Source: a bacterium (lineage in GTDB: Bacteria; JAMCPX01). From it: a stretch of 35,315 bases of DNA. The stretch is from contig JAJYUJ010000028.1 in the NCBI GenBank assembly GCA_021792615.1, positions 1 to 35,315 on the forward strand. The letters run 5' to 3'. Below the pieces are notes generated by a model. That model saw only the letters and a program-made list of their open reading frames with translations. It was not told the DNA's origin and ran no database searches. Numbering within the stretch: position 1 is the first letter of the stretch; each line of letters begins with the position of its first letter. Both the position numbers and the translations under genes were made by a program. Shown here in pieces: positions 1 to 35,315 of this stretch.

Positions 1-806
1 CCATTCACACCTACGGTGTCGCAATGGCTACAGCTTTCATCGTTGCGATCTATCTCGCAACACGGAAAGGCAAAAAGCTCGGCATGGACCCGAACATCGT
101 TCTGGACATGAGCTTCTGGATCATGATCGGCTCCATCATCGGGGCTAGGATTGTATTTATTATAACCATGTGGAGCTACTACATGCAGCACCCGATCGAG
201 ATGCTGGAGATATGGAAAGGCGGTCTCGTGTTTTACGGGGGGTTGTTCGGCGGTATCCTCGCCATGTATATTTACTTGAAATGGGTCAGGCAGGAGTTTT
301 TCAAGTTTGCAGATCTCGTCTCGCCGTACATGGGACTCGGCTATGCGATCCACCGGGCATTCGGCTGTTACATGAACGGCTGCTGTTTCGGTAAACCCAC
401 AACTCTGCCCTGGCCGCTGGGATCGGTATTTTCCACCAACAGCGATGCAGGCCTTGCCTACCCGGGACAGAGATTGTTGTCGACAGAATTGTTTGAATCT
501 TTGAACGGACTTATCCTGTTTTTTTTCCTCCTTTGGTACGAAAAACATTTAAAGAAACATAACGGCGAACTTGTCGGCCTTTTCCTTATCCTGTATTCTT
601 TCAACAGGTTTGTCATCGAGTTCTTCCGGGGTGATGTGATCAGAGGATTCATAGGTCCAACCATTTCATGGCCGTGGGGCGCAAGCCAGCTTTCAACATC
701 CCAGTTCATAGCAATACCAACCTTTATCGTCGGCTGGATCATATTTTTCTGGGCAAGGTCAAGAAAAGACCATGGAAAACCTGCCGGGATACAGAGCCCT
801 CAATAA
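1..806 (+). CDS. lgt: Prolipoprotein diacylglyceryl transferase (5'-truncated by window edge)
   Basis: Lgt transfers diacylglycerol from phosphatidylglycerol to the lipobox cysteine of prolipoproteins in the inner membrane. The open frame runs in from before position 1; the codons ahead of the first internal ATG (position 24) read IHTYGVA, which matches the conserved Lgt N-terminal H-x-YG segment, so the true start lies outside the window. Several hydrophobic segments are visible, together with the family core HRAFGCYMNGCCFGKPT, which corresponds to the RxGNxxNGExxG region, and a C-terminal FNRFVIEFFRGD motif with the conserved arginine. The stop overlaps the following J-domain gene by 35 bp, suggesting translational coupling. 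A lipoprotein substrate candidate with lipobox LIAGC occurs at the right end of the window. Family assignment is secure; only the extreme N-terminus is missing. Confidence 0.95.
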   Translation, partial: IHTYGVAMATAFIVAIYLATRKGKKLGMDPNIVLDMSFWIMIGSIIGARIVFIITMWSYYMQHPIEMLEIWKGGLVFYGGLFGGILAMYIYLKWVRQEFFKFADLVSPYMGLGYAIHRAFGCYMNGCCFGKPTTLPWPLGSVFSTNSDAGLAYPGQRLLSTELFESLNGLILFFFLLWYEKHLKKHNGELVGLFLILYSFNRFVIEFFRGDVIRGFIGPTISWPWGASQLSTSQFIAIPTFIVGWIIFFWARSRKDHGKPAGIQSPQ

Positions 807-1083
807 GGCGCGCAGGGTTCTTGGACTGCCTGAGATAGTAACGAGCGAACAGGTAAAGTCTGCCTACCGCAAACTTGTGATACAGTATCATCCGGACAAG
901 TGTGATGATAAAGACAAGTCCCTGTGTACGAAGAAAATGGCGGACATCAACAATGCCTACAAACTCATTACCGACTATATACAGAATTACAAATATATGT
1001 TTACAGAAAAAGCATATAAAGAGCAGGATATGGAGTACGCCGTAAAAAGATTTTTTAGTCCTTACGGTGAAGGGAAGAAATAG
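772..1083 (+). CDS. Small J-domain (DnaJ-like) protein
   Basis: A 103-residue protein built around a single J-domain. The HPD motif that stimulates Hsp70 ATPase is at residues 40-42, within YRKLVIQYHPDK, and is preceded by helix II residues SAYRKL. No G/F region, zinc-finger or C-terminal substrate-binding domain follows, so it is a class III J-protein, probably directing DnaK to a particular client. The client cannot be read from the sequence. The gene starts inside the 3' end of lgt and stops 2 bp before the acyl-CoA synthetase, so the three genes are probably co-transcribed. It is basic overall with no signal peptide, hence cytosolic. Confidence 0.85.
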   Translation: MENLPGYRALNKARRVLGLPEIVTSEQVKSAYRKLVIQYHPDKCDDKDKSLCTKKMADINNAYKLITDYIQNYKYMFTEKAYKEQDMEYAVKRFFSPYGEGKK

Positions 1084-1085
1084 GA

Positions 1086-3179
1086 ATGCAGGACACTATA
1101 TTTAAGCCAAAAAGTATTGCGCTGATCGGTGCATCAAAAGTACCCGGGAAGGTCGGGTACAGCTTGCTGAAAAACATTAAAGACGGCGGTTATGGAGGCA
1201 GGATTTATCCGGTCAATCCAACAACACCGGAAATACTCGGAGTCAAAGTATACCCTGATATTAAAAGTATACCCGGTGACGTGGACCTTGCCGTGTTCAT
1301 GATACCGCCGAAGGCCATCATAGCTTCACTCAAGGATTGTGCCGATAAAAAGGTCAAGTTCGTGGTTGTCATTTCTGCCGGATTTAAAGAGGTCGGTGTA
1401 GAAGGTGCACTGCTCGAAAGGCAATTGAAAGAGCAGGCTGACACCTATGGCATACGGGTTGTCGGACCAAACTGTCTCGGCATCATCGATACAAAGTCAA
1501 AATTGAATGCGTCGTTTGCGGCAGACATGCCGCTCACGGGCGATATTTCGATACTGTCACAATCGGGAGCGCTGCTGACGGCAATACTCGATTGGGCACT
1601 TGCCAACGATATGGGTTTTTCTAAATTCGTAAGCCTCGGAAACAAGGCCGACCTGAATGAGGCGGATTTCATAGAGTACCTTGCGGATGACCCTGAAACA
1701 AAGGTCATACTCGGCTACATCGAGGGGGTTGCAGACGGCAAGGCATTCATTGAAAAAGCATACAGGGCATCGAAGAAAAAGCCGGTCATCCTGATTAAGG
1801 CAGGCGGAACAAAGGTCGGTGCACGGGCATCATCATCACATACCGGAACACTTGCTGGCTCTGACGCAGCGTTTGACGCGGCCTTCAAACAATCGGGTGT
1901 TATCCGGGCACACACCATAGAGGAATTGTTCGATATCGGCAAACTTCTGGAAAGCCAGCCCCTGCCCGGCGACGGAGGACTTGCCATCGTTACCAATGCA
2001 GGTGGACCGGGTATCATCACTGCCGATGCAACAGAACGGGCAGGCATACGGCTCGCACACATCAGCGACGACAGTGTACTTTCCCTGAAGAAGGTCCTGC
2101 CACCATCCGCAGCTTTTGGAAATCCATTCGATATTATCGGCGACGCACTCGCTGACAGGTATAAATCCGCAATCGAAATTATAACGAAAGATAAAGATGT
2201 TGCCGGTATATTCATACTGCTTACACCGCAGGACATGACCGAGATAGACAAGACGGCGGCTCTCGTCGTTGAGGCCGCAAAAAATGCGGACAAACCGATC
2301 ATTGCAGGTTTTATGGGAGGAAGGGATGTGGGAAAAGGTATCAAGGCCCTGAATAATGGGAAGGTGCCAAACTATATCTTTCCCGAATCGGCAGTAAAAG
2401 CATATAGAATAGCGCTCGATTACAAAGAATGGCTGAACAAACCGGAAAAAACCTACAGAAGATTTGAAGTTGATTTGACCAGTGTTCAGAACGATCTTCA
2501 CACCGTGCAGGCATCCGGCAGGTCGGGCCTCGTTGACGTAGAAGCAAGGAAGATCGTGGAGGCGTACGGTTTTAAAACGCCGAAGAGTATGCTTGCCAAC
2601 ACCCTGGAACAGGCAAAGGCTTACGCAGGAACAGCAGGGTATCCCATAGTCATGAAGATAGCTTCGCCGGATATCCTCCATAAAACGGACGTCGGCGGTG
2701 TTGTGGTTGGCATAAATGACGAGCAGCAGCTTGAACAAGCTTTTTATTCGATAACAAACAATGCGCGCAAGTTTATGCCTTCTGCAAGGATCTGGGGCGT
2801 TGTGGTACAGCAGATGCTCATGACCGGCACAGAGACTATCGTAGGAATGCACATCGATCCGAACTTCGGTCCGCTTGTCATGTTCGGCCTTGGCGGCATT
2901 TATGTAGAGGTGCTGAAGGATGTTTCTTTCAGGGTCGCTCCGGTAGCGGAATCAGAGGCCTATGAGATGATAAAAGAGATCAGATCGTACCCCCTGCTTC
3001 AGGGTGTCCGGGGTGCAAAAAAAAGAGATATAGATGCAATCGTCGACGCAATACTGAGAGTTTCCCAGTTAGTTACGGATAATCCAGACATTGTGGAACT
3101 CGACATAAATCCATTACTCGTCCAGGCAGAAGGTGAAGGTGCAATAGCAGTGGATGCGCGTATCTCTATAAAACATTGA
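1086..3179 (+). CDS. Acyl/acetyl-CoA synthetase (ADP-forming), fused alpha-beta
   Basis: This 697-residue protein belongs to the NDP-forming acyl-CoA synthetase family, which interconverts acyl-CoA + ADP + Pi with acid + CoA + ATP and conserves energy at substrate level in anaerobes. In order it shows a CoA-binding Rossmann domain (start IALIGAS, about residues 8-135), a succinyl-CoA-synthetase-like flavodoxin domain with SQSGALL, the phosphohistidine loop SSHTGTLAGSD (H252), a second ligase domain with TNAGGPG, and an ATP-grasp domain (about 470-690) containing IVMKIASPDILHKTDVGGV. Length and fused order match single-chain enzymes. It is followed after 11 bp by the BioD-like protein, a frequent neighbour of this family. 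Substrate (acetate or another acid) cannot be told from sequence. Gene symbols such as acdA are used inconsistently, so none is given. Confidence 0.93.
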   Translation: MQDTIFKPKSIALIGASKVPGKVGYSLLKNIKDGGYGGRIYPVNPTTPEILGVKVYPDIKSIPGDVDLAVFMIPPKAIIASLKDCADKKVKFVVVISAGFKEVGVEGALLERQLKEQADTYGIRVVGPNCLGIIDTKSKLNASFAADMPLTGDISILSQSGALLTAILDWALANDMGFSKFVSLGNKADLNEADFIEYLADDPETKVILGYIEGVADGKAFIEKAYRASKKKPVILIKAGGTKVGARASSSHTGTLAGSDAAFDAAFKQSGVIRAHTIEELFDIGKLLESQPLPGDGGLAIVTNAGGPGIITADATERAGIRLAHISDDSVLSLKKVLPPSAAFGNPFDIIGDALADRYKSAIEIITKDKDVAGIFILLTPQDMTEIDKTAALVVEAAKNADKPIIAGFMGGRDVGKGIKALNNGKVPNYIFPESAVKAYRIALDYKEWLNKPEKTYRRFEVDLTSVQNDLHTVQASGRSGLVDVEARKIVEAYGFKTPKSMLANTLEQAKAYAGTAGYPIVMKIASPDILHKTDVGGVVVGINDEQQLEQAFYSITNNARKFMPSARIWGVVVQQMLMTGTETIVGMHIDPNFGPLVMFGLGGIYVEVLKDVSFRVAPVAESEAYEMIKEIRSYPLLQGVRGAKKRDIDAIVDAILRVSQLVTDNPDIVELDINPLLVQAEGEGAIAVDARISIKH

Positions 3180-3190
3180 GGAGGTAATAT

Positions 3191-4273
3191 ATGAATTCCG
3201 GAACAATTCCGTTATTTATCGGTTCGACAAACAGCTATTCGGGTAAAACGCTCTTATCCACGGTACTCGGTAAAATGCTTCAGGAACAAGGGCACAACGT
3301 CGGATATATGAGGGTTATAGGGAAGTCTATCGCAAGCCAGGGCAATATTCTTTATGATGTCGATGCGGCGTTTGTCAAAAAGGCTCTCGGCCTCAAAGAT
3401 CCCGTAGAAAAGATGTCCCCTGTCATTCTGACGCACGACCTTACATCATCGGTATTCAAGGGTAAGGAGTATGACGGTCTGAATTTGTTCAAGAATGCAT
3501 ACGCGGAGCTTTCTTCGGATAAAGATATTATGCTTATCAGCGGTGCTGCAAACCTCTATGAGGGTCTGACCATGAAGATAAGCAGTTTGATCACGATAAA
3601 GGCCTTGAATGCCCAGACCGTTCTTATCGACCCCTACAGGGACGAAGTGTGCGTTGATTGCATTCTTTCATCAAAAGAATTGCTCGGCAAAAGGCTCGCT
3701 GGCGTCATCCTGAATATGGTGACATTCGACGACATGGAGTTCGTTGCAGACAATATCATACCGTATCTTGAAAAGCAGGGTGTGAAGGTTTTTGGCATGG
3801 TGCCGAGGACTTCCGAGCTGGAATCCGTGTCCGTACGGCAGATACGGGATGCCGTGGGGGGGGAGATGCTTTCGGGTCACGACAAGCTCGATGAGCTTGT
3901 TGAAAATATCGTCGTTGGTGCAATGGATGTTGAGAATGCGCTGAAGCATTTTATCAAAAAGAAAAACAAGGCGGTTATAACAGGTGCAAACCGCGCCGAT
4001 ATAATCATAGCAGCCCTCGAAACATCGACAAAATGCCTTGTCCTTACGGGAGATATTCTGCCCAATGAGATCGTACTCGGCAGGGCACAGGCAATGAACG
4101 TCCCCGTTATTCATGTTAAATACGACACCTTAAGCACCATATCAAAGATTGAATCCATCATAGGCAAGGTGCGCATTGTGCGGGATGATCAAGTAAAAAG
4201 GGGCTATGATATAATCAAGCAGTATGTCAATACAAAAGCCCTTTTCGAATCCATGGGGATTTCACCAAAATAA
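3191..4273 (+). CDS. BioD-like P-loop protein with DRTGG domain (phosphotransacetylase N-terminal-like)
   Basis: A 360-residue soluble protein with a P-loop at residues 11-20 (GSTNSYSGKT) typical of the dethiobiotin-synthetase-like fold found at the N-terminus of long phosphotransacetylases (COG0857). A central segment (about 215-320) resembles the DRTGG domain. The catalytic phosphate acetyltransferase domain is absent, so this is a stand-alone regulatory or sensing module rather than a Pta. A strong Shine-Dalgarno, GAGGAGGT at 3178-3185 overlapping the previous stop, sets the start. The pairing with the ADP-forming acyl-CoA synthetase suggests that it senses or modulates acyl-CoA metabolism; this is inference from context. 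A terminator follows the stop within about 20 bp. Confidence 0.85.
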   Translation: MNSGTIPLFIGSTNSYSGKTLLSTVLGKMLQEQGHNVGYMRVIGKSIASQGNILYDVDAAFVKKALGLKDPVEKMSPVILTHDLTSSVFKGKEYDGLNLFKNAYAELSSDKDIMLISGAANLYEGLTMKISSLITIKALNAQTVLIDPYRDEVCVDCILSSKELLGKRLAGVILNMVTFDDMEFVADNIIPYLEKQGVKVFGMVPRTSELESVSVRQIRDAVGGEMLSGHDKLDELVENIVVGAMDVENALKHFIKKKNKAVITGANRADIIIAALETSTKCLVLTGDILPNEIVLGRAQAMNVPVIHVKYDTLSTISKIESIIGKVRIVRDDQVKRGYDIIKQYVNTKALFESMGISPK

Positions 4274-4289
4274 AACCTCGAAAAAACTT

Positions 4290-4324
4290 GCGGGGGTGGT
4301 TCAAGAACCGCCCCCGCTTTTTTT
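4290..4324 (+). terminator. Rho-independent terminator after the acyl-CoA synthetase operon
   Basis: A GC-rich hairpin with arms GCGGGGGTGGTT and AACCGCCCCCGC (one G-U pair) around a CAAG loop is followed by seven T residues. It lies about 16 bp after the BioD-like gene and separates it from the lpdA operon. Confidence 0.93.
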
Positions 4325-4405
4325 GTTCTTGCATCTTCCGTCCTTCGATCTTCGGCATTTCCGCCCCCGTGTGCGTATCGTATCGTTTCCTTACGGAAAT
4401 CCAGC

Positions 4406-4419
4406 ACTTGTATACAAGT
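4406..4419. promoter_or_regulatory. 14-bp perfect palindrome upstream of lpdA (possible operator)
   Basis: ACTTGTATACAAGT is identical to its reverse complement. It ends 5 bp upstream of a TTGACA -35 hexamer. The inner GT-AT-AC arrangement resembles operators of GntR-type repressors, but no regulator gene is adjacent. It could be a binding site for a regulator of the lpdA-cytochrome operon; that role is inferred only from symmetry and position. Confidence 0.5.
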
Positions 4420-4424
4420 TTTTA

Positions 4425-4454
4425 TTGACAAAAAATTTTTATGCTTGCTACCTT
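4425..4454 (+). promoter_or_regulatory. Candidate promoter for the lpdA-gcvH-nfnAB-cytochrome operon
   Basis: A perfect -35 hexamer TTGACA (4425-4430) is followed after 18 bp by TACCTT (4449-4454), a weak -10. Transcription would start very near the lpdA ATG, giving an extremely short or absent leader. The -35 is convincing but the -10 is poor. Confidence 0.45.
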
Positions 4455-4460
4455 GAGACT

Positions 4461-5873
4461 ATGAGTGATCTCTCATCTTATAATCTTGTTGTTATCGGCG
4501 CAGGGATAGGCGGTTATCCTGCTGCAATAAGGGCTGCTCAACTGGGCGCAAGCGTACTCATCGTGGACAAAGGAGAAACTGGCGGAACCTGTCTGAACAG
4601 GGGATGCATTCCTACCAAGGCGTTCAAGGCGACTTCCGACACATTACTCCGCATGCATAAGCTGGATGAGTTCGGTTTGTCCGGTGAGGTAAACATAAAG
4701 GCCGACATCAAAACGATTGTTCAGCGCAAGAACAGGATTGTGAGCGAACTGGTCAAAGGGGTGGAGTTCCTTTTCAAATCCCATGGCGTTACGCTGAAAA
4801 AGGCATCCGCCGCATTCCTGTCAAAGAACAGGCTCCAACTGACCTATTCTGATGGTACCCGCGAGGTTGTGGAATCGAAGAGGTTTATTATTGGTACGGG
4901 CTCTTCCCCTGCCGATCTGCCCGGCATAAGAGCAGACGGGAAATTTATTCTGGACAGCACCGACATCCTCAATATTGATACTCTGCCGAAAAGACTTATA
5001 ATAATAGGAGCCGGCGTGATTGGAACGGAATTTGCATTCATATTCAAAAGCTTGGGTGTGGATATTGTCATGCTTGAAATCATGTCCAGGGCATTACCGA
5101 CCGAAGATGAGGATATTGCATCGTTGATAATAAGAAGTTTAAAAAAATCCGGCATAACGCTCAGAACAGGCACCAGGGTTACACAGGCAGAGATACACGG
5201 ACAGGAAGTTAATCTTTACCTGGACAACGGTGAGGTTGTAACCGGGGACTGTGTACTTTTATCAGTCGGCAGGGCCATAAACACCGGTGGACTCGGACTG
5301 GAAAACACCGGCGTCAGACTCGGAAAGAGAAAAGAGATTGTGGTCGATAAGTTTTTAAGCACCGGCGTGGACGGTATTTATGCATGCGGGGATGCGATCG
5401 GGGGAAAGATGCTTGCACACATCGCTTACCGGGAAGGTATCACCGCGGCATCGAACCTGCTGGAAGACAAAAAACTTACAATAAATTACGATGCCATACC
5501 GTCCGCTCTCTATTCAACCCCTGAGGCTGCAAGCGTTGGATTGACGGAAAAATCGGCCCGGGAAAAGGGGCTGGATATAAAGATCGGAAGGTTTCCCTAC
5601 AGAGCGCTCGGCAAGGCAAGGGCTTTTTCACAAACAGAAGGCGAAGTAAAGGTCATCGTTGAGCAGGGAACGGATAAAGTCCTCGGTATGCATATCGCAG
5701 GGGCACACGCAACGGATATCATTGCACAGGGTGCAATCGCCATCCAGAACGGACTGACCATACAATCCATCATCAACACGGTAGCGGCGCACCCGACTTA
5801 CTCAGAAGCTGTTATGGAAGCCGGTGAAGATATTTTTTCGCGGGCAATTCATCAGCCGAAAAAAACAAGATAG
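4461..5873 (+). CDS. lpdA: Dihydrolipoyl dehydrogenase (E3)
   Basis: A flavoprotein that oxidises dihydrolipoyl groups with NAD+. The 470-residue chain has an FAD-binding GAGIGGYPAA motif at 13-22, the redox-active pair C44/C49 in GGTCLNRGCIPTK, a second dinucleotide fold IIIGAGVIGTEFAF, an FAD-contact segment YACGDAIGG and the C-terminal catalytic pair H444/E449 in HPTYSE. The open frame extends about 79 codons upstream through the terminator and palindrome; that extension is rejected because homology begins only at ATG 4461. The ribosome-binding site is weak. A seven-codon ORF (ATG 4441) ends in an ATGA overlap with this start. The next gene, encoding a lipoyl-carrier protein, starts 13 bp downstream, making a natural enzyme-substrate pair. 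No E1/E2 or glycine-cleavage P or T gene is present here. Confidence 0.94.
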   Translation: MSDLSSYNLVVIGAGIGGYPAAIRAAQLGASVLIVDKGETGGTCLNRGCIPTKAFKATSDTLLRMHKLDEFGLSGEVNIKADIKTIVQRKNRIVSELVKGVEFLFKSHGVTLKKASAAFLSKNRLQLTYSDGTREVVESKRFIIGTGSSPADLPGIRADGKFILDSTDILNIDTLPKRLIIIGAGVIGTEFAFIFKSLGVDIVMLEIMSRALPTEDEDIASLIIRSLKKSGITLRTGTRVTQAEIHGQEVNLYLDNGEVVTGDCVLLSVGRAINTGGLGLENTGVRLGKRKEIVVDKFLSTGVDGIYACGDAIGGKMLAHIAYREGITAASNLLEDKKLTINYDAIPSALYSTPEAASVGLTEKSAREKGLDIKIGRFPYRALGKARAFSQTEGEVKVIVEQGTDKVLGMHIAGAHATDIIAQGAIAIQNGLTIQSIINTVAAHPTYSEAVMEAGEDIFSRAIHQPKKTR

Positions 5874-5886
5874 GAGGTTAACTTTT

Positions 5887-6270
5887 ATGGCAGAAGAGAT
5901 GTGGTATAACGAAAATCACCTTTGGGTTACTGTAGAAAACAATCATGCATATATAGGCATATCTTATTACGCGCAGGAAGAGCTCGGGGACATCCTTTAT
6001 ATCGAACTGCCCGAGGTCGGGGATAAGGTCGTTCAGGGGAAATCCTTCGGCGAAATAGAGTCGTCAAAAACGATCAGCGACCTTGTAGCCCCGCTTTCCG
6101 GAAAGGTGGTTGAGGTGAACTCCGATGTGATCAATGAGCCGTCTATCCTCAATGAGGACCCTCTCGGAGACGGGTGGCTCATAGAAATAGAGGGCGTCGA
6201 TCAAAAGGAATTAAAAGCCTTATTTACCCAGGAAAAATATGAAAATTATATAAAGGAATCGGCAAAATGA
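5887..6270 (+). CDS. gcvH: GcvH-like lipoyl carrier protein
   Basis: A 127-residue protein of glycine-cleavage H-protein size. It has the N-terminal YNENHLWV signature (compare YTKEHEWV), the GDILYIELPEVG strand and the lipoylation hairpin ESSKTISDL, with the modified lysine at K61 (by homology). Canonical H-proteins read ESVKAASD. The C-terminal NEDPLGDGWL is conserved. Start at 5887 is fixed by the Shine-Dalgarno AGGAGGT at 5872-5878, which overlaps the lpdA stop; an upstream in-frame ATG inside lpdA is rejected. The stop overlaps the nfnA start (ATGA). It could serve glycine cleavage, but with no gcvP or gcvT here and Nfn/cytochrome genes downstream, it may instead be a lipoyl redox carrier comparable in concept to LbpA of the sHdr sulfur-oxidation pathway. 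That alternative is inference. Confidence 0.88.
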   Translation: MAEEMWYNENHLWVTVENNHAYIGISYYAQEELGDILYIELPEVGDKVVQGKSFGEIESSKTISDLVAPLSGKVVEVNSDVINEPSILNEDPLGDGWLIEIEGVDQKELKALFTQEKYENYIKESAK

Positions 6271-7103
6271 ACAAAATAGTAAGAAAAAAACTGCTATCTC
6301 AGGTCATAGCAGAGATAGAAATTTCTGCGCCCCATATTGCCAAATCCCAAAAACCCGGCCAGTTTGTTATCATTAGGGTCGACGATAAAGGCGAAAGGAT
6401 ACCTCTTACCATAGCAAATTCCAACCAGGAAAAGGGTACGGTAACTATCATTGTTCAGGCTATCGGTAAAACCACGGTAAAATTGAATGCAATGGAAGAA
6501 GGAGAATCCATAGCCGATGTGGTCGGTCCCCTTGGAAAGCCTTCACACATAGAGCACTTCGGCAGGGTTGTTACCATTGGCGGCGGTGTGGGCACTGCGA
6601 TCGCATGGCCAACGACACGGGCGTTCAAAAAAGCAGGTAACGAGGTCATCAGCATCATCGGAGCACGGACGAAGGAACTCCTGATTCTGGAGGACGAAAT
6701 GAGGGCTGTATCGGACAGGGTTATCGTAACTACGGACGACGGCAGCTATGCAAACAAAGGGTTTGTTACGGACTCGCTCAAAGGACTGATAGATAACAAT
6801 CTTATCCCAAACATGGTACTCGCCATAGGCCCTGTACCTATGATGAGGGCAGTGTCAGAGCTTACGAAGAAGTATGCCATCCCCACGGTCGTAAGTCTCA
6901 ACCCCATTATGCTCGACGGTACAGGTATGTGCGGTGTGTGCAGGGTTTCAGTCGGCGGCAAAACGATGTTCGCCTGTGTTGACGGCCCGGAATTTGACGC
7001 ACATGAAGTAGATTTTGCAGGTCTTATGCAGAGGCTCAAGGTCTACCAGAAGGAAGAAAAATTATCGTTGGAACTTTTAAAAGCATATGAAAGGGTAAGT
7101 TAA
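6267..7103 (+). CDS. nfnA: Ferredoxin-NADP+ oxidoreductase/sulfide dehydrogenase small subunit (NfnA/SudB-like)
   Basis: A 278-residue FAD/NAD-binding protein with a ferredoxin-reductase fold. It shows the flavin-binding RIPLTIAN motif (compare RxYS/T), a nucleotide-binding IGGGVGTA loop and a C-terminal [2Fe-2S] ligand set D217-x4-C222-x2-C225-x11-C237, which is the Asp/Cys3 arrangement described for the Pyrococcus SudB/Nfn family. In NfnAB, this subunit couples NADH to ferredoxin and NADP+ by electron bifurcation; the SudB name reflects sulfide/polysulfide activity reported for the archaeal enzyme. The start overlaps the gcvH stop by 4 bp, and nfnB begins 1 bp after its stop, so translation is coupled. 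Which physiological donor or acceptor is used here is unknown. Confidence 0.9.
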   Translation: MNKIVRKKLLSQVIAEIEISAPHIAKSQKPGQFVIIRVDDKGERIPLTIANSNQEKGTVTIIVQAIGKTTVKLNAMEEGESIADVVGPLGKPSHIEHFGRVVTIGGGVGTAIAWPTTRAFKKAGNEVISIIGARTKELLILEDEMRAVSDRVIVTTDDGSYANKGFVTDSLKGLIDNNLIPNMVLAIGPVPMMRAVSELTKKYAIPTVVSLNPIMLDGTGMCGVCRVSVGGKTMFACVDGPEFDAHEVDFAGLMQRLKVYQKEEKLSLELLKAYERVS

Positions 7104-7104
7104 C

Positions 7105-8520
7105 ATGGCAACGTTAGACAAAAAAGAAAGATTGAAGATACCAAGGCAGCAGATGCCTGCACAGGACCCTCTCGCGAGGATAGCAAATTTTGAAGAGGTC
7201 AACTTTGGGTTTACGCCCAACATGGCAATACTTGAGGCTCAGAGGTGCCTGTTTTGCCCTAAGCCGCCCTGTGTTGCAGGCTGTCCTGTCAATATAAATA
7301 TACCTTCTTTTATATCGCTGATAGCAGAAGGGAAGTTTACCGAGGCAGCAAAAAAAATCAAAGAAACCAACAGCCTTCCGGCTATATGCGGCAGGGTCTG
7401 CCCGCAGGAGGAGCAGTGCGAAGGTGTGTGTGTTGTCGGTAAAAAGGGCGTCTCCGTTGCAATAGGACATCTTGAGAGATTTGCCGCTGATTGGGAAAGG
7501 ACGCACGGAGAAACGACTATACCCGAAAAAAAGACATCTACAGGAAAAAAGATCGCTATTGTCGGATCCGGCCCATCGGGATTAACCGTCGCATCGGAAC
7601 TTGTTCAGATGGGGCATAGTGTTACCGTTTTTGAGGCGCTTCATGTACCAGGTGGTGTACTTGCATACGGTATACCGGAATTCAGGCTTCCAAAGGGCAT
7701 ACTGGGCAGTGAGGTGGAATACCTTAAAAACTTGGGGGTTGAGATTGTTACGGACTTTGTTGTGGGAAAGACCTCTACGCTGGACGAACTCCTGAATGAG
7801 GGCGGCTACGATGCCGCATTTGTGGGCAGTGGCGCAGGTTTACCGGTATTTACGAATATACCGGGGGAGAACCTGAACGGGGTATACTCGGCAAATGAAT
7901 ACCTTACGAGGACAAATCTGATGAAATCCTATCTATTCCCGGAGTATGACACACCTATAGCAAAGGCAAAAAATGTAGCCGTGTTTGGTGGCGGTAATAC
8001 GGCAATGGACGCGGTAAGGACGGCAAAGCGATTTGGCACGGAACATGCATACTTAATTTACAGGAGGTCGTGGGATGAAATGCCGGCAAGACTTGAGGAA
8101 AGGCACCATGCAAAAGAGGAAGGTATTGAGTTTATGTTTTTAATGGCCCCTACAAGGTTCATCGGTGACGAGAACGGCTGGGTAAAGGGAGTTGAATGCA
8201 TAAAAATGGAACTCGGTGAGCCCGATGCCTCGGGAAGGAGAAGACCTATACCGGTCAAAGGCTCCGAGTTTACCCTGGATGTGGAACTTGCTGTAATAGC
8301 TGTCGGCAATGGTTCAAACCCGTTAATACCGCTTACAACACCCGATGTACAGACCAATAAATGGGGTAATATTATCGTGAAAGAGAAAACAACGGCAACG
8401 ACAAAATCCGGGGTGTTCGCTGGCGGAGACATTGTCCGGGGCGGTGCTACGGTCATACTTGCAATGGGAGACGGAAAGCAAGCAGCTAAAGAAATAGATA
8501 CGTATTTAAATTCCAAATAA
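7105..8520 (+). CDS. nfnB: Glutamate-synthase-small-subunit-like flavoprotein (NfnB/SudA-like)
   Basis: A 471-residue FAD and iron-sulfur protein. The N-terminal domain carries two four-ligand cluster motifs (C48/C51/C56/C60 and C95/C99/C105/C109), followed by an FAD-binding fold VGSGPSG near residue 153 and an NADPH-binding fold FGGGNTAMDA in the C-terminal half; the closing FAGGDIVRGGATVI is the conserved FAD-binding motif. The same architecture is annotated as gltD-like, but no large glutamate synthase subunit is nearby and the partner is an NfnA-type protein, which favours NfnB/SudA. With NfnA it would interconvert NADH, NADPH and ferredoxin, or reduce sulfur compounds. It is separated from the cytochrome gene by only 15 bp. 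Confidence 0.9.
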   Translation: MATLDKKERLKIPRQQMPAQDPLARIANFEEVNFGFTPNMAILEAQRCLFCPKPPCVAGCPVNINIPSFISLIAEGKFTEAAKKIKETNSLPAICGRVCPQEEQCEGVCVVGKKGVSVAIGHLERFAADWERTHGETTIPEKKTSTGKKIAIVGSGPSGLTVASELVQMGHSVTVFEALHVPGGVLAYGIPEFRLPKGILGSEVEYLKNLGVEIVTDFVVGKTSTLDELLNEGGYDAAFVGSGAGLPVFTNIPGENLNGVYSANEYLTRTNLMKSYLFPEYDTPIAKAKNVAVFGGGNTAMDAVRTAKRFGTEHAYLIYRRSWDEMPARLEERHHAKEEGIEFMFLMAPTRFIGDENGWVKGVECIKMELGEPDASGRRRPIPVKGSEFTLDVELAVIAVGNGSNPLIPLTTPDVQTNKWGNIIVKEKTTATTKSGVFAGGDIVRGGATVILAMGDGKQAAKEIDTYLNSK

Positions 8521-8535
8521 AGGGGGTGAACGAAG

Positions 8536-8979
8536 ATGAGATTAACAAGAGTTTTTACGGTATTGGCAACAATGATAGCAATAACTGCAATGGCATACAC
8601 GGCAAAGGCTGCACCAACCTATGTGGGTGTCAACCAGTGTAAGATGTGTCATATGAAGCAGTACAACGTGTGGAAAGATACGGCCCATGCAAAGGCATTT
8701 GATGTTCTAAAACCAGCGGATCAGTCAAAACCAGAATGTATCAAGTGTCATATTACCGGTGACAATAAGGAGCTCAAGGGCGTACAGTGTGAAGCATGTC
8801 ATGGTCCGGGCAGTGAGTATAAGTCATTTGCCGTCATGAAGAACGTGAAGGAGGCGGAAGCCAAAGGACTGGTTCCAAAGCCTGTTAACGTATGCGTCAA
8901 GTGTCACAACAAGAATAGTCCGAACTTCAAAGGCTTTGACTTCAATACGGCATGGCCTAAGATTAAACACGGACTATAA
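8536..8979 (+). CDS. Secreted tetraheme c-type cytochrome
   Basis: A 147-residue protein with a Sec signal peptide (MRLTRVF then a hydrophobic stretch, likely cleavage after AKA near residue 25) and four CxxCH heme-attachment motifs at C35, C68, C85 and C120. Spacing and the small size suggest the cytochrome c554/NapC-like tetraheme fold family (PF13435-like), acting in the periplasm. Ribosome binding by GGGGGTGA just upstream is strong. It is the last gene of the lpdA operon and is followed by a terminator, so a periplasmic electron carrier is co-expressed with cytosolic flavoproteins. No membrane quinol-oxidising subunit is encoded in the operon, so the electron path across the membrane is not explained here. 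Confidence 0.9.
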   Translation: MRLTRVFTVLATMIAITAMAYTAKAAPTYVGVNQCKMCHMKQYNVWKDTAHAKAFDVLKPADQSKPECIKCHITGDNKELKGVQCEACHGPGSEYKSFAVMKNVKEAEAKGLVPKPVNVCVKCHNKNSPNFKGFDFNTAWPKIKHGL

Positions 8980-9013
8980 TAGTCAGCATAGTGTTTACCA
9001 TGATCTGATTTAA

Positions 9014-9047
9014 GCGGGGATTCTGTTCCAGAATCCCCGCATTTTTT
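9014..9047 (+). terminator. Rho-independent terminator after the tetraheme cytochrome
   Basis: A perfect 12-bp stem GCGGGGATTCTG / CAGAATCCCCGC with a TTC loop is followed by an A and seven T residues. It closes the lpdA operon and lies between convergent genes; on the minus strand the trailing sequence is less T-rich, so it acts mainly on the plus strand. Confidence 0.93.
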
Positions 9048-9075
9048 TCTTTATACCCCAAAAAACATTCCCGGG

Positions 9076-10536
9076 TCACTCGTCTGCGATGTCCCAGAGC
9101 GTACCACCGGCGGTATCCATGATTGCTATGCCCCTGCCGAGCATTTCCGATCGTATGCCGTCCGCTTCTTTGAACTTTTTCTCTCTCCGGAGGGATGCCC
9201 TTCTGGCTATTGCTTGCTCTATCTCGCCTGCTGTTATACCCAGGACTGCCAATCTCTTATCTTTTCTTGATGTCAGAAACACCTGCGGGTCGCTGTCGAA
9301 TACACCAAGTATGTCTGCTGCCGACTTCATAAAACCGTGAAGCTTTTTTACTGCTTCTTGATCGGGAGATAGTGTAGAATCCCTTAAATAGGTATTGAGA
9401 AGATGCAGTGTATCAAACAGACAGGACAACGCCCCTGCTGTGTTAAAATCATCATCCATTGCATCGTAAAAACCCTTTTCAAACCCGGATATTTTCTCTG
9501 TAAAGCTGTTCATTTTGTCCGGTGACAGTACCGGCTTTCCCTTCACCGGCAGATACTGAATAAGTCTCAAACTGGAGTATCCTCTGTACAGTGCTTTTTC
9601 GGCCTCTTTGAGGGATTGGTCAGAGAAATCGATCGGACTTCTATAGTGATGCATCAGGACAAACAACCGAAGAGCCTGTGGCTCATATCTGTCTAAAATC
9701 TCCCTGATGGTAAAGAAATTCCCCGTTGATTTCGACATCTTTTCTTTGTTTATCTGTACAAAACCGTTGTGTATCCAGTACCGGACAAACGGTGTTTTGG
9801 TGAGACCCTCTGTTTGTGCTATTTCGTTTTCATGGTGGGGAAAGATCAAATCCATACCACCGCCGTGGATGTCAAAACTCTGCCCCAGATAGCAAGTGCT
9901 CATTGCCGAACATTCTATATGCCAGCCCGGCCTGCCGTCGCCCCACGGGCTCTCCCATGAAGGCTCTCCGGGTTTACTCTTCTTCCAGAGTGCAAAATCC
10001 AGCGGATCTTTTTTCGCCTCGCCCGGCTCGACCCTTGCTCCTGCCTCAAGTTCCTCTATATTTTTCCCTGACAGCTTTCCATAGCCTTCAAAACTCCTCA
10101 CTGCATAATACACATCGCCGCCGGACTCATAAGCATGACCATTGGCTATGAGCCCTTTTATAAAAAGTATAATATCGTTGATATGCATTGTTGCCCTCGG
10201 CTCGTGCGTAGGCTTTTTCAACCCCAGCCTGTCCATATCCTTATAGTATTCTTCGATATATTTTTCCGACACCTGACTTGTTGTCAGTCCCTCTTTGTTA
10301 GCACGGTTTATGATCTTGTCGTCTATGTCCGTAAAATTCTTAACGTAGTCGACCGTGTATCCCTTTGCCTGCAGGTATCGGTAGATTGTGTCGAATACGA
10401 TTGCCGAACGGGCATGGCCGATGTGGCAAAGATCGTACACGGTCACACCGCACACATACATACCTACATGATCCGGCCTGAGGGGTTTAAAGTCCTCCCT
10501 GGTTTGCATCAAGGTGTTGTAAATTTTGAGGGCCAT
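9076..10536 (-). CDS. cysS: Cysteinyl-tRNA synthetase
   Basis: A class I aminoacyl-tRNA synthetase charging tRNA-Cys. It has the HIGH signature as HIGHARS at 38-44, the zinc-ligand cysteine C29 in YVCGVTVYD, the GWHIECSAM segment, the FPHHENE motif and the KMSKS loop as EKMSKSTG near residue 270. The 486-residue length fits bacterial CysS. An upstream ATG at 10572 would add 12 residues inside ispF; the start at 10536 (MALKIYNT) matches the family N-terminus and lies 1 bp past the ispF stop. It is the last gene of the carD-yacL-ispD-ispF-cysS unit. Confidence 0.97.
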   Translation of the reverse strand: MALKIYNTLMQTREDFKPLRPDHVGMYVCGVTVYDLCHIGHARSAIVFDTIYRYLQAKGYTVDYVKNFTDIDDKIINRANKEGLTTSQVSEKYIEEYYKDMDRLGLKKPTHEPRATMHINDIILFIKGLIANGHAYESGGDVYYAVRSFEGYGKLSGKNIEELEAGARVEPGEAKKDPLDFALWKKSKPGEPSWESPWGDGRPGWHIECSAMSTCYLGQSFDIHGGGMDLIFPHHENEIAQTEGLTKTPFVRYWIHNGFVQINKEKMSKSTGNFFTIREILDRYEPQALRLFVLMHHYRSPIDFSDQSLKEAEKALYRGYSSLRLIQYLPVKGKPVLSPDKMNSFTEKISGFEKGFYDAMDDDFNTAGALSCLFDTLHLLNTYLRDSTLSPDQEAVKKLHGFMKSAADILGVFDSDPQVFLTSRKDKRLAVLGITAGEIEQAIARRASLRREKKFKEADGIRSEMLGRGIAIMDTAGGTLWDIADE

Positions 10537-10537
10537 G

Positions 10538-11011
10538 CTATTTTTCCAGCATAACGACAGCGTAGGCTGCAATGGCTTCGCCTCTGCCTACGGCATCAAC
10601 CCCTTCATTGGTCTTTGCCTTAACGCTTATCGAAGACGGCTGCAAACCCGTGATGCCGGATAGAGAGTCAATTATCATCTTATAGTGTTTTGAAAGCGGT
10701 GGTTTTTCAGCAATAACAACACAGTCTATATTCACCACATGAAAGCCCTCTTCAACTGCGGCGGATAGCGCCTTCTTGAGGATGATCGCGCTTGACATAT
10801 CTTTGTATCTTTCGTCATCCGGGGGGAAATAAACACCGATATCCCCATGCGATAAGGCACCGAGTATTGCATCACTCATGGCGTGCAACAGCACATCCGC
10901 ATCGGAGTGTCCGAGCAGCCCTTTTTCGAATGGGATATCCACGCCTCCCAGGACCAATCTGCGCCCCTCTATAAGCCGGTGAATATCATACCCTATGCCG
11001 ACCCTGTTCAT
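10538..11011 (-). CDS. ispF: 2-C-methyl-D-erythritol 2,4-cyclodiphosphate synthase
   Basis: IspF cyclises CDP-ME-2-phosphate, releasing CMP, in the MEP isoprenoid pathway. The 157-residue chain has the signature RVGIGYDIH with metal ligands D9 and H11, the third metal ligand H43 in DVLLHAMSDA, and the conserved GHSDADV and KAKTNEGVDAVGRGEAI segments. It overlaps ispD by 4 bp (ATGA) and ends 1 bp before cysS, so translation is tightly coupled. The catalytic set appears intact. Confidence 0.97.
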   Translation of the reverse strand: MNRVGIGYDIHRLIEGRRLVLGGVDIPFEKGLLGHSDADVLLHAMSDAILGALSHGDIGVYFPPDDERYKDMSSAIILKKALSAAVEEGFHVVNIDCVVIAEKPPLSKHYKMIIDSLSGITGLQPSSISVKAKTNEGVDAVGRGEAIAAYAVVMLEK

Positions 11012-11688
11012 GGCATCCCCGCTATTAATTGTGCAAGTACCAGGTCTTCTTCCCTGGTAATTTTGATATTGAATATACTTCCTGCAACAGTTCTCACCTT
11101 TACACCAAGTAATTCTACTAACCCGGATTCATCGGTTACGTCAACACGGCGGGTATCGTACATCTTGTATGCCTCTGCAAGTATGTTGTACGTAAATACC
11201 TGCGGCGTTTGCGCAAGCCATAAACCACTGCGATTGATGTTTTTTACTATGATACCGTTATTGTCGGCAAATTTTACGGTATCCGTAACAGGGATTGCAC
11301 TGATAGCAGCACCATACGATATACCGGACATGAGCACATCTTTTATGATCCCTTTCGTTATAAACGGCCGGACACTATCGTGGATAAGCACATAATCCGT
11401 TGAGCCTATCCTGTTGAACGCATTTCTTACAGACTGAATCCTTTCCTCACCGCCCTCGACAACATCTAAAACTTTTTTTATATGAAAGTCCCGGACAAGT
11501 TTCCGAATGGTATTTATTTCCGAAGCCTGAGCTGAAATAATAATCTCACCGACCTCTTCAACGCCATCAAGTGTTTGTAAGCCATGAATAAGTATAGGTT
11601 TGCCATCTATTTCTATAAATTGTTTTGGAACTGAAGATCCCAGCCTTCTACCCCTGCCGGCAGCAGGGACTATAGCTGTTATGCGCAT
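11008..11688 (-). CDS. ispD: 2-C-methyl-D-erythritol 4-phosphate cytidylyltransferase
   Basis: IspD makes CDP-ME from MEP and CTP. The 226-residue protein begins MRITAIVPAAGRGRRLG, the nucleotide-binding signature, followed by PKQF. It has the VLIHDSVRPF motif and the C-terminal VTDESGLVE segment, both typical of the family. A start at 11733 would add 15 residues overlapping yacL; the start at 11688 fits the family and lies 1 bp after the yacL stop. It is followed by ispF with a 4-bp overlap. Confidence 0.96.
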   Translation of the reverse strand: MRITAIVPAAGRGRRLGSSVPKQFIEIDGKPILIHGLQTLDGVEEVGEIIISAQASEINTIRKLVRDFHIKKVLDVVEGGEERIQSVRNAFNRIGSTDYVLIHDSVRPFITKGIIKDVLMSGISYGAAISAIPVTDTVKFADNNGIIVKNINRSGLWLAQTPQVFTYNILAEAYKMYDTRRVDVTDESGLVELLGVKVRTVAGSIFNIKITREEDLVLAQLIAGMP

Positions 11689-11689
11689 G

Positions 11690-12709
11690 CTACTGATGCT
11701 GGCTACCCCCGTTATCTTCCTTTGGTTTTGCAAAAATCATCCTGCCTGCTGTTGTTTGCAGGACGCTTGTAACAACGGTATCAATAGTTTTGCCGATTAA
11801 CCTCTTGCCGTTGTCCACAACAACCATGGTACCGTCGTCGAGGTATGCAACCCCCTGGTTGGATTCGGACCCCTCTTTTATCACCTTTAATTTCATAAAC
11901 TCGCCCGGGATAACTACGGGTTTCAGTGCATTGGAAAGCTGATTCAGATTCAGCACCGTGACACCTTGCAGCTCGGCCACTTTGTTGAGGTTAAAATCGT
12001 TTGTTATGACCTTCGCATTCAACTTCTTGCCCAGAGCTACGAGCTTTGCATCGACACTCTTGATCTTGGGGAAATCCTGATCCGTTACCCTTACCTCGAG
12101 ATCCGTCATCTTCTGCATCCGTTTCAATATATCCAGACCGCGCCTTCCTCTGGTACGTTTGAGCGGGTCTGCTGAATCGGCGATGTACTGGAGTTCCTGA
12201 AGTACAAACTGCGGGATAAGGAATACTCCCTCTATAAAACCGGTTTCGCAAACATCTGCTATTCTTCCATCTATTATTACGGATGTATCAAGCAATTTAT
12301 AGCTTGCTGCAGTATTTGCAGGGGTTGCGCTCGTTTTGAGTTCGCTGACATCAAACTCTATCCCCTTCTTTGCACCAATGATAAGCCCTATATAGCCAAG
12401 CAAGAGATTCGCTACGATATAGATCGACAGGCTTACGGACGGTTCATTGAGCAAATCCCGCAACACTCCATACGTGAACAAATTACCGGCCATGAGCCCT
12501 GCCAGCAATCCAAGGGAACCGCCTATAATACCTTTAATATGCTGTTTTCTTAAAAGCCGCTCAAATAATATTGCCAATAAGCCAAAGGCTATACCGAGCA
12601 CTGCTCCCGTTATTGCCAAACCCTGCTGGTGCAGCAACTTCAGGAATATTATGTAGCCGCCTAATCCTGAAAAAATCAGGATCACCAATCTTAATAGAAT
12701 AATACCCAT
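11690..12709 (-). CDS. yacL: PIN/TRAM-domain membrane protein (YacL family)
   Basis: A 339-residue protein with four predicted transmembrane segments in the first 110 residues. A PIN-like nuclease domain follows, starting LLDTSVIIDGRI with acidic metal-site residues D141 and D147, and later acidic positions in SVDAK and ITNDFNL. A C-terminal TRAM domain (about 265-330, GEFMKLKVIKEG) probably binds RNA. The family is known as YacL in Bacillus and commonly neighbours ispD. The ribosome-binding site AAGGA precedes the start. Function is thought to be membrane-tethered RNA cleavage, but this is not established for this organism. Confidence 0.9.
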   Translation of the reverse strand: MGIILLRLVILIFSGLGGYIIFLKLLHQQGLAITGAVLGIAFGLLAILFERLLRKQHIKGIIGGSLGLLAGLMAGNLFTYGVLRDLLNEPSVSLSIYIVANLLLGYIGLIIGAKKGIEFDVSELKTSATPANTAASYKLLDTSVIIDGRIADVCETGFIEGVFLIPQFVLQELQYIADSADPLKRTRGRRGLDILKRMQKMTDLEVRVTDQDFPKIKSVDAKLVALGKKLNAKVITNDFNLNKVAELQGVTVLNLNQLSNALKPVVIPGEFMKLKVIKEGSESNQGVAYLDDGTMVVVDNGKRLIGKTIDTVVTSVLQTTAGRMIFAKPKEDNGGSQHQ

Positions 12710-12763
12710 TTTTATTCATCCTTTCCATAATAATAAGATAGATCCTTTTTTTAAAAAATAAAA

Positions 12764-13246
12764 TTATTTTCCAAAAATACTATTTATTTCCTTTTCAAGC
12801 ATCTCCTTTTCTTTGCCCGTTACAATAACCAATTCTTTTAAAAGAAGATTCCTTGCCGTGTCAAGCAATTTTCTTTCACCAAAAGAAAGTTCCTTTTGTG
12901 TCTTGAGTAAAAACAAATCCTTTAACACCTCTGCTATCTCAAATACAGAACCTGTCTTTATTTTTTCCGTATACTCCCGGAACCTTCTGTTCCATGTCTG
13001 GCTGTCAACAGTTATCCTTTTTTCCCTGAATATATCGAAAATCTTCGGCACCATATCATTGGATATTACCCTTCTTAATCCAACTGCGTTCGCATTGTTT
13101 GTCGGCACCATAACTTTCATGTTATTTTCAAGTATGTTCATCACATAAAACGTATATTTGTCTCCAGCCACTTCTTTTATCTCTATAGCAACTATTTTCC
13201 CCACTCCATGAGCAGGATAAACAGCGATATCTCCTACCTTAAACAT
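12764..13246 (-). CDS. carD: CarD-family RNA polymerase-binding transcription regulator
   Basis: A 160-residue protein with the CarD/TRCF RNA-polymerase interaction domain at its N-terminus (MFKVGDIAVYPAHGVGKI, then YVMNILENNMKVMVPTNNA) and a helical DNA-binding C-terminal domain (about 60-160). CarD stabilises open promoter complexes and affects rRNA transcription in the species studied. The start at 13246 is supported by the Shine-Dalgarno AAGGAGG at 13253-13259; an upstream frame extension to 13306 crosses the promoter and is rejected. It heads the operon that continues through yacL, ispD, ispF and cysS. Confidence 0.94.
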   Translation of the reverse strand: MFKVGDIAVYPAHGVGKIVAIEIKEVAGDKYTFYVMNILENNMKVMVPTNNANAVGLRRVISNDMVPKIFDIFREKRITVDSQTWNRRFREYTEKIKTGSVFEIAEVLKDLFLLKTQKELSFGERKLLDTARNLLLKELVIVTGKEKEMLEKEINSIFGK

Positions 13247-13273
13247 TACAAGCCTCCTTGCAAAACTTGTTGT

Positions 13274-13302
13274 ATGATACACAAAAACAATAAGAAAGTC
13301 AA
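13274..13302 (-). promoter_or_regulatory. Sigma70-type promoter for the carD operon
   Basis: On the minus strand TTGACT (13302-13297) is followed by a 17-bp spacer and TATCAT (13279-13274), a close match to the housekeeping consensus. Transcription would begin near 13267, about 20 bases before the carD start and just upstream of its Shine-Dalgarno. Confidence 0.8.
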
Positions 13303-13438
13303 CCACGCGGTCTTTACCTGCATGAAACGTAAGAATAAAGTACTTTCGAGGACTTTAATAAAATATTTAGCTTGCAATATGTTAATAAATATAATACATT
13401 TGTCTCAAGTATCAAGTCTTTTAAGAAGGTGTATCTTT

Positions 13439-13918
13439 ATGAAAAAAGTATTCTATGTGGCGTGTATGTTTATGATTATGATGTTTTTTACGCACAGGGC
13501 AAGTGCAATGGGTATATTCCAGAGCGACGTCGGGTATATACCAATGCCCTCAGCCAATATAAGCCTTACCATAACAGATAACCTCGGGATAAGAACAACC
13601 GTTGAACACGCCAGTATCGATGGCAAAGATTACATTGCAGGCTACGAAGGACTTATACTGAACGTTATCCCGCTGAAGAATATAAGATCTATATCTTTCA
13701 CAAAAACAACGGACGCTCCCAAGGTGCTGATGGATAAGCTGGACAACAATCCCCTGATGGCTATCATTCATCTGAAAGACAATGCGCAGCTTTCCCTATT
13801 AGTCGATGGTTCCCTGATATGCTACGGTAAAACACCGTACGGATATGTCAGAATAAAGTTAGTATTGATTGACAGGATAGAAGACCTTAAGCTTCTTGGG
13901 AAAGAAAAGACACCCTAA
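13439..13918 (+). CDS. Exported protein of unknown function
   Basis: A 159-residue protein not recognised as a known family. It opens with a clear Sec signal peptide (MKKVFYVACMFMIMMFF, likely cleavage after ASA near residue 22). The mature part is rich in beta-strand-like segments, such as ANISLTITDNLGIRTTVEHAS and IIHLKDNAQLSLLVDGS (the former is one residue over such a strand). The phrase LKNIRSISF followed later by LIDRIEDLKLL suggests a small beta-barrel repeated twice. The start at 13439 is preceded by AGAAGGTG, while the longer open frame from 13208 crosses the carD promoter and is rejected. It is divergent from carD and upstream of the PBP1A gene. Periplasmic location is inferred from the signal peptide. 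Confidence 0.7.
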   Translation: MKKVFYVACMFMIMMFFTHRASAMGIFQSDVGYIPMPSANISLTITDNLGIRTTVEHASIDGKDYIAGYEGLILNVIPLKNIRSISFTKTTDAPKVLMDKLDNNPLMAIIHLKDNAQLSLLVDGSLICYGKTPYGYVRIKLVLIDRIEDLKLLGKEKTP

Positions 13919-14013
13919 ACCTTCACGCTTTTACTATTCAACCCTGTTCATAAAGAATAAGCTTGAAAAACAAAGGCTGTTAACTTAAACTTTTATAGAA
14001 AAGAGGCTCAAGA

Positions 14014-16617
14014 ATGACAGAAAACACAATGGATAAACAGCCGGAGGAAGAACAAAAAGAAAAGGACGGCAAACCGCAACAGAGCAGAAGAAGAAAAAAG
14101 AGATTGCTCTTAGCCGGAATACTGCTGTTCTGCATACTATTGCCTATAATCTGGTATTTTTACATAACATCGGACGTACCACAAATAAACACGATAACCG
14201 ATTACAAGCCAGCTGTTGTAACGGATGTTTACGGTGATGACGGCTCGGTGATAGGAGAATTCTTTCTTCAGCGCCGCATACCCATATCTCTGGATCAAAT
14301 GGCAAAGTACGTGCCCGAAGCTTTTATAGCGGCGGAGGACGCAACGTTCTATCAGCACGGAGGTGTCGATTATGAAGCCATTTTACGGGCGGCCATAAAA
14401 GATCTTTTGGCAGGACAGATCGTACAGGGAGGAAGTACGATTACTCAACAACTGGTGAAAACACTCCTTTTAACGCCGCAAAAAACCATTACAAGAAAGC
14501 TCAAGGAATTCATTCTTGCGACCCGGCTTGAACGGCATCTTACCAAAAATGAAATCCTCACGATATACCTCAACCAGATATATCTCGGTGACGGTACGTA
14601 TGGGGTGGAGGCAGCAAGCGAGCAGTACTTCGGGAAAAAGGCAAAGGACCTTAATCTTGCAGAGGCTGCCATACTCGGCGGTTTACCGCGGTCTCCCAAC
14701 ACCTATTCCCCTGTTAATTCTCCCCGAAGGGCAAAACTGCGTCAGAAATACGTCCTCAACAGGATGGCAGACCAGGGCTATATAACAAAGGCAGAAGCAG
14801 ATATTGCATACAAACAACCGCTCAAAATTTATTTAAACAACGGGTATACACCCAAAGATATAGCTCCCTATTTTCTGGAGATGTTAAGGCAGCAATTATA
14901 TTCCCAATATGGACAGGACGCGGTCCTTGAGCAAGGTCTGAAGGTTTACACCACGATAGATCCCATGATGCAAAAAGCGGCAAACACCGCACTGAGAAAC
15001 GGGCTTATCCAGATAACCAAGAGGCAGGGATATTCAGGGCCCGCAGAACGCCTGACCAGTAATAAAGATATACAGAATTTCATACAGGACGTAAGGAAGA
15101 AAGAACTTGCGGTGTTTCCTGATTACTACATGCTAACCGAGTCAATGACGAAGAACGGGTCAATACCCGTCCAAGACATTCTAGAGCAGAATAAAACGTA
15201 TCATGCCGTCGTAACCGGCTTCTTACCGTCAAACAGGGGTGTTGAAATCAATGTGGGAGGAGAAAAAGGTTTTATTTTAACGTCCAACATAAGCTGGGCA
15301 CACCCTTTTGATCCCAAGGCATGGTTCCCGCCTGTTACGGACCCGCATAAAGTATTCAAGACCGGGGATGTAATTTTGGTTAGACTGATCCGAAAAAATA
15401 AAAATGTCGCCGAGTTTTCCCTTGAACCAAAACCCGAAATCCAGGGTGCACTTGTAGCCCTGGACGTAACAACAGGAGCCTTGAAGGCCCTGGTTGGAGG
15501 ATACAGCTTCTTACGATCCCAGTACAACCATGCTGTTCAGGCACAGCGTCAGACAGGTTCGGCGTTTAAACCCGTATATTACGCAGCGGCATTGGAAAAA
15601 GGATACACGCCCGCATCTATAATTCTGGATACCCCTGTCGTTTACCAATATACGGATACAACAACCGGAACCATGGAAACCGGCACAACACCAACGACTC
15701 CCACGGTATGGAAACCCCGCAATTACGATAAGACCTTTACCGGCCCTGTTACGCTCGAGGATGCGATAACACATTCCAAGAATAACCCTTCCATCCGGTT
15801 ATTAAATTCCATCGGTGTTGGATATGCAATAAACTTTGCGAAAAAAATGGGTATAACAGAACCACTGACCAATGACCTTACCCTTGCACTGGGATCATCT
15901 TCAATGAGTTTGATCGACTTGGTCTCTGCTTATAATGTATTTCCTAATTACGGAAAACTTGTTTCTCCATTTTACATAACCAAGGTTCTTGACCGGAACG
16001 GCGTTGTTCTGGAGAACAGTAATGTTGTCCCGAACATCATACATTTCAACAATGCTATTTCTTCAACTTCTTTAACCATGACTTCTTTTACGGCAACATC
16101 TTCCCGTGCGATCACCGGTACGTCTCAGACAACCACGGCAGTCAATATTCTGGATCCCGCAACAGCTTATGTTATGATAAGCATGCTCAGGAATGTTGTG
16201 CAACACGGGACAGGCTGGCGCGCAAATGCTCTCGGCAGGCCTGCTGCCGGTAAAACGGGAACAACGGAAAATGACAGGGATGCATGGTTCATCGGGTTTA
16301 CGCCAAACCTTCTAACAGGCGTATGGGTGGGTTTTGACGATAACAAAAGTATCGGCATAGCAGAAACGGGCGGTGATGCCGCCGCACCAATCTGGCTTAA
16401 TTTTATGAAAAGCGCCGTTACTGCATACCCGGACAGTGACTTTCCCATACCTCCCGGCGTCGTATTTGCAAGGATAGACAAAAAAACCGGTTTGCTTGCA
16501 ACCGCAGACGATCGTAACGCAAGTTTTGATGCATTTGTCGCGGGCACACAACCAACACAAACGGCATCACAGGTTAATGCGCAGCACGGCAATGAGTTCT
16601 TCAGGTTTAACCAATAA
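14014..16617 (+). CDS. mrcA: Bifunctional penicillin-binding protein 1A
   Basis: An 867-residue class A PBP that polymerises and cross-links peptidoglycan. A basic cytosolic tail is followed by one membrane anchor (about 30-52). The GT51 glycosyltransferase domain contains IAAEDATFYQHGGVD with catalytic E108, the GGSTITQQLVK motif and RKLKEFILATRLE. The transpeptidase domain has the acylated serine S516 in TGSAFKP, an SKN motif in THSKNNPS and KTG at 747-749. Between the last two lies an unusual serine/threonine-rich stretch (about 678-711). An ATG at 14029 is an alternative start. A weak ribosome site AGAGGCT precedes 14014. It is preceded by an exported protein of unknown function and followed by a DNA glycosylase gene after 35 bp. 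Confidence 0.95.
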   Translation: MTENTMDKQPEEEQKEKDGKPQQSRRRKKRLLLAGILLFCILLPIIWYFYITSDVPQINTITDYKPAVVTDVYGDDGSVIGEFFLQRRIPISLDQMAKYVPEAFIAAEDATFYQHGGVDYEAILRAAIKDLLAGQIVQGGSTITQQLVKTLLLTPQKTITRKLKEFILATRLERHLTKNEILTIYLNQIYLGDGTYGVEAASEQYFGKKAKDLNLAEAAILGGLPRSPNTYSPVNSPRRAKLRQKYVLNRMADQGYITKAEADIAYKQPLKIYLNNGYTPKDIAPYFLEMLRQQLYSQYGQDAVLEQGLKVYTTIDPMMQKAANTALRNGLIQITKRQGYSGPAERLTSNKDIQNFIQDVRKKELAVFPDYYMLTESMTKNGSIPVQDILEQNKTYHAVVTGFLPSNRGVEINVGGEKGFILTSNISWAHPFDPKAWFPPVTDPHKVFKTGDVILVRLIRKNKNVAEFSLEPKPEIQGALVALDVTTGALKALVGGYSFLRSQYNHAVQAQRQTGSAFKPVYYAAALEKGYTPASIILDTPVVYQYTDTTTGTMETGTTPTTPTVWKPRNYDKTFTGPVTLEDAITHSKNNPSIRLLNSIGVGYAINFAKKMGITEPLTNDLTLALGSSSMSLIDLVSAYNVFPNYGKLVSPFYITKVLDRNGVVLENSNVVPNIIHFNNAISSTSLTMTSFTATSSRAITGTSQTTTAVNILDPATAYVMISMLRNVVQHGTGWRANALGRPAAGKTGTTENDRDAWFIGFTPNLLTGVWVGFDDNKSIGIAETGGDAAAPIWLNFMKSAVTAYPDSDFPIPPGVVFARIDKKTGLLATADDRNASFDAFVAGTQPTQTASQVNAQHGNEFFRFNQ

Positions 16618-16652
16618 TTCTGCCTGTTTGTACTTACACCCTGCTTACCGGA

Positions 16653-17315
16653 ATGAGCACATCAAAAAAAGAACAGCTTGAACACATCTACCAGCTGCTC
16701 TGCCGCCGGTTCGGCAAAAGGAACTGGTGGCCTGCAGACTCTCCTTTCGAGGTCGTTGTAGGTGCCATACTGACCCAGAACACAGCATGGACAAACGTTG
16801 AGAAAGCAATAGCGAATCTCAAACGTGCGGACATGTTATCCGCTTTAAAATTATACCGGCAGCCTGTTTCCGTAATTGCAGAACTCATCAGACCTTCTGG
16901 TTTTTATAATCAAAAGGCAAAAAGGCTCAAGCTCATGGTGAAGCACATCGTAGAAAGCTATAAAGGTACCATGAGCAATTTGTGTAATAAAGAAACCATG
17001 GAATTGAGGAATGAGCTCCTGTCCATAAACGGCATAGGTAAGGAGACAGCGGACAGTATCATGCTTTATGCCTGCAACAAACCCTTGTTCGTCGTCGACA
17101 GCTATACCTGCAGGGTGTTTTCCCGGCATGGATTGATAGAAAAAGAAACCGGATACGACGAACTACAGGAAATGTTCATGGATAACCTCGATCACGATAC
17201 GAATACATTCAACGAATATCATGCACTGATTGTAGAACTTGCAAAAAACTTCTGCAGGACAAAGCCGCTGTGTGATGCATGTCCCCTGTCGGATCTCCCG
17301 CGTTATATCGATTAA
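16653..17315 (+). CDS. Endonuclease III-like DNA glycosylase (COG2231/MagIII-type)
   Basis: A 220-residue helix-hairpin-helix glycosylase. It has the substrate-pocket segment GAILTQNTAW, the hairpin LLSINGIGKETADSI and the catalytic aspartate D149 in FVVDSYTCRVFSRHG. In E. coli endonuclease III the hairpin reads GVGRKTA with a catalytic lysine; here the equivalent position is E131, which suggests a monofunctional glycosylase like Helicobacter MagIII (3-methyladenine). The C-terminal cluster region has only C201, C207 and C210; the fourth [4Fe-4S] cysteine is missing before the protein ends. Substrate is uncertain. The stop codon abuts a repeat element. Confidence 0.85.
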   Translation: MSTSKKEQLEHIYQLLCRRFGKRNWWPADSPFEVVVGAILTQNTAWTNVEKAIANLKRADMLSALKLYRQPVSVIAELIRPSGFYNQKAKRLKLMVKHIVESYKGTMSNLCNKETMELRNELLSINGIGKETADSIMLYACNKPLFVVDSYTCRVFSRHGLIEKETGYDELQEMFMDNLDHDTNTFNEYHALIVELAKNFCRTKPLCDACPLSDLPRYID

Positions 17316-17418
17316 CCCCGTTAGAAATCCAAAAACCGGCCCGATGCCATAATTATCTGTTTTTGCAGAAATATACCGTTTGTGGGAATAAGAAAATAGT
17401 TAGGATTTCTAACGGGGT
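17315..17418. repeat. Short element with 16-bp terminal inverted repeats (family i, copy A)
   Basis: The arms ACCCCGTTAGAAATCC (17315-17330) and GGATTTCTAACGGGGT (17403-17418) are perfect reverse complements enclosing 72 bp of unrelated, partly AT-rich DNA. The element fills the whole space between two convergent stop codons. A second copy with the same ends lies at 25554-25649. It has no ORF, so it resembles a MITE or REP-like element. Confidence 0.8.
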
Positions 17419-17421
17419 GAA

Positions 17422-18105
17422 CTATCCTTTATTGTCTATAAACGTTTTGATAGCGGTCAATGTTTTTGACGCCGCCTCAACCAGCTCAAGGCCCAGACCA
17501 CTTACTACATGGTCGTCTGTTTCTTCCTTAAAAGTCCTCATTACCTTTGCCCTGCATTTATGAGACTCGTCCTTTCCATTGTTTGGCAGAAGAAGATTCA
17601 AATTTAAAATGGTGTTCAGCGGGATTTGATCTTTTGTAATTATGGAAAGTCCGGAATAACTCATATCCTTCGAAAAGGCGGACACGGTTTTCTCTTTGTA
17701 CGTGTACTTCACTTCGATGGAGATATCGTAACGGTCCTCTTTCCGGATCTTCATACTAACGAACTTTTTGATCTCTTCGAGGAATGCCGATTCGTTAATC
17801 GGTTTGCGCACAAAGTCGTCACACCCTGCCTTGATCGATTCAGCTTTCTTTTCCGTAGAGGTCACCATAATAACGGGTATCTTCTTTAAAGCGGGATCGC
17901 TCTTGAGAATTCTGCAGCATTCGATTCCGTTCATTTTCGGCATTTCCAAATCAAGCAAAATGACGTCTGGCTTCTCTATCTTTGCCAGTTTTAGAGCCTC
18001 TGCCCCGTCTTTTGCCGTTATGATCTTCGATTCAGCCCTTCTTAAGAAAGAAACCTCAAGATCGAGAAAGTTCCTCATGTCGTCAACCAGCAGAATTTTA
18101 ATCAT
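17422..18105 (-). CDS. Response regulator with REC and PilZ domains
   Basis: A 227-residue two-domain protein. The receiver domain (1-118) has the acidic pair D8/D9, the phospho-acceptor D52 in LLDLEMP, T/S in VTST and the conserved lysine in FVRKPI. A PilZ domain (about 120-225) begins RKEDRYDISIEVKY and contains DMSYSGLSI, compatible with cyclic-di-GMP binding (RxxxR-like and D/NxSxxG patterns). It likely relays a phosphosignal to a c-di-GMP-dependent output such as motility or exopolysaccharide. No histidine kinase is adjacent, so it is an orphan. GGGAG before the ATG is the ribosome site, and a near-consensus promoter lies upstream. Confidence 0.92.
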   Translation of the reverse strand: MIKILLVDDMRNFLDLEVSFLRRAESKIITAKDGAEALKLAKIEKPDVILLDLEMPKMNGIECCRILKSDPALKKIPVIMVTSTEKKAESIKAGCDDFVRKPINESAFLEEIKKFVSMKIRKEDRYDISIEVKYTYKEKTVSAFSKDMSYSGLSIITKDQIPLNTILNLNLLLPNNGKDESHKCRAKVMRTFKEETDDHVVSGLGLELVEAASKTLTAIKTFIDNKG

Positions 18106-18131
18106 AGCAATCTCCCTTTTATGTTTTACCG

Positions 18132-18160
18132 TTTATATAAAAATCGCTTGGTATTGTCAA
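18132..18160 (-). promoter_or_regulatory. Sigma70-type promoter for the REC-PilZ gene
   Basis: On the minus strand a perfect TTGACA (18160-18155) is separated by 17 bp from TATAAA (18137-18132). Transcription would start about 20 bases before the regulator's start codon. This makes the response regulator independent of the upstream metal-transport genes. Confidence 0.85.
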
Positions 18161-18190
18161 ACGCTTGTAACAGTTCAAGGCGCAACGGAT

Positions 18191-19486
18191 TTATTCTATA
18201 TAACGATGACGCAGCCCCATGATATCGCGATACGTGACGACACCCATGATTTTGTTGTCCGTATCGGTTATAGGCAGTGCGCGGAAATTATAGCGCGTGA
18301 AAAACTCGGATGCCTTTCTGAGTGTGCTGTCATGTGCCAGCGTAATGACATTCCGTATCATCACATCTTTCAGAAAAGCATGCTCTTCAGCGGTCAGCAA
18401 TTCCTTTATGTCCAATACGCCGGTAAGATGTTTGTCGTTGTCCAGGATATAAAGATACATGACGACATCCTTGCCCTTGGCTATATAGCGGTACTGCTCC
18501 TGCGCCTTTTCCACGGTTACGTCCGGTAAAAAAGATATAAAATCCTGCGTTGCAAAGTCGAGGATGTTCTCTTCGTGGTGCTCTACAATAGTGCGGATCT
18601 TGCGAGCATTTTCCGGATTCAGGCGCTTGAGGATTGCGTCGGCTTCCGAAACCGAGAGTACCGAGAGAAAATCCGCTGCCTGACCCGTCGTCATCTCGTC
18701 TACGAGAACTGCAACCTTCTCGATTTTGAGAGATTCCACGAGGTCACGCTGTGCTTCGGGATCGATTTCTTCCAGGGTATCCGATGCTTGCTCGGGATCG
18801 AGTTTTTCAAAAATTTCTACGCGCTGATTGGGCTCCATCTCTTCCAGAATATCCGCCAAATCCACCGGGTGCATGTCGGAGAGTTTTTCTTTCAGGACGT
18901 TCAATTTGATATCGCCCTGAAAACGTCCGATCCGTTCCGGCAACGGCTGGATGTATTTCCATGAAACCGTTTGATCCTGAATGTTTCTCGCCAAATTGTA
19001 GATAAAGTTTGCCAGCATGGTCAGATGGATACGGCGCAAAAGCCCATAACGGCTCAGATCAACATCCGTGACATACAGCATCCCGTCGCGTATCCTCAGT
19101 TTTACATCATAAATGATTTCCAGATCCCTGCCTTTCAAATCTATGGCCTTCTTGTCAATGATATGGTCCTTCAGCATGACCGCATTTTCTTCCGGCTCGC
19201 CTTTATACGGCGATATGTCCTCAGCAACGACGGTTATCTTTTTCTCCTTGACGAGAATTGACCCGATTTTCTCCCACGGTACTACGGCACTCATACCGAA
19301 AGGCAGAGAGATATAGAGATGGGTAACATGGGGAACAGCTCCGTTTTCTTTGATTATGAGATCCCGCAAATGACCGATCTTTTTTTCGTTGAGCATTATT
19401 TTTGCGCCGATCAATTCGCTCATAAAAAATGACAGTCCGCTCTCCTGTTTTATTGCGGTTGTCTGATTCATAACGGTTGGATTCAC
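18191..19486 (-). CDS. Soluble PRC-barrel/MgtE-N/CBS protein
   Basis: A 431-residue protein without membrane segments. The N-terminal third contains two PRC-barrel-like strands (LIGAKIMLNEKKIGHLRDL, then a second near 110-150). The middle (about 195-300) is an MgtE_N superhelix rich in acidic repeats such as HPVDLADILEEMEP and LDPEQASDTLEEIDP. Two CBS domains close the chain (about 305-431, ending VVTYRDIMGL). In MgtE these parts sense cytosolic Mg2+ and gate the channel; here the channel domain is absent and an Nramp-type carrier is encoded upstream. The start is GTG at 19486, overlapping the previous stop (GTGA) and preceded by GGGAG; an ATG at 19471 has no ribosome site. A role as magnesium-sensing partner is inference. 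Confidence 0.88.
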   Translation of the reverse strand: MNPTVMNQTTAIKQESGLSFFMSELIGAKIMLNEKKIGHLRDLIIKENGAVPHVTHLYISLPFGMSAVVPWEKIGSILVKEKKITVVAEDISPYKGEPEENAVMLKDHIIDKKAIDLKGRDLEIIYDVKLRIRDGMLYVTDVDLSRYGLLRRIHLTMLANFIYNLARNIQDQTVSWKYIQPLPERIGRFQGDIKLNVLKEKLSDMHPVDLADILEEMEPNQRVEIFEKLDPEQASDTLEEIDPEAQRDLVESLKIEKVAVLVDEMTTGQAADFLSVLSVSEADAILKRLNPENARKIRTIVEHHEENILDFATQDFISFLPDVTVEKAQEQYRYIAKGKDVVMYLYILDNDKHLTGVLDIKELLTAEEHAFLKDVMIRNVITLAHDSTLRKASEFFTRYNFRALPITDTDNKIMGVVTYRDIMGLRHRYIE

Positions 19487-19689
19487 GGCGCAACTCCCAG
19501 TCCGCCTTTGACGGCTAACGTGATAAATTTGAACAGCAAAATAGCTACCATGAAAAATAAATACACCCGCAGCATAAACAGGGAAAATGACGCCATCCGG
19601 GACATTTTTATATGAGGCTGTTTGTATTTCTTGTTAACATCCCTCACCGCTGAGAAAAAACCCCGGAATATGTTGAAGACCTTTCCCAT
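19483..19689 (-). CDS. Small single-pass membrane protein between Nramp and MgtE-N genes
   Basis: A 68-residue protein of no recognised family. A basic N-terminal half (KVFNIFRGFFSAVRDVNKKYKQ) precedes a hydrophobic segment, about residues 36-60, containing LFFMVAILLFKF. GGAG lies 8 bases before the ATG. It follows the Nramp gene by 21 bp and overlaps the MgtE-N gene by 4 bp (GTGA), so it is translated with both. It could be an accessory subunit linking carrier and sensor. Coupling and orientation make it likely to be real despite its size. Confidence 0.7.
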   Translation of the reverse strand: MGKVFNIFRGFFSAVRDVNKKYKQPHIKMSRMASFSLFMLRVYLFFMVAILLFKFITLAVKGGLGVAP

Positions 19690-19710
19690 TTTATTTCTCC
19701 ATACTGCATT

Positions 19711-20979
19711 CTACTTTAAAATATTTGGAAATACAATCGTCAGGCTGTAACCGGTGGATATGACAATCAAAGCCGCGACAATAGAAATGTTTATGATGTT
19801 TTCCCGCCTGTTGTTTTTGTATTTGCCCATTATTTCCCCATTATTGAGCAGGATGATAAGAAAAACCAGTGCGGCAGGCAGGAGTACCGTTGCAGCTACC
19901 TGCACAAACAGCGTGATCAGCACAAGGGGTGCATGTGGTATCAAAACTACCGTCCCTGCAAGCATCAGATCGAAGAAATAATACGCATAAAACCATTTTG
20001 CTTCCCTGACCTTATGATTCAATGAGTGTGCCCACCCAAACACCTCGCCAAAAGCCCACGAGCTGGCAAGAGATATACATACGGCCCCCAGAAGACCGGC
20101 ATCGAACAGCCCGATCGCAACCAGCGTACCCACATACTTGTTCACCGGCATGAGTGCTATGGCGGCCTGAGCCGCACTTTCGATATCTTGTCCGAAAAGC
20201 ACTTTGCCGGTAACGATAATAACAACGATAGCGGCCACCACGGTCAGGATAGAACCAACCAGAGTGTCCAGTTTACCCCAGAGGATATCCTTCTCCTGCA
20301 TGCCTTTATCGACTACTGTACTCTGCTGAAAGAAAATCATCCATGGAGCTATGGTCGTACCGATGTTTGCCATAAGCAGGAAAAAAAGATTATTCGTAAA
20401 GCCGCCGGCTGCCATGTGTGGAATAAATCCATGCAGAACTTCTTTTACCGAAGGATGAATTAAAAAAGCGGCAGGGATATAGATCATATTTATAGCACAA
20501 AACAGCAATGCGAGTTTTTCCCATGTCCAATAATGTCCCTGAAGTACCATAAACCCCATGATTCCCCAGCAGATCAATACGGTAACCACGGGTGACACCC
20601 CAAAGATACTCAGGGCAGCAGTCATGCCGATGAACTCGGTTATCATGGTCATCCAGTCTGTCAAAACGAGATCCAACAGGGAAAACCATCCCCAGAATGA
20701 TCCGAAAGAGTAAAAGATTGCCTCTGCATGCCCGCGTTTTGTAACCGCACCGAGACGAACGGTCATCTCCTGCACGTAGTATGCAACGGGTCCCATCAAA
20801 ACCATGAACCAGAGCAGGCTGTAACCGGTTTGCGCCCCGGTAACCGCATAGGTCGTTATGCCGCCCGCATCATTGTCCGCAACCATCACAATAATACCCG
20901 GACCGGCAACCAGCGCAAAAATTTTCAAAAACTTTACAACCCTTCGGATGTCATAGTAGGTTGAAGATATTAAATCCAT
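19711..20979 (-). CDS. Nramp-family transporter, NRMT-like (probable Mg2+)
   Basis: A 422-residue membrane protein of the Nramp/SLC11 fold with about eleven hydrophobic segments. In classical Nramps the metal site is DPGN in helix 1 and MPH in helix 6. Here helix 1 reads DAGG (residues 37-40) and helix 6 reads IAPW (210-213), so Asn is replaced by Gly, Met by Ala and His by Trp. Loss of the methionine thiolate ligand is the feature I associate with Nramp-related magnesium transporters (EleNRMT). The MgtE-N/CBS partner two genes downstream supports a magnesium role. Classical Mn/Fe transport is the alternative. A near-palindrome lies between the start and a TTGACA box upstream. Confidence 0.87.
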   Translation of the reverse strand: MDLISSTYYDIRRVVKFLKIFALVAGPGIIVMVADNDAGGITTYAVTGAQTGYSLLWFMVLMGPVAYYVQEMTVRLGAVTKRGHAEAIFYSFGSFWGWFSLLDLVLTDWMTMITEFIGMTAALSIFGVSPVVTVLICWGIMGFMVLQGHYWTWEKLALLFCAINMIYIPAAFLIHPSVKEVLHGFIPHMAAGGFTNNLFFLLMANIGTTIAPWMIFFQQSTVVDKGMQEKDILWGKLDTLVGSILTVVAAIVVIIVTGKVLFGQDIESAAQAAIALMPVNKYVGTLVAIGLFDAGLLGAVCISLASSWAFGEVFGWAHSLNHKVREAKWFYAYYFFDLMLAGTVVLIPHAPLVLITLFVQVAATVLLPAALVFLIILLNNGEIMGKYKNNRRENIINISIVAALIVISTGYSLTIVFPNILK

Positions 20980-20994
20980 GGTTTTATCCCTTAC

Positions 20995-21008
20995 AACGAG
21001 CGTTCGTT
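20995..21008. promoter_or_regulatory. Imperfect palindrome before the Nramp-family gene
   Basis: AACGAGCGTTCGTT matches its reverse complement at 12 of 14 positions and lies 16 bp upstream of the start codon. A TTGACA box (minus strand, 21054-21049) and TATA-rich DNA (21031-21038) are upstream, but the spacing to a -10 is too short (about 14 bp to TATAAG) to call a promoter with confidence. It may be an operator; this is weak. Confidence 0.3.
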
Positions 21009-21101
21009 TTTTAAATTTTCAACCCTTTCTTATATATAACATCCGGAATGTCAAGGGATTTATATTGGATATTATACAGGGCTTTCTAAATAGTGAAACT
21101 G

Positions 21102-21257
21102 AACAGGTTGTTGAATATGTCCCTGCATGTCATTGCGAGGAGGGACGACGAAGCAATCTGTAACTTATTGGTTTATAAAAACCGGGATTGCTCGACCCAG
21201 CTCCGCTGTGTGCCCGCGTTCACAATGACAGTAATTCAAGTTTTTCAACAGCCTGTT
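21102..21257. repeat. Nested palindromic repeat (family ii, copy 1)
   Basis: An inner element at 21129-21229 has GTCATTGCGAGGAG at one end and CACAATGAC at the other, with AAGCAATC and GATTGCTCGACCCAGCT inside. The reverse complement of 30531-30632 aligns with it over most of its length. It is itself flanked by AACAGGTTGTTGAA (21102-21115) and TTCAACAGCCTGTT (21244-21257), inverted with one mismatch. It has no ORF. The 307-bp gap between hemG and the Nramp-family gene is mostly this element plus the Nramp upstream region. Confidence 0.75.
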
Positions 21258-21286
21258 ACGTATTGATTTTACAGATTTCTTCCGGT

Positions 21287-22708
21287 TTAATCAAACAGCC
21301 CTTTCAACACACTCTGTGCTGCGGTGTTCCCGCTGTTGACACAATCGCTTATGCCAATGCCGTGGTACGCGCTCCCGCAAAGCTGTATGTTTCCAAGACC
21401 TGCTGTCAACTGCTCTATGGTTTTGACCCTTGGCCCGTGGCCTATGGTATACTGAGGCATGGCCCTGTCCCACCGGTATATGCGAACAAAGAGAGGCTCT
21501 GCAGTTACACCCATGATATCCTTGAGCTCGGCCCTCACAAGTCCGGCGATTTCATCATCTGATTTAAAAACCATGTCCTGGTTTGCAGCACCGCCGACAA
21601 AAAACCGCAGCAGGACCGAATCATCCGGAGAACGGTAGGAAAATTTGGAGCTCGACCATGTTGCTGCCATGATATGCCTGTTTTCTTTCCTGGGTACGAC
21701 AAATCCAAAGCCCTTGAGCACATGGCCAAACGCATCCTTTTTATACGCAAGCGATACTGTTGCTGTTGATACGTAGGGTATGGAGAGCAAAAGATCCGGC
21801 AGGTCTTTTCCCATGGAGGAAACAAGTCCGGCCGAAACGTAAGCGGGCACCGCGAGAATAATACCGTCAGCCTGGAGCTGTTCCGAATTTGAAAGCGTAA
21901 CCGTATAGCTCTCATCCCTGCCTGTGCTTATCCGTTGAATGGATTGTGCCCCGACACCGGTCTTGAAATTTACTCCGCTGGACTGCTGACGCAGGGTATC
22001 TATCAGGTCTTTTAGTCCGGCCTTCGTGGTCATGAACATGGATCGGGTACCGGCTGGTGTGCGCTGCTGCATCACGCGGCGGGCATTGAGCATACCCCTT
22101 ATCAGACTCCCGTATTTTTGCTCCATATCGACGAACCGCGGGAAGCTGCTCCGTACACTCATGGTGTCCGGATCCCCTGCATGCACTCCGGCAACAAGGG
22201 GTTCGGCGATCCTGTCGAGGGCCTCCCTGCCTAATCGCCGCAGGGTAAACTCCGCAAGACTTTCGTCTACGCCGTCCGTTCGTTTGGGTACAAACAACTC
22301 CATGCCCATCCTCAGCTTTCCGGAAAACGAAAACAGCGAGCTTGTTGCAAACGGAGTGAATTTCGTCGGTATCATCAAAACAACACCCTCGGGCAGTTTG
22401 TGCAGTTTCTTGTGCCAGAGAACATACGTGCCCTGATTTTTGTTGTTGGTACCGATGAGCCGGTCGGAAATGCCGAGCTCCTTGACCAGCATGCCTGCAT
22501 ACGGCTTTTCGGCAAAGAAACAATCCGGCCCTCCTTCGATTACAAATCCATTGGTATATTCTGTATGTATGGTACCGCCCAGAAAACCGGATTTCTCAAC
22601 GACCGTAATATCGATCTCTGCGCCGCCCTGTGCCTTGAGCTTGCTGAGCCTGTATGCTGCGGACAGTCCGGTTATACCTCCGCCGATTATGACAATAGAT
22701 TTTTTCAT
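21287..22708 (-). CDS. hemG: Protoporphyrinogen oxidase, HemY-type
   Basis: A 473-residue flavoprotein of the HemY/PPOX family, which aromatises protoporphyrinogen IX to protoporphyrin IX. It has an FAD-binding IIGGGITGLSAAY motif near residues 7-19, the VVEKSGFLGGTI segment, and the C-terminal LCGSAYHGIGISDCVNSG motif that closes the FAD site. The HemY enzyme uses oxygen or another acceptor; for an anaerobe the acceptor is unknown. It overlaps hemH by 4 bp (ATGA) and is the last gene of the hem cluster. A more general amine-oxidase-like flavoprotein is unlikely given the neighbours. The symbol hemG follows common database use for this family; hemY is the older name for this protein type. Confidence 0.93.
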   Translation of the reverse strand: MKKSIVIIGGGITGLSAAYRLSKLKAQGGAEIDITVVEKSGFLGGTIHTEYTNGFVIEGGPDCFFAEKPYAGMLVKELGISDRLIGTNNKNQGTYVLWHKKLHKLPEGVVLMIPTKFTPFATSSLFSFSGKLRMGMELFVPKRTDGVDESLAEFTLRRLGREALDRIAEPLVAGVHAGDPDTMSVRSSFPRFVDMEQKYGSLIRGMLNARRVMQQRTPAGTRSMFMTTKAGLKDLIDTLRQQSSGVNFKTGVGAQSIQRISTGRDESYTVTLSNSEQLQADGIILAVPAYVSAGLVSSMGKDLPDLLLSIPYVSTATVSLAYKKDAFGHVLKGFGFVVPRKENRHIMAATWSSSKFSYRSPDDSVLLRFFVGGAANQDMVFKSDDEIAGLVRAELKDIMGVTAEPLFVRIYRWDRAMPQYTIGHGPRVKTIEQLTAGLGNIQLCGSAYHGIGISDCVNSGNTAAQSVLKGLFD

Positions 22709-23598
22709 GCTTTTACAACTATATCCTTCAGCGCTTGAATAAACAGCTCTGCTGCGTTCAGTGACGGCGTGCGTATGAAGTTCAGGCCGAGTGAACCTGC
22801 ATAATGCTTATAAACGATATCGATATCATACAGTGTTTCCACGTGATCCGACACAAAACCATAAGGCACGACAACAATATTTTTTTTGTTATTCCGTGCG
22901 CACCTGTCCATAACATCTTTTACATCCGGCCCGAGCCAATCGCCGCCGGTCATCCCCCTGCTCTGAAATGCAAGGGCATATGAAGGTAAAGATATGTCTT
23001 CCAAAATCAATTTCAATGTCTGCTCGAGTTGTTCCACATAGCCGTCTGCCGCTGCAGTCGCAACAGGAAGGCTGTGGGCGCTGAAAATGATAAACGGGTC
23101 TTCAATATCCTTTACGGTAACCGAGATAGTCTGCTCCACGGCTTTTATAAAGAGCGGGTTGGTATGGTAGCTTTTTATAATCTTAACCTGCACGCCTGTC
23201 CCTGCAAGTGACTGTTCAAGCCTCTGCAGATACTTGCCCGTGCTTGCACTGTTGTAATACGGGGATAACGGCAAGGCAATAAGGTCATGGATATCCAGCG
23301 AAACGATCTGCTTCACGGCATGGTCTATGGAAGGCTCCGTATATCTCATGCCTGTAAAAACCCGGTAAAAAGGACCGGATTGATTTAATGCGGCTTCAAG
23401 GCCTTTGGCCTGCATCGCGGTTATAGACTTCAGGGGCGAACCGCCGCCGATCAACCGGTACCGCTCTTTGACCGCCTCTATCTGCCGGTCCGGCACCTGC
23501 CTGCCTTCCATCAGAGACCTGAGAAACGGCTCCACTTCAGCCATGGACTCCGGTCCGCCGAACGCAAGCAGGAGTACTGCTTTTACTGTATTAGTCAT
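22705..23598 (-). CDS. hemH: Ferrochelatase
   Basis: HemH inserts Fe2+ into protoporphyrin IX. The 297-residue protein has LLLAFGGPES at its N-terminus, the metal-site SAHSLP motif and the conserved GFVSDHVETLYDID segment with the catalytic glutamate. It is slightly shorter than the usual 310-340 residues. ATG at 23598 is chosen over a GTG at 23607 because neither has a clear ribosome site and ATG is the commoner start; the difference is three residues. A 152-bp gap separates it from the cupin gene upstream. Confidence 0.92.
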   Translation of the reverse strand: MTNTVKAVLLLAFGGPESMAEVEPFLRSLMEGRQVPDRQIEAVKERYRLIGGGSPLKSITAMQAKGLEAALNQSGPFYRVFTGMRYTEPSIDHAVKQIVSLDIHDLIALPLSPYYNSASTGKYLQRLEQSLAGTGVQVKIIKSYHTNPLFIKAVEQTISVTVKDIEDPFIIFSAHSLPVATAAADGYVEQLEQTLKLILEDISLPSYALAFQSRGMTGGDWLGPDVKDVMDRCARNNKKNIVVVPYGFVSDHVETLYDIDIVYKHYAGSLGLNFIRTPSLNAAELFIQALKDIVVKA

Positions 23599-23750
23599 AC
23601 GTGTCACTTAGCATACAATGATTTTTCAAGGTATCACAAGGTAGTCGTAAATGAAAGTCTATCGTGCAGGGATACAGTCAGGTGCCATCTCCCCGTGTCC
23701 CGGTAAAAGCCTTTACCACGGATGAATTTGCACAACGGGGAAAAACGGGA

Positions 23751-24296
23751 TCAGGGCGCCCTGCGTATCAGCTTTTTGATCAACCGGCGGTGTTCCGGAA
23801 ATTGTTCCGACAACGCTTCGCGGTTTCCCAATTCAAAATACTTGTACTCAAACGGGGGCTCGCAAAAGCAGGTTACCAGAGAAAACGAGCCTTGCTTTAC
23901 GACTTCAGCAGCAAACCATTTTCCGGGCGGAACCGTAAACCGGGGGTTCATAGGGTTTAATTCTACCTTCGTTAGTCCCCCTTTTCCGTCATAGTCAAGA
24001 ACGTATAAATAGACGGGACTATTCCCGGCTTCACCTGTTACCAATGCCCATGTTTCTTTAACCGCTACACGGTGAAAGGCTGAAAAGCTATCGCCCTGCT
24101 CCATGAGGTAATAAATATTGGTTGCCGTATCATCTCTGAAGTTTTCCCAAAAATACCCTCCTTCTTCCGGAAGAGGCTGGAGATGATAGCGATCTTTCAA
24201 TATGTCTGCCAGTGTGGGGCGTTCTTTCATATCTTCTGGAATATGCCTGAAACAAGGGGGCCGGGGAAGAGAAGACTCATCGTTCCGAGAGTTCAT
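23751..24296 (-). CDS. Cupin-like protein, DUF985 family
   Basis: A 181-residue cupin of the DUF985 (Cupin_5) group. It has the family start LPEEGGYFWENFRDD, then TNIYYLMEQGDSFSAFHRV and ETWALVTGEAG, and VPPGKWFAAEV, which are the two cupin strands, and ends CFCEPPFEYKYFELG. The function of the family is unknown; some members bind nucleotide-sugar-like ligands. It begins inside hemE (20-bp overlap), so it is co-expressed with heme genes, although its link to heme synthesis is unproven. An internal ATG at 24230 (MKERPTL) could be the true start, since homology begins near there. The metal ligands appear reduced to a single histidine (HRV). Confidence 0.8.
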   Translation of the reverse strand: MNSRNDESSLPRPPCFRHIPEDMKERPTLADILKDRYHLQPLPEEGGYFWENFRDDTATNIYYLMEQGDSFSAFHRVAVKETWALVTGEAGNSPVYLYVLDYDGKGGLTKVELNPMNPRFTVPPGKWFAAEVVKQGSFSLVTCFCEPPFEYKYFELGNREALSEQFPEHRRLIKKLIRRAP

Positions 24297-25323
24297 GCAC
24301 GATGTCTACCAGCGCCTTGACATTGGATTCCGGTGTTGTCGGTAGTACCCCATGCCCGAGATTGAATATATGACCGTTGTGTCCCGCGGTCATTTCTATG
24401 ATTGCCCTCACGTGCTTTTTTATCTCCGATGCTGGTCCGAACAGTACCGCCGGATCAAGATTGCCCTGGATTGCCTTTTTATACCCTATGCGTTTCCATG
24501 CACTGTCGAGGCTGATGCGCCAGTCCACGCCGATCACATCACCGCCGGATTCGCCCATCAGCTCAAGCAGCCCTGCATTGTCCGTTGCAAAATTAATGAC
24601 CGGCGCTTTGTATTTTTTCAGGCCGGTGAGGATTGTCTTATTGTACGGCATGACATACTTCGCATAATCATAGGGGCTCAAACAGCCTGCCCATGAATCG
24701 AACAGTTGGACGACGTCGGCCCCTGCTTTTATCTGTGCCCCCAGATAAAGCAAGATGATCTTCGAAAGTTTTGACATCAATGCATCCCAGACATGGGGTG
24801 TTTTGAGCATCATCATCTTTGTTATAAGATAATTTTGCGAATGCCCCCCTTCAATCAGGTAGCTTGCAAGGGTGAACGGTGCGCCCGAGAACCCTATGAG
24901 CGGCGTGTCGCTGCCCAGCTCCCTCTTTACAAGCTTTATTGCCGACAGTACATAACCGAGGGAGTCTTCCGGCTGAGAAATAATCAACCTGTTCACTTGA
25001 TTTGCAGTCCTTATAGGGTTGTGGATAACAGGTCCATCGTGGTTGGTGAAGCTAAAACCAACCCCCATACCTTCCAGTGGTAGCAGGATATCGGCAAAGA
25101 GAATGGCGGCATCGACATCGAGCCTTTGAACGGGCAGGAGCGTTACCTCGGCAGCGATCTCCGGTTCTTTGCACATCTCGATAAAAGAATGCGCCTGCCT
25201 TTTTCTTCTGTATGCAGACATAAACCTGCCCGCCTGCCTCATGATCCATATGGGCGTCATGTCGACAGGAACCCTGCCGCACGCGTTAAGAAATCTTTGT
25301 TTTTTCGTCAACCTTTTGTGCAT
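24277..25323 (-). CDS. hemE: Uroporphyrinogen decarboxylase
   Basis: HemE removes four carboxyl groups from uroporphyrinogen III to give coproporphyrinogen III. The 348-residue protein has the signature TPIWIMRQAGRFMSAYR, the FADILLPLEGMG segment carrying the active-site aspartate, the GFSGAPFTLASYLIEGG motif, QLFDSWAG, and the closing IFNLGHGVLPTTP. All are characteristic of authentic HemE rather than of the methylcobamide:CoM methyltransferase paralogues. It heads the gene cluster hemE-cupin-hemH-hemG. A TATAAT-like hexamer lies upstream near 25382-25387, but no good -35 was found. Confidence 0.96.
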   Translation of the reverse strand: MHKRLTKKQRFLNACGRVPVDMTPIWIMRQAGRFMSAYRRKRQAHSFIEMCKEPEIAAEVTLLPVQRLDVDAAILFADILLPLEGMGVGFSFTNHDGPVIHNPIRTANQVNRLIISQPEDSLGYVLSAIKLVKRELGSDTPLIGFSGAPFTLASYLIEGGHSQNYLITKMMMLKTPHVWDALMSKLSKIILLYLGAQIKAGADVVQLFDSWAGCLSPYDYAKYVMPYNKTILTGLKKYKAPVINFATDNAGLLELMGESGGDVIGVDWRISLDSAWKRIGYKKAIQGNLDPAVLFGPASEIKKHVRAIIEMTAGHNGHIFNLGHGVLPTTPESNVKALVDIVHELSER

Positions 25324-25447
25324 AGCAAATCACCGTACCATAACGGCATTTAGATGGCAAAACAAATTATCCGTGCAAGCATTATAAATTGCTGAGCTAT
25401 CCTCACCCTCTATGGCCGGACTTCCTGACGGGCTAAAAAACGCATTC

Positions 25448-25494
25448 ACCCGAAAAATGCAATAAGGAAGTTTACTTATTCGCTCAATCCCGCG
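25448..25494 (+). repeat. ACCCGAAAAATG...ATCCCGCG repeat (family iii, copy 1)
   Basis: This 47-bp stretch matches 30434-30480 at 45 of 47 positions. It begins ACCCGAAAAATG and ends ATCCCGCG, where similarity stops. It lies between hemE and the methyltransferase, upstream of the inverted-repeat element at 25554-25649. No ORF is present. Confidence 0.8.
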
Positions 25495-25553
25495 ATCCAC
25501 CTGATATCTATACATTTCCATAGAGAAACGAGATTTCAGTCCTCTGTATGTTC

Positions 25554-25649
25554 ACCCCGTTAGAAACTCAGCAGATGATAATTTGTACGACGATAGATTG
25601 AAAATTTATTTTAAAAACATCTGTATTATTCCGACATTTCTAACGGGGT
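25554..25649. repeat. Short element with 13-bp terminal inverted repeats (family i, copy B)
   Basis: The ends ACCCCGTTAGAAA (25554-25566) and TTTCTAACGGGGT (25637-25649) are perfect reverse complements enclosing 70 bp. The flanking GTTC before the left arm is shared with the outer side of copy A (17315-17418) when that is reverse-complemented. The interior is AT-rich and differs from copy A. Confidence 0.8.
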
Positions 25650-25682
25650 TTATATGCTATTACCCGGTATGGTTTCCTCATC

Positions 25683-25766
25683 GGATTTTCGAAGAATACC
25701 TTTATTTGACGCGGGATTATCGCTCATCACATAAACTTTCTTATTTTTCAAACGCATTTTTCGGGT
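25683..25766 (-). repeat. ACCCGAAAAATG...ATCCCGCG repeat (family iii, copy 2)
   Basis: The reverse complement starts ACCCGAAAAATG, continues with ATCCCGCGTCA and ends CTTCGAAAATCC. These blocks occur in the same order in copy 3 (30434-30507), with a diverged middle. On its own strand the repeat begins immediately after the methyltransferase coding sequence, sharing the final A of the TGA stop region. Confidence 0.75.
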
Positions 25767-26555
25767 TCATGGTTTATTCAGCGCCTCGAACCTTTTTATG
25801 GACAGATCGAGGTACTGTTCCTCCTGATCGATACCGATAAACCTCCTGCCCTCCAGGTATGCCGTAATGCCGGTTGTCGAACTTCCGGTGAATGGATCCA
25901 AAACCAAATCGCCTCTGTTGGTACTTGCGAGGATGATCCTTTTCAGGAGTTCAAGAGGCTTTTGCGCGGGATGCTTGCCGAACTTTTTTTCATCCGGTCT
26001 CGGGGTGTTGATTGCCCAGACCGACCGCATTTGCGTATCCTTCTTCTTCAGGAAATCGCCATGCCAGTCTCCTGACTTGATAAGTTCATAATGAAACGTA
26101 TGTTTTGCATTCCTGTCTTTTTTTGCCCACAGCAGCGTTTCATGGCTCGCAGTAAAGAACCTGCAGCTCAGATTCGGGGAGGCGTTGGGCTTGAACCATA
26201 CGATATCGTTCAACAGATGGAATCGGTTCGCCTGCAGTGCAAACCCGCATTGGTAAATGGAATGATAGGTCCCGCTTATCCATATTGTACCTTCGGGTTT
26301 CAGGACCCTCCTGCATGCCTTGATCCATGCACGGTGGAATTCATAGTCGCTCTTCATCCCCCTGCCCATATCCCAGTCTCCCTTTTTGACACTTACACGT
26401 CTGCCGCTCTGACAGGTGAAACTTCCGCCGGAAAGAAAATAGGGCGGGTCTGCGAAGATCATGTCAACGGATTCCCCTGGCATTGTATCGAGGAACTCGA
26501 GCGTATCGGATTTGTAGAGGACAAAATCGCGTCTTTTATAATACGGCTTATTCAT
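25767..26555 (-). CDS. Solitary DNA methyltransferase, beta-class (DpnA-like)
   Basis: A 262-residue amino-methyltransferase. The catalytic motif DPPY is at 36-39 and lies N-terminal of the SAM-binding DPFTGSSTTG motif (about 220), which is the beta-class order. The stretch FADPPYFLSGGSFTCQSG with KGDWD, and WISGTYHSIYQ, resembles M.DpnIIB (DpnA), which modifies adenine in GATC, though N4-cytosine cannot be excluded. HPAQKPLELL is the conserved motif before the SAM site. No restriction endonuclease gene is adjacent, so it is an orphan enzyme that may act in regulation or protection. Its 3' end abuts a repeat. Confidence 0.9.
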   Translation of the reverse strand: MNKPYYKRRDFVLYKSDTLEFLDTMPGESVDMIFADPPYFLSGGSFTCQSGRRVSVKKGDWDMGRGMKSDYEFHRAWIKACRRVLKPEGTIWISGTYHSIYQCGFALQANRFHLLNDIVWFKPNASPNLSCRFFTASHETLLWAKKDRNAKHTFHYELIKSGDWHGDFLKKKDTQMRSVWAINTPRPDEKKFGKHPAQKPLELLKRIILASTNRGDLVLDPFTGSSTTGITAYLEGRRFIGIDQEEQYLDLSIKRFEALNKP

Positions 26556-26634
26556 AACTCACACACTCAATACCAGAAAACGATGCGACAGGAAAGCGGT
26601 TCATGCGCACGGTCCGGTAAATCAGGGAATTCTT

Positions 26635-26675
26635 AATCTTGAATCTTGAATCTTGAATATTGAATCTTGAATCTT
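26635..26675 (+). repeat. Heptamer tandem repeat (GAATCTT)
   Basis: Between the methyltransferase and the DUF1634 gene, the unit GAATCTT is repeated five times in a row from 26641, with one unit reading GAATATT, preceded by a partial AATCTT. Seven-base tandem repeats can vary in number by slippage. It lies downstream of the DUF1634 gene, which ends at 26701 on the minus strand. Confidence 0.85.
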
Positions 26676-26700
26676 TATTATCGATTTTCTTTATGTCTTT

Positions 26701-26994
26701 TTACCGTATCATAACGAATGTTGCGGCTATCAGTATGCCTGCAAATGCAGCAACCGCAGCCCACTTCCATTGACGGGTATATGCAAAATAGACAGAAAGG
26801 GAAACCATCGCACTTACCGGGGTAAATATCAAAATGACAATGCCTGATAACGACAGGTCGTGCATGACCCCGGCCTGTATGTGGACAATGCTGCTCATCA
26901 ATTCAAGCACAAATCCCAGCGTCAGCAGCCCGATGCCCGTGTATGAGCCAGTCTTTATAACCGAGCTGACGATCTTCCGGTCGCTTCCGATCAT
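26701..26994 (-). CDS. DUF1634-family small membrane protein
   Basis: A 97-residue protein with three hydrophobic segments (about 17-35, 45-66, 74-95). The arrangement SYTGIGLLTLGFVLEL ... LSLSGIVILIFTPVSAMV matches DUF1634, a family usually found next to TauE/SafE permeases. It begins 1 bp after the permease stop codon, indicating coupled translation and possibly a two-component exporter. The biochemical role is unknown. Confidence 0.82.
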   Translation of the reverse strand: MIGSDRKIVSSVIKTGSYTGIGLLTLGFVLELMSSIVHIQAGVMHDLSLSGIVILIFTPVSAMVSLSVYFAYTRQWKWAAVAAFAGILIAATFVMIR

Positions 26995-26995
26995 C

Positions 26996-27763
26996 TCACA
27001 GGTACCCCCTGATACCGTGATACAGCATCTCGAACGCTACCAGCAGCATGATGATAACAAATATGCGTTTCAGCAGTACGGTGTTAATCCTTTTCAGCAG
27101 CCGGGACCCGATCTGAGCACCGGTGAAAACACCAAGGACAACGGGGGTTGCTGCATACAGGTTTATGGCCCCCTTGAGCAGGTAAACGAATGTTGCGGCT
27201 GAAGCCGTTGTACCGATCATGAAATTGCTCGTTGCGGTCGCAGCCTTCATGGGAGCACCCATGACAAGGTGCATGACACTGACATTGATAGCACCGCCTC
27301 CCACCCCGAAAACACCTGCAAACACCCCGGCAAGAAAGGCAAGTCCTATTCCGATGATGGGATGCCGGTAAGGTATATCCGGATTATTATCTTTGTATTG
27401 ATTCTTTAACATTTCATACGATGCATAGAACAGGACAAGAGGAAAGATCATTTCGAGCACATTACTCTTGAGTGTATGTGATAAAAGACTTCCGGCAATA
27501 GCGCCGGATGTTGTGCCGAGCATCAGAAGCGTACCAAGCTTGAGGTCGGTCAGGCCTTCGGAAAGAAACCGTGAGGTGCCGCCAAGGGATGTTGCAAGGA
27601 CGCCGGTCATGCTTATGGCAATGGCTTCATGAATGGTCATGTGAAAATAGGGGATCAAGGTCAATGCAGGAACAATGACAATACCTCCGCCGAGGCCTAA
27701 CAATGCACCGAGAAAACCCGCAGATATCCCGATAATAAGCAATAAGAACAGATAAGGTATCAT
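26996..27763 (-). CDS. TauE/SafE-family anion exporter
   Basis: A 255-residue integral membrane protein with about eight hydrophobic segments and two glycine-rich repeats, GFLGALLGLGGGIVIVP and GVFAGVFGVGGGAINVS, which are the duplicated TauE/SafE signatures. Members export sulfite, sulfoacetate or related organosulfur anions, or are of unknown substrate. The DUF1634 partner follows directly. A sulfur substrate would fit the sulfur-linked Nfn/Sud genes elsewhere in the window, but this is only suggestive. Confidence 0.9.
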   Translation of the reverse strand: MIPYLFLLLIIGISAGFLGALLGLGGGIVIVPALTLIPYFHMTIHEAIAISMTGVLATSLGGTSRFLSEGLTDLKLGTLLMLGTTSGAIAGSLLSHTLKSNVLEMIFPLVLFYASYEMLKNQYKDNNPDIPYRHPIIGIGLAFLAGVFAGVFGVGGGAINVSVMHLVMGAPMKAATATSNFMIGTTASAATFVYLLKGAINLYAATPVVLGVFTGAQIGSRLLKRINTVLLKRIFVIIMLLVAFEMLYHGIRGYL

Positions 27764-27963
27764 GTAACTTAAATCTCCCCTGTGGATTGCTGCCGGGTTA
27801 CCCTCTTTGCGTCATTTCGCACTTGATGCACAATCCGGTGCTTTATCTGCGGATTCCTGCTTTCGCAGGCATGATAAAATACAGCCAATGTCTCAGGTTT
27901 TAATACCATGCGGTCTTATCGGTGAGAACCGTTCATGAGTGACCCGGTCCCTCTTATGCTCAT

Positions 27964-29460
27964 TTAATAATTCACTTTCATGATGTTTATCTTGATCCTT
28001 CCGACAACGCCGAGTATATCCATCCAGTTGTTCAGACTGCCGCTTGCCAGCATGATATGGGTCGCGTCTGCCGGGAATTCTCCGAGGGTCGGATCGACAG
28101 GCACCCAGCCGTTGAGATATATCAGGGGCCATGCATGATAATAGAAATAGCCGTCGGGCATCAGGACGACGCCCATTGCCATTTTGGCAGGTATGCCGAT
28201 GGCACGCGCAAGGGCTGTGAACAGGATGGTGTGTGCCTTGCAGTCGCCCTGGGGGTTTTTCAGGAGATCTATGGAACGCGGCAATGCAACCGTAAAGGTG
28301 CTTCTGACATGCGTGTATACCCAATCGTTCAGGAGCTCGGCCGCCTTCTTTGCATCTGTTTCTCCATGGATGATCTGCCTTGCTTTGCTTATAATAGCGG
28401 GATTGTTTGCATTAATCAATGAATCGCTCCCCAGATCCTCCTCAACCGACAACCCGTTTAAGTCCGAAGGATGCTTGTACGGGAGCGTATATGTCCCTAT
28501 GTTTTTAGGGACGGAGACGATGATAAGATTGCCTTCCTGCTTTTGAAAATCGGAAGAAGGTATGGATTCCGTACTGGATATTCCGGTAACATAAGCATCC
28601 ATCCTCTGTACGCCTGCGGGATACGTAATAGGTAGGCCTGCTGCCTTTATGGCTGTTGCTGCTATGAGATCGACAGGCTCTCCACCCCACCCTTTTGTCA
28701 ATGCTATACTCCTGGGTTCGAGCACCGACCTGAAACCGAGGGGGCTTAATTCTTCGACGGTTTCTCCCTGCGGTGTAACCCACATGGTCTCTATCATATC
28801 TTTTATTTTTACATGCAGCTTAAATGTATCGACAAGACTGCCCATTATTTTTCTCGTTTCTTTGCCTTCTACCTTTACCTGGACGGGCATTTCCTGCTGA
28901 ATCGTGGGATCGAATGTGTGAAAGTTGTATTCAGATCTGCTAAACCCGTCCCTTACAATCCGCATGACAATACCATCCGTGCTCACGGGCGGCTCCTGCA
29001 AATGGATTTTCTGCTTTGTCTGCCCTCCGGGCCCTTTCAGGGTGAGGAACAGGGTGTTTTTATCGATTATACCGGTTGCGGCAATCTCCATACCCGATGT
29101 TTTTAAAGAGAAATCCACGCTCTTGATATAATAATTATTGTCCGTTTTCGTATCGGATATGGTTGTGATCTCCTTTTCCTGTCCCAGCAGGAGTATCCTC
29201 ATAAACATCCTCGTCTTGAAGAGGAAGCCGGTGCCCGACGGCAGGATCTCTTCATGGTCATACCCAATCTTCTTATGCCCCATATAGAGCCCCATCCATT
29301 CAGACACAGGCGATACATTTGATTGGACGGTTTCTGTTTCAGGGGAAGGCTGAAAGAATTCACGGTGATGTGATGCAAACAAGTATGTAAGGCTGCCGGC
29401 CCAGATCAGAATGACCGAAGCATAAAGGAAAAGCTTGAATGGTTTTTTGTTCATTTCCAT
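27964..29460 (-). CDS. Membrane-anchored transglutaminase-like protein
   Basis: A 498-residue protein with an N-terminal membrane anchor (LFLYASVILIWAGSLTYLF, about 9-27). A long extracytoplasmic region lacking a recognised domain follows (about 50-340), containing EWMGLYMGHKKIGY. A C-terminal transglutaminase-like domain has the triad C407 in QGDCKAHT, H442 in YHAW and D456 in PVDPTLGE. Its family acts as a cysteine protease-like or peptide cross-linking enzyme; the substrate is unknown. ATG at 29460 and 29454 are both possible starts, with no clear ribosome site. It is divergent from lipA. The 200-bp gap to the TauE-family gene contains a small hairpin CCTGCTTTCGCAGG at 27856-27869. Confidence 0.85.
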   Translation of the reverse strand: MEMNKKPFKLFLYASVILIWAGSLTYLFASHHREFFQPSPETETVQSNVSPVSEWMGLYMGHKKIGYDHEEILPSGTGFLFKTRMFMRILLLGQEKEITTISDTKTDNNYYIKSVDFSLKTSGMEIAATGIIDKNTLFLTLKGPGGQTKQKIHLQEPPVSTDGIVMRIVRDGFSRSEYNFHTFDPTIQQEMPVQVKVEGKETRKIMGSLVDTFKLHVKIKDMIETMWVTPQGETVEELSPLGFRSVLEPRSIALTKGWGGEPVDLIAATAIKAAGLPITYPAGVQRMDAYVTGISSTESIPSSDFQKQEGNLIIVSVPKNIGTYTLPYKHPSDLNGLSVEEDLGSDSLINANNPAIISKARQIIHGETDAKKAAELLNDWVYTHVRSTFTVALPRSIDLLKNPQGDCKAHTILFTALARAIGIPAKMAMGVVLMPDGYFYYHAWPLIYLNGWVPVDPTLGEFPADATHIMLASGSLNNWMDILGVVGRIKINIMKVNY

Positions 29461-29563
29461 AATGCAAAGCTACACATTTATACCATGACAGTCAACCTCA
29501 CGGATGGTTTTCCTGCGGGTTCTTATTGCATTTTTGGCCAAAGGGATTTAACCCGTAGCTATA

Positions 29564-30448
29564 ATGAAGACGAAGAGACTTCCGGAATACCTGAAAAAAA
29601 ACCTCGTCCTGAGCGGCGGCGTCCATGATACAAAAGTAATGCTCCGGCATAAAGGGCTTCACACGGTGTGCGAGTCTGCCCGGTGCCCGAATTTAAGCGA
29701 GTGCTTCGGCATGAGCAGAGCAACGTTTTTGATTATGGGCGATGCCTGTACAAGGGCATGCAGGTTCTGCTCCGTGGACAAGGGACACCCCCGGGCGCTC
29801 GATCCCGATGAGCCGCGCAGAATCGCCCGGAGCATCACGGAGCTTGGCATACGGCATGCTGTCATAACGTCCGTTACACGGGACGATCTGCAGGATGGCG
29901 GGGCGGATCACTTTTACAAAACCGCAAGGGCCGTCAAAGAGACAAGCCCCGGGACAACCGTTGAACTGCTTACCCCTGACTTCCAAGGCAATAAGGATGC
30001 AATCGCACATCTGCTCGAAGCCGGGTTCGAGATATTCAACCACAATGTGGAGACCGTGCCTCGCCTGTATAAAAAAATCAGGCCGCAGGCTATTTATGAG
30101 CGCTCTCTTGATGTGCTGCGGTTCGTTAAACAACAGAAGCATATCCTTATCAAATCCGGATTGATGGTGGGACTCGGAGAGACGGTTCCGGAAATAAAAA
30201 CAGTGCTGAAGGATTTGAAAGAAGCAGGATGCGATATCGTTACCATAGGACAATATCTTATGCCGACGCTGAAGAACATCCCGGTTCAGGCATACCTTAC
30301 TCATAATGTTTATGAAGAGTATCGAAGGTTCGGAACGGGGATTGGCATTCGCTATGTTTATGCCGGCCCTTTTGTAAGAAGTTCATACCACGCACAGGAG
30401 GTCATGGACGGGTTAACCCGGGAACCGTATTTAACCCGAAAAATGTAA
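29564..30448 (+). CDS. lipA: Lipoyl synthase
   Basis: LipA inserts two sulfur atoms into octanoyl-carrier proteins to make the lipoyl group. The 294-residue radical-SAM enzyme has the auxiliary [4Fe-4S] ligands C36/C41/C47 (CESARCPNLSEC), the radical-SAM ligands C62/C66/C69 (CTRACRFC), GGADH and the C-terminal RSSY serine segment. No lipB or lplA is adjacent. Its likely client in this window is the GcvH-like protein at 5887. The last five codons (LTRKM and stop) lie within the family iii repeat starting at 30434, so the C-terminus may have been altered by the repeat. Confidence 0.96.
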   Translation: MKTKRLPEYLKKNLVLSGGVHDTKVMLRHKGLHTVCESARCPNLSECFGMSRATFLIMGDACTRACRFCSVDKGHPRALDPDEPRRIARSITELGIRHAVITSVTRDDLQDGGADHFYKTARAVKETSPGTTVELLTPDFQGNKDAIAHLLEAGFEIFNHNVETVPRLYKKIRPQAIYERSLDVLRFVKQQKHILIKSGLMVGLGETVPEIKTVLKDLKEAGCDIVTIGQYLMPTLKNIPVQAYLTHNVYEEYRRFGTGIGIRYVYAGPFVRSSYHAQEVMDGLTREPYLTRKM

Positions 30449-30507
30449 TAATGAAGTTTACTTATTCGCTCAATCCCGCGTCAGACAAAGGAATGCTTCG
30501 AAAATCC
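30434..30507 (+). repeat. ACCCGAAAAATG...ATCCCGCG repeat (family iii, copy 3)
   Basis: The most complete copy in shared blocks: ACCCGAAAAATG, GAAGTTTACTTATTCGC, AATCCCGCGTCA and CTTCGAAAATCC. Copy 1 shares the first 47 bp, and copy 2 shares the first and last blocks. It overlaps the 3' end of lipA. Confidence 0.8.
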
Positions 30508-30530
30508 GGGAAGAGAAACTCAGAAATTCT

Positions 30531-30632
30531 GTCATTGCGAGCCGACGGGCACACAGCAAAGCTGGGTCGAGCAATCCCTATGCGCGTAGATTGCTTCGTC
30601 GTCCCACCTCCGGCGGGACTCCTCGCAATGAC
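30531..30632 (-). repeat. TCATTGCGAG palindromic element (family ii, copy 2)
   Basis: The ends GTCATTGCGAG and CTCGCAATGAC are inverted repeats. The reverse complement aligns with copy 1 (21129-21229) through GTCATTGCGAGGAG, GGACGACGAAGCAATCT, GGGATTGCTCGACCCAGCT and TGCTGTGTGCCCG. It lies between lipA and the OppD-like gene, just after the family iii repeat. Confidence 0.82.
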
Positions 30633-30653
30633 AAGCTTACGGAAGTTTGTGGT

Positions 30654-31634
30654 TTACAAAAGAGGGTGGATACAGCGTGCAGGATGCCCGGGACTATACT
30701 CGGTAAGATCGGGTTCCTTATCAAGGCATTCTTTCGTTCTATAGGTACACCGGTCATAAAACCTGCATCCTTCATAGTCGTCGTAATGTGCCCTGACACT
30801 GCCGGGTATGGCAGAAAGCCTGGGCGGCGCATGCTGTGCTATGTCCATCAACTCGGGTATGGCCATGAGCAGTGCCTTTGTATAGGGATGATAAGGCCTT
30901 GAAAAGATCTCCTGCTTGCTGCCCTGTTCGACGATAACACCGCCGTACATGATGATAAGCCTGTCCACAAGCTCGAAGGCAACACCAAGGTCATGGGTTA
31001 TCAGCAGTATGGTCAGATTGTACTCTTGTTTTGCGCGCTTCAAGAGATCCATGATCTGCGCCTGAATGGTTACATCCAGCGCAGTTGTCGGCTCGTCCGC
31101 AATCAGCAGGGATGGATTATTTACCAGGGCGATTGCGATCATGACCCGCTGTCTCATGCCCCCGCTCAGTTCATGCGGATAAAGTTGTTTTGTCCTGGAG
31201 GGTTCGGGTAGTCCCACATCACCCATTATCGATTCGACAATCTCTTCAAGTCCAGCCTTCCCGATATCCGGGCGGTGTGCGGTCACCGATTCTGCTATCT
31301 GGTATCCCACCGTAAAAAGCGGATCAAGGGATGCAAGAGGGTCCTGGAATACCACGGAAATATCCTTTCCCCGTACCCGGCTGATGGACTTTTCATCCAT
31401 AGCGAGCAGGTCGCTGCCGTTATACCGTATACTCCCCGCGTTATAAACCGCATTCGACGGGAGGAGCCGCAGGACCGACAATCCAAGGGTCGTCTTGCCG
31501 CTCCCGCTTTCTCCGACAAGCCCCACGCTCTCCCCCTTCCCGATAAAAAAGGACACGTTATCAAGGACCTTATGCTCTCCATCCGCTGTTTTATAGGAGA
31601 TCGTGAGATTGCTGGCTTGCAATAAGTTGACCAT
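30654..31634 (-). CDS. Oligopeptide/dipeptide ABC transporter ATPase (OppD/DppD-type)
   Basis: A 326-residue ATP-binding subunit with Walker [10 protein letters not shown] (41-49), the signature LSGGMRQR (156-163), Walker B LLIADEP (176-182) and a C-terminal oligopeptide-transporter extension with cysteines in CRFYDRC and TKEC. It would energise peptide or nickel import with permeases and a binding protein. None of these is encoded in the window, and the flanking genes are unrelated, so the ATPase is isolated here. A short palindrome TGCCAGTTTGGCA (31645-31657) precedes the start. Confidence 0.92.
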
Positions 31635-31690
31635 GCATATTCATTGCCAGTTTGGCAGCGTATTGTCAAATACTCGGGCAACGGGTGTTG

Positions 31691-32608
31691 TCAGATGCAC
31701 ACGCGGTACTTGTTGAGAATAAAGACGGGATTGTACGACATTTTCGATCGCCGCAGCCCCTGGTTTCCGAGATCCTGCTCACGGTTGATATACTTGTACA
31801 CACCGCAGATGTGTTCACACAACTGCTGGTTGATCACCTGCGGTATTCCCTCGTACGCCGGATCATATTTCTCTATATGGATGACAGCGGTGTCGGGATT
31901 GAGCGGTTCTGTAATGGAGAATGCCCTTACGACGCCGTCGATAAGGATCGCACTGCCCTTCAGTCCGAGCTGGGTATAGTGTGTGAGTGCCTCTCTGGTC
32001 GCAATAAGGTCTGCCTCAAGCGACGGATCATGCTTGCTGTGGTACCATGTCTCCGCCAGCCTTATGCAATCACCGGTCAGCCTTTCGCTCATGTCCGCAT
32101 ATTCGTAGGTATACTTCTCTTTGAACTTTTTTATATGGTTGCGTTTGCCGTCGTACTTACGCCCTCTGAGCCCTATAAGATCGGAAGCAAGATAAACGTA
32201 ATCCGCATTGTCGCGATCATCCTCATACACCATCGAGGGGAATGCCTGTTTGAGTGGTTCGAGGAACCGTTCCTCCACCCTGGACAGAATGAATGTTTTT
32301 CCTTCTTTTTTATAGGCAGATACAAGGTGCCGGATGGCATTTACATATGCATCCGCGTCTTGCGCCATAATCATGAAGAATTCCATGCCGGACCTGTCCG
32401 TCCCCTTTATGCAAAGAGCGCCGTCTATACGGCATACACTGAAGCCGTACAGGTTCCGCCATATGAATATATTGGTAAAATTATATTCGGAGCCCTGCGG
32501 TGGGTTGAGCCTGAACAACTCGTCGAAATACGGCTTCATCTGAATATCGATTCCAGAAAAATCCGGAAACACCTTTATTTGTGACTGGGGTTGGGAGATT
32601 ATGGTCAT
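31691..32608 (-). CDS. DUF2156 protein (phosphatidylglycerol lysyltransferase-like)
   Basis: A 305-residue soluble protein with a GNAT-like fold related to the C-terminal domain of MprF. It has YNFTNIFIWRN near the N-terminus, the conserved KRNHIKKFKEKY and the C-terminal LRRSKMSYNP motif. MprF attaches amino acids from tRNA to phosphatidylglycerol, but proteins lacking its membrane domain have unproven substrates. The start at 32608 has an AGGAG site 14 bases away, which is long. The antisense frame across the same region has no recognisable motif and is rejected. Confidence 0.83.
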   Translation of the reverse strand: MTIISQPQSQIKVFPDFSGIDIQMKPYFDELFRLNPPQGSEYNFTNIFIWRNLYGFSVCRIDGALCIKGTDRSGMEFFMIMAQDADAYVNAIRHLVSAYKKEGKTFILSRVEERFLEPLKQAFPSMVYEDDRDNADYVYLASDLIGLRGRKYDGKRNHIKKFKEKYTYEYADMSERLTGDCIRLAETWYHSKHDPSLEADLIATREALTHYTQLGLKGSAILIDGVVRAFSITEPLNPDTAVIHIEKYDPAYEGIPQVINQQLCEHICGVYKYINREQDLGNQGLRRSKMSYNPVFILNKYRVCI

Positions 32609-32736
32609 AATTATGATAAATTAACTCCTGTTAAGGAAATTTCAATGTTCTTTTTTTTCTATGAAGTATCGTCCATAGTTCCGGTACTTCGATCCTTGAA
32701 GGCGGAATCAATACAAAAGCCCTCTACTATAGCCGA

Positions 32737-33219
32737 TCATTTGTTTGCTGTAATTCTTGTTCCAGCAAAGGAATTGACAAGGGTATTCTCACGAGTACCA
32801 GCAACCTGAATGTGATTCACTGCCTGAGGTAGGCCGTATTTCTGAAGCTGTTCTGCCTTTTTTACAGCCTGTTTATTGGCCTGCTCAAGCTGTACAACTG
32901 GCTCAGCCAGAACATCAGATTTTGCATAGGCGATTTGTTCCGTTTGACCATCATTGTTTTTAAGCTCAATGCCATGGGGCGTTATTTTATAGAGCTTGTA
33001 TCCCTCGCATACTTCATCGCCTATTCTGATGATTCTGTTCTTCTTGGTCTGCTTGTCCATTGCAAGAATAGCCAAGGTTACACCGGCATCATTCGGATGC
33101 GGAAAAATGCTTAAGTCTGAGAGGGTGCAGCTTGCGGGCTGTTTGTTTTCTGAGACATTACTTTTTGTGCAGCCTGCGATAAGGCTGAAGATAATCAACA
33201 GACAAAGAATGTATTTCAT
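32737..33219 (-). CDS. Lipoprotein with GspC/PilP-like segment
   Basis: A 160-residue predicted lipoprotein. The lipobox LIAGC places the lipidated cysteine at C17 after a short hydrophobic signal. A stretch about 65-100 (RIGDEVCEGYKLYKITPHG then IELKNNDGQ) resembles the HR domain of GspC/PilP-type secretion and pilus proteins, where G-D...Y-x-L-x-x-I-x-P-x-G-V-x-L is typical. The rest is lysine- and alanine-rich, suggesting helix. No other type II secretion or pilus gene is nearby. Outer or inner membrane retention is not decided. Confidence 0.6.
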   Translation of the reverse strand: MKYILCLLIIFSLIAGCTKSNVSENKQPASCTLSDLSIFPHPNDAGVTLAILAMDKQTKKNRIIRIGDEVCEGYKLYKITPHGIELKNNDGQTEQIAYAKSDVLAEPVVQLEQANKQAVKKAEQLQKYGLPQAVNHIQVAGTRENTLVNSFAGTRITANK

Positions 33220-33235
33220 AAGGCTCTTTTTACAT

Positions 33236-33318
33236 CTCTCTTAGATTAAGAGGGACAGAGGGAGTTACAAAACAAATCATAACGCCCCCCGCCCCTCTTT
33301 TCTTAAGAGGGGAGTATT
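33236..33318. repeat. Cluster of short G/C-rich inverted repeats (family iv-like)
   Basis: CTCTTAGATTAAGAG is followed by a run of C and then a hairpin CCCCTCTT (33292-33299) / AAGAGGGG (33305-33312) with a five-base loop. It lies between the lipoprotein and the propeller-like gene. The CCCCTC/GAGGGG character resembles the repeat at 35131-35170. It could also slow transcription, but no T-run follows. Confidence 0.5.
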
Positions 33319-33369
33319 CGATTTTCACTTCCCTACCTCCGGTTTCCAGCCCTTCTGCTCTCATGGGGT

Positions 33370-34566
33370 TTACTTCAGTTTCTCTGCTTGTTTTTTCCAA
33401 TCACTGCAGCTTGCATGCACTATATCAACTGGTTTCCAACACGGCGTCTCCCATGGCTTTATAATTGGTAGCTCTTTAACGATCTTGTTCTGGAGAATAT
33501 TAAAGTAGATAAGCTTTTGGCCTGTATTATAAATAAATATATAGTCATTCGCCCATGAAATAATTGAAGAAGAAGGAAATATCTGAGAAGTAGTTCCTGT
33601 CACCAGTTTGTCTACAAGTTTACCAGTAGCGATACTGTACACGTCTACTTCTCCGGTATAAATATTTGTATTATTATAAAACGCTACAAGAAGATTTTTA
33701 TTGTCTGAACTGAACTTGAACTGCCTTGGCAAAGGTAGATTTACGGATATGCTCATTGATACTCCTTCGTTACTAATATTATATACATAATAAGGCAACT
33801 GATTATTAAGTCTCACTACTGCATAACCATTATCAATTACAGCAGGATCATCGCTCACAGTAAGATAATAGAGATCAAAGCTTGCAGCTATCCCTTCAAA
33901 GGGGATAGTATTTATCGTTTTTAATACATTGCCTGTATGTGCATCGACCTCTACTATGCCTTTATAATCGGGAGCAACTGCATACAAATATTTACTATCC
34001 TTTGTAAATACTCCTATAGATTCCATAAATGCTGATTGTAATTGATATTGAGTAGTAGTTGTAATCATGCTATATGTTGTCCCGTTATAAATTTTTGTAT
34101 CGTAACCACCAGTATCGTCATTGTCTGTTTGTACATAGATAACAGCACCATCAGGGCTTACTATAATTTTATTTATATAAAAACCTACACTTATAACATT
34201 TTTAAGCACACCCATAACCTTACCCGTTTTCAGAGACACAACGTATACATCGTTATTAACCAATTTACTATTAACAAACATTATATTATGTTCCCAGTCT
34301 GCTTTTATTATTGCTCCGTAAATTGAACAATAACTATTAAATACACCTAATGCTTGACTAAAAATACCCGTTGTTAAGTTTAATTTCATAATTGTCCAGT
34401 CATCACAATATTCCATACCATGTTCTATATCCCTGTTATGTCCAACAAGAACGAGATCTCCAATCATATTATTACAGGCTTTATATTTTGGACATTCTGC
34501 CGCATACACTGATTTAGCCGCAAATAGCACAATAAGACTTAAGAAAATTATTTTGCTTAATCTCAT
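33370..34566 (-). CDS. Secreted beta-propeller-like protein
   Basis: A 398-residue exported protein with a signal peptide (MRLSKIIFLSLIVLF, likely cleavage after VYA near residue 22). The mature part shows repeated blade-like phrases about 45 residues apart, for example DVYVVSLKTGKVMGVL, GIVEVDAHTGNVLKTI and EVDVYSIATGKLVDKL, as in YncE or surface-layer propellers. The Shine-Dalgarno GGAGAGGGG sets the start at 34566; an upstream start at 34596 is rejected. The gene is visibly AT-rich and uses A/T-ending codons unlike its neighbours to the left, suggesting transfer. Its partner upstream is a lytic transglycosylase domain, 17 bp away. No enzymatic motif was seen. Confidence 0.78.
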   Translation of the reverse strand: MRLSKIIFLSLIVLFAAKSVYAAECPKYKACNNMIGDLVLVGHNRDIEHGMEYCDDWTIMKLNLTTGIFSQALGVFNSYCSIYGAIIKADWEHNIMFVNSKLVNNDVYVVSLKTGKVMGVLKNVISVGFYINKIIVSPDGAVIYVQTDNDDTGGYDTKIYNGTTYSMITTTTQYQLQSAFMESIGVFTKDSKYLYAVAPDYKGIVEVDAHTGNVLKTINTIPFEGIAASFDLYYLTVSDDPAVIDNGYAVVRLNNQLPYYVYNISNEGVSMSISVNLPLPRQFKFSSDNKNLLVAFYNNTNIYTGEVDVYSIATGKLVDKLVTGTTSQIFPSSSIISWANDYIFIYNTGQKLIYFNILQNKIVKELPIIKPWETPCWKPVDIVHASCSDWKKQAEKLK

Positions 34567-34583
34567 TTTTTCCCCTCTCCTTA

Positions 34584-35123
34584 TTATTGGCACCACTGCG
34601 GGTTTTTGTCTGCCCAGTTTTTTACCTTATCGGCGTAAGCATTGGTGCCAGGTTTTTGTCCTGAACACTTTGTGGTCAAGTTTGCATTTAGCATCCATTG
34701 GTATTGATTTGTAACAGTACTTTTTCCCCAGACCCAATATATTCCACAATTATACCTCTGCCAGACGTTCATTTCTGTCTGTTCTGGTGTTGGGTAGTAA
34801 AACCCTGTATCCTGGGTAAACCTTTTTTCATAGGTCATTTCAGCATCGAGTTTCTCCAGCATCACATTCTCCCCTGCATTGATGTTAGCAACCCAGTTCC
34901 AGATCATGTCCTGTGTGGGAGTACCGGTATAGCGGTTTAAATGATAGTTTAGCCCTCCTGGAATACCCTGTGTAAGCTGCATGATCCCGTATCCGTTGTC
35001 ACATGCCTGCACCGGATAGCCATCGGTAATTGTAGAAGTTGTTAGCGTAGGGTTGCATCCTTGTATATCGGTAAACTCCGCAAACCTGCTTTCCTGATAC
35101 GCTGCCGCAGCTAAGAAGTTCAT
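34584..35123 (-). CDS. Lytic transglycosylase-like domain, no signal peptide
   Basis: A 179-residue protein with SLT-like features: the catalytic glutamate E11 in AYQESRF and GYGIMQLT at 44-51. Cysteines at C23, C41 and elsewhere suggest disulfides, yet there is no signal peptide and only about ten residues precede the catalytic glutamate, fewer than in intact SLT domains. Upstream in frame there is a stop codon inside the G/C-rich repeat at 35131-35170. The gene may be truncated at its 5' end, or may use an unusual export route. The start codon overlaps the stop of the DUF559 frame (ATGA). Confidence 0.72.
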   Translation of the reverse strand: MNFLAAAAYQESRFAEFTDIQGCNPTLTTSTITDGYPVQACDNGYGIMQLTQGIPGGLNYHLNRYTGTPTQDMIWNWVANINAGENVMLEKLDAEMTYEKRFTQDTGFYYPTPEQTEMNVWQRYNCGIYWVWGKSTVTNQYQWMLNANLTTKCSGQKPGTNAYADKVKNWADKNPQWCQ

Positions 35124-35315
35124 TTTCTTTCCCTCCCCGCCCTTGATGGGAGGGGATTAAGGGGAGGGTGACCGAGGCATACTTCCTTTATTCTCTCAAG
35201 TGTCCCTGTTATATTCGTTAATACCTCGTTATCCCAAAACCGCAACACCTTATACCCTTGTTGCTTAAACCAATTGTCTCTTGCTTTATCTTTTTCTGTT
35301 TGCTGCAAATGTTGG
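35120..35315 (-). CDS. DUF559 nuclease-like protein, C-terminal part (truncated by window edge)
   Basis: The frame is open to the right edge. The visible part reads QHLQQTEKDKARDNWF followed by QGYKVLRFWDNEVL, the typical DUF559 (Vsr/PDDEXK-like) C-terminal core, then TGTLERI. The start lies outside the window; a TTG at 35308 is not the real start. The last 17 residues, HPPLNPLPSRAGRERK and nearby, are encoded by the repeat at 35131-35170; such PPLNPLPS tails are common on DUF559 proteins. DUF559 proteins are often found near mobile or restriction genes. Activity is not established. Confidence 0.8.
   Translation of the reverse strand, partial: QHLQQTEKDKARDNWFKQQGYKVLRFWDNEVLTNITGTLERIKEVCLGHPPLNPLPSRAGRERK
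35131..35170. repeat. CCCTCCCC/GGGGAGGG inverted repeat (family iv)
   Basis: CCCTCCCC (35131-35138) and GGGGAGGG (35161-35168) are perfect inverted repeats enclosing CCCTTGATGGG. On the minus strand the sequence encodes the PPLNPLPS tail of the DUF559 frame. A related inverted repeat lies at 33292-33312. Confidence 0.7.

Follow-up and report, generated by a model that had tools for sequence, protein, structure and literature searches.

What would a GcvH-like protein do in an operon that it shares with a dihydrolipoyl dehydrogenase (Lpd), an Nfn-type flavoprotein pair, and a tetraheme cytochrome? The question is raised by a window of 35,315 nucleotides (the whole stretch of DNA analyzed here), which makes up contig C51 of a genome of 2.54 Mb (completeness 99.55%) from a little-known phylum of probable sulfate reducers. 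The original prediction proposed that the lipoyl arm of this protein, here called GcvH2, is reduced or charged by a reaction outside glycine cleavage, possibly sulfur or C1 transfer as in the sHdr/LbpA concept, that Lpd reoxidizes it to give NADH, and that Nfn links this to ferredoxin and NADPH. The conserved operon, the second GcvH, and the Nfn pair in that reading stood, but the LbpA assignment, the lack of glycine cleavage, and an invariable lipoyl arm did not.

A conserved five-gene operon

The five genes all lie on the plus strand with spacings of 13, −4, 1, and 15 bp, between a terminator of the upstream genes (4290–4317, plus strand; a 12-pair stem followed by a T run) and the operon's own terminator (9014–9040, plus strand). 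The first gene, lpd (4461–5873), encodes a dihydrolipoyl dehydrogenase (E3/L-protein) of 470 amino acids that scores 509 bits against TIGR01350 (cut-off 409), and its redox-active CxxxxC motif (CLNRGC) and HPxxxE motif (HPTYSE) are both kept in 8 genomes. It is followed by gcvH2 (5887–6270), encoding an H-protein paralogue of 127 amino acids (TIGR00527, 134.4 bits, cut-off 115.85), by nfnS (6267–7103) for a small subunit with FAD and [2Fe-2S] (PRK06222, 414 bits, cut-off 220), and by nfnL (7105–8520) for a large subunit with FAD and two [4Fe-4S] clusters (GltA TIGR01316, 610 bits, cut-off 472). The last gene (8536–8979) encodes a periplasmic, Cytochrome_C554-like protein (50.9 bits, cut-off 20.8) with four CxxCH motifs and a signal-like segment at its N-terminus; a paralogue of this cytochrome is found on contig C5. 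The coordinates, gaps, families, and terminators of the predicted operon were thus all confirmed.

The phylum is represented in our collection by 9 genomes from one family and four genera, and gcvH2 occurs in 8 of them at 65–97% identity. All contigs of sufficient length preserve the order lpd-gcvH2-nfnS-nfnL, and because it recurs across four genera with different flanking genes, the arrangement is more than chance, in line with the single conserved operon that had been proposed. The C554-like cytochrome is the next gene in G000, G002, G006, and G007; the contigs of G003 and G005 break inside the operon, so that it is found on other contigs, and the contig of G004 stops short of its position. 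In G001, its place is taken by a c7-like reading frame for three hemes that contains an in-frame TAG, and the operon was not found in G008, a genome that is 84% complete.

A wider home for the operon was sought outside the phylum and dropped: none of 74 loci (31 GcvH, 21 cytochrome, and 22 NfnS), most of them with flanks of only 1.5 kb, has such a neighborhood. NfnSL pairs are themselves widespread, and at the 22 loci from other phyla NfnS is never beside gcvH or lpd. Our literature search found no paper describing an lpd-gcvH2-nfnSL-cytochrome operon.

Glycine cleavage is encoded elsewhere

The window indeed lacks gcvP and gcvT, but the absence of glycine cleavage that this had implied does not extend to the genome. 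A gcvT-gcvH1-gcvPA cluster lies on contig C57 after folD, a MetV-like gene, and metF. Searching with PF02347 alone returned gcvPA only and gave the appearance of a missing glycine decarboxylase; profile NF003346 then revealed gcvPB on contig C8. Since this complete glycine cleavage set has its own GcvH, the window gene is a true second gcvH, and the single-gcvH genome that would have spoken against the original prediction was not what the search for gcvT and gcvP found.

Two Lpd proteins exceed the cut-off in the genome, one from the window and one from a 2-oxoacid dehydrogenase operon on C41 that also contains lipB and lipA. Because no lpd adjoins the gcv genes on C57 or C8, the window Lpd likely serves also as the L-protein of glycine cleavage. 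A link to the Wood-Ljungdahl pathway through CODH/ACS was considered as well and dropped, as CdhC (the acetyl-CoA synthase domain) is absent in 9 of 9 genomes.

GcvH2 has lost residues of the aminomethyl carrier

GcvH2 has the same fold and length as canonical GcvH (PF01597, TIGR00527), with which it shares 40–51% identity, and like canonical GcvH it has a lipoyl-attachment lysine in an ESxK turn and an adjoining Lpd gene. The lysine, K61, is kept in 7 of 8 GcvH2 proteins in an ES(S/A)K setting (ESSK in the window). Modeled with AlphaFold2 (pLDDT 94), the window GcvH2 has K61 in the turn between strands 53–59 and 63–67, the same placement as in H-proteins. Unlike canonical GcvH, however, GcvH2 has neither an equivalent of Escherichia coli Glu-14 nor the tyrosine of the PYG motif, and it is not encoded with gcvT and gcvP. 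In molecular dynamics of the E. coli protein, Glu-12 and Glu-14 hold the aminomethyl nitrogen (PMC7733448). The position equivalent to Glu-14 is Glu in 97% of 35 canonical GcvH but Leu or Val in all 8 GcvH2 (Leu12 in the window), and the tyrosine is replaced by Leu (PLG) in the same 8.

The most ordinary explanation would be a second H-protein of glycine cleavage, with its L-protein gene alongside and Nfn balancing the pyridine nucleotides. GcvH2 does score above the GcvH equivalog cut-off, a phylogeny places it on the GcvH side (see below), and the window Lpd probably serves gcv genes that have no lpd of their own. Set against this are the GcvH1 already present in the gcv operon, the uniform loss of Glu-14 and of the PYG tyrosine, and the loss of K61 in one genus, so that we consider this explanation unlikely. 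GcvH2 is best read as a paralogue withdrawn from one-carbon metabolism, as the original prediction had anticipated in separating it from the glycine cleavage carrier, and the loss of Glu-14 together with its place in an electron-transfer operon, whose control site resembles those of sulfate-respiration genes (see below), suggests a possible redox use.

The exception at K61 bears on what that use might be. In G007, GcvH2 carries K61E (codon GAG), S64F, and D65E, and the operon is kept with the motifs of Lpd, NfnSL, and the cytochrome intact. The lipoyl arm therefore cannot be essential in this genus, and it can no longer be taken as the invariable core of the system. The G007 protein is conserved at 65% identity, with 38, 20, and 73 base differences from the window copy at codon positions 1, 2, and 3, and from this prevalence of third-position changes it is evidently still under constraint. 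These observations fit a role in which GcvH2, its H-protein fold retained, binds Lpd or Nfn as an adaptor or a regulatory subunit, and the lipoyl group is optional; the retention of Lys in ES(S/A)K next to lpd in the other seven proteins counts against it, and on balance we find this doubtful. Hardly probable at all is a relay in lipoyl assembly, with octanoyl or lipoyl groups passed to E2 as by GcvH in Bacillus. Such a role needs the lysine and not Glu-14, and lipA is present in the window (29564–30448) as is lipB-lipA on C41, but LipB, whose gene adjoins that of the 2-oxoacid dehydrogenase, works without a relay, the operon contains neither a ligase nor an amidotransferase, and G007 has lost the lysine.

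Comparison of GcvH2 with LbpA

LbpA of the sHdr sulfur-oxidation system is a precedent for a GcvH-like carrier outside glycine cleavage, and it resembles GcvH2 in its host's dissimilatory sulfur metabolism and in its lack of Glu-14: LbpA proteins identified by their LipS2 context have NQVW or KHVW in this region. Two cysteines, one close to each terminus, are conserved in LbpA (PMC6067878). This pair is missing in GcvH2, where 7 of 8 proteins contain no cysteine and that of G001 has a single nonconserved one. Of the sHdr lipoylation genes, LipS2 was the one searched for, and it gave no hit over the cut-off in the 9 phylum genomes; the operon has Lpd and Nfn in place of sHdr.

A phylogeny of 66 GcvH-like proteins, among them four LbpA picked by LipS2 context and the cysteine pair, groups GcvH2 as one clade (96/89), and a 99/98 branch separates it, on the canonical GcvH side, from the four LbpA. 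The tree thus favors placement with canonical GcvH, without proving it, because an AU test did not reject a joint GcvH2-LbpA clade (p 0.246). Given no cysteine pair, no LipS2 over the cut-off, and a tree that leans toward GcvH, the membership of GcvH2 in the LbpA/sHdr system that had been envisaged is not supported.

A looser version of this idea, in which GcvH2 is a lipoyl protein that arose independently but carries sulfur in the manner of LbpA, draws on the shared lack of Glu-14, on a host that is probably a sulfate or sulfite reducer, and on a promoter-site core common to dsr and sat genes (see below). The same missing cysteines (0 or 1 per protein) and LipS2 argue against it, as does the tree within the limits of the AU test, and we judge it very unlikely.

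Nfn and the genes of sulfate respiration

Both NfnSL subunits have their flavin and Fe-S motifs, and over their full length they correspond to, and keep the Fe-S cysteines of, NfnI/NfnAB, the NADH-dependent ferredoxin:NADP oxidoreductase (PDB 5jca, 4ylf). The nearest relatives are the bifurcating NfnI of Pyrococcus furiosus (338 bits for NfnS, 531 bits for NfnL) and the Nfn of Thermotoga maritima (558 bits for NfnL), and this closeness supports the predicted bifurcating type as far as sequence can. The window NfnS is the single strong NfnS match in its genome.

The same genome encodes dsrAB, a dsrD-sized gene, dsrL, a dsrN-like gene, dsrC, and a sat-apr-qmo-like set, several of these named by eye, and the host is a probable sulfate or sulfite reducer. 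The DsrL encoded beside dsrAB has a YRR motif in 4 of 4 genomes, this one included. This motif marks DsrL-2 enzymes, which use NADPH and not NADH (PMC7596348), and by it the DsrL of this genome is classed as an NADPH-type DsrL-2. Nfn may therefore supply NADPH for sulfite reduction. A dsrA gene above the cut-off is found in 7 of 9 genomes, and because G006 and G007, the two without it, keep the operon, its role would have to be wider than sulfite reduction alone.

A palindrome core shared with dsr and sat promoters

Upstream of lpd, a predicted promoter (TTGACA-N18-TACCTT, 4425–4454, plus strand) is preceded by the palindrome ACTTGTATACAAGT (4406–4419, no strand), a putative operator that lies upstream of the −35 box TTGACA. 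The boxes TTGACA and TACC[CT]T are kept before lpd in 8 of 8 genomes, and because 6 nt separate the −10-like box from the ATG, the lpd transcript is probably leaderless. The palindrome occurs once in the window even when up to 2 mismatches are allowed (0.07 expected), and its core, TTGTATACAA, precedes lpd in 7 of 8 genomes, G006 being the exception.

In each of the 7 genomes with dsr, the core TTGTATACA also lies at the −10 of dsrA. It recurs before sat, before a ROK-gntR-gntR operon divergent from dsrA, and before another gntR. A putative regulator shared by the lpd, dsrA, sat, and gntR sites is likely on this pattern, with two FCD-type GntR proteins as candidates, and the sulfur link of the original prediction, which found no support in an LbpA-type carrier, is hinted at here instead. 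Against one regulator for all of them, the dsrA and sat repeat differs in form and position: dsrA, sat, and the lone gntR have a longer repeat in common, TGTATA-TTG-TATACA, that lpd lacks, and the dsrA and sat sites (TGTATA-N3-TATACA) lie at the −10, unlike the lpd palindrome.

Counts within the genome were made over 451 kb of the 2.54 Mb, a nonrandom part chosen partly for genes of interest. Over this length, TTGTATACAA occurs 2 times where 0.62 are expected, a frequency equaled by 12.5% of like palindromes, and the 8 occurrences of TGTATACA are close to the 8.7 expected; 6 of these 8 precede lpd, dsrA, sat, gntR-type genes, or nuoA, a pattern noticed after the fact. A ranking of 8-mer palindromes by promoter location did not single out the core of the lpd site. 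The weight of the palindrome thus rests on its conservation across genomes, the count of the 10-mer alone being weak.

A proposed role for the operon

The reading that we favor, tentatively and as a real possibility, is that of a redox operon linked with dissimilatory sulfur metabolism, in which GcvH2 would be a former H-protein serving as a dithiol carrier or adaptor. NfnSL would make NADPH from NADH and reduced ferredoxin, as its family suggests, and this NADPH may feed the NADPH-type DsrL of DsrAB. Lpd would act as L-protein for the glycine cleavage proteins encoded on C57 and C8, and would also oxidize or reduce the lipoyl dithiol of GcvH2, forming an NADH-linked dithiol pair. GcvH2 would then carry electrons, not an aminomethyl group, to a putative partner. 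A chain of this kind exists in mycobacteria, where a redox target receives electrons of NADH from Lpd by way of a lipoyl arm (Lpd-DlaT-AhpD-AhpC); it differs in that the carrier is an E2 protein and the target is known.

This redox reading draws together the persistence of the operon in 8 of 9 genomes while its neighbors change, the loss of Glu-14 in every GcvH2, the GcvH1 already provided within a complete glycine cleavage set, the single NfnS with its bifurcating relatives, the DsrL motif, and the palindrome with its counterparts before dsrA, sat, and gntR genes. It is strained by the Glu at K61 of G007, by the two genomes that keep the operon without dsrA over the cut-off, by the differing repeat and position of the lpd and dsrA/sat sites, and by the weak frequency of TTGTATACAA. 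A bolder form of it, in which GcvH2 left one-carbon metabolism to become an electron (dithiol) carrier between Lpd and a partner in sulfate respiration, coupled through Nfn to NADPH and ferredoxin, would make this a third use of the H-protein fold, apart from LbpA; we regard so specific a scheme as improbable as it stands.

Few systems are known to use lipoyl carriers, and GcvH2, an H-protein copy without its one-carbon residue that coexists with a canonical GcvH, would, if this is true, add another departure. Its association with Lpd and Nfn, perhaps under control shared with sulfate respiration, would make a lipoyl role in sulfur metabolism testable outside sHdr. Having lost the lysine, the genus of G007 serves as a natural mutant for checking models that depend on the lipoyl group, and GcvH annotations can be tested simply from sequence at the Glu-14 position.

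A second GcvH-like operon and the surroundings of the first

A second operon with GcvH-like genes lies on the minus strand of contig C5 of the same genome (L067:1749-5908). Two of its products, of 247 and 228 aa, have a GcvH domain; the others are a 4Fe-4S protein, a membrane protein of the NrfD type, and a cytochrome paralogous to that in the window. Both of its GcvH-like proteins fall on the LbpA side of the tree, and 8 of the 9 genomes of the phylum have the operon at least in part, namely its cytochrome or its GcvH-like genes. In G007, one of the two C5-type GcvH-like proteins has Arg in place of the lipoyl Lys.

Upstream of the lpd-gcvH2-nfn operon, the genes for an acyl-CoA synthetase of the ADP-forming kind and for a protein with DRTGG/AAA_26 domains (window 1086-4273) are conserved within the genus and are not kept in genomes G006 and G007. 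In genome G001, the last reading frame of the operon (L061, about 5700-6190) is c7-like with three hemes; it replaces the tetraheme cytochrome, contains an in-frame TAG, and is followed by a terminator of similar kind.

There are 2 lipA copies in the genome, one standing alone (window 29564-30448) and one with lipB adjoining 2-oxoacid dehydrogenase genes (L068, 10492-12020). On contig C8, gcvPB (L191:10361-11809) is immediately upstream of a nuo operon, apart from gcvPA.

Recurrence of the palindrome core

The palindrome core TGTATACA also occurs at L194 near 11481-11520, L190:8801 and 8956, L251:188, and L191:10285, where the genes that it precedes are sat, ROK-gntR-gntR, dsrA, a gntR gene, and nuoA. 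The dsrA, sat, and gntR sites have the longer repeat TGTATA-TTG-TATACA in common, a candidate operator of sulfate respiration.

Follow-up and report, generated by a model that had tools for sequence, protein, structure and literature searches.

Among the Mg2+ importers of bacteria the NRMTs are the fourth class, and what the MgtE-like protein encoded beside them does has been a standing question since 2014. This question is raised again by a locus in a bacterial DNA stretch of 35,315 nucleotides, the whole of which is called the window here, in which an Nramp-family carrier is followed by a very small gene and then by a gene for a protein resembling the cytosolic part of MgtE. The minus strand encodes all three proteins: a carrier of 422 residues (19711–20979), a membrane protein of 68 residues with a single helix (19483–19689), proposed here to be an accessory subunit of the carrier, and a putative cytosolic regulator, or sensor, of 431 residues with PRC repeats, an MgtE_N domain and two CBS domains (18191–19486). 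The stop codon of the small gene and the listed GTG start codon of the sensor gene overlap in the sequence GTGA (19483–19486, minus strand), which suggests translational coupling, provided that the listed start is the one used; the sensor gene also has in-frame ATG starts further inside. The small gene is preceded by GGAG, resembling a ribosome-binding site. An earlier note on this DNA, made from the letters alone, had given the coordinates, order and domains correctly, with the sensor gene as the second after the carrier, and had passed over the gene between them (19483–19689), which proved to be the most informative part of the locus. Immediately downstream of the sensor gene, on the same strand, lies a gene for a response regulator with a PilZ domain (17422–18105), which was not seen within the conserved trio.

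Carrier class and phylogenetic placement

The carrier belongs to Pfam family PF01566 (E = 2.7e-70) and bears the complete NRMT signature, DxxG in TM1 and TxxA/T in TM6, DxxG–TxxA being the metal site of the NRMTs (PMC8806188). The TM1 motif D37-A38-G39-G40 (20860–20871, minus strand; N36-D37-A-G-G40 with the preceding residue) is invariant across 78 relatives, and the TM6 motif T208-T-I-A211-P-W213 (20341–20358, minus strand), which aligns with GTTIAPW of EleNRMT, is near invariant across 81; one I210V and one A211C are the only exceptions at the metal-site residues among about 80 relatives. E115 (helix 3) and Q360 (helix 10) are kept, and the histidine of the proton path is replaced by W213/Q218. 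EleNRMT of Eggerthella lenta (PDB 7qia; PMC8806188) shares the fold and the complete metal site and is the best match in both sequence and structure, at about 33% identity and with 215 bits (E = 1.4e-62) against at most 58 bits for the canonical Nramps of the PDB; unlike the window's carrier, it belongs to the other NRMT clade and was studied without partners. An AF2 model of the window's carrier continued into the small protein, in which reading through the intervening stop is a modelling device only, has a pLDDT of 86.0 and EleNRMT as its best Foldseek match, with low values for the linker (<50) and, for the small helix, a moderate confidence (about 80) that lends the subunit model little support. 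Natural read-through from the carrier into the small protein, which share a frame in the window, was considered and rejected, the frame being common in 36 of 87 adjacent cases, where about one third would be expected.

The carrier was compared with its relatives in 80 loci fetched with the carrier from many bacterial phyla and archaea, and in a tree of 107 carriers, which was a quick search with long outgroup branches. The NRMTs are split from the canonical and other Nramps in this tree (SH-aLRT 97) and the window's carrier groups with the former, so that the signature, the EleNRMT score and the phylogeny all uphold the NRMT identity proposed in the earlier note, which had also placed DAGG (37–40) and IAPW (210–213) correctly; T208 completes the TxxA. 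Clade II (support 96) holds EleNRMT and the classical sensor–carrier pairs without a small protein, and a second NRMT clade (99) holds every sampled carrier with a small protein, whether separate or fused. Because sampling went by similarity to the window's carrier, the sizes of these clades cannot be taken as representative. Nearly all of the 80 loci have the order carrier, single-helix protein of 50–75 residues, sensor, and those of the subclade Ib (Desulfobacterota, Acidobacteriota) the order carrier, sensor, shortened small protein of 37–40 residues; the trio is kept together in clades I and Ib in bacteria, archaea and plasmids. One carrier of the small-protein clade (L244:6091-7806) has an altered site, its TM1 reading ENDAPS and its TM6 GATVTPW; a small protein was not found near it.

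The proposed MgtE-type regulator and its gene pairing with the carrier

The sensor contains a first PRC-barrel domain (residues 20–86; 19229–19429, minus strand; PF05239), an MgtE_N domain (residues 205–306; 18569–18874, minus strand; PF03448, 7e-24) and two CBS domains (PF00571, 1.5e-18), the second at residues 373–424 (18215–18370, minus strand). The PRC match is weak here (6.8e-4, below the Pfam cut-off) and clear in relatives (4e-15 in L256). The best PDB matches are the cytosolic domains of MgtE (2yvy, 2oux), which share the MgtE_N and two CBS domains; the sensor differs from MgtE in having PRC domains in front of MgtE_N and no channel, its match being limited to positions 11–249 of the 450-position mgtE model. 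Neither the MgtE membrane channel (PF01769) nor the plug helix was found in it by domain search and residue alignment, and the sensor frames of the clade stop within about 10 residues of CBS2. The channel-less domain set read from the letters was thus confirmed for 18191–19486. Full-length MgtE-type proteins with PRC before MgtE_N-CBS are encoded beside an NRMT carrier in two other loci (L257:3797-5653, L256:7194-9053), and in L257 the domain set of the sensor is covalently joined to a channel (PF01769, 1e-16).

The Mg2+ sites of MgtE include Mg4 (D91/D247), Mg5 (D226/D250), Mg6 (D95) and Mg7 (E59), together with Mg2 (E258) and Mg3 (D259) in the region of the plug helix, to which Mg4 and Mg5 bridge (PMC5882242). 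The sensor keeps the Mg6 residue (D272), an acidic residue at Mg7 (D236) and the equivalent of D247 in CBS2 (D421), whereas E258 and D259 are missing with the plug helix and D91, D226, D250 and D246 are replaced by G268, N400, G424 and R420, respectively; Mg4 is therefore half kept (D421 but G268) and Mg5 is lost (N400, G424). This loss fits the missing plug helix, because Mg4 and Mg5 bridge to that helix. With several of the ligands gone, the protein is unlikely to sense Mg2+ quite as MgtE does. The ATP pocket of MgtE (Y170, R187, D188, F227; PMC5529423) has the equivalents Y344, K361, E362 and F401 in the sensor, and most of it is conserved across clades I and Ib. The sensors found with fused carriers (see below) show the reverse pattern, keeping D91, D246, D247 and D95 and losing F227 and Y170, so the regulators of clades I/Ib and of the fused group may read different signals.

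A survey of the gene pair, proposed in the earlier note, found the sensor adjoining 69/69 clade I carriers (duplicates removed), 25/27 clade Ib carriers (the missing cases being contigs that end there), 24/29 carriers with a fused small protein and 58/62 clade II NRMTs, mostly upstream of the carrier, and 0/14 canonical or other Nramps in the same search, a frequency far above chance. Many carriers of the group III-separate, by contrast, have no sensor nearby, and no sensor–carrier fusion was seen. The pairing is present in both NRMT clades, and the sensor–carrier partnership is therefore probably ancestral to the NRMTs, with the small protein as a trait of one clade; the suggestion that the MgtE sensor was moved to a different transporter fold is misleading for this locus. 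Two sensor-type genes in series follow one carrier and small protein in a further locus (L065:7470-10124).

The pairing itself has been known since 2014, when most NrmT genes were reported to adjoin a homologue of the MgtE cytosolic domain and feedback regulation by this neighbour was proposed (Shin et al., 2014; PMC4072509); the idea of a separate regulatory subunit is thus supported by gene context and is not new. Ca_c0685/Ca_c3329 of Clostridium acetobutylicum (PMC4072509), with an MgtE-N-like neighbour, resemble the window's pair in joining an NRMT-type carrier to an adjacent homologue of the cytosolic half of MgtE, and the two kinds also share a Mg2+ riboswitch upstream in some members. 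No small protein is described for them, whereas the window's clade has one, together with an altered sensor. Gene order differs too, classical NRMT relatives in this survey having the sensor mostly upstream and the window's clade having carrier, small protein and sensor. New here are the small protein and its fusion, its use as a clade marker, the M-boxes of the clade and the lost Mg4/Mg5 ligands of the sensor.

A single-helix protein tied to the carrier

The small protein has the core INxKYxxPxIKMTxxVKxALLxLRxYLxxLVxLLxYKF, with a net charge of +4.9 before the helix and +0.2 after it, which predicts an N-terminus inside the cell. It lies beside 69/69 clade I carriers (duplicates removed) and 26/27 clade Ib carriers, the missing case being a contig that ends there. 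In clade II it was found in 0/62 loci, apart from one misclassed clade I fragment, and no other small membrane gene recurs there in more than 3/62 loci; the small protein is thus the mark of one NRMT clade and is lacking in the one with EleNRMT. In each of 20 genomes drawn from many phyla its profile finds exactly one match, at the carrier; within the phylum of the window, the small protein and the carrier occur in the same 6/9 genomes. The matches in 247 Halobacteriota genomes lie only beside six clade I carriers, apart from one marginal match of 20.6 bits. The protein is apparently undescribed: no family was found in Pfam, NCBIfam or PHROGs (best, DUF2270 at 0.051, far below the cut-off), and its relatives gave weak unrelated matches or none. 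Several Chloroflexota and Acidobacteriota loci have a separate small protein without a sensor within about 6 kb, which makes the carrier its constant partner. The gene can serve as a marker for an NRMT clade found in bacteria, in archaea and on conjugative Enterobacterales plasmids.

The partnership is also seen in a natural fusion. Sister carriers from Chloroflexota and Actinomycetota, about 38–44% identical to that of the window, bear about 90 extra residues at the C-terminus: one more helix, then a linker rich in basic charge, then a tail resembling the small protein. An hhalign comparison of the small protein with this tail gave 94.9% (E = 4.3e-8, 34 columns), compared with at most 2.5% for 35 other 52-residue segments of fused carriers, mostly membrane helices, and on these controls the idea that the small protein is homologous to helices of the carrier itself was rejected. 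The AF2 model of one natural fusion (L225; pLDDT 89.9, best match EleNRMT) has an added helix at 417–443, whereas the model of the window's carrier reaches its C-terminus one helix earlier. This helix returns the chain to the inside, so the N-terminus of the fused tail would lie inside, as predicted for the small protein when it is free. Judged from these comparisons, the fusion is evidence for a partnership between small protein and carrier, and a third subunit of the transporter is very probable. Transporters can have tiny one-helix accessory subunits encoded in their operon, such as KdpF, which the small protein recalls in form and operon place, with no sequence relation claimed; unlike KdpF, it is fused to its carrier in relatives. 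Two loci with tandem NRMT carriers (L247, L249) have one small protein fused and one separate, and in a third (L255) both are fused; heteromers are possible in these three cases.

Metal substrate, regulatory model and rival explanations

M-box riboswitches, recommended as a marker of Mg2+ specificity (Shin et al.; PMC4072509), were found upstream of, and on the same strand as, the clade I carriers of L030/L181, L010 and L056, the clade Ib carrier of L073 and the carrier of L210, which has a separate small protein. M-boxes occur in 6/59 genomes searched, five of these six being the genomes with an M-box before such a carrier, and in a minority of the clade I/Ib genomes searched (4/51). These M-boxes are good evidence that the clade has a Mg2+ role, and the Mg2+ role claimed in the earlier note gains from the five related operons but not from the window's own, as no M-box was found in the window or its genome. 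Two M-box matches of equal score lie in tandem upstream of one carrier (L056, ~4950-5790), and a snoU36a match in the window (0.045, below threshold) was taken as chance. The NrmT of A. capsulatum behaved mainly as a Mn2+ transporter, and co-expression of its MgtE-like partner did not improve rescue (PMC4072509); this carrier has a similar neighbour gene but is not placed in a clade. EleNRMT also transports Mn2+ (PMC8806188).

The sequences show the class of the carrier, the unit of three genes and the tie of the small protein to the carrier's lineage, with fusion to it in relatives. The three genes probably constitute an uptake operon for Mg2+, and possibly Mn2+, made up of a carrier, a small subunit obligate to it and a cytosolic regulator that can detach. 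For its substrate, physical complex, regulation and docking we infer the following. The carrier would move the metal down its gradient without proton coupling, like EleNRMT; the 68-residue protein would be an obligate accessory subunit, with one helix packed against the carrier and a basic segment at its N-terminus lying in the cytoplasm; the PRC-MgtE_N-CBS protein would read the metal or nucleotide state and then adjust the carrier; and the cytoplasmic segment of the small subunit would be a plausible dock, substituting for the MgtE plug helix missing from the sensor. The lack of an M-box in the window and in most clade members searched, the A. capsulatum NrmT results on Mn2+ and on co-expression, the missing Mg4/Mg5 ligands, the lack of a sensor–carrier fusion and the function of EleNRMT and the C. 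acetobutylicum NRMTs without the small protein all count against this model. A stronger version is put forward tentatively and seems doubtful: a gated transporter would be assembled from three separate chains, namely a Mg2+ carrier of LeuT fold, a detached regulator of MgtE type and an adaptor of one helix, which would relay the regulator's state to the carrier in place of the plug helix and belong to a new family that defines one of the two NRMT clades. A clade-specific conserved subunit with a natural fusion makes a three-part complex directly testable, and gives grounds for repeating the co-expression tests with all three parts.

The small protein could instead serve the carrier only, as a helix for its structure or assembly in the way that small subunits stabilise other transporters, and be unrelated to a sensor that acts directly or elsewhere. 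This reading has nearly as much for it as against it: the small protein does occur with no sensor within about 6 kb in Chloroflexota and Acidobacteriota, and clade II has the sensor without the small protein (0/62 apart from the misclassed fragment), but clades I and Ib keep the trio together across bacteria, archaea and plasmids and in two gene orders, and the conserved cytoplasmic INRKYxxPxIKM exceeds what a bare helix needs, though the clade Ib form of about 37 residues keeps little of it. A chance frame that encodes no protein is scarcely credible, even though the frame has just 68 codons, matches no family in the libraries and has no gene listed at its place in two Enterobacterales conjugative plasmids, whose gene table is incomplete by design; conservation in more than 90 loci, an excess of third-position changes (101, 54 and 190 at codon positions 1, 2 and 3), the upstream GGAG and the single copy per genome already contradict it.

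It is rather unlikely that adjacency reflects only the co-expression of two separate Mg2+ homeostasis functions without a complex, the sensor being, for example, a metal chaperone or the regulator of another protein. The ineffective co-expression in A. capsulatum (PMC4072509), the lack of a carrier–sensor fusion here and the many group III-separate carriers without a sensor would fit such an arrangement; adjacency in 69/69, 25/27 and 58/62 cases in three groups versus 0/14 for canonical Nramps does not, nor does the L257 protein, which carries these very domains on an MgtE channel, so that they would be able to gate a transporter. A carrier that imports mainly Mn2+, or another divalent transition metal, with a sensor answering to that metal, also appears improbable: the full NRMT site and the M-boxes before five operons of the same clade argue against it, whereas the A. 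capsulatum NrmT result (PMC4072509), Mn2+ transport by EleNRMT (PMC8806188), the window without an M-box and plasmid copies in metal-resistance regions beside ArsR/SmtB, P-type ATPase and CDF genes speak for it.

Trios in the order carrier, small protein, sensor are carried by IncHI conjugative plasmids of Citrobacter freundii and Serratia marcescens (L259:8001-10713, L260:8001-10713), where they adjoin genes for an ArsR/SmtB regulator and a heavy-metal P-type ATPase. In the window, the 19-mer GAGGGACGACGAAGCAATC lies between hemG and the carrier gene (21140–21158) and recurs 9.4 kb away (30589–30607), inverted and with one mismatch, where 0.01 such copies would be expected by chance; it is probably an interspersed intergenic repeat.
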